DNA of 64,000 nt from Bradyrhizobium barranii subsp. barranii (GTDB taxonomy: Bacteria; Pseudomonadota; Alphaproteobacteria; Rhizobiales; Xanthobacteraceae). This document shows positions 1 to 64,000 of the stretch, piece after piece. The notes beneath the pieces are model-generated. The model had not been told where the DNA came from and did no database searches. It saw only the letters and a list, made by a program, of their open reading frames with translations. The stretch is taken from the NCBI RefSeq assembly GCF_017565645.3, contig NZ_CP086136.1, positions 7,051,501 through 7,115,500 of the forward strand, in the 5' to 3' direction. The translations under genes and the position numbers were made by a program. Within the stretch, counting starts at the first letter, position 1; each line of letters begins with the position of its first letter.

Positions 1-854
1 ACGAGCTCGCGATAGGCGATACGCGCCGCGTCCTCGAGCGGACGCGCGCTGCCGATCGTCATGATGAAGTCCTTGGTCTCGAGCCGCGGCCAGGCAAAGC
101 TCCAGTTCTTGATCAGGTCGACCTGCAGCGTGACGGTCGCGCGCTGCTCGAGCGCTACGCCGGAGAGCTCACCGTCGCCTTGCGTCGCATGGCAGTCGCC
201 GACGTAGAGCATCCCGCCGTCGGTATGCACCGGGAAGTAGATGATCGCGCCGGGGGCGACGTCGGGCAGATCCATGTTGCCGCCGTGGTAATCCGGCTGC
301 AGCGAGGAGATCGCCTCGATCTCCGGCGAGACGCCGATGGTACCGATGAACGGCTCGTAGGGCAGCGTAATCTTGTCGTTCCAGCGCACGCCGTTCCTGT
401 CGACATGCAGCTTCTTCACGCGCTCCGGCAATGGCGGATTGAGCAGTGCCGTCGAGCTTGTCCCGACGAGTCCGCCGAACTCAGGAATAATGCAGGTCGT
501 GCCGGCCGGCTGCTCGCCGCGGGTCTCGACGTCGCGGATGTAGATCGCGAGGCAATCGCCCTTCTTGGCGCCCTTAACCGCGATCGGCCCGCATTGCGGG
601 TTCAGATAGGGAAAGTTCAGTTTGGCGGTGGGGCTGTCGCTCTCGCTGGTGAGCACACCGCCGAACGCATCCTCCGTCTCGACAACCACCACTCCGCCGG
701 GGTCGATCGACAGGGTCGGCTTTGCATAGGGACCGTAGACGTAGTGGAAGCCGCCCTGCTCTTCGATCGTCAGGCTATGCGTCGCCCCGGTCGCGCCTTT
801 GGCGACCGCACGCTTCGCCATGATGGAATTCTTCAACCAGTCTTCTGCGGGCAT
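1..854 (-). CDS. Acetamidase/formamidase family protein (3' end outside window)
   Basis: The frame starts at an ATG on the minus strand at 854 and stays open to the window edge (284 codons visible), so the C-terminus is missing. The start is preceded by GAGGAG at a good distance. The protein carries the FmdA/AmdA hallmark VGDCHATQGDGE and a cysteine-containing stretch LNPQCGPIAVKGAKKGD, both typical of the acetamidase/formamidase family. These enzymes are zinc or metal-dependent hydrolases that release ammonia from formamide or short amides in the cytoplasm. The gene begins only 17 bp after the stop of the upstream amidase gene, so the two are probably one transcript driven from the amiC side. 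Substrate (formamide versus acetamide) cannot be read from the sequence. Confidence 0.9.
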   Translation of the reverse strand, partial: MPAEDWLKNSIMAKRAVAKGATGATHSLTIEEQGGFHYVYGPYAKPTLSIDPGGVVVVETEDAFGGVLTSESDSPTAKLNFPYLNPQCGPIAVKGAKKGDCLAIYIRDVETRGEQPAGTTCIIPEFGGLVGTSSTALLNPPLPERVKKLHVDRNGVRWNDKITLPYEPFIGTIGVSPEIEAISSLQPDYHGGNMDLPDVAPGAIIYFPVHTDGGMLYVGDCHATQGDGELSGVALEQRATVTLQVDLIKNWSFAWPRLETKDFIMTIGSARPLEDAARIAYREL

Positions 855-871
855 ATGATTGGCTCCTCAAC

Positions 872-2272
872 TCAGATCCCGGGATGACGCTTGTGCCAGT
901 CGGTAACTCGCTGGAACGCATCGCCCGCGCGAACGAGGCCGGCCTCATCGAAATGACGACCGACGAACTGGAAGCCAACCGGACCGCCATTCGCGGCGAA
1001 GCCGCCGGGTAGCGTCACGGTCGGGCTTCCCGTCATGTCGAACGGGCATGTGAAGCGAAGCAAGCCTGCGATCAGCGAGGCGTCCTCGCCGAGCGACGCC
1101 ATCTTGCTGAGCGTGGGCGCGGCGAATGCCTGGGCCGGCACTGCGAGGAAATCGACCGATTCGAACAGAAGGCGGACGGCGCCACGAAACGCTTCGCGCC
1201 GGAGCACGATCTTCTGATAGTCCATGCCGGACTGCTGCCGACCGAGATCGAGCAGGCCAGCGAGTGCCGGGCCGTACTCGTCCTTGCGCGCGGGATACGT
1301 GTCCTCGTGCGCGACGGCGACCTCGATGCCGCAGAGCGGGAACCAGTCGTCGATGACCGCCTTGGGATCGGGGAACGTGATCTCCTTGATCTTCGCGCCG
1401 AGATCGGCCGCTACACGCAGACCCTCGGTCAACACCTTGGCCGCATCGCCATCGGTGCCTTCGCTGGTCCAGCGCCGGTCGACACCGATCGTCACCCCGC
1501 GAAGGTCGCCGGACAAACCGGCGAGATAGTCAGGCACGGGCAGCGGAACCGACGTCGTGTCCTTGGGGTCCTGACCCGCGATCACGCCGAGGATGGCGCC
1601 GCAATCGACCGCGCTCCTTGCCATCGGGCCGATATGATCCAGCGTCGCCGCAAGCTCGAATGCGCCGTAGCGGCTGACGCGTCCCCAGGTCGGCTTGAGC
1701 CCGGTGACGCCGTTAGCCGCGGACGGAAAGCGGATTGATCCGCCCGTATCGGTGCCGAGCGAGCCGAAGCAGAGGCCCGCCGCAGTGGCGACGCCGGAGC
1801 CGCTCGAGGATGCGCCGGGCCAGAGATCCGCGTTCCACGGGTTCTTCGGCGGATCGATCTTCGGGTGATGATCGGCGTAGGCGCCTTCGGTTTGCTGCAG
1901 CTTGCCGAGGATGATGGCGCCGGCATCCTTCAACCGCGCAACTACCGTTGCATCCTCGGAGGGACGGAAATCTCGATGAATGGTCATGCCATGGGCCGCC
2001 GGCGCGCCCTTGGCCCAGCAGAGATCCTTGACCGCCACTGGCACACCATGCAGCGGCCCCTTGATCTTGCCGGAAGCGATCTCCTTCTCGGCCGTGGCAG
2101 CGTCCGCGAGCGCCGAGTCAGCTATCACATAAGCGAAACTCTTGAGCTTGCCGTCGAGCTTCTCGATCCGCCAGAGCATCGCTTTGGTCGCTTCGACCGG
2201 CGACAGCTCCTTCGCCTGGATCTTCCGCCCGACGTCGACGAGTCCGAGATAGTGGAGATCTGTTGCCGCCAT
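872..2272 (-). CDS. Amidase, amidase-signature family
   Basis: 466 residues, a full-length amidase-signature enzyme that hydrolyses a carboxamide to acid plus ammonia. The Ser-cisSer-Lys triad is visible: Lys82 in VAVKDLCW, the Gly/Ser loop GASSSGSG with cis-Ser near 155, and the nucleophile near Ser179 in TDTGGSIRFPSA. There is no signal peptide, so it should be cytoplasmic. It is the first gene after the divergent amiC-amiR regulatory pair and is followed after 17 bp by a formamidase-like gene. A terminator hairpin in its leader suggests control by AmiR antitermination. GatA is an alternative family member, but no gatB or gatC is nearby and the context is amide catabolism. The ATG at 2272 has GAAGAA just upstream. 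Confidence 0.9.
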   Translation of the reverse strand: MAATDLHYLGLVDVGRKIQAKELSPVEATKAMLWRIEKLDGKLKSFAYVIADSALADAATAEKEIASGKIKGPLHGVPVAVKDLCWAKGAPAAHGMTIHRDFRPSEDATVVARLKDAGAIILGKLQQTEGAYADHHPKIDPPKNPWNADLWPGASSSGSGVATAAGLCFGSLGTDTGGSIRFPSAANGVTGLKPTWGRVSRYGAFELAATLDHIGPMARSAVDCGAILGVIAGQDPKDTTSVPLPVPDYLAGLSGDLRGVTIGVDRRWTSEGTDGDAAKVLTEGLRVAADLGAKIKEITFPDPKAVIDDWFPLCGIEVAVAHEDTYPARKDEYGPALAGLLDLGRQQSGMDYQKIVLRREAFRGAVRLLFESVDFLAVPAQAFAAPTLSKMASLGEDASLIAGLLRFTCPFDMTGSPTVTLPGGFAANGGPVGFQFVGRHFDEAGLVRAGDAFQRVTDWHKRHPGI

Positions 2273-2373
2273 CGTTCTTCATCCTCACGCTCGATGTGAC
2301 GCGCGGTCGTCCCCGCGCATGCGTCACCCTTCTGGCGACGCGGACGCATCGCCAGCTTCCTTGGCGGCAAACG

Positions 2374-2415
2374 AAAAAAGCCACCCGTCCCTCCCGAATG
2401 AGGCGACGAATGGCT
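2374..2415 (-). terminator. Intrinsic terminator in the amidase leader (candidate AmiR-controlled attenuator)
   Basis: Read on the minus strand, AGCCATTCGTC (2415 to 2405) can pair with GACGGGTGGCT (2389 to 2379) as an 11-bp stem with two G-U pairs, directly followed by six T residues. It lies about 100 bases upstream of the amidase start codon and about 130 bases downstream of a likely promoter. A terminator inside a 5' leader next to an ANTAR antiterminator gene is the arrangement known for the Pseudomonas amidase operon. The specific AmiR-binding hairpins were not identified with confidence. Confidence 0.75.
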
Positions 2416-2518
2416 CAAATGCCGCGGCTATGATCTATCGCTTAGGGGCCGCAATCGAACGAAGCACTTAGTGCAAGGAGCTGGACGTCATCGGCCAGAT
2501 CGGCGCACGCGAGGTTCG

Positions 2519-2532
2519 ACAGGTAGCCCTGT
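2519..2532 (-). promoter_or_regulatory. Short hairpin in the amidase leader, possible AmiR RNA target
   Basis: ACAGG and CCTGT form a 5-bp stem with a 4-base loop near the predicted 5' end of the leader transcript. ANTAR proteins usually bind two hairpins with 6-base loops, which this one matches only partly, so the assignment is tentative. Confidence 0.25.
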
Positions 2533-2541
2533 AGGAGAAAA

Positions 2542-2570
2542 GTCTAAGTAACTGCCCATCGCATTGTCAA
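2542..2570 (-). promoter_or_regulatory. Sigma-70-type promoter for the amidase-formamidase operon
   Basis: On the minus strand a perfect -35 box TTGACA (2570 to 2565) is followed by a 17-bp spacer and TTAGAC (2547 to 2542) as a weak -10 box. It is placed so that the leader would contain the terminator at 2374-2415. Confidence 0.5.
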
Positions 2571-2611
2571 CGATGCTCTCTGCCTAAATTTCGATAGTGC
2601 TGCGCAGCAAA

Positions 2612-2628
2612 ACGGCAAGCCACTTGCA
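2612..2628 (+). promoter_or_regulatory. Possible sigma-54 promoter for amiCR
   Basis: GGCAAGCCACTTGC has the required GG-N10-GC spacing (GG 2614-2615, GC 2626-2627) and a good -12 half TTGCA. The -24 half is CGGCAA rather than TGGCAC. It lies about 55 bp upstream of the amiC ATG. Sigma-54 control would suit a nitrogen-scavenging locus, but the match is partial. Confidence 0.35.
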
Positions 2629-2681
2629 CTGTCATCGCCGATGATGATTTCATCTTCGCGTTGCACTACCGAAAGTCGTCA

Positions 2682-3857
2682 ATGACAAAACCGTCTGTTC
2701 CCGTTGGCATCATCTGCTCGCAGTCCGGGCCATATCAGGCTATGGGCCGCGAGATCCTCAAGAGCGCGATGATGGCGGTCGACGAGATCAACAACCAGAC
2801 GGAGTTCGGCTTCTCGATTGCCGCTCATATCCGCGATCCTCGCGGCATCATCTCCGAATACCATACGGTCTGCGACGATCTCATCCGCAATGTCGGCGTC
2901 GAGCACATCATCGGCTGCTACACGTCGGCGTCGCGCAAACAAGTTCTGCCGATCGTGGAGCGCACCGATCGCCTGCTCTGGTATCCTGCGCGCTACGAGG
3001 GCTTCGAGTGCTCCGACAACGTCATTTATGTCGGCGCCTCGCCCAATCACAACGTCCTGCCGCTCGTCCGGTACGTGCTCGACAATCTGTCACGGGAGAT
3101 CTTCTGCGTCGGCTCCAATTACGTTTGGACATGGGAGACCAATCGCGTCACCCGGGAGTTGGTCAGCGCGGCAGACGGCCACATCCTGGCCGAACGGCTG
3201 CTCGAACTCGGCGAAAGCGCCGTTGGGCACATCGTCGACGAGATCGTCCGCCGCAAGCCGCCGATCGTCTTCAACACGTTGGTCGGAAGCTCGAGCTACG
3301 ACTTCATTCGCGCCTTCCACGCCGGCACCAAGGCCGCCGGGCTCGAGATTCCGATGCTGAGCTGCAGCCTGTGCGAACCGGAACTGTCGATCGTCGGACC
3401 GGCGTCGGCCGGCTGCATCACGTCATCGGCCTATTTCGAGAGCATTCGCCTGCCGGAGAACCGCGCATTCGTTGCACGCTGGAAGGCGCGCTATGGCGAC
3501 GACAGCAGCCCCTCGGTCGACGGGCAGTCCGCCTATGTCGCCGTCTATCTGCTGGCGCGCGCGTTGCAGCGCGCTGGCACATCGAACATCGCCGAGGTGC
3601 GGCGCGCCGCGGCCGGCCATCGCTACAATTCGCCGCAAGGACCGGTCTGGATCGACGGCGGCAACAATCATTGCGTCCTTACACCGCGGCTTGCCGTTTC
3701 CAATCCGCGAGGACAGTTTGATATCTTCTGGGAAGCCGACGCGCCTGTTAAGCCTGATCCTTACCTGACGCAGCTCGACGTTGCCGTCAGCCCTTCGAGG
3801 GAGACCTCGGCGGGCGACGCATTGCCGAATGCGCCGCATTTGCGGGTTGTAAAATGA
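2682..3857 (+). CDS. amiC: AmiC-like amide-binding negative regulator
   Basis: 391 residues from the ATG at 2682. A TTG seven codons upstream would also be in frame, but the ATG gives the usual AmiC-type N-terminus MTKPSVPVGIICSQSGPYQ. The protein is a type I periplasmic-binding fold related to the urea and branched-chain amide binding proteins, and it lacks a signal peptide. AmiC proteins stay in the cytoplasm, bind short amides and release the antiterminator AmiR. The stop codon overlaps the amiR start (ATGA), which implies translational coupling and fits the known AmiC-AmiR complex. It is divergent from the amidase operon it should control. Confidence 0.88.
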   Translation: MTKPSVPVGIICSQSGPYQAMGREILKSAMMAVDEINNQTEFGFSIAAHIRDPRGIISEYHTVCDDLIRNVGVEHIIGCYTSASRKQVLPIVERTDRLLWYPARYEGFECSDNVIYVGASPNHNVLPLVRYVLDNLSREIFCVGSNYVWTWETNRVTRELVSAADGHILAERLLELGESAVGHIVDEIVRRKPPIVFNTLVGSSSYDFIRAFHAGTKAAGLEIPMLSCSLCEPELSIVGPASAGCITSSAYFESIRLPENRAFVARWKARYGDDSSPSVDGQSAYVAVYLLARALQRAGTSNIAEVRRAAAGHRYNSPQGPVWIDGGNNHCVLTPRLAVSNPRGQFDIFWEADAPVKPDPYLTQLDVAVSPSRETSAGDALPNAPHLRVVK

Positions 3858-4441
3858 GCAGACCGTCTTCATTTTCGCTGCGCGGGCGTAGGGCAATCGT
3901 CGCCATCAAGGACGAACGCGACGCAACCATCGTGCGACGCCAGTTCGAGCGTCTTGGGGTCGACAGCATCGCGTGGGAGCCGACAGAGGCGATCGACTTC
4001 GCGCCGGATCTGGCGTTGATCGATGACGAGTTCCTGCCTTTGACGCAACCGGCACGACGCGCGTTCCTGGGACGCTGCCCGGTCATCGCCCTGCTCGGCA
4101 CCGAAACGCCAAGCCGGCTGAAGCTAGTGTTCGAGCTCGATCCGGCCTCGTTCCTGGTCAAGCCGTTGCGCTCGGCCGGCATCTACGCGGCGCTCGTCAT
4201 GGCAATCGAGCGAAGCGAACGCACCAGCGAATTGAAGCAGCAGGTGCTCAAGCTCGAGCAGCGTCTTCGGTCGCGTCGCGTCGTGCTCGCCGCCGTTCTC
4301 CAGGTGATGCACTCGCACGCGCTCGCAGAACCAGCCGCCTTTGCGCTGATCCGCAAAGCCGCCATGGAACAACGCAAGACGATCGAAGAGCTTTCGGCGG
4401 AGATTACCGCCAAGGGCATGCTCCCGCGCGCAACCGGCTAG
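3854..4441 (+). CDS. amiR: AmiR-like ANTAR-domain antiterminator
   Basis: 195 residues. The N-terminal half is a degenerate receiver-like domain that lacks the usual phospho-acceptor pattern. A coiled-coil segment follows (about residues 115-140), and the C-terminal ANTAR helices include VVLAAVLQVMHSH and AAMEQRKTIEELS. ANTAR proteins bind paired hairpins in nascent RNA and prevent terminator formation. The gene overlaps amiC by 4 bp, and the neighbouring amidase leader contains a strong intrinsic terminator, so amide-induced antitermination of the divergent operon is the likely role. Confidence 0.88.
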   Translation: MSRPSSFSLRGRRAIVAIKDERDATIVRRQFERLGVDSIAWEPTEAIDFAPDLALIDDEFLPLTQPARRAFLGRCPVIALLGTETPSRLKLVFELDPASFLVKPLRSAGIYAALVMAIERSERTSELKQQVLKLEQRLRSRRVVLAAVLQVMHSHALAEPAAFALIRKAAMEQRKTIEELSAEITAKGMLPRATG

Positions 4442-4654
4442 CTCACTTCCATACGTGTGTATTCCTCACCGCACTTCGCCTGACCTACCGGCAATGGTGG
4501 GGCGTAGGCTGATCTACGCCGAATGGCTCAAGTTTCGCGAGGACATCGTGACCGGGTTCAGAGTTGCGGAGGCGAGCTTTGAGTCCAGTCTCTACAGTCT
4601 GTACAAGACCTGAGCGGAGTCTATTCACGAGCTTGCCGGTCGAAATAGTGCCCT

Positions 4655-4668
4655 GCCCCGAACGGGGC
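4655..4668 (-). terminator. GC-rich hairpin just downstream of the IclR gene
   Basis: GCCCCG and CGGGGC form a perfect short palindrome 5 bp beyond the regulator's stop codon, between two convergent genes. There is no T-run, so it is at best a weak terminator. The rest of the gap 4442-4672 holds no gene I can support. Confidence 0.3.
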
Positions 4669-4672
4669 GGCG

Positions 4673-5407
4673 TCAGGGAGAGCCTGTTTCGGCCAATGGC
4701 AGACCGATGATCCGCGGCGCGCCGACCTCGCGGGGCAATGGCGCGCCGAGCACAAGTGAGAGCCGATACGAGGCGTCGGTGAGCCGGGACGCCAGCGCCT
4801 GGAGGTCGGCCTGACGGATGCGTTCGATTGGGCCGCTCACGGTCATGGCGCCCACCAGCGCTCCGTCGTGGCCAAAAACGGCGGTGGAGAGGGAGGCCGT
4901 CACAGCGTCGTAGATTCCGGAACTGACGAAGACCTGCACGCCGCCATCCGTGCGGTCTGCCCAGCGCGCCGTCCGCAGCACTTGTCCCGTCGAGGTCAAA
5001 TCGAGTGGCGCGAGATTTGCGGGCCGCGCGACGTCGCGCACGAGCTGCGGCGAATCCACCCGAAACAGACAAAGCCGGCTATCGCGTTCACGCACGTGGA
5101 ACGCACTGCTCTCCAACGTCTCCTGGCTTAGCCGCTGAAGGACCGGCAGCACATGCTGTTCGAGATTGAAATTGGCCCGATAGGTGGTGCCGAGCTGGAA
5201 TGTCTTCGCGCCGAGTGCGTAGCGGCCGTCGCTGAGGCGGACGACGTAGCCGGCTTCATCCAGCGACACCAGCGAGCGCATCACGGTCGGTTTCGCCAAG
5301 CCCGTGATCTTGGCGATGTCGGCCAGGCTGCGCGACCCGGCTCCAGCGAAGGTATCCAGGATCGCCAACGCCCGTTGCACGGCGGCGACCCCTTGCGTCT
5401 TGGGCAT
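4673..5407 (-). CDS. IclR-family transcriptional regulator
   Basis: 244 residues. The N-terminal winged helix-turn-helix includes RSLADIAKITGLAKPTVMRS (about residues 25-45), and the C-terminal effector domain contains FHVRERDSRLCLFRV and VSGPIERIRQ, both typical of IclR proteins. It is divergent from the operon starting at 5499, with 91 bp between start codons. That gap holds two inverted repeats that could be its operators, so it probably responds to a metabolite of that operon. Whether it activates or represses cannot be told. Confidence 0.9.
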   Translation of the reverse strand: MPKTQGVAAVQRALAILDTFAGAGSRSLADIAKITGLAKPTVMRSLVSLDEAGYVVRLSDGRYALGAKTFQLGTTYRANFNLEQHVLPVLQRLSQETLESSAFHVRERDSRLCLFRVDSPQLVRDVARPANLAPLDLTSTGQVLRTARWADRTDGGVQVFVSSGIYDAVTASLSTAVFGHDGALVGAMTVSGPIERIRQADLQALASRLTDASYRLSLVLGAPLPREVGAPRIIGLPLAETGSP

Positions 5408-5454
5408 CGAAAATCCCTGTCCTGCCGATTTTCGGTCTGACCTCGGCTAGTCAC

Positions 5455-5473
5455 CGTTACACTATGCGTAACG
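5455..5473. promoter_or_regulatory. Inverted repeat CGTTAC-N7-GTAACG, candidate IclR operator
   Basis: A perfect 6-bp inverted repeat with a 7-bp spacer lies in the divergent promoter region between the IclR gene and the aldolase gene. Confidence 0.45.
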
Positions 5474-5478
5474 TCGTT

Positions 5479-5491
5479 CCATTTTCAATGG
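5479..5491. promoter_or_regulatory. Inverted repeat CCATT-N3-AATGG, second candidate operator
   Basis: A perfect 5-bp inverted repeat ends 7 bp before the ATG of the aldolase gene. Binding here would overlap the ribosome-binding region, so it may instead be chance. Confidence 0.3.
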
Positions 5492-5498
5492 GGTTGAT

Positions 5499-6179
5499 AT
5501 GGCCGTAGGGTTCAGGATCCTTTCCCGCAAGCGCGTTGTCGCAGGCGAATGGGTCGAACGGGCTCGCGCCCTTCCGGTCGCCAACATCAGCGATGTGATG
5601 TCGCGCATGGCCGCGGGCGGCGCCACGCTCCGGCCGATGCATGCGGCTGGCGGCATGGCCGGTCCCGCTTTGACCGTGAAGACGCGCCCCGGCGACAATC
5701 TGATGGTCCACAAAGCGCTCGACATCGCGGTTGCCGGCGACGTCATAGTGGTCGATGCGGGCGGCGACCTCAGCAACGCAATCTTCGGCGAGATGATGCT
5801 CGCGCAGGCCGCCCGGCGCGGCGTCGCCGGCATCGTTATCCATGGCGCGATCCGCGATGCCGCTGCGATCCGGGCAAACCCCCTTCCCGTTTTCGCGGCG
5901 GGTGTCACCCATCGCGGTCCGTACAAGGACGGTCCGGGCGAGATCAACGGACCGATCGCGATCGGCGGCATGGTCATCCAGTCCGGCGATTTGGTGCTGG
6001 GCGACGACGACGGCGTGCTAGCCGTCGCCATCGACGATTGCCGAGCGGTGATCGAGGCAGCCGAAGCCAAGCAGTCTGCCGAGACCAAGCAAATGGCGGC
6101 GATCGAAGCCGGTACGCTCGATCGTAGCTGGGTCGACGCCTCGCTCCGACGTCTCGGCTGCGAGATGCCAGAGGTCTAG
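5499..6179 (+). CDS. RraA/HMG-aldolase family protein
   Basis: 226 residues. The family includes 4-hydroxy-4-methyl-2-oxoglutarate (HMG) and 4-carboxy-4-hydroxy-2-oxoadipate aldolases, which are metal-dependent and release pyruvate, and also the non-enzymatic RNase inhibitor RraA. The aldolase-type active-site block is present: a glycine-rich GGDLSNAIFGEMM, then RGVAGIVIHGAIRD whose final Arg-Asp pair is needed for metal and substrate binding in characterised aldolases. It is the first gene of an eight-gene operon and is followed after 2 bp by a LeuC-like dehydratase, which favours an enzymatic role over RNA-decay control. Confidence 0.8.
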   Translation: MAVGFRILSRKRVVAGEWVERARALPVANISDVMSRMAAGGATLRPMHAAGGMAGPALTVKTRPGDNLMVHKALDIAVAGDVIVVDAGGDLSNAIFGEMMLAQAARRGVAGIVIHGAIRDAAAIRANPLPVFAAGVTHRGPYKDGPGEINGPIAIGGMVIQSGDLVLGDDDGVLAVAIDDCRAVIEAAEAKQSAETKQMAAIEAGTLDRSWVDASLRRLGCEMPEV

Positions 6180-6181
6180 CG

Positions 6182-7444
6182 ATGGCCGGGCGTACGATCT
6201 CCGAGAAGATCCTCGCTCGCAAATCCGGGCACGATGCGCACGCCGGGGACCTCGTGGTCTGCGAGGTCGATTGCGCGCTCGGCACCGACGGTTCGGTCCC
6301 GATGGCGCTCGACTATTTCAAGGCGATGGGCGGAGAGAACGTGCGCGATGCCGCCCGATTGGTCTTTGCGCTCGACCATTACGTGCCGCCGACAAGCCCG
6401 CAGACGATCGAGCTGCACCGCGTGATGCGGGACTTCGCCAGGCGGTTCAGCGTCACGCTGCATGAAGCTGGCGAAGGAATCGGTCACCAGCTCATCGTGG
6501 AGACGGGCCGCGCTCTGCCGGGTGGTCTGGTCGTCGGAGCCGACAGCCATGCCGTGACATACGGGGCACTGAATTGCTTTGCGACCGGGATAGGCTCGTC
6601 CGATCTCGCCGCGGTCATGCTGTGTGGCCGGATCTGGCTGCGCGTGCCGGATTCGATCCGCGTCGTCCTGACCGGACAACTGCCGAGCGGCGTCTATGCG
6701 AAGGATATCGCACTGGCCCTCGCGGGCATGCTCGGCGCTGACGGTGCCGCCTATCAGGCACTCGAATTCGCAGGACCGGGTGTCGCCACCCTCGCGCTGG
6801 AGGACCGCCTCGTCCTGAGCAATCTTGCGGTCGAGATGGGCGCGAAGACCGGCATCTTCCCGGCCGATGCTGAAACCGTCGCCTATCTGCAGGGCCGCAC
6901 CGGCCAGGCTTTCGAACCGGTCGCAGCGGATCCGGATGCGCACTACAGCCGGACCGTGGAGATCGCGCTCGACGCCCTCACGCCGCGGATCGCGTTGCCG
7001 CATCTGGTGGATCAGGTCGTGGCGCTCGAGGATGCGGCCGGCACGCCGGTACAGATGGTCTATCTCGGCACCTGCACCGGCGGCAGGTTACGCGACTTCC
7101 ATCAAGCCCTCGCGGTGCTCGAGGCGGGTGGAGGCGTCGCGCCCGGCGTGCAGCTCGTGGTCACGCCGGCATCGCGCGAGGTCCGCGACGCCATGGCGGC
7201 CGATGGCACGCTCGACGCCCTGGTCGGCTTCGGCGCCACCGTGGTCGAGCCGGCCTGCGGCTCCTGCTGCGGGACCTGTGGGGTGATCCCCGGCGACGGG
7301 GTTTCGGTGATCTCGACCGCCAACCGGAACTTCAAGGGCCGCATGGGCAACGCCAAGGCATCGATCTACCTCGCCTCCCCGGCAGCTTGCGCAGCCGCCG
7401 CGACCCGCGGTGTCGTGACCGATCCTCGCGAGGTGTCACGATGA
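6182..7444 (+). CDS. LeuC-like hydro-lyase large subunit (aconitase superfamily)
   Basis: 420 residues, similar in length to archaeal-type isopropylmalate or homoaconitate dehydratase large subunits. Iron-sulfur cluster cysteines are visible in YLGTCTGGR and PACGSCCGTC, and the substrate loop GADSHAVTYGALNCFATGIG is conserved. It would add or remove water on a hydroxy-dicarboxylate as a heterodimer with the next gene, whose start overlaps by 4 bp. Because it sits in a catabolic operon with an aldolase and an aminotransferase, it is probably not the biosynthetic LeuC. The true substrate is unknown. Confidence 0.82.
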   Translation: MAGRTISEKILARKSGHDAHAGDLVVCEVDCALGTDGSVPMALDYFKAMGGENVRDAARLVFALDHYVPPTSPQTIELHRVMRDFARRFSVTLHEAGEGIGHQLIVETGRALPGGLVVGADSHAVTYGALNCFATGIGSSDLAAVMLCGRIWLRVPDSIRVVLTGQLPSGVYAKDIALALAGMLGADGAAYQALEFAGPGVATLALEDRLVLSNLAVEMGAKTGIFPADAETVAYLQGRTGQAFEPVAADPDAHYSRTVEIALDALTPRIALPHLVDQVVALEDAAGTPVQMVYLGTCTGGRLRDFHQALAVLEAGGGVAPGVQLVVTPASREVRDAMAADGTLDALVGFGATVVEPACGSCCGTCGVIPGDGVSVISTANRNFKGRMGNAKASIYLASPAACAAAATRGVVTDPREVSR

Positions 7445-7938
7445 CAGCCCTGCGAGGACGCGCGCGACTTGTCGGCGACGACGTCAACACCGACTCGATC
7501 ATCAGCTCGACCCGCAAGCGGGAGAGCCTCGACCCCGCCGTTCTCAGGCAATTCCTGTTCGAGCATGTCGATCCGACCTTTGCAGCTTCTGTGCAAACCG
7601 GAGACATCCTGGTGGCGGGCAAGAATTTCGGTTGCGGCTCGGCCATGGAAGTCGCTGTCACGACCGTGCTCGGCGCCGGCATTCCGGCGGTGCTGGCCCG
7701 AAGCTTCTCGCGCACCTACTACCGCAACGCGATCAACAACGGCCTGCTGCCGCTCGTCTGCGATACCGGCGGGATTCGCGAGGGCGACATCCTGATCTCC
7801 GACGGCACCGGCGCGATCCGCAACGAACGCAGCGGCGAGACGCTCAGCCCGGAGCCGCTGCCGCCGATCATGCTGGCGATCCTGCGCGCGGGCGGCCTCG
7901 TTCCCTACATGCGTCAGAACGGTGACTTCAAGCTATGA
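7441..7938 (+). CDS. LeuD-like hydro-lyase small subunit
   Basis: 165 residues from the ATG at 7441, chosen because it overlaps the upstream stop (ATGA) and has GAGGTG 7 bp upstream; frames starting earlier lie inside the large-subunit gene. The swivel-domain signature is clear: DDVNTDSI near the N-terminus, then GKNFGCGSAMEVA and FSRTYYRNAINNGLLPL. It pairs with the LeuC-like protein to complete the active site. Its stop overlaps the next start by 4 bp. Confidence 0.85.
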   Translation: MTALRGRARLVGDDVNTDSIISSTRKRESLDPAVLRQFLFEHVDPTFAASVQTGDILVAGKNFGCGSAMEVAVTTVLGAGIPAVLARSFSRTYYRNAINNGLLPLVCDTGGIREGDILISDGTGAIRNERSGETLSPEPLPPIMLAILRAGGLVPYMRQNGDFKL

Positions 7939-9113
7939 CGATCACAGAGACTCCGAGCGCCATTGCCTCGACGGGATACCGTCTTCGGCTTCCCGGTCCA
8001 ACCGAAGTGCCCGAGCGGGTGCGGCAGGCGATGGCTCGGGTGATGGTCAACCATCGCGGACCCGAATGCCGGACTGCAATCGGCGAGGCGGAGGAGATGA
8101 TCCGCCCGATTCTGGGCACGACGAACCGCATCCTGTTCTTTGCGAGCTCCGGAACCGGCGTTATGGAGGCTGCGCTCGTCAACGTGGCCGGACCGGGCCA
8201 TCGGATCCTCGTAGTCGAGCATGGTCAGTTCGGTGAGCGTTTCACCACGATCGCCAAGGCCATGAACATCACCGTCGACACGGTCGCGATCGAATGGGGC
8301 CAGGCGATCGATGTCGCCGCGGTGGAAGCCCGATTGCGCGAGCACGCCTATCGCGCCGTCGTCGTCGTGCACAATGAGAGCTCGACCGGGATCGTGGCCG
8401 ATCTCGCGGCGCTCGGCGCACTGGTGCGCGACCGGCCAACACTGCTCATCGCAGACTCCGTCAGCGGCCTCGGCGGCATCGCGATGCGGCAGGACGAATG
8501 GGGCGTCGACATCGTCGTCTCGGCCTCGCAAAAGGCCTTGATGTGCCCGCCCGGCCTCGCACTTGCCAGCGTCAGCGCCAAGGCGTGGCGCGTGATCGGG
8601 CAGGACGAGCAGCGATCGGCCTTCTATTGGGATTTCCGTCGCGCGCTGAAATCTGCGGAGCAGAACGAGACCGCGTTCACGGCACCGGTGAGCCTCATCT
8701 ATGGCCTGCGTGAGGCCTTGACGATGATGCACGAGGAAGGCTTCGCCAATGTGCTCGCGCGCCACAAGAAGCTCTCCGCCGCGCTGCGCGCCGGCGGCGC
8801 GGCGATCGGACTCGCAGATTTTTGCCGCGATGAGCCACGCTCGAACACGGTCGTGGTTTTCAAGGTCCCCGACGGGCTCGAAGGCGGAGCCATCGTGCGG
8901 CAGCTCTACCAGGATCACCGCACGGTGATCGCAGGCGCCCGCAACCGTCTCTCCGGCCGTGTCATCCGGTTTGGCACGATGGGTGCTTTGAGCGCGGGGA
9001 CCATTCTGACCGACCTTCTGCATCTCGAGGACGCACTCACGAAGTTCGGCCTGCCGATCGAACCCGGCGCCGGGCTCAAGGCGGCCACCGAGTACCTCGC
9101 CGCAACCGCATGA
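7935..9113 (+). CDS. Class V aminotransferase (alanine/serine-glyoxylate type)
   Basis: 392 residues, PLP-dependent fold type I. The N-terminus LRLPGPTEVPERVRQAM matches the PGPT motif of alanine-glyoxylate and serine-glyoxylate aminotransferases. The acidic PLP partner is in LLIADSVSGLGG, and the PLP lysine is in VSASQKALMCPPG. It transfers an amino group between an amino acid and a 2-oxo acid. In this operon it most likely feeds a 2-oxo acid to the hydro-lyase and aldolase, or uses glyoxylate as acceptor. The substrate is not determined by sequence. Confidence 0.85.
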   Translation: MTITETPSAIASTGYRLRLPGPTEVPERVRQAMARVMVNHRGPECRTAIGEAEEMIRPILGTTNRILFFASSGTGVMEAALVNVAGPGHRILVVEHGQFGERFTTIAKAMNITVDTVAIEWGQAIDVAAVEARLREHAYRAVVVVHNESSTGIVADLAALGALVRDRPTLLIADSVSGLGGIAMRQDEWGVDIVVSASQKALMCPPGLALASVSAKAWRVIGQDEQRSAFYWDFRRALKSAEQNETAFTAPVSLIYGLREALTMMHEEGFANVLARHKKLSAALRAGGAAIGLADFCRDEPRSNTVVVFKVPDGLEGGAIVRQLYQDHRTVIAGARNRLSGRVIRFGTMGALSAGTILTDLLHLEDALTKFGLPIEPGAGLKAATEYLAATA

Positions 9114-9144
9114 GCAATCGCTGAAACCACGAGGGCGAACCACG

Positions 9145-10152
9145 ATGAGACCTCCTGCCTCCATCCTCGCCCGAGTCGTGACGCTCGCGGCATCGCTGTT
9201 CGCGGCCGGGCTGGCCTCGGCCCAGCAGAGCGTCGTGCTCTATTCGGCCAACGACGACACCGTGAACAAGCTTGTAGCCGAAGGCTTCGCCAAGGCGACC
9301 GGAATCAAGGTCGACGTGGTCTCGACCGGATCAGGTGTGCTGGTGCGCCGCGTCGCGTCCGAGGCCGCCAATCCGCAGGGCGACGTGATCTGGGGCGTCA
9401 GTGCGACGCTGCTGCGGCTGGCGAGCCCGCACCTTCAGGCTTACGCGGCGAAGGGCCGCGAAGCCGTGCCGGCGCAATTTCGCGATCCAAACGACCTTTG
9501 GCTTGGCACCAACATCCAGGTCGTCGTGATCGGCCAGAACACCAAGGCGATCGACAAGGCCAGCGGGCCCAAAGCCTGGGCAGACCTCCTCGATCCGAAA
9601 TGGAAAGGCAAGCTCGCCTTTACCGACCCTGCCAATTCCGGATTCTCATATGCGGCCGCGACCACGCTTCTCTCGCTGTGGGGCGCGGACGACGCAGCCT
9701 GGACCAAGATGGACGGGCTGCTTGCGAATGCGAAGGTACTCAACCGCTCGACCCAGGTCTTCGACGGGATCGGCAGCGGCGAATATCCGCTTGGCATCAC
9801 GCTCGAATATGCCGGCTTCCTGTGGGCCCATAACGGTGCGCCGGTGAGCGTCGCCTATCCGGCCGAGGGCACCTATGCGGGCGTCGAGGGCGCGGCCATC
9901 CTGAAAGGCGGACCGAACCCCGAGCCTGCCAAACGGCTGGTCGACTATCTGGCCAGCAAGGAAGTCCAAGAGATGTTGCTGAAGGCGACGTTCCGGCGCC
10001 CTGCCCGTCAGGATATCGAGCTCGAGGCAGTCGCACCGGGGATGCTGCCGTTCTCGGCGGTCAAGGTGCTGCCCTATGACGACACCAAATGGGAAGCGGC
10101 CCGTCGCGACACCCTCGCGCGGCTGAAGACCACGATCCAGAACACGCGCTGA
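9145..10152 (+). CDS. ABC transporter substrate-binding protein, family 1 (FbpA/2-aminoethylphosphonate-like)
   Basis: 335 residues with a Sec signal peptide (positively charged start, hydrophobic core, AGLASA-QQ cleavage region near residue 26). The mature part begins VVLYSANDDTVNKLVAEGF, as in iron(III) and aminophosphonate binding proteins, and contains WADLLDPKWKGKLAFTDP, a family hallmark. It delivers ligand to the ATPase and fused permease encoded next. The FbpA tyrosine pair for ferric iron is not obvious, so an organic acid or amino compound handled by the neighbouring enzymes is more likely than iron. Confidence 0.85.
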   Translation: MRPPASILARVVTLAASLFAAGLASAQQSVVLYSANDDTVNKLVAEGFAKATGIKVDVVSTGSGVLVRRVASEAANPQGDVIWGVSATLLRLASPHLQAYAAKGREAVPAQFRDPNDLWLGTNIQVVVIGQNTKAIDKASGPKAWADLLDPKWKGKLAFTDPANSGFSYAAATTLLSLWGADDAAWTKMDGLLANAKVLNRSTQVFDGIGSGEYPLGITLEYAGFLWAHNGAPVSVAYPAEGTYAGVEGAAILKGGPNPEPAKRLVDYLASKEVQEMLLKATFRRPARQDIELEAVAPGMLPFSAVKVLPYDDTKWEAARRDTLARLKTTIQNTR

Positions 10153-10156
10153 TCCG

Positions 10157-11214
<1,058 letters not shown>

Positions 11215-11218
<4 letters not shown>

Positions 11219-12852
11219 AACGCTTCGCCACGATCGTGACGCTGGCGGCGTTGGTGCTGCTCGCGGTGTTTCTGCTCTACCCGCTGGCGCTCGTCCTGGA
11301 TGCAAGCTTTCGGATCGACGGCACGGGCGGCCTGACGCTTGGGAACTATGCGGCGATTGTGAAGAGCCGCTACTATCTCGGCAGCATCGGCAACAGTCTG
11401 CTTTGCGCCGCGCTCGCGACGGCCTTCGCATGCGCGATCGGCATCCCGCTCGCCTTCTGTCTTGCCCGGATCGACATACCGGGCCGCGCGCTGCTGCTGA
11501 CGCTTGCGTCCTTGCCGCTGGTCCTGCCCTCGTTCGTCAGCGCCTACGCCCTCGTGCTGCTGTTCGGCCATGCTGGCGTCGTCACCACCGCTCTGCGCGG
11601 GATCGGCATCCCGATCGGATCGATCTACGGCGTGCCCGGCATCGTCATCGTGTTCACGTTGACGCTCTATCCATACGTCGTCATGCCCGTGCTGGCCGGA
11701 TTCCAGGCAGTCGACGCCTCGATGGAGGAGGCAGCCCGCAATCTCGGCGGCTCACGGCCCTATGTGATCCGCACCGTGCTGCTGCCCATTGTGATGCCGG
11801 CGATCCTTGCCGGCGGACTATTGGTGTTCATTGAGGCACTGGAGAATTTCGGCGTGCCAGCGGTGCTGGCTGAGGACCGGCCGTTCCTGGCCGTCGACAT
11901 CTTCAAGCTGTTCGCCGGCGAATCTGATGCCAACCCGGCCGCGGCGGGCGCACTCAGCGTGCTCCTGATCGCCTGCACGGCGATCGCGCTGCTCGTTCAG
12001 CGGCACTACCTCGGCAAGCGCCGGTTTTCGACCAATGCCCGCAGCGCGCCCGCGAAGCTGCCTCTGACGCCGGGACTGCGGCTCACGGCCACGATCGTGA
12101 GTTGGGGCATTGTGATTGCCTCGCTGCTGCCGTTCGCGGCCGTGTTGATGATCTCCCTCCTGCGCTTTCGCGGCCCTGTCCTGACCTGGGAGTTCGGATT
12201 GGGCAATTACGCCACCCTATTGTCGGGCTCCTATCGGCCGCTGCTCAACACGCTGACGCTCGCCAGCATCGCGGCCGTCGTCACCATGCTGATCGGCGCC
12301 CCGATCGGCTATGTCGTGGCCCGGCACCGCTCGCGCCTGTCGGGATTGCTCGATTTCGTCGGCATGGTGCCGTTTGCAGTCTCGGGCACGATCCTGGCGA
12401 TCGGGCTCATCATCGCGTTCAACAGCGGTCCCTTGATTCTGACCGGCGGCTGGCTGATCCTGGTCATCGCCTATGTCGTCCGCAAGCTCCCCTTCGCGAT
12501 CCGGTCGTCCTCGGCAATCGTGCACCAGCTCGATCCCTCGCTCGAGGAAGCCTCGATCAATCTCGGGGTCTCGCCAAGCAAAACCTTCGCGACCCTGACC
12601 GTGCCGTTGATGGCCAGCGGCCTTGTCGGCGGGCTGGTGCTGGTCTGGATCACCGCGGCATCCGAGTTGAGCGCGACCATTGTGCTCTATGCGAGCGGCT
12701 GGGTCACCACGACCGTCGTGATGTACCATGCCATCGAGGGCACCGGCGCGAGTCTGGCGGCCGCCGCGGCCGCGGTGCTTATCCTCGTCACCGCAATCCC
12801 GTTGCTCCTGATCAATCGGCGCATCAACAAGCAGGAATCAACCGTGATATGA
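11215..12852 (+). CDS. ABC transporter permease, two fused transmembrane domains
   Basis: 545 residues, FbpB-like. Two consecutive permease modules are present, each with about six membrane segments and an EAA loop: MEEAARNLGGSRPYV in the first half and LEEASINLGVSPSKT in the second. The single chain therefore supplies both halves of the channel. It overlaps the ATPase gene by 4 bp (ATGA) and its stop overlaps the next start, so it is part of the same transcript. Confidence 0.92.
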
Positions 12853-13925
12853 CGGCAGGACAGGACGGTATGAACGAAGCAGCCCCGACGCTCCCGAATT
12901 TCCGCAGCGACAATGTCGCGCCGGTCTGCCCCGAGATTCTGCGAGCGATCGCCGAGGCCAATCGCGGCCCGGCCGCCGCCTATGGGGACGACGATTATTC
13001 GAGATTGTTGAATGCGCGCTTCTCGGAGCTGTTCGAGACCGCGGTCACCGTGTTCCCGGTCTCGACCGGTACGGCGGCCAACGCCTTGTCACTCGCGAGC
13101 TGCGCGCGGCCCTATGGCGCCATCTATTGTCACGAAGAGGCGCATATCCACACCGCGGAAGGCGGCGCGACCGAAGCCTTCACAGGCGGCGCGAAGCTCG
13201 TCGCCATGTCCGGCCGAAACTTTCGGATCGAGCCGTCGAGCCTGCGCCAGGCGCTGGGCCAGGCGGCCTGGGGAGTCCGCAATCGCTCCCAGCCCGATGC
13301 GGTGTCGATCACTCAGGCCAGCGAATATGGAACAATCTATCCCCTCGCCGAGATCGCCGAAATCGGAGCAATCGCCCACGACAGGAATCTGTCGCTGCAC
13401 ATGGATGGCGCCCGGTTCGCCAACGCGCTGGCGCGGCTCGATTGCAGCCCGGCCGACATGACATGGCGCGCCGGCGTCGACATCCTGTCCTTCGGGGCGA
13501 CCAAAAACGGGGCGATGTCGGCGGATGCGATCGTGGTGTTCGACCAGGATCTCGTCGAATCCCTGTCCTATCGGCTTCGCCGCGCCGGCCAGACCTCGTC
13601 GAAGATGCGCTTTGCGTCTGCACAGCTGCTCGCCTACGTCGAGGATCGCCTTTATCTGCGGCTCGCGGCGAAGGCCAATGCCGTGGCCGCGCGTCTTGGA
13701 GCGGGTCTCGCTGCGCTGCCTGACGTTCAGCTCATTGCGCCGGTGGAAGCCAATCTGGTTTTCATCAACCTGCCCGCTTTGGCCATCAACCGTCTTGCAG
13801 CGAGCGGGCTGCAATTCGCGCGACGGGGCCAGGACGTAATCCGGTTTGTGGCTCGCTTTGACAGCACCGAACAGGATGCTGACGAGGTCATCGCGCTCGT
13901 CCATCGAGCGATCGCAGGAGGCTGA
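12849..13925 (+). CDS. Low-specificity threonine-aldolase family protein
   Basis: 358 residues, PLP fold type I. Family motifs are FRSDNVAPVCPEI near the start, HMDGARFANAL and the PLP lysine in LSFGATKNGAMSADA. Such enzymes cleave 3-hydroxy amino acids (threonine, hydroxyaspartate and similar) to glycine or another amino acid plus an aldehyde. The chosen ATG at 12849 overlaps the permease stop. A second in-frame ATG at 12870 has AGGA close upstream and may be the real start, giving 351 residues. It is the last gene of the operon and probably supplies or consumes an amino acid used by the aminotransferase. Confidence 0.82.
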   Translation: MTAGQDGMNEAAPTLPNFRSDNVAPVCPEILRAIAEANRGPAAAYGDDDYSRLLNARFSELFETAVTVFPVSTGTAANALSLASCARPYGAIYCHEEAHIHTAEGGATEAFTGGAKLVAMSGRNFRIEPSSLRQALGQAAWGVRNRSQPDAVSITQASEYGTIYPLAEIAEIGAIAHDRNLSLHMDGARFANALARLDCSPADMTWRAGVDILSFGATKNGAMSADAIVVFDQDLVESLSYRLRRAGQTSSKMRFASAQLLAYVEDRLYLRLAAKANAVAARLGAGLAALPDVQLIAPVEANLVFINLPALAINRLAASGLQFARRGQDVIRFVARFDSTEQDADEVIALVHRAIAGG

Positions 13926-14309
13926 GAGCGATCATTCCTTAACCGATCATTCTGCAGATAGTTGCCCCGCCCACCGTCACCCACGCGTCTACAGCCTTCC
14001 AATTTTCGATTGCAGCTCCTGCGCAACAAGAGCATCGCTTGGCAAGCGACACACGCTCAACCAACTGCCACGCCCGTTAGGGCGCGTGATGTCTTGCCGG
14101 TAGAGCCTGCCGGAACGCTTCTTCAAATAACCGGCCCATCTTTCTAGTAGAGCGATGGTCTCGGGACTGCGCACGGTGACCAGCCTGCGCGCGCCTCGCG
14201 AACAGCATCGAACACCTTAGGACTGTCGCGAACGGGCGTATTTTTTACCCGCGAGGTAATCGAATTGGTCCCCGCCACGGCGCATCTTCGGTCGCAACAG
14301 GAGATGACC
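13926..14309. other. Intergenic stretch without a supported gene
   Basis: 384 bp between the threonine-aldolase gene and a small ORF. A 61-codon minus-strand frame (13989-14174, GTG start) is arginine-rich and has no recognisable domain or clear ribosome-binding site, so it was not called. No terminator with a T-run was found. Confidence 0.4.
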
Positions 14310-14528
14310 ATGATCGCGCTGCTGCTCTACCGGACCATCGCAGACCACCTTGTTCCCTGGGCCGTGACGCTCGCGACCCGCATGCTGGCACGCAGCCTCA
14401 ACATGCCCGAGCCGCTGGTGCATTCGACCGGCGACTATGTCGTCGCGCAGGTCACAGCCTTCGAGCACGGCGTCGGCAAGAGCCTCTGCCCGTTCCTGCT
14501 CCGCGCCTGGTGGCGCGGACGGCACTGA
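14310..14528 (+). CDS. Small hypothetical protein, 72 residues
   Basis: The ATG at 14310 has AGGAG 6 bp upstream, which supports this start over the ATG at 14304. The product begins MIALLLYRTIADHLVPWAVT and contains an amphipathic or weakly hydrophobic N-terminal helix followed by a polar middle. No family was recognised. It is followed after 38 bp by a small membrane protein gene on the same strand, and the two may be co-transcribed. Confidence 0.5.
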   Translation: MIALLLYRTIADHLVPWAVTLATRMLARSLNMPEPLVHSTGDYVVAQVTAFEHGVGKSLCPFLLRAWWRGRH

Positions 14529-14566
14529 ATTCACCCCCCAAGCCCAACCCAAACATGGAGACCACG

Positions 14567-14965
14567 ATGATCGACACATCCACCTTCCTGCGCCGCGCGC
14601 TTCTCGCCGACGCCATCTTCAGCGGCGTCGCCGCCCTCGGCTTCACCTTCGGCGCCGGCGCGTTCGCATCGCTGTTCAACCTGCCTGAAGCGCTGCTGCG
14701 CGAAACCGGCCTGTTCCTGATCGCCTACACCGCGCTGGTCGGCTGGCTTGCCTCGCGTGGCTCCGTGGCGAGGCCGCTCGTGCTGCTGGTCGTGGTCGGC
14801 AACGCGGCCTGGACGGTCGGCAGCATCGCGCTGCTGTTCTCGGGCGCGGTGTCGCCGAACATCAGCGGCGAGCTCATGGTCGTCGCGCAGGCGGTTGCGA
14901 CCGGCGTGTTTGCCGAGCTGCAATATGTGGGATTGCGGAAGAGCGGGAGTGTGGTGGCGGCGTGA
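14567..14965 (+). CDS. Small integral membrane protein, 132 residues
   Basis: The start at 14567 is supported by GGAG 6 bp upstream; an ATG at 14555 overlaps that site and is less likely. Four hydrophobic segments are visible (about residues 10-32, 43-62, 69-90 and 100-120), so it is an inner-membrane protein of four spans. The organisation resembles small DoxX-like or unnamed four-helix proteins common in Bradyrhizobium, but I cannot assign a family with confidence. Confidence 0.75.
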   Translation: MIDTSTFLRRALLADAIFSGVAALGFTFGAGAFASLFNLPEALLRETGLFLIAYTALVGWLASRGSVARPLVLLVVVGNAAWTVGSIALLFSGAVSPNISGELMVVAQAVATGVFAELQYVGLRKSGSVVAA

Positions 14966-14981
14966 GACCACGTCACTCGCT

Positions 14982-15081
14982 GTCGTCGCCCGGTTCGACC
15001 GGGCGACCCAGTATTCCGAGACAGTAGACGGATGCGGATGGGCTGCGGCGTACTGGATGCCCCGCTTTCGCGGGGCATGAC
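14982..15081. repeat. Intergenic palindromic repeat, family B copy 1
   Basis: Two hairpins flank a central spacer: CGCCCGGTTCGACCGGGCG at the left and GCCCCGCTTTCGCGGGGC at the right, with CCAGTA and TACTGG as inner complementary arms. The same plan occurs at 47207-47309. It lies between convergent genes and could act as a bidirectional terminator. Confidence 0.7.
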
Positions 15082-15095
15082 ACCGCGGCTAATGG

Positions 15096-15653
15096 CTATG
15101 CCCCCGCGCGACCGTTCTTCTTGCCAACGGCATGGCCGTTGAGCTTCTTCTTGCCGGCCTTCGCGCCCGCCTTCTTGGCCTTGGCTTCCGTGCGCGCCTT
15201 CACCTTGGTGCGTTCGGCGCGGGCCTCGGCGCGCAGCTTCTTGCGCTTGGCCTCGCAGGAAGGGCATTTGCAGCCGATCGGCTTGAGATAGGCTTTGAAG
15301 TAGTCGGTGCCGTAATCGTAGTTGATCTCGTCGCCCGGCTCGATGTTCCTGATGGCGCGGATGAAGACCTTGCGCTCGCGCGGCCGGACGTCGGACTCGG
15401 CGTTGGGGCGGCAGGAATGGTTGATGTAGCGGGCGAGGTTCTTGCGCACCGACCCGTCGATGGTCCAGCGGTTGTTGAGCTCGAACAGATATTTGTTCTC
15501 GATCTCGTCATGCGCGGGAATTCTGGAGTCCAGGATCGGTCCGAAATAACGGATGATCCGGGTCCCCTTCTTGATCGGCATGGTGGCGAAGAGGCCAAGT
15601 CCGGTCTTGGAACGGCCGACGCGATAGGATTTGCTGGAAGCGATGGCTGGCAT
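15096..15653 (-). CDS. SET-domain protein with lysine/alanine-rich C-terminal tail
   Basis: 185 residues. Residues about 8-130 form a SET methyltransferase domain: GLGLFATMPIKKGTRI at the start, the cofactor/active-site block ARYINHSCRPNAE, and EINYDYGTDYF before a post-SET cysteine cluster CKCPSC. Such domains methylate lysine in proteins using S-adenosylmethionine. The last 50 residues are almost only Lys, Ala, Arg, Gly and Glu, like a histone H1 or Hc1 tail, and probably bind nucleic acid. There is no signal peptide. The substrate is unknown; a self, ribosomal or nucleoid target is possible. Confidence 0.88.
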   Translation of the reverse strand: MPAIASSKSYRVGRSKTGLGLFATMPIKKGTRIIRYFGPILDSRIPAHDEIENKYLFELNNRWTIDGSVRKNLARYINHSCRPNAESDVRPRERKVFIRAIRNIEPGDEINYDYGTDYFKAYLKPIGCKCPSCEAKRKKLRAEARAERTKVKARTEAKAKKAGAKAGKKKLNGHAVGKKNGRAGA

Positions 15654-15814
15654 GATCGAATGAGATATGTCGCGGACGAAGCGCGGTAGGCGCAGCGGAA
15701 GGCGCCCTTCTAGAACGATTCCGCGCCGCTGTCAGGTACATCCCGCCTCTGTTTGAACCTTGCCCACAATGAAGACGTCTGATGGAGGGAGTTCCCTCTG
15801 TATAAGGCGTCGTC

Positions 15815-16420
15815 ATGAGGCGTATCGCGTTCCTTTGTCTGACCGTGCTGCCGACTTGCCTGAGCGCGGGTCACGTCGCCGCCCAATCCATGGGCAGCAC
15901 CTATTCCTCCACGGCGCCAAAAGACTGCCGCCAGATCGGCAAGCCCAGCGAGCTCGACGGCAGCACCACACGGGTCTGCCCGGGAAAAAACGGCCTGATC
16001 GTGCTGATCGCCGAGGATGATCTGCGCGAAATCGTCTCGGTCGGCCGCAACCGCAAGGCCGCAGCGGAGGAACCGGCGGCAAAGGTCTGGTTCGCGCCAT
16101 TCAATTCGTCGGAGGCCACCGTCGAATGGCGTAGCGCGGGCACCAAGCCGATTGCCATGATCCAGCGCTGGCACATCGCCGATGGCACCGATCCCGACAA
16201 GCAGGGACGGCCGAACACCAAGGCCATGCTCGTCGTGACGCGGCTGCCGCCGGGGCCGGTCTGCCACGTCGCCTATGTCGATGCCATCGCCAACCCCACC
16301 GCCAATGAGCTTGCGCGCAAGGCGGCCGACGATTTCGCCCGCAGCTTCACCTGCGGCAAGGACGAGGTGAAGATTGTCGGCACGCGTGGACGCGCGGTCG
16401 AACTCGCGACGATGCGCTAG
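15815..16420 (+). CDS. Exported hypothetical protein, 201 residues
   Basis: A Sec signal peptide is clear (charged start, LCLTVLPTCLSAGHVAA, cleavage near residue 23). The mature protein has four cysteines (in KDCRQIG, RVCPGKN, PVCHVAY and FTCGKDE), consistent with two disulfides in the periplasm. The rest is mixed alpha/beta without a motif I can name. The gene is convergent with the TetR gene, whose stop lies 21 bp away. Similar cysteine-containing exported proteins are frequent in Bradyrhizobium, but no function is known to me. Confidence 0.8.
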   Translation: MRRIAFLCLTVLPTCLSAGHVAAQSMGSTYSSTAPKDCRQIGKPSELDGSTTRVCPGKNGLIVLIAEDDLREIVSVGRNRKAAAEEPAAKVWFAPFNSSEATVEWRSAGTKPIAMIQRWHIADGTDPDKQGRPNTKAMLVVTRLPPGPVCHVAYVDAIANPTANELARKAADDFARSFTCGKDEVKIVGTRGRAVELATMR

Positions 16421-16441
16421 GGCAGCGCCCGCCCGAAGGCG

Positions 16442-17176
16442 CTATGCCGGCAGCTTCGCCGTGATGGGCGCCGTCAGCATCGCCTCGAGCAACTGTTCGG
16501 TCGTCGTCCCCTCGGGCAGCCGCCCCAAAATGTCCTCGAGACGGCCGTCGAGCAGCAGCATGGTGAAGCCGTGCACCATCGACCAGGCGCGCGCGATCGC
16601 GGCGCCCTGGTTCAGCGTCAGTGCGTCGCCGCTGATCTGCTCCTGCCGCATCATGCCGATGGCATTGGCAAGGCCGGCGAAGGAGGCCTCGGCCGCCTCG
16701 TGCAGCGAGGGCCTGGAATAGTCCAGCCGTTCGGTGCGGAACATGATGCCGTACATGCCCGGATGGGCCTGCGCATATGCGACATAGGCCTTCGGCCGCG
16801 CCAGCGCGCGCTCCAGCGGCGTGGTGGCGGCGTCGCAGGACGAGGCCATCGCCGCGTTGAACTGGCGGAAGCCGACGGCCGCGAGCTCGCTGAGCAGGCC
16901 GGTGAGATCGCCGAAATGATGGGTCGGCGCGGCATGCGAGACGCCCGCCTCCCGCGCCACCGCCCGCAAGGTCAGGCCGGAGAGCCCGTCGCGCTCCAGC
17001 ACCCGTTCGGCGGCCTGGAGCAGCGCCTCGCGCAGGGCGCCGTGATGATACGGCGTCTCCGTCTTCGCTACTGCCGGACGGCGTGCGGAACGCGCCTGCG
17101 CGCTCGCGGCCGACGATGTCTTGCGCGGGGTACGCGGCTTGCGCGCTGTTTCGCTCGTGGTGTCGCTTTTGGCCAT
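16442..17176 (-). CDS. TetR-family transcriptional regulator
   Basis: 244 residues from the ATG at 17176. A basic 38-residue N-terminal tail precedes the DNA-binding domain, whose helix-turn-helix reads LTLRAVAREAGVSHAAPTHH. A C-terminal TetR ligand domain (WHG-like, with RAWSMVHGFTMLLLDGRLED) completes it. It is divergent from a carotenoid oxygenase gene, and the intergenic region has two copies of a 19-bp palindrome that recurs upstream of the membrane-protein genes at 19094. It is therefore the probable repressor of both units and of itself. No Shine-Dalgarno sequence precedes the start, and the likely promoter would place the transcript start almost at the ATG. Confidence 0.9.
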   Translation of the reverse strand: MAKSDTTSETARKPRTPRKTSSAASAQARSARRPAVAKTETPYHHGALREALLQAAERVLERDGLSGLTLRAVAREAGVSHAAPTHHFGDLTGLLSELAAVGFRQFNAAMASSCDAATTPLERALARPKAYVAYAQAHPGMYGIMFRTERLDYSRPSLHEAAEASFAGLANAIGMMRQEQISGDALTLNQGAAIARAWSMVHGFTMLLLDGRLEDILGRLPEGTTTEQLLEAMLTAPITAKLPA

Positions 17177-17182
17177 TTGCAA

Positions 17183-17211
17183 GCTATATGACGCAATATT
17201 GACAGTGTAAA
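17183..17211 (-). promoter_or_regulatory. Promoter of the TetR gene
   Basis: On the minus strand TTTACA (17211 to 17206), a 17-bp spacer and TATAGC (17188 to 17183) form a fair sigma-70 promoter. The -35 box lies inside operator copy 17196-17214, which predicts autorepression. Confidence 0.5.
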
Positions 17212-17214
17212 GAT
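17196..17214. promoter_or_regulatory. TetR operator copy A1 (degenerate left half)
   Basis: ATATTGAC-AGT-GTAAAGAT. The right half is identical to the perfect copies and the left half matches 6 of 8 bases. It overlaps the -35 box of the regulator and lies just upstream of the -35 box of the oxygenase promoter. Confidence 0.6.
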
Positions 17215-17219
17215 TTCAC

Positions 17220-17248
17220 TTGACGAATGCGGCGATCGGCATTATTCG
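17220..17248 (+). promoter_or_regulatory. Promoter of the carotenoid oxygenase gene
   Basis: TTGACG (17220-17225), 17-bp spacer and TATTCG (17243-17248). The promoter is bracketed by operator copies A1 and A2, an arrangement repeated at 19027-19055. Confidence 0.5.
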
Positions 17249-17267
17249 ATCTTTACGATGTAAAGAT
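17249..17267. promoter_or_regulatory. TetR operator copy A2, perfect palindrome
   Basis: ATCTTTAC-GAT-GTAAAGAT is a perfect inverted repeat of 8-bp arms with a 3-bp spacer. It lies immediately downstream of the -10 box, so binding would block initiation. Confidence 0.75.
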
Positions 17268-17282
17268 AGGGAGGGATACGCC

Positions 17283-18680
17283 GTGCAGCACGACGCCGTC
17301 ACCGAGCGCCGCCATAACCTCGGTCCAATTCCATTCGAAGCCGATGCGCCATTCCTCAAAATCGTCGGGGAATTGCCGCGCGATCTGAATGGCGTGCTCT
17401 ATCGCAACGGTCCCAATCCGCAGTTCGATGCGCCCGGTGCGCACTGGTTCGTCGGCGACGGCATGCTGCACGCCTTCCACCTCGAGAACGGCCGTGCCAG
17501 CTATCGCAACCGCTGGGTCCGCACGCCGAAATGGCTGGCCGAGCACGATGCAGGCCGCGCGCTGTTCGGCGGCTTCGGCCGCAAGCTGCCGGATGCGCCG
17601 CCAAACCTCACCGACGGCGGCGTCGCCAACACCAACATCATCTTTCATGCCGGCAAGCTCTTGGCGCTGGAAGAAGCGCATCTGCCGACCGAGATCGAGC
17701 CGGGCACGCTGGCAACGCGCGGCTATCACAATTATCAGGGTCGCGTCGCCGGCAGCTTCACGGCGCATCCGAAGGTCGACCCGGTCACCGGCGAACTCGT
17801 GTTCTTCGGCTACAACGCCGCGGGTCCGCTGACCCCTGCCCTCTCCTACGGATCGATCGACGTAACAGGCAAGGCGACGCGCTTCGAACGTTTCGAGGCG
17901 CCCTATGCCAGCATGGTGCACGACTTCATCGTCACCGAGAACCACGCGCTGTTTCCGATCCTCCCGATCACCGGCAGCATGGAGCGCGCGATGAGCGGAC
18001 GGCCGCCTTATGCCTGGGAGCCGGACAAGGGCGCCTATGTCGGCGTGATGAAGCGCAACGGCACGGCCAAGGACATCGTCTGGTTTCGCGGTGAAGCCTG
18101 CTACGTCTTCCACATCATGAATGCGTGGGAGGACGGCAACCACATCATCGCCGACGTCATGCAGTTCGAGGAAGCGCCACTGTTTCCGCATCCCGATGGC
18201 CGACCGACGGATCCGGAGAAATCACGCGCCCGCCATTGCCGCTGGACGTTCGATCTCTCAGGGAAGACCGACCGCTTCCAGCAGACCTACCTCGACGATC
18301 TCACGGGCGAATTCCCCCGCATCGACGACCGCCGCGCGGGATTGAAAAGCCATCACGGCTGGTACGCCTGCGCCAATCCGCGGCTGCCGATGTTCGGCGC
18401 GCTGTCGGGCATCGTCCATGTCGACGGCAACGGCAGACGGCTCGGTCATTATCTGCTGCCGGCCGGCGATACCATCTCCGAGCCGGTGTTCGTCGAGCGC
18501 GCGACGGATGCAGCGGAAGGCGACGGCTGGCTGTTGGCGGTGGTCTGGCGCGCGCGGGAGAACCGCAGCGACCTCGCCGTGTTCAACGCCACCGATGTCG
18601 AAGCCGGTCCCGTTGCGCTGGTGCAGCTCGGCCACCGCGTGCCCGACGGCTTTCACGGCAATTGGGTGGGTGCGCAGTAA
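17283..18680 (+). CDS. Carotenoid oxygenase (RPE65/CCD family)
   Basis: 465 residues from the GTG at 17283, which has GGGAGGG 7 bp upstream; frames reaching further upstream run through the promoter and operator. The four iron-binding histidines of the family are present: about His162 (FTAHPKVDP), His213 (MVHDFIVTENH), His277 (YVFHIMNAW) and His458 (GFHGNWV). Such enzymes cleave a C=C bond of carotenoids, apocarotenoids, stilbenes or lignostilbenes with O2 and Fe(II). The gene is under the adjacent TetR repressor. The substrate cannot be inferred; lignostilbene-type aromatics are plausible in a soil organism. Confidence 0.9.
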   Translation: MQHDAVTERRHNLGPIPFEADAPFLKIVGELPRDLNGVLYRNGPNPQFDAPGAHWFVGDGMLHAFHLENGRASYRNRWVRTPKWLAEHDAGRALFGGFGRKLPDAPPNLTDGGVANTNIIFHAGKLLALEEAHLPTEIEPGTLATRGYHNYQGRVAGSFTAHPKVDPVTGELVFFGYNAAGPLTPALSYGSIDVTGKATRFERFEAPYASMVHDFIVTENHALFPILPITGSMERAMSGRPPYAWEPDKGAYVGVMKRNGTAKDIVWFRGEACYVFHIMNAWEDGNHIIADVMQFEEAPLFPHPDGRPTDPEKSRARHCRWTFDLSGKTDRFQQTYLDDLTGEFPRIDDRRAGLKSHHGWYACANPRLPMFGALSGIVHVDGNGRRLGHYLLPAGDTISEPVFVERATDAAEGDGWLLAVVWRARENRSDLAVFNATDVEAGPVALVQLGHRVPDGFHGNWVGAQ

Positions 18681-18690
18681 CTCTCGCCTC

Positions 18691-18730
18691 GTCATTCCGG
18701 GGCGCGACGACGTCGCGAGCCCGGAATGAC
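18691..18730. repeat. Short intergenic palindrome, family C
   Basis: GTCATTCCGGGGCGCGACGA and its near-complement ending CCCGGAATGAC form an imperfect hairpin directly after the oxygenase gene. It resembles small dispersed palindromes of Bradyrhizobium. Confidence 0.55.
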
Positions 18731-18759
18731 ATCGCGGATGTCACCAAAGAGGCCTGCAC

Positions 18760-19017
18760 ATGCCCTCGATCACCACAGATTGCCTTGCCGTCCTCGCCTT
18801 GGCCTGCGCCGCGCTCGCACTCCGGATGATCCGGCTGCGACGGAGCGGCCATGTCATCTTCAACGGCGGCATCTTGCTCTCGGTCGGCCTCCTGCTCGCC
18901 GCCGCGCTGCCGATCCTGTCACGCCTGCCCTGGGCGGAATTCGCCGACGAGGCGTCCGACCAAGCCATTGCAGCACTTCATTTTTTGGAAGTCACCTACG
19001 TTATTTTGACACTGTAA
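18760..19017 (+). CDS. Small membrane protein, 85 residues
   Basis: The ATG at 18760 has GAGG upstream. Two hydrophobic segments (about residues 8-24 and 32-54) and a third weaker one near the C-terminus suggest an inner-membrane protein. No family was recognised. The last codons and the stop lie inside the operator copy at 19003-19021, so coding and regulatory sequence overlap. It lies between two TetR-regulated promoters and may be read through from the oxygenase gene. Confidence 0.6.
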   Translation: MPSITTDCLAVLALACAALALRMIRLRRSGHVIFNGGILLSVGLLLAAALPILSRLPWAEFADEASDQAIAALHFLEVTYVILTL

Positions 19018-19021
19018 AGAT
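19003..19021. promoter_or_regulatory. TetR operator copy B1 (degenerate left half)
   Basis: ATTTTGAC-ACT-GTAAAGAT. The right half is perfect, and the left half matches the consensus at 6 of 8 bases. It continues into TTTCGCTTGAC, almost identical to the sequence that follows copy A1. Confidence 0.6.
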
Positions 19022-19026
19022 TTCGC

Positions 19027-19055
19027 TTGACCCGGTATCGCTCCTGATTTACTTA
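19027..19055 (+). promoter_or_regulatory. Promoter of the membrane-protein pair 19094-20235
   Basis: TTGACC (19027-19032), 17-bp spacer and TACTTA (19050-19055), bracketed by operator copies B1 and B2 exactly as the oxygenase promoter is. Confidence 0.5.
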
Positions 19056-19073
19056 TCTTTACAACGTAAAGAT
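19055..19073. promoter_or_regulatory. TetR operator copy B2, perfect palindrome
   Basis: ATCTTTAC-AAC-GTAAAGAT, the same 8-bp arms as copy A2 with a different 3-bp spacer. Confidence 0.75.
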
Positions 19074-19093
19074 TGGCCAGACCGAGGCGGCTC

Positions 19094-19669
19094 ATGGCGA
19101 TTTTCCTGATCCTCGCGCCCTACGGCGCCTACACTTTCCTGATGCTGGTGACGTCGGCCACGATCAGCGTGTTCGCCGCGTCTGCGATCTGCCTCGCCAC
19201 CATCACGGTCGATGTCGCGCGCGGCCGCTCCGTGAAGATCCTGGCGATGGGCTCGGCGATCGTATTCGCCGCAATCGGCCTCTACCTCGCGCTGATCGAC
19301 CCGAAGCTCGGCACGCTGGGCGTCAAGCTGTCGGTCGATATCGGCATCCTCGTCATCTCGCTCGGCTCGATGCTGGTCCGCCACCCGTTCACGCTGCAAT
19401 ATGCGGTTGAAACGGTCCCGGCCGAGACGGCGGCGATGCCCGGCTTCCTCACCGCCAACTACGTCATCACCGGCGCCTGGACCGCCGCCGCGCTGTTGAT
19501 GATGGCCGCCAACATCGCGCTGCTCTACGTCCCCGGCCTGCCGCTCTGGTCGGGCCTTGCGGTCGCCTTCGCCGCCCGCAATAGCGCGATCTACTTCACA
19601 AAATGGTATCCCGAGTATCGCCAGATCAAATATGCTGCGCCCGCCGCCGCGCTGCCCCACCCCCATTGA
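19094..19669 (+). CDS. Integral membrane protein, 191 residues
   Basis: The ATG at 19094 has GAGG 7 bp upstream; a TTG at 19073 is in frame but lies in the operator. About five to six hydrophobic segments are visible, with a conserved-looking loop RHPFTLQYAVETVPAE between them. I do not recognise the family. The gene is 14 bp upstream of a YciB-like gene and shares its TetR-controlled promoter, so the two products may act together in the inner membrane. Confidence 0.8.
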   Translation: MAIFLILAPYGAYTFLMLVTSATISVFAASAICLATITVDVARGRSVKILAMGSAIVFAAIGLYLALIDPKLGTLGVKLSVDIGILVISLGSMLVRHPFTLQYAVETVPAETAAMPGFLTANYVITGAWTAAALLMMAANIALLYVPGLPLWSGLAVAFAARNSAIYFTKWYPEYRQIKYAAPAAALPHPH

Positions 19670-19683
19670 AGACAGGACAGACG

Positions 19684-20235
19684 ATGAAAGACGTATTCCG
19701 CCGGCTCGTCTCTGATTTCCTCTCCACCATCGTCTTCCTGGTAATCTATCTCGTGACCGACAACGTCATCCTCGCGACCGCAGTCGCGATCCTTGGCGCC
19801 ATCGGCCAGGTGGTCTGGTCGCGGGTCAAGGGCCAGACGCTGGGCTACATGACCTGGGCGAGCCTCGGCCTCGTCATCGTGCTCGGTGGCGCAACGCTGC
19901 TCACCCACGATCCGCGCTTCGTGCTGGCGAAGCCCGCGATCGGGCATGTCGCGATCGGCATCATCATGCTCAAGCGCGGCTGGATGCTGCGCTATCTGCC
20001 GGCGATCGTGACCGAGACCATTCCGGAATACGTTACCGTCGCGGGCTACGCCTGGGCCGCGCTGATGTTTGCGCTCGCCGCGGGGACCGTTGCGGTTGCC
20101 ATGACCGGCGACATGAAGTTGTGGGCCTTCTATATTTCGGTGGTCCTGATCGGCGCGAAGATCGTTGCGTTCGCGATCCAGTACGTGGCCTTCCGCCTGC
20201 TCATCGGCAGCCGTATTCGCGCAGCCCGCGCTTAA
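19684..20235 (+). CDS. YciB/IspZ-like septation-associated membrane protein
   Basis: 183 residues with five to six membrane spans. The middle segment GGATLLTHDPRFVLAKP and the spacing of the helices resemble the YciB (intracellular septation protein A) family, which influences envelope integrity and division. The start at 19684 follows AGGACAG. Unlike the usual chromosomal yciB, it lies in a TetR-controlled unit with an oxygenase gene close by, so it may be a paralogue with an inducible envelope-related role. Confidence 0.7.
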   Translation: MKDVFRRLVSDFLSTIVFLVIYLVTDNVILATAVAILGAIGQVVWSRVKGQTLGYMTWASLGLVIVLGGATLLTHDPRFVLAKPAIGHVAIGIIMLKRGWMLRYLPAIVTETIPEYVTVAGYAWAALMFALAAGTVAVAMTGDMKLWAFYISVVLIGAKIVAFAIQYVAFRLLIGSRIRAARA

Positions 20236-20343
20236 GGGCGCGTCAAAGAGAGCGTTAGGCACGTCCCCCGAGTTAGGCTATAGGCGTCCCTGGCTCACCT
20301 TGCGGATTGTCGCGAGGTGCCGGGAAAAAGTTGGGAGACACGA

Positions 20344-20640
20344 ATGGCCGTGGACGGCAACTGGACTCTGACCATGACGACGCCCATGGGCGAGCGCAAG
20401 GCCACGCTGACCTTGCTGAACTCCGGCGGCACACTGACCGGAACGCAGGGCGCCGACGGCAATTCGGCCGAGATCTTCGACGGCACCATCAGCGGCGACG
20501 CCGTCAACTGGAAAGTCTCGATCACCAATCCGATGCCGTTGACGCTCGAGTTCATCGGAACGGTCTCTGGCGACAGCATGAGCGGCGAGATGGGCATCGG
20601 CCCGATGGGCAGCTTTCCGTTCACGGGCGCGCGCGCGTAG
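20344..20640 (+). CDS. Small beta-rich hypothetical protein, 98 residues
   Basis: The ATG at 20344 is preceded by GGGAG at 6 bp. The chain alternates short polar and hydrophobic strands (WTLTMTTPMGERKATLTL, then GTVSGDSMSGEMGIG), which suggests a small beta-barrel or lipocalin-like sheet. There is no signal peptide. The gene ends 5 bp before the next start and may be co-transcribed with it. Similar proteins are common but uncharacterised. Confidence 0.75.
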   Translation: MAVDGNWTLTMTTPMGERKATLTLLNSGGTLTGTQGADGNSAEIFDGTISGDAVNWKVSITNPMPLTLEFIGTVSGDSMSGEMGIGPMGSFPFTGARA

Positions 20641-20645
20641 GCACG

Positions 20646-21575
20646 TTGCGAACCGTGCGCGTGCTCCGTCTCATCGCGGCAACGATCCTGTGTGTCGCGA
20701 CGCAAGCGGCGCGCGCGGATGACACCGAACCGGCGTGGCGCGCAAGCGCGCTCGCCATGGTGCCGGCGGGCTATGTCACCGGCACGGCCTACCGGACCGA
20801 AGGATCGACCGGCACCCTCGCCGTCTATCCGGCCTCGTCGAACGATCCGAAGACACCGGCAAGCGTGTTCGCTGCGCGCCAGGCCCTCGTCGTCACGCTG
20901 ACGCCGGATGCGACGCGCGCGGTCTCGGCCGAGCTGAAGCCGCGCAGCGCGCCGGATCCTGATAACGACGATACCGATTTCGCAAAGCTCCACGCCGATC
21001 TCGCCGCCAGGCGCGCAACGCTGCCCGATGGGACCGAGCCGTGTGATCTCGGCGCCTGGTCCATCGACAAGGATCCTGATGGCCTCAACGTGCGCGCCGA
21101 GCCCTCGGCGAAAGCGCGCGTGCTCGGCACGCTGCCGCCGCCCTATCGTCTGAAGCTTGGCGGTGCCGAGAACACGCCCGACGGCGGCTGGCTCACCGAA
21201 TTCCGCATCATCGGCTTCAAGGATGGCTGGTTTCTGATCGAAGGCGCAAAACCGCCGGGCAAGGACTACGAGGACGACAAGAGATATCCGCGCAGCGCGC
21301 CAAAACCCTATGCGGGGCGCGGCTGGGTCGCGTCCAACAAGGTCGGCGCGTCCTACGCCAATGGCGCGACGCGCATGGGCGGACTTTTCCAGGCGCCGTT
21401 CGTCGATGCGAAATGGATGCCGGCCCAGCGCGAGCTCGGAGGCCCAATCGACACCGACGGCGGCCCGAAGCGCATCTTTGCCTGCAGCGGACTTTGGGGC
21501 CTCGTCGAGAGCCAGGACGGCGTCCGCGGCTGGTGGCGCTCGCTGTGCTCGAACCAGGTTACGAATTGCAGCTAA
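20646..21575 (+). CDS. Exported SH3-like domain protein, 309 residues
   Basis: A signal peptide is evident (VLRLIAATILCVATQAARA). The chosen TTG at 20646 has AGG at a suitable distance; GTG codons at 20655 and 20661 are alternatives. The central part contains an SH3b-like segment with the typical DPDGLNVRAEPSAKARVLG, followed by a second conserved block around FKDGWFLIEGA and GRGWVASNKVG. SH3b domains often bind cell-wall peptides in the periplasm. Function is otherwise unknown. Confidence 0.8.
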   Translation: MRTVRVLRLIAATILCVATQAARADDTEPAWRASALAMVPAGYVTGTAYRTEGSTGTLAVYPASSNDPKTPASVFAARQALVVTLTPDATRAVSAELKPRSAPDPDNDDTDFAKLHADLAARRATLPDGTEPCDLGAWSIDKDPDGLNVRAEPSAKARVLGTLPPPYRLKLGGAENTPDGGWLTEFRIIGFKDGWFLIEGAKPPGKDYEDDKRYPRSAPKPYAGRGWVASNKVGASYANGATRMGGLFQAPFVDAKWMPAQRELGGPIDTDGGPKRIFACSGLWGLVESQDGVRGWWRSLCSNQVTNCS

Positions 21576-21707
21576 CGGGCTGCGGTCATTGGCCACGGGG
21601 CCAAGGCGCTCAGGTCGTTGACCACAGCCGGCTTCACGAGCAGGATACAGCATACAACTAAAGATTTTTATTGATCTCAACACACTTGCAGCAGAAGGGG
21701 AATTTGC

Positions 21708-22727
21708 ATGGTCTCCCTCCCCGCTCGCAATCGCATCCACCTGTTCCTGACCTCCGCCGTGGCCGCGCTTGCTGGAGCAGCGCCGGCGAGTGCCGATATG
21801 CTCGAGCCGCAGTCACCGGCGTGGCAACTGAGCGAGCCGTTCAAGAAGAGCGCGGATGCCCGCACCAACATCAGCGGAGCGGCGTGCGCGACCACATCCC
21901 CGCCCCTCAAATCCTGCCTCGTCGTCAACGACGAAAAGAAATACGCGCAGTTCTTTGCGATCGAAGGCACGACGATCAATCCCGGCAAGGTAATCCGCCT
22001 GCTGAGCGATCAGGCCAGCGGCGATCCGGATGCCGAGGGCACCGCTTACGATGACGGTTATTTCTACGTGGTCGGATCGCACGGCCGCAAACGTCATCAT
22101 CCCGACGACAGCAATCCGACGAGCTATCACCTCTTTCGCTTTCCCGTCGACAAGCTCACTGGAGAGCCACCCTTCCCGATCTCCGCGGACGAGGTGATCG
22201 GCGTCGAAGCATCCGTGACGCGCCTGCGCGGTGCAATCAAGGACGCACTGCCCGCGGATTACGACAAGCCTCTCGGAGACAACGGCGCCAACATCGAGGG
22301 CATCGCGGTCAAAGGGGACCTAATGTATCTTGGTTTCCGTGGTCCGTCCAAAGGCGGCAATGCGTATGTTCTCACGGTCGACGCAAAGGCCGTCTTCACC
22401 GAGAACATGCCGCTCAAGGCCAAGCTCATCGACCCTCCGCTGCCGCTTGGCACAACGACCGGTATCAGGGACATCGCCGCCGTGTCAGGCGGCTTGCTTC
22501 TCCTGACTGGGCCGGTCAACGAACAGCAGATCGCGCCCGCCGTCGTCTTCTACGATACCAGCAGCGGCAAGCTTGGACCGACCCACACGCTCAGCGTCGC
22601 CGACAGCACCGCCAAGGCAGAGACCCTGCTGGTGCTCAGCGACATCAGCGGCGAGCCATGGCGCGTGCTCGTAATGTTCGATGGGCCCGAAAATGGCGCG
22701 CCGACGCAGTATCTGGTGCCGCGCTAA
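21708..22727 (+). CDS. Exported protein, DUF3616-like
   Basis: 339 residues with a clear Sec signal peptide (cleavage near APASA-DM). The start has AAGGGG upstream. The mature protein looks like a beta-propeller-type fold with the stretch DPDAEGTAYDDGYFYVVGSHGRKR and a later NIEGIAVKGDLMYLGFRGP, which I associate with the DUF3616 family. No activity is known for it. It stands alone between unrelated genes. Confidence 0.75.
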   Translation: MVSLPARNRIHLFLTSAVAALAGAAPASADMLEPQSPAWQLSEPFKKSADARTNISGAACATTSPPLKSCLVVNDEKKYAQFFAIEGTTINPGKVIRLLSDQASGDPDAEGTAYDDGYFYVVGSHGRKRHHPDDSNPTSYHLFRFPVDKLTGEPPFPISADEVIGVEASVTRLRGAIKDALPADYDKPLGDNGANIEGIAVKGDLMYLGFRGPSKGGNAYVLTVDAKAVFTENMPLKAKLIDPPLPLGTTTGIRDIAAVSGGLLLLTGPVNEQQIAPAVVFYDTSSGKLGPTHTLSVADSTAKAETLLVLSDISGEPWRVLVMFDGPENGAPTQYLVPR

Positions 22728-22770
22728 AGCGCACCATCAGCGGCGGACCGCCGTTCAACTGCGCGGAGCG

Positions 22771-24426
<1,656 letters not shown>

Positions 24427-24672
24427 GGGCAAATCTCGGGGTTTTGGAGCCCTCGCGGGCCTCTAAGCGTAGAAGCGTTCTAAGCTTTTTTGCCGCGAAT
24501 GGAAGGCGTTCTGGCGCGGCCGAGGCATCCCGATTCGGCGTCACGACGGCCCTTTTTGGTTGCCGTCGGCCGGACGCAAGGTGGCGACGACCGTTCCCGG
24601 CAGGCTCTGGGTGCACCCCTTGCGCTCGGCGCGCGACGAAGGTTGAATGCGCGGCCTAAGGGGCTTTTCATC

Positions 24673-25146
24673 ATGATTTTCAAACTGAACGTCCGCGGCG
24701 CGATCCTGGTCGCCGCCGCCATCACCGGCCTTGTGACCCTCGCCTCCCCTGCCCGCGCGGATCGCTGCGATGACAGCGCCAAGGAGCTGACGAACCAGGT
24801 CGAGCGCCTCAAGGTGAATTTCCGGGCCGCCAACATCGTCTACCTCTCGCACCCCGCGGCCAAGGAGCTGTCCGTGGGTTGCCGCGGCGACAAATATTCC
24901 ATCGAGCTCTATGCCAAGGGCGATCGCAAGCCGACACCGGAGTTCTTTTCACTGGTGGGGTCGATGGCGGCGATCGTCTTCACCGTCACGAAGGACGACA
25001 CCACGACGGGCGCGACACGCTGCCTGAAGCGGATGGGACTGTTGCGCGGCGACAAGGTCGTCATGCGCTACCGCCGGCTCAACATGGAATGCACCCGTAC
25101 CAAGACGGATGCGTCCATCGCGATCACGCGCGGCAAGGACGAGTAG
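24673..25146 (+). CDS. Exported hypothetical protein, 157 residues
   Basis: The ATG at 24673 has AAGGGG upstream. A signal peptide (VAAAITGLVTLASPARA-DR) is followed by a small mature domain with four cysteines (DRCDDS, VGCRGD, TRCLKRM and MECTRT), probably two disulfides. It is an uncharacterised periplasmic protein. An intergenic palindromic repeat lies 27 bp downstream of the stop. Confidence 0.8.
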   Translation: MIFKLNVRGAILVAAAITGLVTLASPARADRCDDSAKELTNQVERLKVNFRAANIVYLSHPAAKELSVGCRGDKYSIELYAKGDRKPTPEFFSLVGSMAAIVFTVTKDDTTTGATRCLKRMGLLRGDKVVMRYRRLNMECTRTKTDASIAITRGKDE

Positions 25147-25172
25147 ACGGCACTCGCTCTTTCCACACGCTC

Positions 25173-25253
25173 CGTCATTGCGAGCTCCGCGAAGCAATCC
25201 AGAATCCCTCCGCGGTGACAGTCCTGGATTGCTTCGCTGAGCTCGCGATGACG
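25173..25253. repeat. Intergenic palindromic repeat, family A copy 1
   Basis: CGTCATTGCGAGC...GAAGCAATCCAG at the left is mirrored by CTGGATTGCTTCGC...GCGATGACG at the right, an 81-bp imperfect palindrome. Copies occur at 28650-28731 and 43744-43823. Confidence 0.85.
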
Positions 25254-25407
25254 AGGAGCGGTTCGTCCGCTCCCTCGTACAGCGCAAGGAGGCACAAAAA
25301 AGGCACATCCCACCGCACCAACTCCCTCGCATTTTAACGATTGGCTTGACGGAAGCTTCGCTCCTCGCAGCGCAAGGTCGATTGTTTCCATGTGTGAGGA
25401 TTTGTGG

Positions 25408-25578
25408 ATGAGCGTCTCTACCGTTGCGCCGCCGCCGATCGCGATCGTGGTGCCGAGCTACGACGCGACCAAGCAGCAGGACGACCAGAAGACCAAGGAC
25501 AACGACCCGACCTACAAGCCGCCGCCGCCCGCGCCGCTGCCGCCGGGTCAGGGCACGCGGATCGATCAGCTCCCCTGA
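25408..25578 (+). CDS. Small proline-rich hypothetical protein, 56 residues
   Basis: The ATG at 25408 has GAGGA at 9 bp. The product is MSVSTVAPPPIAIVVPSYDA, then a charged segment rich in Asp, Gln and Lys, then YKPPPPAPLPPGQG. No membrane segment or known domain is present. A good intrinsic terminator follows 22 bp after the stop, which supports a real transcription unit. Function unknown. Confidence 0.6.
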   Translation: MSVSTVAPPPIAIVVPSYDATKQQDDQKTKDNDPTYKPPPPAPLPPGQGTRIDQLP

Positions 25579-25600
25579 TCAGGCCGGTCAAAGATGAAAC

Positions 25601-25625
25601 GCCCGATCCGGTCGATCGGGCTTTT
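25601..25625 (+). terminator. Intrinsic terminator
   Basis: GCCCGATC and GATCGGGC form a perfect 8-bp stem with a 5-base loop, followed by TTTT. Confidence 0.85.
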
Positions 25626-25687
25626 CGCGTGTCCAGCCGCATCTTCGCCGGATAGCGGGACCAACATCGTGCGCGGCTGACCTGCGC

Positions 25688-25786
25688 ATGATCGCAAAAT
25701 TGCTGTTGCAGAACACGATCACCGCCGCGGCCATGGGCGCGCTGCTGTTCGCTTGCGCCGGAACGATGCACTGGCCTTCGGCCTAA
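25688..25786 (+). pseudogene. Truncated duplicate of the ICMT-like methyltransferase gene
   Basis: The first 32 codons nearly repeat the start of the intact gene at 27156 (from ATGATCGCAAAA to CCTTCGGCC, with only a handful of base changes), and then a TAA stop replaces the Trp-Val continuation. The two copies lie about 1.47 kb apart in direct orientation and flank the LuxR-type gene. The fragment would encode one membrane segment only and is almost certainly non-functional. Confidence 0.85.
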
Positions 25787-25941
25787 CTGTTCCCGCGCCA
25801 CTTCCGTCCGGCCCGTTCCTCCCGGCATCTCGCTCAGCGCCCGCCAGGGCTGCGAGAGCGTCTTCAAGTGTGATCCGGCTCATCAAATTTCCACATCCGG
25901 CGTGCTCATCTGTGAGGCTGAACGAGCCCATCCATCCGTTC

Positions 25942-27075
25942 ATGGACACGCCTATGGAACTGAATGAAAAGCTGCTCTCGCTGGTGACGGACATCTACGA
26001 TGCAGCGCTCGACGATTCCCGATGGGCGGCGACACTTGGCAGCATCGTCGACATGGCGGGCGGCCAGAGCGGTGGTCTGGTCTGGATCGGGGCAGCCGGC
26101 GAGGCCGTGATCTCGCATGCCGTCGGTGTCGAACCCGCCTATGTTCAGTCCTACATTGAAACCTACGAGCCATTCGATCCGTCGCGCAGCGTGCTCCACG
26201 CCGCGGTCGGCCAAATCCAGACGATCAGGGACTGGATCGACGTCGACGAATTCCGGACGACCACATTCTACAACGAATGGGCGCAGCCGCAGGGTCTCGA
26301 GGACGCCGCCAACATCCTGCTCGGCAAGTCTGCCGAGGGAATATCCCGCCTCTCGATCATGAAGGGCGGCGAGCCTGTCGATCGCAGGATGTATCAGACG
26401 ATCTCTCACCTGACGCCGCACATGCAAAGGGCCATGCTCGTCAGACAGAAGTTGCAGCAGCAGAATGCATTGGAGACGACGTCGGTCCGCACGCTCGACT
26501 CTCTGCGCACCGCCGTTCTGCTGCTCGATGCCGACGGTCATATCACGCACGCCAATGCGAGCGCGCGAGAGATTTTGGACGAGGCCGACGTCCTTCGTTC
26601 GGTCCATGGCCGGCTCGTGACGTCGGACCTGAATGCCGATCGGATGCTGCGGCAGGCACTGGCGGGCACGGCACTCGGCGACCGGTCGATGACGGGCGCG
26701 AGCATCTCGCTGCATCTGACGGCCCGCAACGGTTCGCATTATGTCGGGAATCTCCTGCCGCTCACCGCTGGACGCCGGCAAATGTTCGGGGCCAGCTATG
26801 AGGCCTGCGCCGTCCCGTTCGTCAGCAAGGCAGCGCTCGAGACGATCGTCGCGCCCGACATCATCCGGAAGCTCTTCAAGCTGACACCAGCCGAGCTGCG
26901 CGTCTTCCTGGCCATCGTCGAAATCGGCGGGGTTCCTGACGTGGCCAGAAGCATGGGCATCGCCGAAACGACGATCAAGACCCATCTCACCAGGATCTTC
27001 ACGAAGACCGGAACCAAACGACAGGCGGATCTGGTTCGGCTCCTGGCGGCCTTTACATCGCCCATCAAGATCTGA
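25942..27075 (+). CDS. LuxR-type transcriptional regulator
   Basis: 377 residues from the ATG at 25942 (an ATG at 25954 is equally possible; neither has a strong ribosome-binding site). The C-terminal 65 residues are a LuxR/GerE helix-turn-helix: FKLTPAELRVFLAIVEIGG, then VARSMGIAETTIKTHLTRIF and KTGTKRQADLVRLLA. The N-terminal part resembles the PAS-like sensor regions of rhizobial LuxR regulators and contains HITHANASAREILDEAD. The ligand is unknown. The gene is flanked by direct repeats of the downstream methyltransferase start, which suggests insertion by recombination. Confidence 0.88.
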   Translation: MDTPMELNEKLLSLVTDIYDAALDDSRWAATLGSIVDMAGGQSGGLVWIGAAGEAVISHAVGVEPAYVQSYIETYEPFDPSRSVLHAAVGQIQTIRDWIDVDEFRTTTFYNEWAQPQGLEDAANILLGKSAEGISRLSIMKGGEPVDRRMYQTISHLTPHMQRAMLVRQKLQQQNALETTSVRTLDSLRTAVLLLDADGHITHANASAREILDEADVLRSVHGRLVTSDLNADRMLRQALAGTALGDRSMTGASISLHLTARNGSHYVGNLLPLTAGRRQMFGASYEACAVPFVSKAALETIVAPDIIRKLFKLTPAELRVFLAIVEIGGVPDVARSMGIAETTIKTHLTRIFTKTGTKRQADLVRLLAAFTSPIKI

Positions 27076-27155
27076 AGCCAACCCTGTCGCACCGGACGCA
27101 TGTTTACCCGAAGAATGCTATCAATGCGCCGGCGTGTGACGGAATCAGATCGAAC

Positions 27156-27830
27156 ATGATCGCAAAACTGCTGTTGCAGAACACGATCACCACCGCCGGC
27201 ATGGGCGCGCTGCTGTTCGCTTGCGCCGGGACGATGCATTGGCCTTCGGCCTGGGTGTTCCTCGCCACCTGCGCCCTGCTCGGCCCGCTCTGCGGCTGGT
27301 GGCTTTATCGGGTCGATCCGGCGCTGCTCGCCGAACGTCTGCGGCCGGTCCTGCAAAGGGACCAGCCTGCCGCCGACAAGGCCTTCATGATCGTCTTCGT
27401 CATTGCGATGCTGGCCTGGCTGGCCGCGATGGGGCTCGACCGGCGCACGCAATCCTCCGACATGCCGGTTGCGTTGCAGGCGCTCGGTCTGGTGCTGTTC
27501 GTCCTCTCGACGCTGTTCATCCTGTGGGTGTTCCGCGAAAACTCGTTCGCCGCGCCCGTGGTGAAGCTCCAGGCCGAACGCGCACAGCGCGTGGTCTCGA
27601 CGGGGCCTTACGCGCATGTGCGCCATCCCATGTACAGCGGCATGATCCTGTTCTTCGCCGGCGTGCCGCTGCTGCTGGGCTCGTGGTGGGGCCTCGCGAT
27701 GGCGCCGGTCATCGTCGTTTTGTTTGCTGTCCGCATCGGCATCGAGGAGCGCACGCTGCGCGAGGGCCTGCCGGGCTATTCCAACTATATGACGCGCGTG
27801 CGCTATCGCCTGCTACCCGGCGTGTGGTGA
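27156..27830 (+). CDS. Isoprenylcysteine carboxyl methyltransferase-like membrane protein
   Basis: 224 residues with about five membrane spans. The C-terminal signature of the ICMT/PEMT superfamily is present: GPYAHVRHPMYSGMILF for cofactor binding and EERTLREGLPGYSNYMTRV for the final helix. Such bacterial proteins methylate small lipophilic substrates at the inner membrane, though few are characterised. A truncated copy of its first 32 codons lies at 25688. It is convergent with the GST gene, with 17 bp between stops. Confidence 0.85.
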   Translation: MIAKLLLQNTITTAGMGALLFACAGTMHWPSAWVFLATCALLGPLCGWWLYRVDPALLAERLRPVLQRDQPAADKAFMIVFVIAMLAWLAAMGLDRRTQSSDMPVALQALGLVLFVLSTLFILWVFRENSFAAPVVKLQAERAQRVVSTGPYAHVRHPMYSGMILFFAGVPLLLGSWWGLAMAPVIVVLFAVRIGIEERTLREGLPGYSNYMTRVRYRLLPGVW

Positions 27831-27847
27831 GCCGCTATCCGGACCAG

Positions 27848-28555
27848 CTAATTGTCCAATTCCTTGTAGCGCCGGAAAATGCCTTGCTCGTTGAAGGGAA
27901 TGCGGCGCTCACTTTCGAGATAGGCCTTGATGTTCGGCCGCGCGGCGATGCGGTCGTGCAGGCTGACGAGGCCCGGGATATTTCCCTCAAACGCCTTCAT
28001 GCGCTTGGGAAAGGCGTAGCGCAGCCCATCGACGATCTGGAACAGGGAGAGATCGACGTAAGTCAGCCTGCGACCGGTGACATAGGCACCGCCATTACAC
28101 GCGATGAGCTCCTCGAAATAGCCGAGATATTTCGGCACGCGCTCGTCCCAAAACTCGGCCGTGCGCTTCTTCGCCGGCGCCTTCTGATCTTCATAGTACA
28201 TCGAAGGCCCGACCGGGTGATGGGTGTCGTGGATCTCGGTCACGAGGTCGGTGATGGTGAGCTGAAGCTGGTGCACCCAAAGCTTGCCCGCTTCCGCCTT
28301 CGGCGCGAGCCCATGACGGGCGCCGAGATAGAGCAGGATGTTGGCGGTCTGGCCGATGACGAGCTTGCCCGCTTTCAGGAACGGCGGCGCAAAGGGCGGC
28401 GTGCCGCCATGCGCGTCCATCATCTTCATCATGGCGCTGGTGCCGCGCGCCCCCCGCGCGACGTCGATATAAGCCGCCCCCGCCTCCTCCAGCGCCAGCC
28501 GCACATATTCGCCGCGGCCCTGGATCTCGGGCCAGTAGTAGAGCTCGTATTTCAT
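27848..28555 (-). CDS. Glutathione S-transferase-like protein
   Basis: 235 residues from the ATG at 28555. The N-terminal thioredoxin-like domain begins MKYELYYWPEIQGRGEYVR, as in sigma/pi-like GSTs with the catalytic tyrosine near residue 6-7, and includes the glutathione-site segment VIGQTANILLYLG. An all-helical C-terminal domain follows (VDLSLFQIVDGLRYAF). It would conjugate glutathione to electrophiles in the cytoplasm. A palindromic repeat lies upstream. The start lacks a clear ribosome-binding site. Confidence 0.88.
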   Translation of the reverse strand: MKYELYYWPEIQGRGEYVRLALEEAGAAYIDVARGARGTSAMMKMMDAHGGTPPFAPPFLKAGKLVIGQTANILLYLGARHGLAPKAEAGKLWVHQLQLTITDLVTEIHDTHHPVGPSMYYEDQKAPAKKRTAEFWDERVPKYLGYFEELIACNGGAYVTGRRLTYVDLSLFQIVDGLRYAFPKRMKAFEGNIPGLVSLHDRIAARPNIKAYLESERRIPFNEQGIFRRYKELDN

Positions 28556-28649
28556 GGGAAGGGTCCGTGAGCGTGGAAGCGGTCGGACCAATGTAACATG
28601 CGGCCGAAGGTTCCGTGAGAGCGAGACGGAACGGCGGCACCACATACCC

Positions 28650-28731
28650 CGTCGTTGCGAGCGCAAGCGAAGCAATCCAGAATCTTTCCGCGGAGACAGT
28701 CTGGATTGCTTCGCTACGCTCGCAATGTCGC
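28650..28731. repeat. Intergenic palindromic repeat, family A copy 2
   Basis: CGTCGTTGCGAGCGCAAGCG...AGCAATCCAG with the mirror CTGGATTGCTTCGCTACGCT...CGCAATGTCG. About 82 bp, closely similar to the copies at 25173 and 43744. Confidence 0.85.
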
Positions 28732-28750
28732 GGGGAGAGAGCTGCGCGCC

Positions 28751-29431
28751 CTAAGTCAATTCGCCGCGAAACAAAAACAGCAGGCCGTCGCCGCCGGTGC
28801 TCTTCAGATCGGCCTGCGAGCAGCCGCCGTCAGGACCGCGCGAGGGGTGAGAGCTGTTCCAGGACTTTGACGGCTCGTCGTCGCGCAGGCCTTTACGATC
28901 GGCATGGCCGACGACCGCCGCGCCCTGCGTGCTCGACGTCCAGTTCCTGCAGGTCTTGTCGTCGCCCGCGGCAAAAGCGGTGCCGTCCGGTTGCGATCCC
29001 GTGAGGATATCGTGCCGGTTCGGCGTGTCGCCGGCGCCGTTGATGACCTCGCCCTTCTCGCTGAGCGCTGTCTGCTTGGTGAGGTTATTGGCCGCGCCGT
29101 GCAGGTCGGCAACGTCCTTGGCAATCACCGCACCCTTGGCATTCTGCCACGGTCCCTTGCCAATGCGGTCCTTGGCATTGACGGCGGGCTTGCCGTCAGC
29201 AGCCTGCGTCGGGAGATAGGCGCGCCAGGTCTTGGCACCGGCACCGCCGGCCTGCGCCAGCTTCTGGCACTGCGCATCGGCTCCCTCCAGGCCGCCGAGA
29301 TCGGCTCCCTTACCCGGCCCGCTCGAAGTCACAAAGAAGGTCATGTCGGCTGACTGCGCCTGCACCGATGGACTCGCGAAGAGCGCGAGCGCAGCGCCTG
29401 CTGGCACGATGACCCTGGCAAGAATGCTCAT
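28751..29431 (-). CDS. Exported lectin-like protein
   Basis: 226 residues from the ATG at 29431, which has GGAGGA upstream. The signal peptide ends near SVQAQS. The mature part begins MTFFVTSSGPGKGADLGGLE, then ADAQCQKLAQ, and ends with WNSSHPSRGPDGGCSQADLK and a C-terminal LFLFRGELT. The pattern matches exported C-type-lectin/endostatin-like (DUF1554-type) proteins. It probably acts in the periplasm or at the surface. A longer upstream extension of the frame has no start signal. Confidence 0.75.
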   Translation of the reverse strand: MSILARVIVPAGAALALFASPSVQAQSADMTFFVTSSGPGKGADLGGLEGADAQCQKLAQAGGAGAKTWRAYLPTQAADGKPAVNAKDRIGKGPWQNAKGAVIAKDVADLHGAANNLTKQTALSEKGEVINGAGDTPNRHDILTGSQPDGTAFAAGDDKTCRNWTSSTQGAAVVGHADRKGLRDDEPSKSWNSSHPSRGPDGGCSQADLKSTGGDGLLFLFRGELT

Positions 29432-29754
29432 CCTATCCTCCCGATTTTTCCGGCGATTGCGCCTGGCTGGACGGTCTTTGATCCGCTGACATGAACCCGT
29501 CACGACAGACATTATTCCAGCGGCCATCCGCCGCACGCGCATCACCTCGAGCGGCGGCGCACGACCGGTCGCCCCGAGGACCATGTCGATTAATTGCTTC
29601 CCGAGACCGTAGTGCCGGGCGAGCATACCAACGTGGGGCCGATCCTCAAGAGATCGCCCAGGAGAGGACGCGGGAGTCTGCTGTGGGGCCGTTCAGGGCG
29701 GCATCCGCGATCACATCGGGGCTGCCGCCGGGCGCGGCGCGAGGGGAGATCGTC
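29432..29754. other. Intergenic stretch without a supported gene
   Basis: 323 bp between the divergent lectin-like and ABC binding-protein genes. It should carry promoters for both. I see no clear -35/-10 pair or palindrome. Confidence 0.35.
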
Positions 29755-30187
29755 ATGCACTGGAACACCGTCCGCCCAATCGCGGCAATTGCCGGCTATG
29801 CCGCGCTTTGCTGCCTTGCCATCAGTCCGGGCCGCGCCTCGGCCGCGGAATTGCTCAAAGCCCGGCTTGCGCAAAACCTCGGACCGATCTCCGGCCTTGC
29901 GATCGTCGCCAAATCGAAGGGGATTTTCGAAAAGAACGGACTGGACATCACCGTCTCGAACTTCACGTCCGGCAAGCAGTGCCTGGACACCGTGATCGGG
30001 GGCGGCGCCGACATCGCGACGACGGCGGAGGCGCCGGTCACCGCTTCGGCGATGGCAAACCAGCCCATCGCCTTCGTCGCCGGCATGGAATATTCCGACC
30101 TCAAGACGGTCGTCGCGGCCAAGGGGGAAGGCAGATCTTCGCGGCAAGCGAATCGGATTCACTGCCGGCACCGGCAGCGAGGTCTAC
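29755..30187 (+). pseudogene. ABC substrate-binding protein (NitT/TauT type), 5' part, frameshifted
   Basis: The ATG at 29755 has AGGGGAG upstream. A signal peptide (cleavage near GRASA-AE) is followed by LLKARLAQNLGPISGLAIVA and GIFEKNGLDITVSNF, as in nitrate/taurine/aromatic-sulfonate binding proteins. The frame breaks at a run of five G (30123-30127): removing one G restores KADLRGKRIGFTAGTGSEVY. The coding sequence is then cut at 30187 by an IS21-family element and resumes at 32904. The target duplication CTAC (30184-30187) is part of the codons for Val-Tyr. Confidence 0.9.
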
Positions 30188-30294
30188 CCCCGTGGGTCGG
30201 TCAAAATCCCCCGGGTATGGTCACTTGAAACTCCCCCACCTGATGATCGCCGTCAGCGCCGCTGAACAGCAGTAGCCGGTCAGGCAGGACGTTT

Positions 30295-32052
30295 ATGTTC
30301 GACCCCTTTAGCCAGCAAGGGGCCGGGGAGTTGAACGTCTTGAAGCGACATCTGCAAAGCACCGTACTTACATTACTTGATCGCAACACCAGCCAGCGCG
30401 AGATTCACCGGCTGACGGGTGTCGATCGCAAGACGATCCGGCGTTATCAGGCGCTGCGGGCCGGTGCGGAGGCAAATTCCCCCGGGGAAGTGACCACCGG
30501 CTCGGTGAGCGCGGACGGCCAAATTCCTCCACCCCGACCACCGGCTTTTGGGACATCGGAAGCGACGGTCACCAGCAGCCTGGCCCGTTCGGCTTGCGAA
30601 GCGCATCGGACGTGGATCGAAGAACAGGTCCGGCTGAAGCGGAACGCGCAGGCGATTTACCAGGACCTGGTTGATCAATTTGGCTTTCCGTCCAGCTACC
30701 AGAGTGTCAAGCGGTTTGTGCGCCGGTTGCGGCACGCTGATCCTGAGCAGTTTGATCGTCTTGAGTTCCTCCCCGGCGAGGAAGCTCAGGTCGACTATGG
30801 CGAGGGCGCGCCGACGGTTGATCCGAAGAGCGGGCGGTACCGTCGTCCCCGCCTGTTCGTGATGACGCTACGCTACTCGCGGCGCAGCTTCCGGCGGGTA
30901 GTCTGGAAGTCCAGCCAACAAGTCTGGGCGCAGCTCCACGAAGAGGCGTTCCGGTATTTTGGCGGGGTCCCCAGCTATGTCGTGCTCGACAACCTGAAGG
31001 AAGGCGTCCTCAAGCCGGATTTGTACGAGCCCCAGCTCAACCCGATTTACAGCGCGATGCTGGCTCATTACGCCGTGGTCGCCGATCCCGCGCGCGTGGC
31101 CGATCCAAATCGGAAAGGATGCGTCGAGAATGCGATTCAACATACCCAGGGCACTGCGCTGGCCGGACGGCGCTTCGAGACGCTGGAGGCGCAAAACGAG
31201 TTCTTGAGGCACTGGGAGGAGAACTGGGCTTCCAAACGCATCCACGGCAGCACGCGCCGTCAGGTCGAGGCGATGTTCCAGGAAGAGAAGCCGCACCTGC
31301 GGCCGCTGCCTGTCGCTCCCTTCCGCATCTTCACCGAAGTCGTCCGGACTGTCTGCGACGACACCACCGTACGCGTCGACAACAGCTATTACGCCGCGCG
31401 GCCCGCGCCGATCGGCAGCCAGGTCGTCGTGCGCATCTACACCACCACGATCGAGATCCGTGATCGCCACACCCGTGCGCTGCTGCGTGTTCATTCCCGG
31501 ATGGCGCACCCCGGTTCTGTCGTCCTGCCGACCAGCGAACGGCCGTTCAACCCGTCGCGGCAAACCGCCGTGCTGCTGGCGAGCGCCGAGCGCATCGGAC
31601 CGCAGACCAGGGCCTTGTGCCAGCAGGTGTTCGACACCGAAGGGCGCCCCGGACAGCGCGCGATGTGGGGCATTGTCGGGCTGGGCCGGAAGTATCCGGC
31701 GCGGCTGGTCGAGCAGGCCTGCGCGCACGCCATCGACAACCGCATCTACCGCTACAAGCACGTGCGTGCGACCGTCGAGCGGTTGTTCGAACAGGCGATC
31801 GAGCAGGTTGGAGTGACGCCACAGCCGGCATCGCCGCTCACCCAGGATCATCCGCTGATCCGTACCCCCGCGGAATACGGCGACCTCTTCAGCCGCGCTG
31901 TGCGGCGCGACGCCGACGACAATGGTCGGCAGGCCGAGGCTCACGACGATCACGCCACGGCAATCCGCGCTCGTGTCGCCTGCGCAACCCCGGCCAACTC
32001 CGGCGCCACGAGCGCTCCCGCTGCACCTTCTCACCTTAAACTGGAGACCTAG
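30295..32052 (+). CDS. istA: IS21-family transposase IstA
   Basis: 585 residues. An N-terminal helix-turn-helix (SQREIHRLTGVDRKTIRRYQ) precedes a retroviral-type integrase core whose acidic residues are in EEAQVDYGEGAP, YVVLDNLKEGVL and GCVENAIQHTQG. A C-terminal beta domain follows. It carries out DNA cleavage and strand transfer together with IstB. The gene is complete and ends 4 bp before istB. It disrupts an ABC transporter gene. Confidence 0.95.
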   Translation: MFDPFSQQGAGELNVLKRHLQSTVLTLLDRNTSQREIHRLTGVDRKTIRRYQALRAGAEANSPGEVTTGSVSADGQIPPPRPPAFGTSEATVTSSLARSACEAHRTWIEEQVRLKRNAQAIYQDLVDQFGFPSSYQSVKRFVRRLRHADPEQFDRLEFLPGEEAQVDYGEGAPTVDPKSGRYRRPRLFVMTLRYSRRSFRRVVWKSSQQVWAQLHEEAFRYFGGVPSYVVLDNLKEGVLKPDLYEPQLNPIYSAMLAHYAVVADPARVADPNRKGCVENAIQHTQGTALAGRRFETLEAQNEFLRHWEENWASKRIHGSTRRQVEAMFQEEKPHLRPLPVAPFRIFTEVVRTVCDDTTVRVDNSYYAARPAPIGSQVVVRIYTTTIEIRDRHTRALLRVHSRMAHPGSVVLPTSERPFNPSRQTAVLLASAERIGPQTRALCQQVFDTEGRPGQRAMWGIVGLGRKYPARLVEQACAHAIDNRIYRYKHVRATVERLFEQAIEQVGVTPQPASPLTQDHPLIRTPAEYGDLFSRAVRRDADDNGRQAEAHDDHATAIRARVACATPANSGATSAPAAPSHLKLET

Positions 32053-32056
32053 CCAC

Positions 32057-32824
32057 ATGATGACCATGCCGGAAATTGAGCGTTGCCTACGACAGCTGCG
32101 CCTGTCGGGTGTCCGCGACACGCTGCAGACGCGCGTGCTCCAGGCGCAGGGCGCCAACCAGCCCTTCCTCGAGACCTTCTCCCTTATCCTGCAGGATGAA
32201 CTGGACCGTCGTCAGTCCCGTCTTATCGAGCGGCGATACCAGCAATCCGGGCTCGACGAAAAGCTGACGCTCGCCGAGTTCGACTGGTCCTTCAATCCCA
32301 AACTGCCACGTCAGACCTGCTTCCAGCTCCACACCCTGGCGTTCATTGCCGCTGGCGAGAACGCTCTGCTTGTTGGCAAACCTGGCACCGGGAAGTCGCA
32401 CATCGCCAAGGCGATTGCCTATCAGGCGATCCTGCAAAGCCACAAGGTCCAGTATCTTGAGACCGACGACTTCTTCCACCGCTACGCCCTGAACTCTCCG
32501 GCACAACGCGAGGTCCGGCTGCGAACCATCATCGACTGCGATCTCCTCGTGCTGGACGATCTATTCCTCGCACGCGCCATCCCCGACGACGCCGGCACTT
32601 TGCTGCAGACCCTGATCCATCAGCGTTACAAACTGCGCCGCAGCGTCATCGTCACCTCCAATCGCGTCGTGCAGGATTGGGGGGCATACCTTGGGGACAA
32701 CACTATGAGCACGACGATCCTCGATCGCCTTATGCATCATTGCCATCTGCTTGAGTTCGACGGACGCAGCTATCGGCTCAAAGAAGCCGCTGAAGCTCTT
32801 GCCCGGGAAACAAACTCAAACTAA
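32057..32824 (+). CDS. istB: IS21-family helper ATPase IstB
   Basis: 255 residues, AAA+ ATPase of the DnaC/IstB type. Walker A GKPGTGKSHIAKA, Walker B DLLVLDDLF and the sensor region SVIVTSNRVVQDWG are clear. IstB assembles on DNA and directs IstA to targets. It starts 4 bp after istA and ends 75 bp before the right end of the element. The reading frame is intact. Confidence 0.95.
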   Translation: MMTMPEIERCLRQLRLSGVRDTLQTRVLQAQGANQPFLETFSLILQDELDRRQSRLIERRYQQSGLDEKLTLAEFDWSFNPKLPRQTCFQLHTLAFIAAGENALLVGKPGTGKSHIAKAIAYQAILQSHKVQYLETDDFFHRYALNSPAQREVRLRTIIDCDLLVLDDLFLARAIPDDAGTLLQTLIHQRYKLRRSVIVTSNRVVQDWGAYLGDNTMSTTILDRLMHHCHLLEFDGRSYRLKEAAEALARETNSN

Positions 32825-32899
32825 CAGTCCCTTGTCCTGCCTCGCGGGTGGAGGAATTTGACTGACCACACCCGGAGGAATTTGAAGTGACCCGCGGGG

Positions 32900-33461
32900 C
32901 TACACGGCGACTTTGCTGAAGTCGGCGGGATTGACTCCCAAGGATGTCACCCTCGTCAACCTGCGGCCGCAGGAGATGCTGCCGGCACTTGCAGCAGGAA
33001 GTATCGACGCGATCGACACTTGGGAACCCCACATCGCCAACGCCAAGAAGGCCCTTGGCGAAGCCGTCGCTGAGCTCGATACAACGGGCACTTACTCCGA
33101 GACGTTCAACATCGTCGTCACGAGACCCTATCTGGATGCCAACCCTGCGCTGGTTGAGAAGTTCATCGCCTCACTGATCGACGCCGAGGTCTGGATGAAA
33201 GCACACCCGGATGAAGCGATCACGGTCGTGGCGGACGCGGTCGGCATGAAGCGGGACGACCTCGCTCCGATCTGGGCCGACTATGTTTACCGGGTCCGTC
33301 TCGACGACCGGCTGATCGAGATTCTCAAGACCCACTCCGCATGGCGCCTCGAGAGCGGCAACCATCCTCCGGGAGCGGTGATGCCCGACTTCAGCAAGGT
33401 CGTCGTCGCCGAGCCGCTGAAGAAGGTCGACCCCGCACGCGTCACGCTCTCGTGGAAATAG
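32900..33461 (+). pseudogene. ABC substrate-binding protein (NitT/TauT type), 3' part
   Basis: After the insertion the frame resumes as YTATLLKSAGLTPKDVTLVN, then EMLPALAAGSIDAIDTWEPH, a hallmark of this binding-protein family, and ends at 33461. Joining 30187 to 32904, with one G removed at 30123-30127, gives a normal-length protein of about 330 residues. Since the first part is frameshifted and split, the importer lacks a binding protein unless another one serves it. Confidence 0.9.
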
Positions 33462-33475
33462 GCACCCGCACAGCC

Positions 33476-34300
33476 ATGCAGGACCGCACTTCAGCAGGAC
33501 AAGAAATTGCTCTCCGCACCGACGGTCGCGGTCGGCGGCCGGATTCAGCTCGTCTTCGCCGCCTCAATATTCTGATCGGGGCGCTTTCGCTTCCCCTGTT
33601 CGTCGGCCTCTGGGAACTGGTCTCTCGTTCCGGGGCCGTCAACATGGTGCTGTTTCCGCCGCCGACAGTGGTAGCTGCGGCGGTCCTTGAGTGGATACGA
33701 AGCGGGCAGTTCCTTGGCGATCTGCTGGCCAGCCTCTTTCGCGTCACCACGGGGTTCATCTTAGGCGGCGCGCTCGGCATCCTGCTCGGTATCCTCACCG
33801 GCCAATTCCCTGTTGTTTCGAGCTTACTGTCCCCGCTATTCCATATCCTGCGGCCAATTCCGCCGATTGCTTTCGTGCCGATTGTCATCCTCTGGTTCGG
33901 CCTGTCGGAGGCGGGAAAACTGTTCCTCGTCGTATGGGGCGTGTTCTTCACGGTTTGGCTTTCGACCCACATCGGCGTGCAGAAGGTCGACCGCGGCCTG
34001 ATTCGGGCGGCGTTGATGCTCGGCACGCCCCGGCGGCAGATGCTCCAGGAGATCGTGCTGCTGGGCGCGCTTCCCTACATCGTGGTCGGGTTGCGCACCG
34101 CCGTCAGCATCTCGTTTTACACGCTTGTCGCGGCCGAACTCGCAGGCGCTTTCGCCGGCATCGTCTACAGGATCGAGATTGCGCAGCAGAATTTGCAAAC
34201 GGGCCAGGTCATGGGCGGGCTCGCAGCGCTCGGGTTGATTTCGTTCACTGCCGACCGGCTGTTTTCGGCTCTTGCGGAATGTACTGTCTGGTGGCGTTGA
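33476..34300 (+). CDS. ABC transporter permease (SsuC/TauC type)
   Basis: 274 residues from the ATG at 33476, 14 bp after the disrupted binding-protein gene. Six membrane segments are visible and the ATPase-coupling loop reads RAALMLGTPRRQMLQEIVL. The stop overlaps the following start (TGATG). The gene itself is intact, but it lies downstream of the IS21 insertion and may depend on readthrough from it. Confidence 0.9.
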   Translation: MQDRTSAGQEIALRTDGRGRRPDSARLRRLNILIGALSLPLFVGLWELVSRSGAVNMVLFPPPTVVAAAVLEWIRSGQFLGDLLASLFRVTTGFILGGALGILLGILTGQFPVVSSLLSPLFHILRPIPPIAFVPIVILWFGLSEAGKLFLVVWGVFFTVWLSTHIGVQKVDRGLIRAALMLGTPRRQMLQEIVLLGALPYIVVGLRTAVSISFYTLVAAELAGAFAGIVYRIEIAQQNLQTGQVMGGLAALGLISFTADRLFSALAECTVWWR

Positions 34301-35160
34301 TGTCTGGAGCTCGATCGACCATGAAACTGGCTCTGGCAAGTTCGCCAGCCTCCGTCGAATCGGCGCGGAAACAACCGGCCATTCAAGTCTCAGACCTGAG
34401 CATCGTTTTTGACACCCGCCGCGGGCAGACCATCGCGGTGGATCGCGTGTCCTTCGACGTGGCGCCTGGCGAGTTCGTTTGCATCGTCGGGCCCTCCGGT
34501 TGTGGCAAGTCGACGGTGCTCAATACGATCGCCGGACTGGAAGTGCCGTTTGAGGGCGACATCCTGGTAGAGGGCTCGCGTGTCTATAGCCCGCGACCCG
34601 ATGTCGGCATGGTGTTCCAGCAGCCGCATCTTTTCCCCTGGAAGTCTGTCCGCAGGAACATCGCCCACGGCCCCAGGATGCTTGGGAAGTCCAGGATGGA
34701 AGCGAATGCCATCGCCGACGATCTGATCGCGATGGTCGGTCTCAAGCGTTTCGCCGACGCCTATCCGAACACGCTGTCCGGGGGCATGCAACAGCGCGTG
34801 GCGATCGCGCGAGCGTTGGCCAATCAGCCCCGCGTGCTGCTGATGGACGAGCCCTTCGGGGCCCTCGATGCGCAGACCCGGGCGGTGATGCAAGACAATC
34901 TGCTGGAGCTGCGCGACCGGATCAAGGCGACGATCGTGTTCGTCACGCATGACATAGATGAGGCCATCGTGCTGGCCGACCGTGTTCTCATCATGAGCGC
35001 GGGACCCGGCCGCATCCTGCGCGAAGTCGCGGTCAAGCTGCCGCGCCCGCGGTCGAGCTCTGTCATGGTCGAGCCAACCTATCTTTCCCTCAAGAAGGAT
35101 TGTCTCGACGTCATCCGCGCAGAAGGGTTGCGGGCGTTCAATCAGTCGGACGCGAGCTGA
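34300..35160 (+). CDS. ABC transporter ATP-binding protein (SsuB/TauB type)
   Basis: 286 residues from the ATG at 34300, chosen because it overlaps the permease stop; an ATG at 34321 is an alternative. Walker A GPSGCGKST, Q-loop VGMVFQQPHLFPW, signature LSGGMQQRVAIARAL, Walker B VLLMDEPFGALDAQ and FVTHDIDEAIVLAD are all present. With the permease it would energise uptake of nitrate, taurine, sulfonate or a similar small anion or amide-related compound. It is followed by a Crp/Fnr regulator after 63 bp. Confidence 0.92.
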   Translation: MSGARSTMKLALASSPASVESARKQPAIQVSDLSIVFDTRRGQTIAVDRVSFDVAPGEFVCIVGPSGCGKSTVLNTIAGLEVPFEGDILVEGSRVYSPRPDVGMVFQQPHLFPWKSVRRNIAHGPRMLGKSRMEANAIADDLIAMVGLKRFADAYPNTLSGGMQQRVAIARALANQPRVLLMDEPFGALDAQTRAVMQDNLLELRDRIKATIVFVTHDIDEAIVLADRVLIMSAGPGRILREVAVKLPRPRSSSVMVEPTYLSLKKDCLDVIRAEGLRAFNQSDAS

Positions 35161-35223
35161 TCCCCCGGAACTTGGAAATCGCGAAGCAGCCCGCAGCGCG
35201 CTGGCATGGTTCTTGAATAATCG

Positions 35224-35976
35224 ATGCCGGGTCTCACCGTGGAGCCGGCGATGCCCAGGGCGAATAGCGCGATAGCGGCAGGCGTGATGCTGGCCGAGTC
35301 GGACAATCTCGTCAGGCCGCTGCCCGGCTTGCTGGATGGTCTCAACCGGGCTGATTGCAATCGGCTGCGCGCGATCGGACGCGAGAAGGCCCTGGAAGCC
35401 GGCCAACTGGTTTGGTCTCAGGGCGACACACAGGCTGGGATCTACCTGATCAGCGAGGGACGCATACGCAGCTACTATGCGGCGCCGTCGGGGCGCGAGG
35501 TCACGCTCGCCTACTGGTTTCCCGGCAACTTCGTCGGCGGCCCCGATATATTCGGAACGGGCCCGCACATGTGGTCATCGGTTGCGGCCGAACCCAGCCT
35601 GTTGACGTTCATGCCGGGACTGGCGCTGCGGCGGCTTGCGCTGGAATCGCCGGCGATCGCCGTCGCCTTGCTCGATGCCCTGGCATTCAAGGCGCGATGC
35701 TATTCGGCGATGGCCCAGATGCTCGGGACGCGCTCGGTGACCGAGCGGCTGCATAGCCTGTTGATCTTCCTGTCGCACGTCTACGGCGTGAAGCGCGACG
35801 GCGAGGTCGTCATCGGGATGCCGTTTACCCACGGCGATCTCGCCAATCTCATCGGATCCACCCGCCAATGGGTGACAGTACAGCTCGCGCGGCTCCAGGA
35901 GGAAGGCGTGATCAGGTACGACAGATCCGTTATTTCGATCCTGGATCTTTCGACGCTCGAGCAAGAGATGGAATAA
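35224..35976 (+). CDS. Crp/Fnr-family transcriptional regulator
   Basis: 250 residues. An N-terminal cyclic-nucleotide-binding-like domain (LVWSQGDTQAGIYLISEGRI) and a C-terminal Crp helix-turn-helix (THGDLANLIGSTRQWVTVQL) are clear. The Fnr cysteine cluster is absent, so it is not a classical oxygen sensor. It lies between a transporter operon and a convergent allophanate-hydrolase-like gene, whose stop is 10 bp away, and may regulate either. Confidence 0.9.
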   Translation: MPGLTVEPAMPRANSAIAAGVMLAESDNLVRPLPGLLDGLNRADCNRLRAIGREKALEAGQLVWSQGDTQAGIYLISEGRIRSYYAAPSGREVTLAYWFPGNFVGGPDIFGTGPHMWSSVAAEPSLLTFMPGLALRRLALESPAIAVALLDALAFKARCYSAMAQMLGTRSVTERLHSLLIFLSHVYGVKRDGEVVIGMPFTHGDLANLIGSTRQWVTVQLARLQEEGVIRYDRSVISILDLSTLEQEME

Positions 35977-35986
35977 ATTCCGTCCG

Positions 35987-37372
35987 TCAGCCACCAGACT
36001 TCAATTCGAACGCCGCTCGGCCTGCACTGGCCTCGAACCGCCGCGCCAGTCCGATCAACGCGCGATCATGCCAGCCCGGCGCCAGAAGGGTCACGCCCAT
36101 GGGCATGCCGTTCGGCAATGTCGCGTTCGGAACCGCCACGCCGCAGAGATCGAGCAGATTGGCAAAGTACGAGTAGTAGCCGAGGCGATTGTTGAGGGTG
36201 ATCGGATCGCGATCCATCTCCTCCAGCGTGAACGGCCGCGGTGCGGTCGGGACCACCAGCGCATCGATACCCGCAAAGATCGCCTCGGCGTCGCGGCGAA
36301 GCCGGTGCAGCCGGTGAATGGCACCAAATGTATCGATCGCTGAATAGCCGGCGGCCGAGCCCAGCACGGTCCTCGTGACATCAAGCAGGGAGCCGGAATC
36401 GATGTCCATCAGCGAAGCGCTGGCCGAGTGCCGCTCCGCGACCCAGGGCCCGCTGAACATCAACTCGCCGGCCTGGCGGAACGGCGCGAAGTCCACCTCG
36501 ATCGCCGTTCCTCCGATCTGCGTGAAACGCTCGCAGGCGCGCTCATAGAGCTCGCCGCATTCCGGCATGCCGAAGCATTCGAGATCGGCGGACGCGATGC
36601 GGCCGAAGCGGAAGGATGGCACCGTCCCGCTGGCGAAAGAAAAGGCCCTGGGCAGGCGGCTGTAGGGATCTTCGAAATCGAACCCTTCGATAATTTCGAG
36701 GATTGCCTCGCCATCGCTGACGGTATTGCAGAACACCGAAACGCAATCGATCGTCGGGCAATTCGGCACCAGCCCGCGCGATGACACCAGCCCAACGGTC
36801 GGCTTGATTCCGACGATGTTGTTGAAGCCGGCAGGTATGCGGCCGGACCCGCCGGTATCGGTGCCGAGCGCGAACGCGACGTGCCCGGCCGCGACGGCGA
36901 CCGCGGACCCGGAACTGGAGCCGCCCGCAATATAGCGCGCATCGGCAACCGACGCGCAGGGGCCATAGGGCGAACGCGCGCCGGACAGGCCTGTGGCGAA
37001 CTGATCGAGATTGGTCTTTCCGAGGCAAATTGCGCCGGCCGCGGTGAGGCGTTCGACGCTGTGCGCGGAATGCCAGGGCGTGTAGCTGAACGCCGGGCAT
37101 GCGGCAGTGGTCGGCATTCCCTCGACATCGATATTGTCCTTCACACCAAAGGGAATGCCGAGCAGCGGAAGATTTTCGCCTGTCCGCGCGCGCGCCACGA
37201 GCTTCCGGCATGCTTCAAGCGCCTCCTCCCGCGGGCGGAGATAGATCCAGCAATTGCGGTCGCGCTCGGCCTCGATCCGGTCATACGCCGTTTCGATCGC
37301 CTCCAGCGGCAGGGACGAATTCCTGGCAATGGTTTCGTGATTTGTCCTGGAGCGCGCGACAGACTGGCTCAC
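35987..37372 (-). CDS. Allophanate hydrolase-like amidase
   Basis: 461 residues, amidase-signature family: Lys78 in GIPFGVKDNIDVEG, cis-Ser near 152 in AGGSSSGSAVAV and the nucleophile near Ser176 in TDTGGSGRIPAG. The length and the closing block matching GVTLLAPGWHDRALIGLARR fit the AtzF/allophanate-hydrolase amidase domain without the extra C-terminal domain of about 130 residues. Allophanate hydrolase releases CO2 and ammonia in urea or cyanurate breakdown. No urea carboxylase gene is in the window, so the physiological substrate is uncertain. Confidence 0.85.
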   Translation of the reverse strand: MSQSVARSRTNHETIARNSSLPLEAIETAYDRIEAERDRNCWIYLRPREEALEACRKLVARARTGENLPLLGIPFGVKDNIDVEGMPTTAACPAFSYTPWHSAHSVERLTAAGAICLGKTNLDQFATGLSGARSPYGPCASVADARYIAGGSSSGSAVAVAAGHVAFALGTDTGGSGRIPAGFNNIVGIKPTVGLVSSRGLVPNCPTIDCVSVFCNTVSDGEAILEIIEGFDFEDPYSRLPRAFSFASGTVPSFRFGRIASADLECFGMPECGELYERACERFTQIGGTAIEVDFAPFRQAGELMFSGPWVAERHSASASLMDIDSGSLLDVTRTVLGSAAGYSAIDTFGAIHRLHRLRRDAEAIFAGIDALVVPTAPRPFTLEEMDRDPITLNNRLGYYSYFANLLDLCGVAVPNATLPNGMPMGVTLLAPGWHDRALIGLARRFEASAGRAAFELKSGG

Positions 37373-37489
37373 CGAATATCTCCCTCTCTAACCGGCGGGC
37401 GCGAAATTGCGGGAGCTCTGCGCGGGCAACAAGCAATTAAGTGCTTCGCGCAAAATGGTCGGCCGTATCAGGATATAAGCGGCTCAAAG

Positions 37490-37520
37490 AAAAAGGGCGC
37501 CGTGCCGAAGCACGACGCCC
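37490..37520 (-). terminator. Intrinsic terminator of the Tim44-domain gene
   Basis: Minus-strand GGGCGTCGTGC, a 4-base TTCG loop and GCACGGCGCCC, followed by five T. It lies 22 bp after the stop. Confidence 0.9.
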
Positions 37521-37541
37521 TTGTCTTTAATCTGCGTACGA

Positions 37542-38549
37542 TCAGTTGGTCTGCTGGATCGCCGACAATTCCCAGCCGCTGCCCGGACGCCGGGCAAAGG
37601 TCCAGATCTCGGTCGCCTCGCCCGGCTGCTCGCTGCCGGCGACAACCGTACCGCTGTTGCGGTCCAGCGTCTTGTCGGTGAGGGCGAAGCGCAGCGCCAC
37701 CGTGGCGTATTCGGTCTCGCCTTCGCGCCAGGCCTCCGCGAGGTCGCCCTGCAACAGCTTGACGTTGGTCACCTTGTTGACGACGTTGCGCGCGCGGTTC
37801 TGGCCAAGGTCCTGCTCGAAATAGGAGACCATTTCCGGCGTCGCGAGCGTGTGCAGCTTGGCCACGTCCTCGTTCGACCAGGCGGCCTGGACATCGCCGA
37901 GCAGGCGCTCGAACGCCTCATAGTCATCCGGCTTGATCTCGAGCGGCGCGTTGTTGGCGCCGCCGAAGCCGAAGCCGCCGAGACCACCGCCAAGTCCACC
38001 ACCGCCGCTACCGCCACCGAGGCCGCTGCGATAGTTCGGCTGGGGTCCCTGACCGCTGCCTGCATCAGCATTGGCATAGGCCGCCTGCTGCGAGTGGCGG
38101 CGCTGCCACCAGGACATCGCCAGCCGCACCACCAACACCACGAGCGCGATCTGGATGATCAGGCCAATGATTGACGACAGGCCGCCGAGGCCACCGAACA
38201 GGCCGCCGCCGAACAGCATGCCGAGCAGGCCTGCGCCGAGGAAGCCGGCCGCAAGGCCGCCCATGAAGCCGCCGGCGCGGCCGAACAGGCCGCCACGCGC
38301 GGGTGCGGCGGCAGCCGAATTCATGCCGGCACCCGGCTGGGTATAGGTGCGGTTGAACTGCGAGGTCGAGCCCGGCGCGGTCGTGGTCGACGGCGGCGCC
38401 GAATAGGTGCGCGAACCGCGCGAACCCGACGACATGCCACCACCGACGCGGGCGTCGGCGGACGAAATCACCAGCGCAGTCGGCAGCGCAAGCGCCAGCA
38501 TGACGGCGAGGGTCTTGAAGAGAGTGCGGGAGCGTTGCGAGAAAGTCAT
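37542..38549 (-). CDS. Tim44-domain membrane protein
   Basis: 335 residues from the ATG at 38549 (GGGAAA upstream). A cleavable-looking signal (ALALPTALVISSADA) is followed by Ser/Gly-rich linkers, a strongly hydrophobic glycine-rich zone (FMGGLAAGFLGAGLLGMLFG) and a membrane segment IIGLIIQIALVVLVVRLA. The C-terminal 140 residues are a Tim44-like domain: DYEAFERLLGDVQAAWSNED to the final WTFARRPGSGWELSAIQQ. Bacterial Tim44-like proteins are envelope-anchored with poorly known roles. Confidence 0.85.
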   Translation of the reverse strand: MTFSQRSRTLFKTLAVMLALALPTALVISSADARVGGGMSSGSRGSRTYSAPPSTTTAPGSTSQFNRTYTQPGAGMNSAAAAPARGGLFGRAGGFMGGLAAGFLGAGLLGMLFGGGLFGGLGGLSSIIGLIIQIALVVLVVRLAMSWWQRRHSQQAAYANADAGSGQGPQPNYRSGLGGGSGGGGLGGGLGGFGFGGANNAPLEIKPDDYEAFERLLGDVQAAWSNEDVAKLHTLATPEMVSYFEQDLGQNRARNVVNKVTNVKLLQGDLAEAWREGETEYATVALRFALTDKTLDRNSGTVVAGSEQPGEATEIWTFARRPGSGWELSAIQQTN

Positions 38550-38802
38550 GTGCGTTTCCCAAATCCCCGGCATGGGGACGTGCTCCTAAGATGGGCAGAC
38601 TTCCCGAAAAGTGAAGCCGGTTTCGGAACTTATGGCTGCGGCCCTCAGTCGCGGGGATGTGGCAAAAGCCCATATTTGGCGGGGGTTTGGCCGGGGAGCC
38701 GGAGGAACTGCGGTCGCGGGTTACCGGCGGATTTACGACAGGAATGCCGCTTTTTCCTCGTCATTACGAGGAACTCTCGCAAATCGACAGTGGTAGTCGC
38801 CG

Positions 38803-41385
<2,583 letters not shown>

Positions 41386-41539
41386 TTCAAGCTGGCACAG
41401 CCTGTCGGCAGAGAATCAACGCGCTACGGGGCGCGTGGGGTCCTCCCTGCCTGAATCGGACCCGCAGGCGCAAGGGCAGCAAGGGCGAAAGGTACGCTGA
41501 TTCCCAGATTACGGCCATTTCCGGTACTTTTCGGGCATT

Positions 41540-42619
41540 TTATCCGCGTCCGGCGCCGAATCCCTGCTTCAGCCGCATGACGTAACCGATGACCTCGGCG
41601 ACCGCATGGTAGTGCTCGGTCGGGATTTCCTGGTCGATTTCGACGGTGGCGTAGAGCGCGCGGGCGAGCGGAACGTTCTCGACGATCGGGATGTCGTGCT
41701 CGCGCGCGATCTCCCGGATCTTGAAGGCGAGATTGTCGACGCCCTTGGCGACGCAGATCGGCGCGGACATGCCGCGCTCGTAGGACAGCGCGATCGAATA
41801 GTGGGTCGGGTTGGTGATGATCACGGAGGCCTTGGGAACCGCCGCCATCATGCGCTTCTTGGAGCGATGCTGGCGCAATTGCCGGAGCTTGCCCTTGATG
41901 TGCGGGTCGCCTTCGGACTGCTTGAACTCTTCCTTGATCTCCTGGAGCGACATCTTCTGCCGCTGGAACCAGCTGCGATACTGGAAGAAATAGTCGCCAA
42001 TGGCGATGATCGCGAGCGCCGCGACCACTGCGCCGAGCAGATGAATGGTCAGGCTGGTGCTGGCGCCCAGCATGGCTGCAGGATCGAGCCTGACCATCGC
42101 CTCCATGCGATGACGCTCCGGCCAGAGGACCACGGTCATGACCGCCCCGAGCACGATCAGCTTGCCGAGCCCCTTGAGGAAGTTCGCGGCCGCCTGCTTG
42201 CCGAAGATGCGCTTGAGGCCCTCGGCCGGCGACAGCTTGCTGAATTTGGGTTTGAGGGATTCGGCCGACCAGACCAGGCGATGCTGGAGCACGTTGCCGG
42301 CAATCGCCGCCAGCACCAGCATCAGCAGGGGCACGCCGATCGCCGCGAGCACGGCGACCTCGATCTGCTGCATCAGCGCGAGCAGAGCCCTGCCGTCGGT
42401 CTTGATCATCCAGGAATTGGCAAGCAGGTTGCGCATCGGCGTCACCAGCCCGCTGCCCACCGAGCCCGAGAAGGTGGAGACCACAAGCGTGCCGCCCGCG
42501 ATCATGAACCAGGTGTTGATCTCCTGGCTCTTGGCGACGTCGCCGCGTTCGAGCGCCTCTTCGAGACGCTTTTGTGTCGGGTCTTCTGTTTGACTGTCGG
42601 GATCGTTGTCGTCTGCCAT
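41540..42619 (-). CDS. flhB: Flagellar export switch protein FlhB
   Basis: 359 residues. Charged N-terminus (DDNDPDSQTEDPTQKRLEEA), four membrane segments, and a cytoplasmic domain with the autocleavage motif NPTH in VIITNPTHYSIALSY. FlhB controls the switch from hook to filament export in the type III apparatus. It lies 7 bp downstream of fliR on the same strand, in the unit flgB-flgC-fliE-fliQ-fliR-flhB. Confidence 0.96.
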   Translation of the reverse strand: MADDNDPDSQTEDPTQKRLEEALERGDVAKSQEINTWFMIAGGTLVVSTFSGSVGSGLVTPMRNLLANSWMIKTDGRALLALMQQIEVAVLAAIGVPLLMLVLAAIAGNVLQHRLVWSAESLKPKFSKLSPAEGLKRIFGKQAAANFLKGLGKLIVLGAVMTVVLWPERHRMEAMVRLDPAAMLGASTSLTIHLLGAVVAALAIIAIGDYFFQYRSWFQRQKMSLQEIKEEFKQSEGDPHIKGKLRQLRQHRSKKRMMAAVPKASVIITNPTHYSIALSYERGMSAPICVAKGVDNLAFKIREIAREHDIPIVENVPLARALYATVEIDQEIPTEHYHAVAEVIGYVMRLKQGFGAGRG

Positions 42620-42626
42620 CGATCAC

Positions 42627-43397
42627 CTATTTGAGCGGCATCATCTGGTGCATCACACCGATGAAATAGTCGAGATACGTGCCCATCATCGCGGTGAGCA
42701 CCACGGCGAGCACCAGGAAGCCCACGAAGATCGACAGCGGCACGCCGACGAAATAGACCTGCATCTGCGGCATCAGCCGCGCCAGCACGCCGAGCCCGAT
42801 GTTGAAAACGAGGCCGAACACCAGAAACGGCCCGGAAAGCTGCAAGCCCAGGCTGAACGCTGCGGCAAAGGCGCGCGTCGCCAGTGAAGCGACGTCGCCG
42901 CTCGATACGGTCTCGCCGGGCGCGAAGATCGTGTAGCTGTCGTTCAGAGCGGCGATCACCAGATGATGGCTGTCGGTGGCAAACAGCAGCGTCACCCCGA
43001 GCATGGTCAGGAAATTGCCGACCAGCACGCCCTGCTGTCCCTGTGTCGGATCGACCGAAGTGACGAAGCCGAGCCCCATCTGCTGCGCAATCACGGCGCC
43101 CGCGACCTGAAGAGCCGACAACGTCACGCGCGCGGTCGCCCCCAGCACGATGCCGATCACGATCTCGTGCAGCATCATGACCAGCAGCGGCGCGATCGAG
43201 CCCATGTCGACGTGGTAGGCGTTGCGATGCAGCGGCAGGATGATCAGCGTGAGCAGCAGCGCGATCGCCAGCTTGATCCGCGTCGGAATGTTGGTCTCGC
43301 CCAGCCCCGGCAACAGCATCACCATCGCACCGACCCGGGCGAAGGCGAGCATGAAGGAAGCGGCGAGCGCCGGCAGCAGCGAGACGTCGATGCGCAT
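42627..43397 (-). CDS. fliR: Flagellar export protein FliR
   Basis: 256 residues with about six membrane segments (for example FMLAFARVGAMVMLLPGLGE at the N-terminus). It is part of the FliPQR export gate in the basal body. Length and gene order (17 bp after fliQ, 7 bp before flhB) are standard. Confidence 0.95.
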   Translation of the reverse strand: MRIDVSLLPALAASFMLAFARVGAMVMLLPGLGETNIPTRIKLAIALLLTLIILPLHRNAYHVDMGSIAPLLVMMLHEIVIGIVLGATARVTLSALQVAGAVIAQQMGLGFVTSVDPTQGQQGVLVGNFLTMLGVTLLFATDSHHLVIAALNDSYTIFAPGETVSSGDVASLATRAFAAAFSLGLQLSGPFLVFGLVFNIGLGVLARLMPQMQVYFVGVPLSIFVGFLVLAVVLTAMMGTYLDYFIGVMHQMMPLK

Positions 43398-43414
43398 GAC
43401 GGGCGCATTGTGCC

Positions 43415-43678
43415 TCAGCCGCCGATGATTCGCGACGAGATCCGCATCATGTGGGAATGGAGTGCGTCGGCCATGAACGGCAGCGCCAGCAGCATCGTGG
43501 CGAAGATGGCCAGGATCTTCGGCACGTAGATCAGCGTCTGCTCCTGGATCTGCGTCAGCGCCTGGAACAGCGACACGACGACGCCGACCACGAGGCCGAC
43601 CACCATCAGCGGCGACGACACGATCACGATGGTCCAGATCGCATCACGCGCGACGTCGAGGGTTTCAGGTCCGGTCAT
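43415..43678 (-). CDS. fliQ: Flagellar export protein FliQ
   Basis: 87 residues with two membrane helices and the family motif VGLVVGVVVSLFQALTQIQE. It is a gate subunit with FliP and FliR. A 172-bp gap holding a palindromic repeat separates it from fliE upstream. Confidence 0.95.
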   Translation of the reverse strand: MTGPETLDVARDAIWTIVIVSSPLMVVGLVVGVVVSLFQALTQIQEQTLIYVPKILAIFATMLLALPFMADALHSHMMRISSRIIGG

Positions 43679-43743
43679 TGCATAATTCCTTGTTCATTTC
43701 TCGCCTCCTCACCGCTGTTCCGAGCGGTGCAAAGGTCTATCCC

Positions 43744-43823
43744 CGTCATTGCGAGCGCAGCGAAGCAATCCAGACTGCCGCCAGCGGAAAGATTCTGGAT
43801 TGCTTCGCTTCGCTCGCAATGAC
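43744..43823. repeat. Intergenic palindromic repeat, family A copy 3
   Basis: CGTCATTGCGAGCGCAGCGA...AGCAATCCAGA with the mirror TCTGGATTGCTTCGCTTCGC...TCGCAATGAC, about 80 bp. It lies between fliE and fliQ within the flagellar operon and might cause partial termination or RNA stabilisation there. Confidence 0.85.
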
Positions 43824-43850
43824 AATTGGGGCGAGCGCGAGCGCCAAAAA

Positions 43851-44159
43851 TCAGATCGGCATCTTCATGATGTCTTCATATGCCGCGATCACGCGGTCGC
43901 GGACCGAGACCAGCGTGGACACCGCGACGTCGGTGTCGGCGACCGCCGTCACCACGTCCATCACGTTGGCCTTGCCGGCGGCCATCGCCACCGTCTGCGC
44001 GTCGGACTTGCGGCCGGACTCCATGACGCTGCCGACAGCGTCTTTCAGGAGCGACGCGAAGGACTGCCCGCTCGCTTCGCTGCCCTTGCCGGCGCCGCTG
44101 TTCTCCAGCACGCGGGCGAGGTTGGCATAAGCATTGGCTGCGATTGTCGGTGATGCCAT
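43851..44159 (-). CDS. fliE: Flagellar hook-basal body protein FliE
   Basis: 102 residues. The family pattern is present: SFASLLKDAVGSV in the middle and VMDVVTAVADTDVAVSTLVS with VRDRVIAAYEDIMKMPI at the C-terminus. FliE joins the MS ring to the rod. It follows flgC after 16 bp. Confidence 0.94.
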   Translation of the reverse strand: MASPTIAANAYANLARVLENSGAGKGSEASGQSFASLLKDAVGSVMESGRKSDAQTVAMAAGKANVMDVVTAVADTDVAVSTLVSVRDRVIAAYEDIMKMPI

Positions 44160-44175
44160 GGCTTAATTGTCCTGT

Positions 44176-44601
44176 TCAGCTCTTGAGGATGTCGAGCGTG
44201 CGCTGGATCATCCGGCGCGTCGCACTGATGATGTTGAGATTGGCCTCGTAGGACCGCTGCGCGTCGCGCATGTCGGTCATCTCGACCACCGAGTTCACGT
44301 TGGGATATTTGACGTTGCCGGTCGCATCGGCGGCCGGATTGCTCGGTTCGTATTTGGTGCGGAAATTCGACTGGTCCGGCTTGATCCTGCCGAGAGTGAC
44401 GACCTGCGCGTCGAGCGTGCGGTCCAGCGCGGAGGAGAAGGTCGGCACCTTGCGCCGGTAGGGATCGCCACCTGATGTCTGCGAGGTCGAATCCGCGTTC
44501 GCGATGTTCTCCGAGATCACCCGCATGCGCCCGGCCTGCGCGCGCAGGCCGGAGGTCGCGATCGCCATCGAGCGGGCAAAGTCGCTGCTGTCATTCGCCA
44601 T
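44176..44601 (-). CDS. flgC: Flagellar proximal rod protein FlgC
   Basis: 141 residues. The N-terminal rod/hook motif is AIATSGLRAQAGRMRVISEN followed by IANADST, and the C-terminal rod motif is VNSVVEMTDMRDAQRSYEAN. It forms part of the proximal rod with FlgB and FlgF. A 97-bp gap with a palindromic repeat separates it from flgB. Confidence 0.95.
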   Translation of the reverse strand: MANDSSDFARSMAIATSGLRAQAGRMRVISENIANADSTSQTSGGDPYRRKVPTFSSALDRTLDAQVVTLGRIKPDQSNFRTKYEPSNPAADATGNVKYPNVNSVVEMTDMRDAQRSYEANLNIISATRRMIQRTLDILKS

Positions 44602-44622
44602 GATGCGCTTCCCTCAGCTCTT

Positions 44623-44699
44623 GAGCATGATCTCCGCGCAAACGCGTTCCGCGTTTGTCGCGAGGGAAAACCGCCCGCACACTTTTCCGGATCATGCTC
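44623..44699. repeat. Intergenic palindromic repeat, family D
   Basis: GAGCATGATCTCCGCGCAAA at the left and TTTTCCGGATCATGCTC at the right, with an inner hairpin AAACGCGTTCCGCGTTT. This layout is very common between genes in Bradyrhizobium and related Rhizobiales. Its right edge reaches the flgB stop codon. Confidence 0.8.
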
Positions 44700-45103
44700 T
44701 AGCCTTTGCCGATCGCGGTCTTGAGCAGATGCAGGCTCTTGGAATAGAGCGAGGTCGCCGCCGCGTAGTCCATCTGGTTGCTGGCGGCCTTCATCATCTC
44801 CTCCTCGAGATTGACGGCGTTGCCCGCGGGACGGGTCTCGAAACCCGCATTCCTGTTCTGGTCGAAGCCCGAGGCCGCGCCGGATGGCGTCATGTGGGAG
44901 CCGCTGGTGCGGGTGAGCGCCAGGGGGCCCATCGAGCCGGTGACGGCGCCTGATTTGTCGAGCTTCGGCTCGACCAGGTCGCGCGGCCGGAATTTGGGCG
45001 TGTCGGAATTGGAGACGTTCTCGGACAGGACGCGCTGGCGTTCCTGGTGCCACTGCATCTTGGTGCGAAGCGCCGACAGCACCGGGAGGTCGTTGATGGA
45101 CAT
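44699..45103 (-). CDS. flgB: Flagellar proximal rod protein FlgB
   Basis: 134 residues from the ATG at 45103, with AAGGAG upstream; a longer frame has no better start. The N-terminal motif WHQERQRVLSENVSNSDTPK and the C-terminal NLEEEMMKAASNQMDYAAAT are typical of FlgB. It is the first gene of the leftward flagellar unit. A perfect CtrA box (45170-45184) lies 67 bp upstream of its start codon. Confidence 0.95.
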   Translation of the reverse strand: MSINDLPVLSALRTKMQWHQERQRVLSENVSNSDTPKFRPRDLVEPKLDKSGAVTGSMGPLALTRTSGSHMTPSGAASGFDQNRNAGFETRPAGNAVNLEEEMMKAASNQMDYAAATSLYSKSLHLLKTAIGKG

Positions 45104-45169
45104 CGTTGCGGCTCCTTCCGCCTCTCGGACCAAAGGCCCGAAGCTAGGCAGAATTTGCCGCGTGTATGG

Positions 45170-45184
45170 TTAACAGGTGGTTAA
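45170..45184. promoter_or_regulatory. CtrA-binding box upstream of flgB
   Basis: TTAACAGGTGGTTAA is an exact TTAA-N7-TTAA match. It lies in the 350-bp region between the divergent flgB and fliO genes. The rest of that region shows no other clear element. Confidence 0.7.
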
Positions 45185-45453
45185 AGATGGCGTCGATGCA
45201 TGTCCCTTGACGGAACACCATTTTGCGCCCCCCGTGATTCTACGCATCCAAAAGCGGCATTAACCCAACCGTTTGGCGGGCCATGCACAGGCCAAGAAGT
45301 CGTTTTGGATCGAGCGATTCATAGGTTATTAAGAGCTGGGGACGGCAAAACTTGCCGTGGGACGTTAAGAAATCGCAGTTTGGGGCATCCCACGCCGATG
45401 GTCGGCGCGTCTGACCATGGGCACGAGAAAAGCGCCATTTGTCGGGGACAAGT

Positions 45454-46437
45454 ATGCAAGGCAGCCCAATCACCTTCATCGTGGCGTTCATCGTCGTTCT
45501 GGCGTTGATCGGCGTCGCCGCATGGTTGGTTCGCCGATTCGCCAGCAGCCGGCTCGGTGCCAACACCCAGCGCGGCCGGATGCCCCGGCTTGCCGTGATC
45601 GATGCCGCCGCGGTCGATGGCCGGCGCCGCCTGGTGCTGGTCCGGCGCGACAATGTCGAGCATCTCCTGATGATTGGCGGTCCCACCGACATCGTCGTCG
45701 AGCCCAATATCGTGCGCGCCGCGCCCGGCCGCGACCAGCTTCCGCAGCGTTCCAATGCCGCCGAGCCGCCGCGCCTTGCCCCGATGCCCGATACCAGCAG
45801 CTGGACCGACGAAGCTCCGCGGCCCGAACTGCTCGATCATCCCGAACCGCAAATGCCCGAGCCGCCGCCGCGGCCGCGCCCGTCCTTCGCCGACGAGGTA
45901 CGCCGGCCCGCTCCCGCGCTGGCCGAGCGCCGCAACGAACCGCCACTGGCCGGCTTTCCGCCTGAGCCGATCCTGCCGCCGCGCCCCGAGCGCGAGGCAC
46001 GCCCCGAGCCGGTTCCGCCGCGCATCGCCCGCAGCGAGCCTCCGCTGATGCCACGTCCCCCGCGGCAGAGCGAGCCGGTGAAAGTGCCCCCGGTGCGCGC
46101 CGAGCGCGCGGCCGCGCCACCGCCTCCTCCGCCCGTGCCGCAGGCTCCGCCCGTTCCGCCGCCGGCCCCCGCTCCTGCCGCGCCCTCGAACGCCGAGCAG
46201 AATCTCGCCGAGATGGCGCAGCGGCTCGAAGCCGCGCTGCGCCGCCCCGCCGGCGAGACGGTCGCGCCTCCGGTTGCGCCGGAGCCGCCCGCGCCGCCGC
46301 CGCCCCCCCGGGCCGCACGCAGCGAGCCGCCGGCCCCCCCGGCTCCGCCCGCAAAGCCGGCCGCGGAGAAGACCAGCTTTGAAAATCTCGAAGACGAGAT
46401 GGCCTCGCTACTCGGCCGTCCGAAGCCGTCTTCGTGA
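45454..46437 (+). CDS. fliO: FliO-family flagellar biosynthesis protein with proline-rich tail
   Basis: 327 residues from the ATG at 45454. One N-terminal membrane segment (ITFIVAFIVVLALIGVAAWL) is followed by a small FliO domain (LAVIDAAAVDGRRRLVLVRR, then DNVEHLLMIGGPTDIVVE). About 200 residues rich in Pro, Arg, Glu and Ala follow, ending in a predicted helix NLAEMAQRLEAALRR and FENLEDEMASLLG. FliO helps assemble the FliPQR gate. The stop overlaps the fliP start. The low-complexity tail is longer than in enteric FliO. Confidence 0.88.
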   Translation: MQGSPITFIVAFIVVLALIGVAAWLVRRFASSRLGANTQRGRMPRLAVIDAAAVDGRRRLVLVRRDNVEHLLMIGGPTDIVVEPNIVRAAPGRDQLPQRSNAAEPPRLAPMPDTSSWTDEAPRPELLDHPEPQMPEPPPRPRPSFADEVRRPAPALAERRNEPPLAGFPPEPILPPRPEREARPEPVPPRIARSEPPLMPRPPRQSEPVKVPPVRAERAAAPPPPPPVPQAPPVPPPAPAPAAPSNAEQNLAEMAQRLEAALRRPAGETVAPPVAPEPPAPPPPPRAARSEPPAPPAPPAKPAAEKTSFENLEDEMASLLGRPKPSS

Positions 46438-47189
46438 GGCTGCCGGCCCTCCCGCGTAGAGTTGTTTTTCTTTCTGTCCTGATCGCCGCGGCTTCGCTCG
46501 CGATGCCTGCGCATGCGCAGGACATCAGCATCAATCTCGGCGGTCAGGGGGGCGGCGTCACCGAGCGCGCGATCCAGCTCATCGCGCTGCTCACGGTGCT
46601 GTCGATCGCGCCGTCGATCCTGATCATGATGACGTCATTCACGCGCATCGTGGTCGTCTTGTCGCTGCTGCGCACAGCGATGGGCACGGCGACCGCGCCG
46701 CCGAACTCGGTGATCATCGCGCTCGCGATGTTCCTCACCTTCTTCGTGATGGGACCTGTCCTGCAGAAGTCCTACGACGAGGGCATCCGCCCGCTCGTCG
46801 CCAACCAGCTTGGCGTCGAGGACGCACTCCAGCGCGCTTCCGTCCCCTTGCGCGGCTTCATGCAGAAGAACGTGCGCGAGAAGGACCTCAAGCTGTTCCT
46901 GGATCTCTCCGGGGAGCCGCCGCCGGCCACGCCGGATGACCTCGCGCTCCGCATCCTCGTCCCCGCCTTCATGATCTCCGAGTTGAAGCGCGCCTTCGAG
47001 ATCGGCTTCCTGCTGTTTCTTCCCTTCCTGATCATCGACCTCGTCGTCGCCTCCGTGCTGATGTCGATGGGCATGATGATGCTGCCGCCCGCAACGATCT
47101 CGCTGCCGTTCAAGCTGATCTTCTTCGTGCTGGTCGATGGCTGGTCGCTGGTGGCGGGAAGCCTGGTGCAGAGTTACGGGGGCGGATAA
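46434..47189 (+). CDS. fliP: Flagellar export gate protein FliP
   Basis: 251 residues from a GTG that overlaps the fliO stop (GTGA). A signal peptide (LIAAASLAMPAHA) is followed by four membrane segments. Family motifs are SFTRIVVVLSLLRTAMGT and PFLIIDLVVASVLMSMGMMM. FliP forms the core of the export gate. The fliO-fliP pair is divergent from the flgB unit. Confidence 0.96.
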   Translation: MRLPALPRRVVFLSVLIAAASLAMPAHAQDISINLGGQGGGVTERAIQLIALLTVLSIAPSILIMMTSFTRIVVVLSLLRTAMGTATAPPNSVIIALAMFLTFFVMGPVLQKSYDEGIRPLVANQLGVEDALQRASVPLRGFMQKNVREKDLKLFLDLSGEPPPATPDDLALRILVPAFMISELKRAFEIGFLLFLPFLIIDLVVASVLMSMGMMMLPPATISLPFKLIFFVLVDGWSLVAGSLVQSYGGG

Positions 47190-47206
47190 CTGCCGCTCCA
47201 TCCGCC

Positions 47207-47309
47207 GTCATGCCCCGGCTTGACCGGGGCATCCAGTACGCCGCGGCCTTTCGATTTCATCACTGCGGTCTCTGGAATACTGGATCGCCCGATCAAGTCG
47301 GGCGATGAC
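47207..47309. repeat. Intergenic palindromic repeat, family B copy 2
   Basis: Left hairpin GCCCCGGCTTGACCGGGGC, inner arms CCAGTA and TACTGG, and right hairpin CGCCCGATCAAGTCGGGCG, about 103 bp. It has the same plan as the copy at 14982-15081 and also sits between convergent genes. Confidence 0.8.
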
Positions 47310-47351
47310 ACCGAGAACGTGGCGTACAGTGAGACGGCGTCGACAGCGCCC

Positions 47352-47588
47352 CTACCCCTTCACGTCATACTGCTTGCTGAGGTGATCGCCGATCTGCACC
47401 AGCATGGCGACGCTTTCGGGGAAGCCCGGCTTATCCGTCGCGGCCTGGTCGGCATCGGCACGGAATTCCCAGCTGTCGCCGTCGCGGACGATCGAGATGA
47501 CGAGGTCATCCGGACCATCGGCATGGACCTTCAATTCGGCCCGCGCCATGGCGATGAGTTCGGCTTCGGTCTTGGCAGGCTTGCTCAT
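47352..47588 (-). CDS. Small hypothetical protein, 78 residues
   Basis: Start at 47588 (MSKPAKTEAELIAMARAELK). A compact alpha/beta protein with VISIVRDGDSWEFRADAD and an ending DHLSKQYDVKG, no signal peptide and no membrane segment. I do not recognise a named family, though small proteins of this pattern are conserved in Bradyrhizobium. It is 81 bp downstream of the large TPR gene on the same strand. Confidence 0.7.
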   Translation of the reverse strand: MSKPAKTEAELIAMARAELKVHADGPDDLVISIVRDGDSWEFRADADQAATDKPGFPESVAMLVQIGDHLSKQYDVKG

Positions 47589-47669
47589 ATCGACGCTCTC
47601 CCGGCATGAAGACGCGCAGGTTGCCGCTTCAACGGGCACCTGTCGAGAGGCCTCGTGGTAGCAGGGTTC

Positions 47670-50600
47670 CTACCGCGTCATCTTGATCTGGCGCACGACG
47701 GGGATCGTGGGCAGCGAGCCGGTGTGGTCGGCCTCGTCCTTGGCTTGCGGCGCGGCCGGCGCGCGGGCGGTGGCGTCGGGGAAGCGCTGCTTCATCTCGC
47801 GCAGGAAACCATCGAGCGTGTCGGCGCTGGCAGCGAGCTTGGCGATCTCGGCGAATTCGGCGCTGGAGGACGCTGCCGGCTTGCTCGCGATGTCGAACGC
47901 GACCCGGTCCGCACTCTCGCTCATCAGCGGCGCATATTTCTCGCGGAAGCGCGACAGGCCGATCGAATCGTCGGCGAGCGCATAGCCGACGGCGGCACGG
48001 ATGATGTCGCTCTTCTCCACCGCGTTGAGTGGCTTGAAGTCGCGAAAGCGGTCGCCGTAATAGAGCTCGATCTGCTCGGCGGATTCGCGCCAGCGCCGCG
48101 CCGCCCAGAAGATGTCGGAGCGCAGGCGGAGCACCTCGCGTCCGGAGACGTTGGAGACGATGTCGAGCGCGAGATCGTGGCGGCCGACGTCGCTCTGCGC
48201 GCGCGCCTCCAGCAGCAGCCGCTGCTGCCGCAGCTCGCCGGAGAGATCGCTGATGCGGCTCGCGCGCAGCGCCGAGATCGCCATGTCGGGCTTGCGGTTG
48301 GCGAGGTAGATCATGGACAGGCGCGCGGCGACCTGGGCGCGGGCTGCGCCTTCGAGGCGATGGTCGACCTGGTACTGCAACAGCTCGGCGGCCTGGTCGA
48401 GCAGGTCGATCGAGGCGAGACGGTCGGCGAGTCGGCGGATCAGCTCGTCGCCGCGGCGGCCGATCGGCGTCAGCTCGCGGAACTCGTAGAACATCCCGAG
48501 CGCCTCGACCGGCGGCAGCTCGTCGCCCTTGGGCCCCAGGAATATCTGCGTGAACAGGTCGGAGGCGAGGTCCTGCGCCTGACGCGAGGCCTCGGCGTTC
48601 GGCTGGAGCCTTGTCGCCGTGCGCGCCGCTCTGAGCGCGTCCCGGTAGGGCCCGTTCTCGGCATATATCTGCGACAGCATCTGGAGCGTCTTGACCTCGA
48701 TCGAGTCGCCCCGCCAGGTCATCGACAGCGTCTCGAGCTCACGCAGCGCGTCTTCCTTGCTGATCTCGTCGCGCTTCTGCCGCAGCGCCACTTCGAGCTG
48801 CTTGGCCTCGGCCGCCGCCTGACGATCGTTCGAGGCGACCGCGAATTTGTAGTCGTCGAGCGCGTCCTTGTCGTGGCCGAGCGCCTCGGCGAGCCGGCCG
48901 CGCAGCACGGCGAAGCCGGGCGCCGCCTCTGGCGATATGCCGACCACCTCGATCTCGCTGCGGCGCTTGGAGGCGCCGGCATAATCCTTCACCTCGAGCG
49001 AGGCGCGCATCGCCTCCATCGTCACGATGCGCTGGATGTCGATCGGTAGCGAGGCGATGGCGAATTCGACGTTCTTGAACTTCTCGCGCGCATCCGCCCA
49101 CTTGCCCTGGCGCGCATAGGCGAGCGCCTTCCAGAGCTGGGAATCGTGGCTGTTGCCGATCACGGGATTGGCGAGGTCCTTCAAGCCCTGCGCTGGCCGG
49201 CCGATCAAGATGTTCGCGATCGCATGCATGATCAGCGCGCCGCTCTCCTCCTTGTTGAGGGGATCGGCCAGCATCAGGTCGGTCACCGACTTGGCTTCGT
49301 GGTACATGGCGCGGGACATGTAGAACTGCGCGAGATCGAGCCGCGGCAGCGAGCGCTGTGCCGGCTCGACGGCCGCGATCGCCGTGATCAGGCTGCCCTG
49401 GCGCGTCCAGAAATCCTCCGACTGGCCCTTGCGCCAGCCTTCCGGACTGAAGACCGGCCGCACCGCGGTCGGTGCCCGCTCGGCGGAGATATCAACCGGC
49501 GACAGCGTCAGTCCACCCTTCTTGCCGAGAATGACCTTGTCGGATCCGACCTCGACGCCGACCTCGTCGGAGTTCGGCCGGATCGCGATGCCGTGCGCGG
49601 ATTCCAGCAGCGAAAGATCGACGAGATCCTGCCGCTTGATGAAGCCGCGCACCGGCCGTTGCCCGGTGACGACATAGAGCGTGTCACCGGCGTCGGGATC
49701 GGTCAGCTTGTGCAACAGGCCCGGATTGGCGAAGGGGATCGCGATATTGGCGAGCGCGGGGTCGGTGATGTTGCGCGACATCATCAGCGGCAGCGGCGTC
49801 GCCTGGATCTTGTCGGCGAGCGTCAGGAGCCAATTGGTCTCCTTGCCGACCTCCTCACTCGTCAGCGAGTAGACCAGCGGCCGGGTGAGACGGATGCGGA
49901 CCGCCTGCCCCTTGTCGAGCGGCATGCGGCTGACCTCGCCGATCATCGCACCGCCCCGGCTGCGGATCGCCTCGACGTCGATCGGCTTCGGCGTATCGAA
50001 CACTAGCCACACGGTATCGCCGCGGCGGAACGCCGCCGCAGGCGTTGCCACCTGAAGCGGGAAGATCACGCGCAAGCCATCGCTGTCGCGGCGGACATCG
50101 ACGCTGGCCACGGTGGGCTGCGGCGCGGCCGGCGCCTCGGCGGGTGCGGCCTTGATGCTTTCCTTGACCGGCTCTTTCGCAGCCTCCTTCACGACCTCCT
50201 TGGGCGCTTCGGACACTGCGGGCTTGGCGGGCGCGACCACAGCTTCCGTTGCCGGCGCCGCAGGCTTCGACACGTCCTTGGGCGGTTCCGCAGCATGCGG
50301 TGCTTCCGCCGCGGGAGCCGGCGCGGGCTTCGGTGCCTCGACCGGCGGCATCGCCGCCTGAGCTTCCGGCTTCACCTCGGACTTGGCTTCGGGCTTGGCT
50401 TCGATCTTGGCTTCGCGCGCGATCGTCTCGGACGTCGGCGGCGCGATCTCGCGATGGACCTCCTTCGGCTTCTCGGCCGCCGGCTTTTCCGGAGCCGGTC
50501 CATGGCCTTGGGCCGCAGGCTTCGCCTGCGCGATCACCGCCTCAGCCGTCGCGGCGGTCTTGCCCTTGTCGGGTTGGAAGGAGATGTCGACGACGTAATT

Positions 50601-51416
50601 CTTCTCGTCGCGGAAGGAGTGCACGTCCGAATCGCCGATCAGCGCGATCTCGACACTGGTCTGGTCGATGTCGGACTTCTGCTTGATCGAGGCGACATTC
50701 GGGGGCGCGGCTACGACGGCGTCCGCCAGATCGAAATTGAGGCCGGCATTGAACGCGAGCGTGAGCTTCTGCTCGTTGAGCACGGAGGACACGCCGACGC
50801 CGTCGGGCATCTCGAACACGAAGCGCACGAAAGTCGGCTGCACCGAGGCGCGCACGCGGATCTGCGGACGCTTTTTGGTCTCTGCCGCGGCGCGCTGGGC
50901 GCGCAAGGCACGTTCGGCGACACGCGCACGCTCGGCCAGTTCCTTGACCACGTCCATGGGCAGGCTTGGCGGCGGCCCCTTCCAGCCCTCCGGCAAGAGG
51001 TCGATGAAGGTGCGCTCGCCGGCGTTCATGGTGTTGACGGTGACGCGCCGCGCCAGCGACAGGCGGATGGCGCTGCCGTCGGGATCGCGGCGGGCAGAAT
51101 TGACGTAGTCGGGCGCACCTTCCGGAACGCGATCGACGGGAACGTCGACCGCCCGGTCGAAGCGAATGATGAGAATGGAGCCGGCCGTCGTCACCTCGGA
51201 GGGAACGTCCTCGCCGAGCTTGATCACCAAACGGGCAAAGCCGCCACTGGCCGAGAAAGTCGCCTCGCCCCGGACCACATCGGCGGCGCGGGCGGGCGCA
51301 CCGAGGCCGATGAGCAGGCAGGCCGCCAGCACGGGCGCCTTGCGGACATGATGCGACAGCCCCCGCGCCAAAGCGCGGGGTCGCAACATAAATCCAGCGG
51401 CAGCCTTCTGCGCCAT
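47670..51416 (-). CDS. Large exported AMIN-like/TPR protein, 1248 residues
   Basis: Start at 51416, with GGAAGAA upstream. A signal peptide-like segment (APVLAACLLIGLGAPARA) leads into beta-rich N-terminal repeats (ATFSASGGFARLVIKLGE, and later VRVIFPLQV-like units), which resemble AMIN domains. An Ala/Pro/Lys/Glu-rich linker of about 130 residues follows (roughly 310-450). The C-terminal 550 residues are helical TPR-type repeats (LYYGDRFRDFKPL near the end). It lies between flagellar genes, and two perfect CtrA boxes lie upstream, so a periplasmic motor-associated role is likely but unproven. Confidence 0.82.
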   Translation of the reverse strand: MAQKAAAGFMLRPRALARGLSHHVRKAPVLAACLLIGLGAPARAADVVRGEATFSASGGFARLVIKLGEDVPSEVTTAGSILIIRFDRAVDVPVDRVPEGAPDYVNSARRDPDGSAIRLSLARRVTVNTMNAGERTFIDLLPEGWKGPPPSLPMDVVKELAERARVAERALRAQRAAAETKKRPQIRVRASVQPTFVRFVFEMPDGVGVSSVLNEQKLTLAFNAGLNFDLADAVVAAPPNVASIKQKSDIDQTSVEIALIGDSDVHSFRDEKNYVVDISFQPDKGKTAATAEAVIAQAKPAAQGHGPAPEKPAAEKPKEVHREIAPPTSETIAREAKIEAKPEAKSEVKPEAQAAMPPVEAPKPAPAPAAEAPHAAEPPKDVSKPAAPATEAVVAPAKPAVSEAPKEVVKEAAKEPVKESIKAAPAEAPAAPQPTVASVDVRRDSDGLRVIFPLQVATPAAAFRRGDTVWLVFDTPKPIDVEAIRSRGGAMIGEVSRMPLDKGQAVRIRLTRPLVYSLTSEEVGKETNWLLTLADKIQATPLPLMMSRNITDPALANIAIPFANPGLLHKLTDPDAGDTLYVVTGQRPVRGFIKRQDLVDLSLLESAHGIAIRPNSDEVGVEVGSDKVILGKKGGLTLSPVDISAERAPTAVRPVFSPEGWRKGQSEDFWTRQGSLITAIAAVEPAQRSLPRLDLAQFYMSRAMYHEAKSVTDLMLADPLNKEESGALIMHAIANILIGRPAQGLKDLANPVIGNSHDSQLWKALAYARQGKWADAREKFKNVEFAIASLPIDIQRIVTMEAMRASLEVKDYAGASKRRSEIEVVGISPEAAPGFAVLRGRLAEALGHDKDALDDYKFAVASNDRQAAAEAKQLEVALRQKRDEISKEDALRELETLSMTWRGDSIEVKTLQMLSQIYAENGPYRDALRAARTATRLQPNAEASRQAQDLASDLFTQIFLGPKGDELPPVEALGMFYEFRELTPIGRRGDELIRRLADRLASIDLLDQAAELLQYQVDHRLEGAARAQVAARLSMIYLANRKPDMAISALRASRISDLSGELRQQRLLLEARAQSDVGRHDLALDIVSNVSGREVLRLRSDIFWAARRWRESAEQIELYYGDRFRDFKPLNAVEKSDIIRAAVGYALADDSIGLSRFREKYAPLMSESADRVAFDIASKPAASSSAEFAEIAKLAASADTLDGFLREMKQRFPDATARAPAAPQAKDEADHTGSLPTIPVVRQIKMTR

Positions 51417-51493
51417 TGGCGGCGTTTCTTCCAATTCGGCGGTCCATGCCGGCACTGGCGCCGGCCCGTGCCGTCGACTGTAGGTTTTGCCAA

Positions 51494-51508
51494 TTAAGGA
51501 CTTGTTAA
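51494..51508. promoter_or_regulatory. CtrA-binding box upstream of the large TPR gene, copy 1
   Basis: TTAAGGACTTGTTAA, an exact TTAA-N7-TTAA match about 78 bp upstream of the start codon at 51416. Confidence 0.7.
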
Positions 51509-51598
51509 TGCTGTAATGACGAATTCACCCGGCACAGTGCGTCGCGACGCCTGCTTGCGGGCTCGGGCGTTCGTGCTTCGAATCTGGAGAGCAAGTGG

Positions 51599-51613
51599 TT
51601 AAGGAGGTGTTAA
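51599..51613. promoter_or_regulatory. CtrA-binding box upstream of the large TPR gene, copy 2
   Basis: TTAAGGAGGTGTTAA, a second exact TTAA-N7-TTAA match, 105 bp further upstream (centre to centre). Confidence 0.65.
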
Positions 51614-51646
51614 CACCCCGTCGTCCGCACCCGTCAGGAATGCTAA

Positions 51647-51841
51647 TCAAACCCCGCGATTGGCCGGCAAGGCATTCAACTTGCCTCGCGCTTCGCGAAT
51701 TGACTGCAAGGTCAATCGCTTTTCCGAGATTCGGCTCTCGATGTACTCACGCTCGAGATCGGTCAGCTGTGTGTTCAACAACCGCTGATAGCGGCGAATG
51801 CTATCGTCGTGAGCTTGAATGAGCGCGAACCTTGCATCCAT
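51647..51841 (-). CDS. Small coiled-coil hypothetical protein, 64 residues
   Basis: The ATG at 51841 is preceded by GGAGGTGA, an excellent ribosome-binding site. The product (MDARFALIQAHDDSIRRYQR, then TDLEREYIESRISEKRLTLQ) is predicted to be two helices. It has no membrane segment. Function unknown; it is the last gene of the leftward unit that begins with the FecR-domain gene. Confidence 0.75.
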   Translation of the reverse strand: MDARFALIQAHDDSIRRYQRLLNTQLTDLEREYIESRISEKRLTLQSIREARGKLNALPANRGV

Positions 51842-51877
51842 ATTCACCTCCGATTCGTTCCGCCTCACCGAGCCAAC

Positions 51878-52741
51878 TCAGTCGTAATCGACGCCATAAC
51901 GCGCGAACTCGTCGCCGATGTTCTTCTGAATTGTCCTTGCAGTCGAAATGTCAGATTTTCCGCCGATCGCATCGCCTTGCTTCAGCTTGGCAAGCCCGCG
52001 ACCAAAAAGCGCGCTCGCCAGTTCGGGGGCGACTCGCAAGGCAGCATTGTAGTCATCGATCGCCGCACCGAACTCACCCATCTTCAGGTGGATCAGCCCA
52101 CGCGAGTCGTACACGGCAGCGCTGGTCGATCCCGATTGAAGCGCTCTGTCGCAATCCTCCAGCGCTTCTCGCGAGGCGCTGAGAACCGCGCGGGTCCAAC
52201 ATCGTCCGCTCCATGCCGCCCGCGAGGCGGGCTGGAGACGGATTGCCTCGTCGTAATCATGCGCCGCGCGCTGGTGGTCGTTTTTCTTCAGATAGGCTCC
52301 GGCGCGGTTGACGAAGGCAGCGCCATAGCCGGGATCGAGCTTGATCGCATCATCAAAGGCTTCGATCGCGAGCTCATATTCACGTCTCCTCAAGTGAGCC
52401 ACGCCGCGGTTGTTGAAGGCCTTTGCGTATGTCGGATTGAGTGCGATCGACTGATCGAAGTCGCTGATGGCGCTGTCGTAGTCGCCCTTTGCCGTGTAGG
52501 CGTTGCCGCGATTGTTATACGCGATTGCCAGAGCTGCCGACGAATCTGGACGCGCCTGTATGAAAGTCGTGCAGGCGCCGATCCGGGCATCGAGCGAGGT
52601 GGTACCCGTCCCGTTGCACAGTTCGATATTGCTGAGATAGCTGTCCTTCACCCCGGAGTTCTGGGCCGCGACCGGCAAGCCGACCCACATCAGGACGACA
52701 AGCGCCAGTCCGCCTTCGGCAACGGAGGATCCTGGTTTCAT
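51878..52741 (-). CDS. Exported tetratricopeptide-repeat protein, 287 residues
   Basis: A signal peptide (ALVVLMWVGLPVAA-QN) is followed by about five to six TPR units, for example AIAYNNRGNAYTAKGDYDSA and AKAFNNRGVAHLRRREYELA. It should be periplasmic and bind other proteins. It lies 54 bp downstream of the FecR-domain gene and 36 bp upstream of a small coiled-coil gene, all on the minus strand. Confidence 0.88.
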   Translation of the reverse strand: MKPGSSVAEGGLALVVLMWVGLPVAAQNSGVKDSYLSNIELCNGTGTTSLDARIGACTTFIQARPDSSAALAIAYNNRGNAYTAKGDYDSAISDFDQSIALNPTYAKAFNNRGVAHLRRREYELAIEAFDDAIKLDPGYGAAFVNRAGAYLKKNDHQRAAHDYDEAIRLQPASRAAWSGRCWTRAVLSASREALEDCDRALQSGSTSAAVYDSRGLIHLKMGEFGAAIDDYNAALRVAPELASALFGRGLAKLKQGDAIGGKSDISTARTIQKNIGDEFARYGVDYD

Positions 52742-52795
52742 GTCAGGCTCCCGATCTTCTGAGATCTGGCGATTGCACCGGCTCGGACCAATTCT

Positions 52796-53452
52796 CTAGC
52801 AGCCGCGACAGATGTTCAGATTGAGCCTTTGCTCGGCCCTTTGCTCGGGTTGGCGTGGCCCCGCTGCGCCGGGCTTCTTCGTATATTTGGTCTTGCCCTC
52901 TTCGATCAGAGTGGAAAACCTGGTGGTTCCGTCGTCCGAGATTTCGACGTGAGGTGTAGTGCCTCGAATGCCCATCGTCGCGACCGGCGTTTCGATCTTC
53001 ATGTCACCGGTCTTCGCAACCTGGCCGGCAACAAAAACGAACGTACCCTTGGTCAGGTTGAAGGCTGTCGAATTGGACTTTCCACCCGGCTCGTAGACGT
53101 ATTCGTCCAATGTCATGCGGGCGTTGCTCGACAAGTTGAACGAAGTTCCATCGACGAAATTGATGCCGACCCGACTGTCGGCACCGGTTCGAACCACATC
53201 GCCCAAATAGACGGGATCACCGACTTTCGTCTGGATGGATTCGGCCCCGACGTTTGCCTGGACAATGGCGGCGCCCGCATGCTCGATGATGACCGAGCCA
53301 TCGGCTGTCACAACTTTCCCGATTGGCTTTGACGACGAGTCCAGCACGGCACGCCGCGGAGAATCGTCCTGCGCCTGAACCGGGCGGGGTGACGAAGCGG
53401 CCAGCGCAAGGACGAGACCTGCCACGAGAACAATCGCTGCACGAGTGCCCAT
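52796..53452 (-). CDS. Exported FecR-domain protein, 218 residues
   Basis: The ATG at 53452 follows AGGAGGAA. The signal peptide ends near RPVQA-QD. A FecR-type domain spans about residues 45-165: VTADGSVIIEHAGAA, then VYLGDVVRTGADSRVGINFV and SLSSNA-like FNLSSNARMTLDEYVYEP, and MGIRGTTPHVEI. There are two cysteines at the C-terminus (NICRGC). Such stand-alone FecR domains often accompany large surface or adhesin-like proteins. It is divergent from the VCBS-repeat gene at 53860. Confidence 0.88.
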   Translation of the reverse strand: MGTRAAIVLVAGLVLALAASSPRPVQAQDDSPRRAVLDSSSKPIGKVVTADGSVIIEHAGAAIVQANVGAESIQTKVGDPVYLGDVVRTGADSRVGINFVDGTSFNLSSNARMTLDEYVYEPGGKSNSTAFNLTKGTFVFVAGQVAKTGDMKIETPVATMGIRGTTPHVEISDDGTTRFSTLIEEGKTKYTKKPGAAGPRQPEQRAEQRLNLNICRGC

Positions 53453-53859
53453 GGCTTCCTCCTTTTCGAAGATATGATCCTCGAGCATCCGAACGGCTCC
53501 GACAGCGCCGACGAAAGCCATCGGGGATAATGGCAGACCAGCAACAGCAAACCACGACAGCCAAAATGGTTATTCCGGGGTAATCCGAATGGCTGATCGC
53601 CGTGTCCAAAAGAGTCACTATCCGCGCCAGGCAATTTCAAACAGCTTTTAGCGCTGAAAGCGGTACCGTCGGGCGAAACGTCAGCAATTCTGCCGTGATC
53701 AGCCTGGGCGGAATTCTCAGAAACGACAACTTTTTAGCGGGCATAGCTGAGGTTGCCGGCACAAAATTGTTCCCGATCGCGTGACGCGGCAAGCCGGCCA
53801 AGACGCGGCGGCATAGGGCGACGCCTGAGGCCGACCGCTAGGGCAATCGAGGTTGAAAA
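53453..53859. other. Divergent regulatory region without a supported gene
   Basis: 407 bp between the FecR-domain gene and the VCBS-repeat gene. A 60-codon frame (53602-53784) lacks a ribosome-binding site and domain features and is not called. It should hold promoters for both flanking genes; none is convincing by eye. Confidence 0.35.
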
Positions 53860-56800
53860 ATGGCCGTCACGTCCACTGCAGAGCACGGGGGCGAGCGCGA
53901 AGCCGCTGCGGGCCTGCATCGCCGCGTGAAGACGGCGAAGAGCAATCCTCCTGATGTACCCGCTATTCAATCTCATGAGCGAGCCTCTGCCGGCCGTTTC
54001 GGGATGCTGTCGCTCACGGCATTGCTCTTCTCGATGATCAAAGAGGTCAGGGCCGCAGACCCGAACGCAACGTTCCTGGACGACGATACGATTACATACA
54101 AGGACTTTGCACACGGCACGTTCGAGCTCACGACCAAGGAATCAATCCCGCGGCACATCATCGTCGAGGACCCCGGACAAACGGTCGTGCTGAGCAAGGT
54201 CGGCTCCGGGCTTACCGTGAATCAGCTCGACAACAGCGCGACCCGCATGGAGGAGCTGCGGGTGGCCCAGCAGGAGGCGCTCGAAAATTTCTCGAAGGGA
54301 TTTGGCAAGAACGGGTCCGGCACGCCTCTGTTCGTCGAATCTCTGCCGCTGGAGCCGATCAATTTCATAGCGCCCGCGGCGCCAAGCGCACTGCTGCCGT
54401 TGCAGCCGATCATCGTCACGGTGCCCGACATCATCACGCCCGTGCGGACGCCGCCGATCTTGAATGTGCAGGCGGGCCCGCTTGAACTCGACACGGTCGC
54501 GTTCGACGTCTTCGCCGCAACGAGGGGAACCTTCAGCGCCAGCAGCTCCAGCGCCGCGCTGACTTTCGGCATCAGCGGAGGCGCTACGGGCGCTACCGCG
54601 CTGGAGGGAGCGATCTACGACGTATCGAAGACCAGCTCTTATGGCACGCTTTATCTGAACAGCTCGACTGGCGCCTATGCCTTCGTTCCCAACAGTGGCG
54701 CGATCAACGCGCTGAAGACGCCGACCACCGATAGCTTTGTGATCACCGTGTCCGACGGGTCGCTTTCGGCTCAACAGGCCTTCACGATCAACATCAACGG
54801 AGCCGACGACGCGGCGATCATCTCCGGCACGACGACCGGCTTGTCAATCGAATCCGGCGGCGTCGCCAATGCCCCATCCGGCCCACCTGTCACAACCGGC
54901 CCACCCGTCACAACCGGCAAGCTTTCGGATATCGACGTCGACGACCCCGCCAACACTTTCGCGGCTGTCAATTCCCCGACGAAGAGTGCGCACGGCTACG
55001 GCACTTTTACGATGACCGCCGACGGCGTCTGGAGCTACACGCTCGATCAATCCAACAGCGCAGTGCAGGCTCTGAACGTCGGCAAGACGCTGACAGACAC
55101 CTTCACGGTGACCAGCATCGGCGGCACCCCGCAGTTGATTACCATCACGATCAACGGCTCCAACGACGCTGCCATCATTTCCGGGACGACGACCGGCACC
55201 GTGACGGAAGCCGCGTGTTGGAGGCCCGGGACTCCGATCGCGACCGGCAAGCTTGCAGATACGGATGTCGACAATACTCCCGACAGCTTCACGCCGGTGA
55301 CCTCGCCCAGGGCGAGCGACCACGGTTACGGCTGCTTCCGGATGACGGCTGACGGCGTCTGGACCTACACGCTCGATGACACCAATTGCGCCGTCCAGGC
55401 GCTGAACGCCCACGACACCCTGACCGACACCTTCACCGTGACCACCGTCGACGGCACCGCGCAGGTGGTGACGATCACCATCCACGGCACGAACGATCCG
55501 GCCATTATCCACGGCTGCATCACTGGCTCGGTGACCGAGCCCGATTGCAGGGAACACGGCAAGCCGACGGCGAGCGGCAGACTGACTGACACCGACGTCG
55601 ACAACGCGCCGAATACATTCACGCCGGTCACTTGTGCGACACGGAGCGCGGGCGGCTACGGCACTTTCACAATGACCGCCGCCGGTGTGTGGACCTACAC
55701 GCTCGACACCGCCAACTGTGCCGTGCAGGCGCTTCCTTCCTGCGAGACTTTGACCGACACCTTCACGGTCACGACCATCGATGGGACGGAACAGACCATA
55801 GCCATCACAATCCACGGCGCCGACGATCGCGACCATTTCGGCCACGCGGCAGCTCTCAATGCCGCCGATCCGCCCCACGCCACCGCGCCGCCCGAAGACA
55901 ATGCGGCTGCGAGAGCCTTTGCCGCCGGTCCGACGATGGCTGCGGGCACCCATGACGCGAACACGGATGGCATCGGCGCCTCCGGCGAAAGTCCGGATCA
56001 TGGCAAGATCGGCACAAACGGCGGTCGCGACACCTCTCATGACGGGCACGAACAGACCCTTCTTGCCGGCGGCTCCAGAGACGATCATTTCGTCTTTGCC
56101 TCGACGTCGAATTCCAGTGCAGCGCGCCCTGATATCATCTCTGGTTTCAAGGCAGACTCTGAGCGGGGCGACCTGATAGCGCTCGGCGCGCTCACTCTCT
56201 CCGTTCTGGCACTCGACCCCTCCAGCACGACGGTGCCCGCACATACGATCGCCTGGCTCTACGACAGCTCGGCGAACCAGACCATCGTTTACGTCAATCC
56301 GACGGATCAAAGCCTGAGCATCGGCGATTCCAGCCTGGTGGAAGTCCATCTCGATGGCTTCTCCACCGTCCAGACGTCGGATTTCATGCTCGCGCTGGAA
56401 ACGTCGGGTCATGCGATGGCAGCCGAGCCGGCCAATCTCGAAACGGGCGCGGACAACGACGCGACCGTTAGCCCGACGACGGTGACCAGCCTCTCATCAG
56501 GCGAAACCGTCCATGAGCGAGCCGCCCTGATCGACGGAGACGGGCCCGGGCAAGCTGCGAAGGCGAGCGGGTGCAGGTTAGATGTCGATTGCGAACGGGT
56601 TGTCCGGGTCGGGCACACCCAGTTCGTTCAGCCCGACGATGCGAACACGCGATCGGACGCGCCAACCGGCGAGAACGTGGCCTCCGCGGTGAGCCACGTG
56701 CAGCCCGTCAACCAGCTTCATCCCACGGCAGTCGCGGAGAATAGGTTCGTATTCGACAAGTTGACACCGTTCGACAACGGCAAGGGGATCGCGCCCGCTC

Positions 56801-57273
56801 CAGAGAGCGTGGCCGCCAAGGACAGCGGCCCGGTCACGCCGTCCACGGTCGACCCAAGCATGGAGTCCGGCCCAGACTCCATCGAGACGTCACACCACGA
56901 AAATCACTTGCGCGAGCATCATCATGGGGACCCGATAGCCGAGAACGGCCTTCCTCGAGTTGCTTCGGTTCACCTCGGGGACTCATTTCATTTCAAGCAG
57001 CACGGCTCTGACGGTTCGGGTGACATTGCGCCCGCGCCCTGGCACGCGGCGGTCGAACCCTACGCCATCAAGGATGGCGCTTTGCATGGCCACCATTCAG
57101 AGCTCAGCGCAGGATGGGACGATCCTTCGGACCCGTCCGATCATCACGAACATGCTGGCGTCGTCCACGGATTCAGGGCGGCGTCGATGCCTGATCCATC
57201 CCCGCCGCATATTGATCCGGCTCACGGCGCAGGCTCAGCTCACGCCCACGTGCCGCACGATCTGATCGTGTGA
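53860..57273 (+). CDS. VCBS-repeat surface protein with RTX-like C-terminal region
   Basis: 1137 residues. A hydrophobic segment near residues 50-67 (LSLTALLFSMIKEVRAAD) follows a 48-residue leader, so the true start may be the ATG at 54004. One Ig-like unit (about 210-325) precedes three VCBS-type repeats (about 325-445, 445-555 and 555-657), each with YGTFTMTADGVWSYTLD-like and LTDTFTVT blocks. Repeats 2 and 3 contain eight cysteines. A later region (GGSRDDHFVF, then DIISGFKADSERGDLIAL) resembles serralysin-type RTX C-termini. The tail is His/Asp-rich. It is probably secreted by a type I system and acts in adhesion, but no transporter genes are adjacent. Confidence 0.85.
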   Translation: MAVTSTAEHGGEREAAAGLHRRVKTAKSNPPDVPAIQSHERASAGRFGMLSLTALLFSMIKEVRAADPNATFLDDDTITYKDFAHGTFELTTKESIPRHIIVEDPGQTVVLSKVGSGLTVNQLDNSATRMEELRVAQQEALENFSKGFGKNGSGTPLFVESLPLEPINFIAPAAPSALLPLQPIIVTVPDIITPVRTPPILNVQAGPLELDTVAFDVFAATRGTFSASSSSAALTFGISGGATGATALEGAIYDVSKTSSYGTLYLNSSTGAYAFVPNSGAINALKTPTTDSFVITVSDGSLSAQQAFTININGADDAAIISGTTTGLSIESGGVANAPSGPPVTTGPPVTTGKLSDIDVDDPANTFAAVNSPTKSAHGYGTFTMTADGVWSYTLDQSNSAVQALNVGKTLTDTFTVTSIGGTPQLITITINGSNDAAIISGTTTGTVTEAACWRPGTPIATGKLADTDVDNTPDSFTPVTSPRASDHGYGCFRMTADGVWTYTLDDTNCAVQALNAHDTLTDTFTVTTVDGTAQVVTITIHGTNDPAIIHGCITGSVTEPDCREHGKPTASGRLTDTDVDNAPNTFTPVTCATRSAGGYGTFTMTAAGVWTYTLDTANCAVQALPSCETLTDTFTVTTIDGTEQTIAITIHGADDRDHFGHAAALNAADPPHATAPPEDNAAARAFAAGPTMAAGTHDANTDGIGASGESPDHGKIGTNGGRDTSHDGHEQTLLAGGSRDDHFVFASTSNSSAARPDIISGFKADSERGDLIALGALTLSVLALDPSSTTVPAHTIAWLYDSSANQTIVYVNPTDQSLSIGDSSLVEVHLDGFSTVQTSDFMLALETSGHAMAAEPANLETGADNDATVSPTTVTSLSSGETVHERAALIDGDGPGQAAKASGCRLDVDCERVVRVGHTQFVQPDDANTRSDAPTGENVASAVSHVQPVNQLHPTAVAENRFVFDKLTPFDNGKGIAPAPESVAAKDSGPVTPSTVDPSMESGPDSIETSHHENHLREHHHGDPIAENGLPRVASVHLGDSFHFKQHGSDGSGDIAPAPWHAAVEPYAIKDGALHGHHSELSAGWDDPSDPSDHHEHAGVVHGFRAASMPDPSPPHIDPAHGAGSAHAHVPHDLIV

Positions 57274-57831
57274 TGTCCGCAGGGCAACTGGATCTTCAGT
57301 GTTGTTTTCCGGTGCCATCCGATGCGGCGGAGCTGTCCCGCTCGGGACAAGCATCGTCAATGTCGCCATCCTCTTCTTGCGGCGGCAATGCATGCTGATG
57401 GTCAAGCGCGGATGTCCAGGCCAACGTCATCGCCGCGATGAGCAGCCGATTGACGGCTTCGATTGCGCGTTCTGCTACGGACGAGTAATTCATGGCTTCC
57501 GCCCGCGCGGCTGATTGCCGATGGCGGGAGCCTAGGACGAACTCTCCAGCACCACTGTACTCCAGTTCACAGTTGCACGCGTCAACTCATCGCAGCCTCA
57601 GAAGATGCCGCTTGCTTCAGCTGCATCTGCAACGCGAGCCGACGAGCTTCGTGCGGCAAGGACGTCAAGCTCGCGGCGATCACCCCACTCCCCGGCGCGT
57701 TTGACCTGCGTACTTGGTTGCCGAGTAGGCTCGCACAACCTCAGAGGTGTTGCGGTCCATCAACGACTCTGAATCAAATGTGATCATTGCGATGCGAATG
57801 CGATTGGTCAACTTTTTTGGGGGAGCAATCA
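57274..57831. other. Intergenic stretch of 558 bp without a supported gene
   Basis: A 65-codon minus-strand frame (57296-57493) has one weak hydrophobic helix but no strong ribosome-binding site and no family. Several overlapping plus-strand frames of 62-106 codons look like chance. No repeat or terminator was recognised. Confidence 0.4.
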
Positions 57832-58071
57832 ATGAGCGGAGAAGCCAACTGCATTGTATGTAGCCAGGCAAGAGCGGTCGTAGCCGTCTTTCCAATCGCG
57901 CGGGGCTATGCACTAAAGGTATACGAGTGTTCCTGCTGCCACAGCACCCTTCATCTCGTGACTCGCACGACGAAGGCTGCGCTGATCAGGCAGCACTGCG
58001 AGACCCTCCTTCCCGTCGAGAAGCCGCTGAGCGCGACGGGTCCCAGGGTTCAACAGCGGTTCGCGAACTAG
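57832..58071 (+). CDS. Small zinc-ribbon-like protein, 79 residues
   Basis: The ATG at 57832 has GGGGAG at 7 bp. The product contains two cysteine pairs, CIVC near residue 7 and CSCC near residue 34, that could bind zinc, followed by HSTLHLVTRTTKAALIRQHC. There is no membrane segment. It probably folds as a small metal-binding module. No named family was recognised, and its neighbours do not indicate a role. Confidence 0.65.
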   Translation: MSGEANCIVCSQARAVVAVFPIARGYALKVYECSCCHSTLHLVTRTTKAALIRQHCETLLPVEKPLSATGPRVQQRFAN

Positions 58072-58156
58072 ACACGCAAGGCGTCTAGCCGCGTACAGGC
58101 CGAACGACCGCGCGATTGCGCGCAGGCTGCCGCAGCGCGCCGCGCCTCCGGAGCCT

Positions 58157-58918
58157 TCAATTCGGCTTTTGCGTCGGCTTGCCGTCGATCTTGGGGAGAT
58201 CGCCGGCCGCGGCCGATTGATCGCCGCCGCCATTGGCCCGGCGGGCCATCTCGACCGTCAGCCGCTCGGCGGCCTCCGGCGACATCACGCCCATGATGTC
58301 CGACATCTTTCGCGGCGCGATCTGCGAGGCGATCTCGATCAGCACGCCCATCTCGAGCCGGTCGAACACCCGTGCGGCGTCCTTGGGCTTCATGCCCTCA
58401 TACATGGTCACGAGGCCCTTCATGCGCTGGGCTTCGGCGGCCTTCTGCTCGGCCTGGGTCGCGGAGATGCGGGATTCCACCGCCTTCATCTCCTCGACCT
58501 TGTTTTCGATGCGCTTCTCGGCCGACTTCAGCAGGTTCTCGCGGATGTCGATCTCGCGCTGGCGGGACTCGATCTCCTGGCGGCGTGCCTGCAAGCGCTC
58601 CAGGATCGCGCGCTCGGAGGCCGAGACCTGCGGCTGGGCCTCGTCCATCTTGACCACGGTGCCCTCGGGTTTGGTCTCGGGCGCGGCGGGCTTCGGCGCC
58701 TCCTTCGGCGCGCCGTGGGTAGATCCCGTGATATCGGGGTCTTCCCGCCCCGTCGGAAAGTTCAGATTCTCCTGCGCCCAGGATTTTTTGATCTGGCTCG
58801 GCTGGTAGTCGAAGACATAGCCGCCATTGATCACGAGGCCCACGACCTTGAGCGTGGCGAGCCCTGCGACGGCGACCAGGACGACTGGAATGACGCGGAT
58901 GTTACGAAAGGATTTCAT
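58157..58918 (-). CDS. motE: MotE-like flagellar motility protein
   Basis: 253 residues. An N-terminal membrane segment (VIPVVLVAVAGLATLKVVGL) is followed by a long coiled coil (about residues 105-165) and a C-terminal MgtE-N/FliG-like helical domain (MYEGMKPKDAARVFDRLEMG, then MSDIMGVMSPEAAERL). This matches MotE of Sinorhizobium, which stabilises the periplasmic motor protein MotC. It is 9 bp downstream of the DUF6468 gene in a fliL-fliM-DUF6468-motE unit. Confidence 0.82.
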   Translation of the reverse strand: MKSFRNIRVIPVVLVAVAGLATLKVVGLVINGGYVFDYQPSQIKKSWAQENLNFPTGREDPDITGSTHGAPKEAPKPAAPETKPEGTVVKMDEAQPQVSASERAILERLQARRQEIESRQREIDIRENLLKSAEKRIENKVEEMKAVESRISATQAEQKAAEAQRMKGLVTMYEGMKPKDAARVFDRLEMGVLIEIASQIAPRKMSDIMGVMSPEAAERLTVEMARRANGGGDQSAAAGDLPKIDGKPTQKPN

Positions 58919-58927
58919 ACCCTGACT

Positions 58928-59374
58928 TTATGCCGCAAGGCCGTTGGATCGTCGTCGCTCGGAGAAGGCTTCGGCCGCAGCCGCCACCGCCTTCGCCGAT
59001 GAGGGCTTGGCCGCGGGCACCGCGGCCGCTTCCGGGCTCGCCGCAGGGCGCGCGGCGATCGCGATCTTGGACAGGCGCCGCACGACGTTGTCGGCTTCGC
59101 CGAGCTGCTTGTAGAGCTGGTCCGACATCTGCGTCGCCGCCGCAAGCTGGCTGCCGAGGTTCTCGTTGACGTCGCGCACCGCGAGCTTCAGCCCGCCGAT
59201 CGCGCGCTCGGCGATCTCGGTGGCGGTGATCAGCTCGCCGATGACCGCCTTCAGCGAATGCTCGTCCGCCTTCAGCCGCGTCAGCCGCTTGTTGAGCATG
59301 ACACAGTAAACGATGGTCAGCATCAGCAGGATAGCCACCAGCGTCTCGATCGCCATTCCCAGGGAGTGGTTCAT
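58928..59374 (-). CDS. DUF6468-like flagellar cluster protein
   Basis: 148 residues from the ATG at 59374, with GGAGG upstream; the start overlaps the fliM stop. One N-terminal membrane segment (ALVAILLMLTIVYCVMLN-like) is followed by a helical region (LITATEIAERAIGGLKLAVR) and an Ala/Pro-rich tail. Proteins of this type (DUF6468) occur with fliM and motE in Rhizobiales and are presumably motility factors. A much longer upstream frame lies inside fliM and is not coding. Confidence 0.8.
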   Translation of the reverse strand: MNHSLGMAIETLVAILLMLTIVYCVMLNKRLTRLKADEHSLKAVIGELITATEIAERAIGGLKLAVRDVNENLGSQLAAATQMSDQLYKQLGEADNVVRRLSKIAIAARPAASPEAAAVPAAKPSSAKAVAAAAEAFSERRRSNGLAA

Positions 59375-60573
59375 GGGGCCTCCATCATCTTGTTCTGCTC
59401 GTCCACCTTCTCGAACATCGCAAGTGTCGTACTTGGCTTGCGCAGGGGTTTCGTCACCCGTATCGCGACGCGGTCGCCGACCCGGCCCATCCGCCCCTCG
59501 GTCAGGGTGACGTCGCCGCAACGCACGGTCACGTTGGCATCCGCGCGCATGTCGAGCGGCAGGGTGTCGCCGACCTTGAGCCGCATCAGCTGCTTGAGCG
59601 GGATTTCGGCCTCGTAGAGTACGGCATCGACCGCGATCTCGGCCTGGTTGATCTCGGTGGCGAAATGGCCCTCCCAGATCGTGTCGCGGCCGAATTTTTC
59701 GCCCATGAACATCTGGAGCAGGACGCCCCGGATCGGCTCGATGGTCGCGTAGGGCAGCAGCAGCTCGATATTGCCGCCGCGATCTTCCATGTCGATGCGC
59801 AGGCGCACCAGGATCGCGGCGTTGGCAGGACGGCTGATCGCGGCGAAACGCGGATTGGTCTCGAGCCGGTCGATCGTGAAGGTCACCGGCGACAGCGGCC
59901 GGAACGCCTGTTCGGCATCGACCAGCACCACCTCGACCAGCCGCTTGACCAGCTCGGTCTCGATCGTGGTGTAGGGCCGGCCCTCGATGCGGAGCTGGCT
60001 GGCGCCGCGGCGGCCGCCGAGCAGCACGTCGATCATCGAATAGATCAGGCTCGAATCGACCACCGCCATGCCGAAGTTTTCCCACTCCTCGGCCTTGAAC
60101 ACCGAGAGAACGGCCGGCAGCGGGATCGAGTTCATGTAGTCGCCGAAGCGCACCGAGGTGATGCGGTCGAGCGAGACTTCGACGTTGTCGGAGGTGAAAT
60201 TGCGCAAGGAGGTCGTCAGCAACCGCACCAGGCGGTCGAAGACGATTTCGAGCATCGGCAGACGCTCGTAGGAGACCATCGCTGAATCGATGATCGCGCG
60301 AATGCCGGAATGGTCGTCGAGCGTGACGTCACCGACCGCGAAGCCGAGAAGATTGTCGATCTCCTCCTGCGACAGCACCCGCTCGCCGGAATTCTTGCCG
60401 GCGCCGAGATCGCGGCTGCCGTCCTCGACCATGGCCGCCCATTGCAGGGCCATGGTCTCGGATAGTTCGTTTTCGGCAGCAGCCTTCGCGGCCTCGGCGG
60501 GATCCTCGGAATCAAGCGAGGCCTCCCATTGGGCGGCAATTGCATCCTGGTCTGGTTGGTCGGTGCCTGCCAT
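59371..60573 (-). CDS. fliM: Flagellar motor switch protein FliM
   Basis: 400 residues. The CheY-binding motif LSQEEIDNLL is at residues 67-76, after a 65-residue acidic extension, whereas in enteric FliM it is at the extreme N-terminus. The middle CheC-like domain contains PLPAVLSVFKAEEWENFG and the C-terminal SpoA domain ends the chain. FliM sits in the C ring, binds phosphorylated CheY and sets rotation direction. It follows fliL by 19 bp. Confidence 0.95.
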   Translation of the reverse strand: MAGTDQPDQDAIAAQWEASLDSEDPAEAAKAAAENELSETMALQWAAMVEDGSRDLGAGKNSGERVLSQEEIDNLLGFAVGDVTLDDHSGIRAIIDSAMVSYERLPMLEIVFDRLVRLLTTSLRNFTSDNVEVSLDRITSVRFGDYMNSIPLPAVLSVFKAEEWENFGMAVVDSSLIYSMIDVLLGGRRGASQLRIEGRPYTTIETELVKRLVEVVLVDAEQAFRPLSPVTFTIDRLETNPRFAAISRPANAAILVRLRIDMEDRGGNIELLLPYATIEPIRGVLLQMFMGEKFGRDTIWEGHFATEINQAEIAVDAVLYEAEIPLKQLMRLKVGDTLPLDMRADANVTVRCGDVTLTEGRMGRVGDRVAIRVTKPLRKPSTTLAMFEKVDEQNKMMEAP

Positions 60574-60592
60574 GATCCCTAGCCCGTCATGC

Positions 60593-61093
60593 TCACTGGA
60601 TCACGACTTCCTTGAACAGCACTGCGCTGACCTGGACCGGGGCGACCGCCGCGTTGACGCGCTTGGTCAGCTCTTCCTTGAGGCGGAAGACGCCGGCGGA
60701 CCCGTTGAGGTCGGAGGAACGCAGCTCGCGCACATAGGTCTGGAAGATGTCGGTGATGCGCGGCATCGTCGGCTTGATCGCCTCGATCTGCTTCTCTTCC
60801 TTGAGCTCCAGCACGATCTTGAGCTTGAGATATTGCACGCGCTCACCGGGCGCGCCGGCGAGGTTGACCATGATGTCGGGCACGTCGACGAAGGCCGGCG
60901 GCTTCGGCGGCGGCGCCGCCTCGGCGTGATGCTCGTCGTCGCCATGACGGAAGAAGAAGAACCAGGTCGCGGCACCGCCGCCGAGGACGGCGAGCAGGCC
61001 GACGGCCATGATGATGAGCTTGAGCTTGTTCTTCGGCGGGGCGGCTTCCGCGCCTTCGGCGGCTCCGCCGCCTTCCGCTTCATTGTCTGCCAT
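60593..61093 (-). CDS. fliL: Flagellar basal body-associated protein FliL
   Basis: 166 residues. One membrane segment (KLIIMAVGLLAVLGGGAATW) is followed by a periplasmic domain with YLKLKIVLELKEEKQIEAIK and a C-terminal VNAAVAPVQVSAVLFKEVVIQ-type end. FliL associates with stator units and the basal body. It is the first gene of the leftward fliL-fliM unit and is divergent from flgF. Confidence 0.93.
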   Translation of the reverse strand: MADNEAEGGGAAEGAEAAPPKNKLKLIIMAVGLLAVLGGGAATWFFFFRHGDDEHHAEAAPPPKPPAFVDVPDIMVNLAGAPGERVQYLKLKIVLELKEEKQIEAIKPTMPRITDIFQTYVRELRSSDLNGSAGVFRLKEELTKRVNAAVAPVQVSAVLFKEVVIQ

Positions 61094-61213
61094 GGTCGAT
61101 AGGCTCGCTCATCTCATAAGGGGTCGAAAGAGCGAAGCCTCCTGGCAGACAGTGACGCGATACAAATGCCCCAGCGCAGTGCGCTCCTCTTACACGCAAA
61201 CGCTACGGTAATA

Positions 61214-61288
61214 ATGGTTAACGGAATCTTTCGATTGGGCCTCCACTAGGAAAAATCTGCCGGGCAAACATGGCTAACAGAACCTTTC
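61214..61288. repeat. Two imperfect direct repeats between fliL and flgF
   Basis: ATGGTTAACGGAATCTTTC (61214-61232) and ATGGCTAACAGAACCTTTC (61270-61288) agree at 16 of 19 bases and are 56 bp apart. Read on the minus strand the first contains TTAACCAT, which is a CtrA half-site. They may be regulator-binding sites for the divergent flagellar units. Confidence 0.55.
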
Positions 61289-61349
61289 TGCCGCCTCCCC
61301 GCACCCCTCAAGAATATACCAAGACACTAAAATTACACAGTTTTTGGAG

Positions 61350-61366
61350 TTGGCACGGCTTTCGCT
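61350..61366 (+). promoter_or_regulatory. Sigma-54-type promoter of the flgF operon
   Basis: TTGGCACGGCTTTCGCT has GG (61352-61353) and GC (61364-61365) separated by 10 bp and matches the -24 consensus TGGCACG exactly. The -12 half is TCGC rather than TTGC. The start of transcription would be near 61377, about 100 bp before flgF. Confidence 0.6.
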
Positions 61367-61475
61367 GAGAGAGGACCGAGGCCGGAGGGTTTGGGAGAAC
61401 CTGGCGGTCTCGTTCACGGGTCGGCCAAGGCGCTTGGGAGAGCGAGGTGGCAGGCTCACTCAGGGGAGATTTCCG

Positions 61476-62237
61476 ATGCAGAACGCGCTTCTGATCGGCT
61501 TGTCACGGCAGATGACGTTGGAACGGCAGATGGATGTCATCGCCAACAACGTCGCCAATGCCAACACCAACGGCTTCAAGGCCGACCATTCGCTGTTCGA
61601 GGAGTTTCTCAACTCGAACGCGCGTGAGGACAATTTCATCGCGTCCGACCGCCGGGTCTCCTATGTGCAGGACCGCGGCACCTTCCGCGACGTCGGCCAG
61701 GGGCCGATGGAGCCGACCAACAACCCGCTCGACATGGCGATCGACGGCAACGCGTTCTTCGCGGTGCAGGCCAATGGCGGCGAACGCTACACCCGCGACG
61801 GCAAATTCTCGCTCAATAGCACCGGCCAGCTCGTCACCTCCGACGGCAACCTCGTGCTCGGCACCGGCGGCCCGATCACCTTCCAGCCCACCGACCACGA
61901 CATCAATGTCGCGCCCGACGGCACCGTCACGGTGCTCGAGGGCACCGCCAAGACCGACTCGATCCGCGGCAAGATCCGCATGGCTGCGTTCGACGATGCG
62001 GCGAAGCTGACCAAGCTCGGCGCGAACCTCTATGACGTCGGCTCCGCGACCCCGCAGGCCATCACCAGGTCGACCGTGCGCCAGGGCTACATCGAGAAGT
62101 CCAATGTGAACTCGGTCGGCGAGATGAGCCGCATGGTCGAAGTCATGCGCAGCTACACCGCCATCGCCAACCTGCTCCAGCAGCAGAGCGACCTCCACAA
62201 ATCGGCGATCGAGAAGCTCGCCGACGTTCCGGCCTGA
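61476..62237 (+). CDS. flgF: Flagellar proximal rod protein FlgF
   Basis: 253 residues from the ATG at 61476, preceded by AGGGGAGA. Rod/hook motifs are IANNVANANTNGFKADHSLF at the N-terminus and VNSVGEMSRMVEVMRSYTAI at the C-terminus, with GNAFFAVQANGGERYTRDGK in the middle. A longer upstream frame has no start signal and runs into the promoter. It precedes flgG by 16 bp. Confidence 0.95.
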   Translation: MQNALLIGLSRQMTLERQMDVIANNVANANTNGFKADHSLFEEFLNSNAREDNFIASDRRVSYVQDRGTFRDVGQGPMEPTNNPLDMAIDGNAFFAVQANGGERYTRDGKFSLNSTGQLVTSDGNLVLGTGGPITFQPTDHDINVAPDGTVTVLEGTAKTDSIRGKIRMAAFDDAAKLTKLGANLYDVGSATPQAITRSTVRQGYIEKSNVNSVGEMSRMVEVMRSYTAIANLLQQQSDLHKSAIEKLADVPA

Positions 62238-62253
62238 TTAGGGGATCACTGAC

Positions 62254-63042
62254 ATGCAAGCGCTCCACACCGCTGCGACCGGAATGGCGGCCCAGGAACT
62301 CAACGTCCAGGTCATCTCCAACAACATCGCCAACCTGCGCACCACCGGTTTCAAGAAGCAGACGGCGGCGTTCCAGGACCTGATCTACGAGCACGTCCGC
62401 CGCGTCGGCGCGCAGGCCTCGGACCAGGGCACCATCGTGCCCGTCGGCGTCGACATCGGCGGCGGCGTCAAGACCGTCGGCACGCCGCGCAGCATGACGC
62501 AGGGCACGCTGTCGCAGACCGGCAACGACCTCGACCTCGCGATCTCGGGCGAAGGCTTCTTCAAGATCCTGATGCCCGACGGCACCTTCCAGTACACCCG
62601 CGACGGCACCTTCCAGATGGACAACCAGGGCCGCGTCGTCACCGCGCAGGGCAACCCGGTGCAGCCGACCATCAGCATCCCGAACAACGCCTCCGGCCTC
62701 GCCGTCAACGAGCAGGGCCAGGTCTCGGTGACGCTGCCGGGTTCGTCGACGTCGGCCGTTCAGGGCCAGATTGGCGTGACCCGCTTCATCAACAAGGCGG
62801 GCCTCCAGCCCGTCGGCAACAATCAGTTCGTCGAGACGCCCTCTTCCGGCCCGCCGCAGGACGGCACCGCGAACTCCGAAGGCTACGGCAAGGTCACGCA
62901 GGGCAGCCTGGAGCAGGCCAATGTCGACGTCGTCTCGGAGATGAGCGACCTGATCGCCGCGCAGCGCGCCTACGAGATGAACGCCAAGGTCATCAGCGCC
63001 GCCGACCAGATGATGCAATCGACCACGGCGCTGTTCCGCTGA
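62254..63042 (+). CDS. flgG: Flagellar distal rod protein FlgG
   Basis: 262 residues, the standard FlgG length. Motifs: MQALHTAATGMAAQELNVQV, ISNNIANLRTTGFK, GEGFFKILMPDGTFQYTRDG, and the C-terminal VDVVSEMSDLIAAQRAYEMN. It builds the distal rod that crosses the P and L rings. It is followed after 10 bp by flgA. Confidence 0.97.
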   Translation: MQALHTAATGMAAQELNVQVISNNIANLRTTGFKKQTAAFQDLIYEHVRRVGAQASDQGTIVPVGVDIGGGVKTVGTPRSMTQGTLSQTGNDLDLAISGEGFFKILMPDGTFQYTRDGTFQMDNQGRVVTAQGNPVQPTISIPNNASGLAVNEQGQVSVTLPGSSTSAVQGQIGVTRFINKAGLQPVGNNQFVETPSSGPPQDGTANSEGYGKVTQGSLEQANVDVVSEMSDLIAAQRAYEMNAKVISAADQMMQSTTALFR

Positions 63043-63052
63043 GGTGATGACG

Positions 63053-64000
63053 ATGATCCGCACCACCCTCGCCACGATCTCCGCTCTCCTGCTGCTGGCG
63101 CCGCCGGCGCAGGCCGCCGACGATTTCATCGCAGCGCCGACGCTGCGCGCGAGCGTCACCGTGACCTCGGACGTGGTGCGGGTCGGCGATCTCATCGACA
63201 ATGCCGGCTCAACCGCGCTGATCCCGGTCTACCGCTCGCCCGATCTCGGCACCACCGGCGCGCTGCCGGTCGCGCATGTGCTGTCGGTGCTGCGCGCAAA
63301 GCAGGTGATCGGCGTAATGACCGGCGACATCAAGGAAGTCCAGGTCACCCGCCTCGCCCGCACGCTCGCCAACAAGGACCTCGAAACCGCGGTGGCCTCG
63401 GCGCTCGAGCGCCGCTTCGGCCTTGGGGAAGCCGCCAACATCGCCGTCACGTTCGACCGCGGCGTCGCCGACATGCGGCTCGACGCCTCCAACACCGGTG
63501 CGCTCCAGCCAGTCGCAACCCGCTATGACGCCCGCAACGGCCGTTTCGACATCGCCTTCGAGATCAACAACGACAACAATGCGGCGCCGACCAAGCTGCG
63601 CTTCACCGGCACCGCGATCGAGACGGTGGAAGTGGCCGTGCTGACGCGCGACATCGACCGCGCCGATCTCCTGAAGTCCTCCGACATCGCGCTCGAGCGC
63701 CGGCCGAAGGCAGAGGTCACCGGTGAGGCCGCCTCGCGCGAGCGCACGCTCGGCATGCAGCTCCGCCGGCCGATGCGGGCGGGTACGCCGATCCGCGTCG
63801 CCGACATCGTCAAGCCGGACTTCGTGTCGCGCGACCAGAGCGTCACCGTCATCTACCAGGTCCCCGGGATCTACCTCACCACGCGCGGCAAGGCGCTCGA
63901 AAGCGGCGCCGAGGGCGACACCGTGAGCGTGCTCAATCTCCAGACCAAGCGCACGCTGGCAGGCATTGTCACCGGTCGCGGCCAGGTGACGATCCAGGGC
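63053..64000 (+). CDS. flgA: P-ring assembly chaperone FlgA (3' end outside window)
   Basis: 316 codons are visible from the ATG at 63053 (GAGGT at 7 bp) and the frame is still open at the window edge. A signal peptide (LATISALLLLAPPAQA-AD) is followed by the FlgA/SAF-type region ending VIYQVPGIYLTTRGKALESG and GDTVSVLNLQTKRTLAGIVT. FlgA is a periplasmic chaperone for FlgI. In the order flgF-flgG-flgA, flgH usually follows. Confidence 0.93.
   Translation, partial: MIRTTLATISALLLLAPPAQAADDFIAAPTLRASVTVTSDVVRVGDLIDNAGSTALIPVYRSPDLGTTGALPVAHVLSVLRAKQVIGVMTGDIKEVQVTRLARTLANKDLETAVASALERRFGLGEAANIAVTFDRGVADMRLDASNTGALQPVATRYDARNGRFDIAFEINNDNNAAPTKLRFTGTAIETVEVAVLTRDIDRADLLKSSDIALERRPKAEVTGEAASRERTLGMQLRRPMRAGTPIRVADIVKPDFVSRDQSVTVIYQVPGIYLTTRGKALESGAEGDTVSVLNLQTKRTLAGIVTGRGQVTIQG

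Follow-up and report, generated by a model that had tools for sequence, protein, structure and literature searches.

The window, a stretch of 64,000 nucleotides from Bradyrhizobium barranii subsp. barranii (contig NZ_CP086136.1, positions 7,051,501 to 7,115,500), holds a gene for a TetR-type repressor and, pointing away from it, genes for a carotenoid cleavage oxygenase, a remnant MAPEG protein and two membrane proteins, here termed M1 and M2. Four palindromic sites and the promoter elements that go with them lie between these genes (Table 1). The N-terminal helix-turn-helix of the repressor clears the Pfam cut-off (24 bits for PF00440), and all 35 same-genus relatives have an orthologue, which in one case is truncated where the contig ends. 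In a different part of the window (15096-15653, minus strand) we noted a SET-domain protein (PF00856, 87.6 bits), here encoded by a bacterium; the stretches retrieved for 33/35 same-genus relatives contain a match as well.

Table 1. Genes, operators and promoter elements at the locus (positions in the window)
Feature	Position	Strand	Remarks
tetR: TetR_N + TetR_C_33 repressor	16442..17176	-	PF00440 37.2 bits, PF13305 49.4 bits; recognition helix SHAAPTHHF
tetR promoter, -10 (TATAGC on the minus strand)	17183..17188	-	read directly; 17 nt from TTTACA
Weak operator, pair 1 (ATATTGACAGTGTAAAGAT)	17196..17214	.	2 mismatches; retained 105/105; left-half base 3 never C; presumed weak
tetR promoter, -35 (TTTACA)	17206..17211	-	read directly; within the weak operator of pair 1
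Oxygenase promoter: TTGACG - 17 nt - TATTCG	17220..17248	+	read, plus conservation
Strong operator, pair 1	17249..17267	.	perfect palindrome, directly behind -10; C at base 3 in both half-sites, 104/105
Carotenoid cleavage oxygenase (RPE65 family), GTG start	17283..18680	+	PF03055 445.6 bits; H162, H213, H277, H458; F98/E130
85-aa ORF, internally deleted MAPEG remnant	18760..19017	+	aligns with both ends of full MAPEG genes
Weak operator, pair 2 (ATTTTGACACTGTAAAGAT)	19003..19021	.	2 mismatches; left-half base 3 = T in 92/92
Membrane-protein unit promoter: TTGACC - 17 nt - TACTTA	19027..19055	+	read, plus conservation
Strong operator, pair 2	19055..19073	.	perfect palindrome; C at base 3 in both halves, 92/92
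M1: helical membrane protein, no Pfam family	19094..19669	+	weak collinear similarity to IspZ
M2: divergent IspZ/YciB paralogue	19684..20235	+	PF04279 57.9 bits

An earlier note, made from the sequence alone, had described two perfect palindromes, each with a degenerate copy 52–53 bp upstream, and our window scan recovered all four sites where it had placed them (17196-17214, 17249-17267, 19003-19021 and 19055-19073, with 2, 0, 2 and 0 mismatches), spaced start to start by 53 bp in pair 1 and 52 bp in pair 2. Shuffling the window 100 times left a mean of 0.04 matches versus the 4 observed. The note had also proposed a genome-wide scan for the 19-bp palindrome; at up to two mismatches, the 11.4-Mb genome contains just these four sites and none for a reversed control pattern. 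A wider regulon in this genome was considered and rejected, as a relaxed pattern with at most one mismatch added a single site, within long open frames. Each of the 35 same-genus relatives carries 2–5 sites; among genomes of other families, 8/24 carry 1–2, similar to the reversed control.

How are these sites arranged relative to the promoters? A total of 121 loci (including the window) were scanned; removal of 2 that lacked an oxygenase and of 14 that duplicated an oxygenase stretch left 105 distinct loci, mostly from Bradyrhizobium. The TTGAC promoter with a 17-nt spacer that each pair had been said to bracket is there and is conserved: CTTGAC follows the upstream site by exactly 4 nt in 105/105 oxygenase regions and 89/92 M1 regions (the M1 regions of L171, L175 and L178 have no exact CTTGAC), and a TA follows 18 nt beyond CTTGAC in 104/105 and 89/92, respectively, the oxygenase region of L179 having CA in its place. 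The downstream site begins 5–7 nt after the start of this TA in 103/105 oxygenase regions and in the 89 scored M1 regions; the two exceptions, both on the oxygenase side, have offsets of 8 and -5. A generic sigma-70 scan, which requires T at position 6 of the -10 element, called neither forward promoter. On the oxygenase side, the upstream site also overlaps the -35 element of tetR and thus places a palindromic operator at the repressor gene's own promoter. In line with this, TATA stands at the place of the tetR -10 element in 104/105 oxygenase-side regions versus 4/92 on the M1 side, where a divergent gene is absent. The two regulatory regions indeed share one architecture, as had been proposed, but they are not otherwise different in sequence: their first 29 bp, covering the upstream site and the -35 block, are identical at 26/29 positions, and only the next stretch falls to 6/23. 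One region may therefore be a copy of the other.

Pair 1, in front of the oxygenase, is retained at 105/105 distinct loci, with a spacing of 53 bp (67 loci), 54 bp (35 loci) or 55, 52 and 42 bp (one locus each). The 42-bp spacing, which belongs to the locus with the -5 offset, is one helical turn shorter and hints at helical phasing, albeit as a single event. Pair 2, in front of M1, is retained in 92/100 loci that have M1, at 52 (63), 53 (28) or 54 bp (1). Where it is absent (13 loci), M1 is in 10/13 cases not found, fragmentary, or located 27–167 bp behind the oxygenase. Eight of these loci have M1: in three it lies 27–167 bp behind the oxygenase (L085, L203, L196); L154 and L156 hold just a fragment of it, L156 together with one decayed site; L183 keeps a single site with no standard pair detected; and L119 and L120, from another genus or family, have their own layout with no standard pair detected. 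The five loci in which M1 was not detected (L067, L088, L096, L136, L206) have pair 2 in 0/5 cases, with one site left in L136, M2 directly behind the oxygenase in L096 and L206, and a stretch for L088 that spans just 4.2 kb downstream. Conversely, in L097 and L187 M1-M2 lie kilobases away and still have their own operator pair. Within the pairs, the upstream copy has C at base 3 of its left half in 0/105 (pair 1) and 0/92 (pair 2) loci, versus 104/105 and 92/92 with C in both halves of the downstream copy. The 'degenerate' copies of the earlier note are thus not products of decay, but represent a conserved form of their own. Separately, we observed a further site pair (6770/6825) in L119:6770-7333, from another genus of the family, between the oxygenase and M1 and near an M2-like fragment.

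In one relative, a second, distant cassette (L100:1094-4710) combines a TetR with 49% identity, an M1 (42%), a DUF6790 membrane protein and an oxygenase (31%) that belongs to another subfamily, and has a diverged site pair 52 bp apart with 3 mismatches in each site. This cassette supports the linkage of TetR, oxygenase and M1.

What are the membrane proteins? They had been introduced as a YciB-like pair, a description that holds for M2 and reduces to a weak, remote signal for M1. M2 passes the Pfam IspA cut-off (57.9 versus 28.7 bits) and stays far under the septation-protein equivalog cut-offs (66.2 versus 180 and 50.7 versus 165.2 bits); because the genome encodes a clear, separate IspZ elsewhere (199 bits), we regard it as a divergent paralogue. 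M1 has no Pfam family at E 0.01, and a fold search in PDB gave no match (best E 2). Against an IspZ profile of 24/30 rows, it aligned over 142 columns with P 0.001 and a probability of 22%, as opposed to P 0.54-0.59 for reversed controls; with all 30 rows, including mis-framed ones, P was 0.034. M1 is hence at most remotely related to IspZ/YciB. Homology of M1 to M2 was considered too, and the profile comparison (P 0.09-0.10) was not significant; judged by eye, the predicted helices of the two proteins follow a similar order.

The short frame between the oxygenase and M1 yields no Pfam match and no full MAPEG domain; it aligns with the two termini, N and C, of intact MAPEG genes located at the same place in relatives. 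A full gene stands behind the oxygenase at 28/105 loci (e.g. L086:5457-5849, full domain, 69.5 bits). The MAPEG gene, though broken in the window, is part of the unit.

Might pair 2 drive M1-M2 alone, in an envelope role unrelated to the oxygenase, with the shared regulator a historical accident? A linkage of distant M1 genes with oxygenases was looked for and rejected: in the stretches examined at class level, 0/11 distant M1 loci have an oxygenase or TetR homologue nearby, and the 10 neighbouring proteins that were scanned are of various kinds, including a thiolase, a fatty acid hydroxylase, LysR and TPR proteins. M1 is therefore not dedicated to such oxygenases. Such homologues without an oxygenase, together with the 7/105 loci in which M1 is not found or fragmentary, would fit a separate role. 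Against it, in 95/100 loci with M1 the gene has either its own pair or a place directly behind the oxygenase, even when kilobases away, and we consider a separate role improbable.

The oxygenase itself was found in 33/35 same-genus relatives, the exceptions being L079 (without the gene) and L098 (contig end). Its iron-ligand histidines 162, 213 and 277 are kept at 105/105 loci and His 458 at 103/105, one exception being the frame-broken L125. In that locus (L125:5634-7029), the oxygenase matches in two reading frames with a break near residue 282/283, reflecting a frameshift or a sequence error. L164, titled Frankia sp. RB7, carries a Bradyrhizobium-type locus with a 91% identical oxygenase and is probably a mislabelled or mixed assembly.

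Which compound does it cleave? In NCBIfam and PDB, lignostilbene dioxygenases come out as the top matches (418 bits; LsdA, E 1.7e-94), and the unit could in principle switch the catabolism of 4-hydroxystilbenes derived from lignin or of resveratrol-like compounds. Yet 418 bits is about half of the curated equivalog cut-off of 800, and the match to '8'-apo-carotenoid 13,14-cleaving dioxygenase' likewise misses its cut-off (299.4 versus 675 bits). Moreover, LsdA Tyr101 and Lys134, which bind the 4-hydroxyl of 4-hydroxystilbenes (PMC8191317), are replaced by F98 and E130 (Phe in 105/105; Glu in 104/105, with Val in L194), while the equivalent of LsdA Phe59 is retained; by fit, the aligned chain positions of LsdA are one below the published numbers. 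For MapADO, the K169A variant is reported to have made 0.93 versus 19.73 mM vanillin in 1 h (PMC12308385), and we read K169, by its shared role, as the probable counterpart of LsdA Lys134. The 12 oxygenases examined beside related TetRs outside the window are all placed divergently to the TetR gene and have active sites of the types W/D (8), F/E (2), F/W and F/N, the Tyr/Lys pair occurring in 0/12 of those examined. Since the two contact residues are replaced, a 4-hydroxystilbene is an unlikely substrate, as is a lignostilbene switch as a whole. The same replacements weaken the aromatic or stilbene half of the ligand guess in the earlier note; its other half, an exogenous carotenoid-like compound, or another non-phenolic one, stays in contention.

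Alternatively, the switch might trim carotenoids that the cell itself makes. Carotenoid cleavage gives the family its name, and a CrtI-type desaturase scores over the cut-off in 4/35 same-genus relatives (G006, G008, G026, G033). None does so in the genome itself or in the other 31/35 relatives, some of them incomplete assemblies and all searched for the CrtI type only, and yet the oxygenase is present in 33/35. This makes an endogenous C40 carotenoid unlikely as the substrate, and we hold self-directed trimming to be very improbable. Conservation of the oxygenase where no CrtI-type desaturase was found rather points to a substrate that is probably exogenous and perhaps isoprenoid. Overall, the ligand guess narrows to a probably exogenous, non-phenolic and perhaps isoprenoid-like compound.

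Does the adjacent TetR recognize the palindromes? We collected TetR homologues from 385 genomes of the class; the matches listed (L263-L337) and 8 earlier loci, including the window, amount to 83 loci. Close to the TetR start, 17/36 and 8/47 loci carry the core TTKAC-N3-GTMAA, as compared to expectations of 0.34 and 0.13 derived from the remainder of these loci; in total, 25/83 loci have a core there and 58/83 do not. One of the 25, L307, has three close copies of the core palindrome before a TetR without a standard recognition helix in the alignment and, lacking a readable helix, was dropped, leaving 24 loci. Among these, residue X of the recognition motif S-x-x-A-P-z-X-H-F goes with operator base 3: His with C in 28/34 half-sites, Asn with A in 14/16, and Arg with G in 14/14. 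By locus majority, 23/24 agree, the exception (L101) being a tie, and 0/20000 permutations reach this value; in a held-out set fetched after the rule had been seen, 7/7 loci agree (75/20000 permutations). The permutation test takes no account of relatedness, and L303/L318, from the held-out set, as well as L269/L273 are near-copies. Along the tree, the recognition residue changes at least six times, and the well-supported independent pairs (H/C 3, N/A 3, R/G 1) are concordant or tied, none opposite; these are too few for significance in a sign test (p 0.25, 0.25 and 1).

In the window, the TetR has His at X and the strong sites carry C at base 3. Given that the residue predicts the base across the 24 loci, this argues that the window TetR very probably binds the predicted operators, and by the same code the upstream copies, whose left half never has C at base 3, would be bound more weakly. 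That the palindromes serve another regulator, with the neighbouring TetR a bystander, is highly improbable: adjacency by itself is weak evidence and further TetRs are encoded (9 matches of the window TetR in its own genome), but the homologues have the same core at their own start, base 3 shifts with the recognition residue, and the sole genomic sites at up to two mismatches surround tetR and its neighbours.

Members of this TetR group stand beside an oxygenase, also of other subfamilies than that of the window, in 13/83 loci including the window, with none detected in the stretch examined in 70/83. By helix type, and over stretches of unequal length, adjacency is seen in 8/14 SQxAPY, 4/30 SHxAP, 0/23 SPxAPYR/SAxAPYR and 1/16 other loci. 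Retention of the TetR alongside changing oxygenases suggests that it senses the substrate or the product of the oxygenase.

These patterns lend strong support to the central claim of the earlier note, co-control of the oxygenase and the membrane genes by one repressor: the sites are kept with the genes, pair 2 is missing where M1 is lost or adjacent to the oxygenase, and recognition residue and operator base covary. We propose that a local TetR-type repressor controls three units, namely tetR, the oxygenase (plus MAPEG in some relatives) and M1-M2. At each forward promoter, one dimer would sit on the strong palindrome, over the transcription start, beginning 5–7 nt after the start of the -10 element. 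A second dimer would occupy the weaker site, whose end lies 4 nt ahead of CTTGAC; it would sit roughly five helical turns upstream of the first, facing the same side of the DNA, and the two might bind cooperatively. Since the weak site in front of the oxygenase also overlaps the tetR -35 element, the repressor would act on its own gene as well, though more mildly. It would be released by a ligand, for which the lipophilic compound that the oxygenase cleaves, or the aldehyde that it yields, is the most likely candidate and uptake from outside the most likely source; the cleavage enzyme and the membrane proteins would then appear together. An effect of these membrane proteins on the envelope, as once suggested, is conceivable. 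Taken as a whole, this model of a local TetR, three units, paired operators and ligand release is likely to be correct. It describes a regulon of an ordinary kind, which is unusually well supported.

What could such a system be good for? Tentatively, and with doubt prevailing, this TetR group may act as a sentinel for exogenous apocarotenoid-like signals from plants or soil, repeatedly paired with different oxygenase subfamilies in Alphaproteobacteria and employing a one-residue operator code (His-C, Asn-A and Arg-G at base 3), with desaturase-less Bradyrhizobium degrading or remodelling the signal while adjusting the membrane. Should the ligand be a plant apocarotenoid, the locus would equip a bacterium to sense and degrade one class of root signals. 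With the residue-to-base rule, operators could further be predicted for uncharacterised TetRs beside carotenoid oxygenases. For a genus of legume symbionts, the window offers a local regulon that is complete and open to testing, with its sites, promoters and a predicted recognition contact. In the literature covered—titles and the starts of abstracts, with subscription papers largely outside—no description of this regulon or code was recognised.

Several known systems are reminiscent of parts of this locus. MtCCO (Rv0654) is a carotenoid cleavage oxygenase of Mycobacterium tuberculosis, a species without carotenogenic genes (PMC5133782). The likeness is that a bacterium which is not carotenogenic retains such an enzyme; the difference is that the window oxygenase reaches 299 bits versus a cut-off of 675 for the 8'-apo-carotenoid model, which we assume covers MtCCO. 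Rv0653c, adjoining Rv0654, presumably encodes a TetR. With LsdA, LSD4 and NOV1, the window oxygenase shares the family, the four iron histidines and the Phe59 equivalent, and it differs from them in having Phe for Tyr101 and Glu for Lys134. Similarly, M2 resembles the IspZ/YciB septation protein in exceeding the PF04279 cut-off, and M1 in its weak collinear profile similarity, whereas M2 scores 57 bits versus 199 for the genome's own IspZ and M1 lacks a Pfam match at E 0.01. TetR, QacR, AcrR and others exemplify TetR-family regulons that are local and have a divergent target gene. The window has in common with these a divergent repressor gene, palindromic operators over the promoters and probable self-control. 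Compared to those systems, it seems to stand apart by two copies of a pair of strong-looking and weak-looking operators that flank the promoters at about five helical turns, one of these copies residing at a promoter that has no divergent gene.
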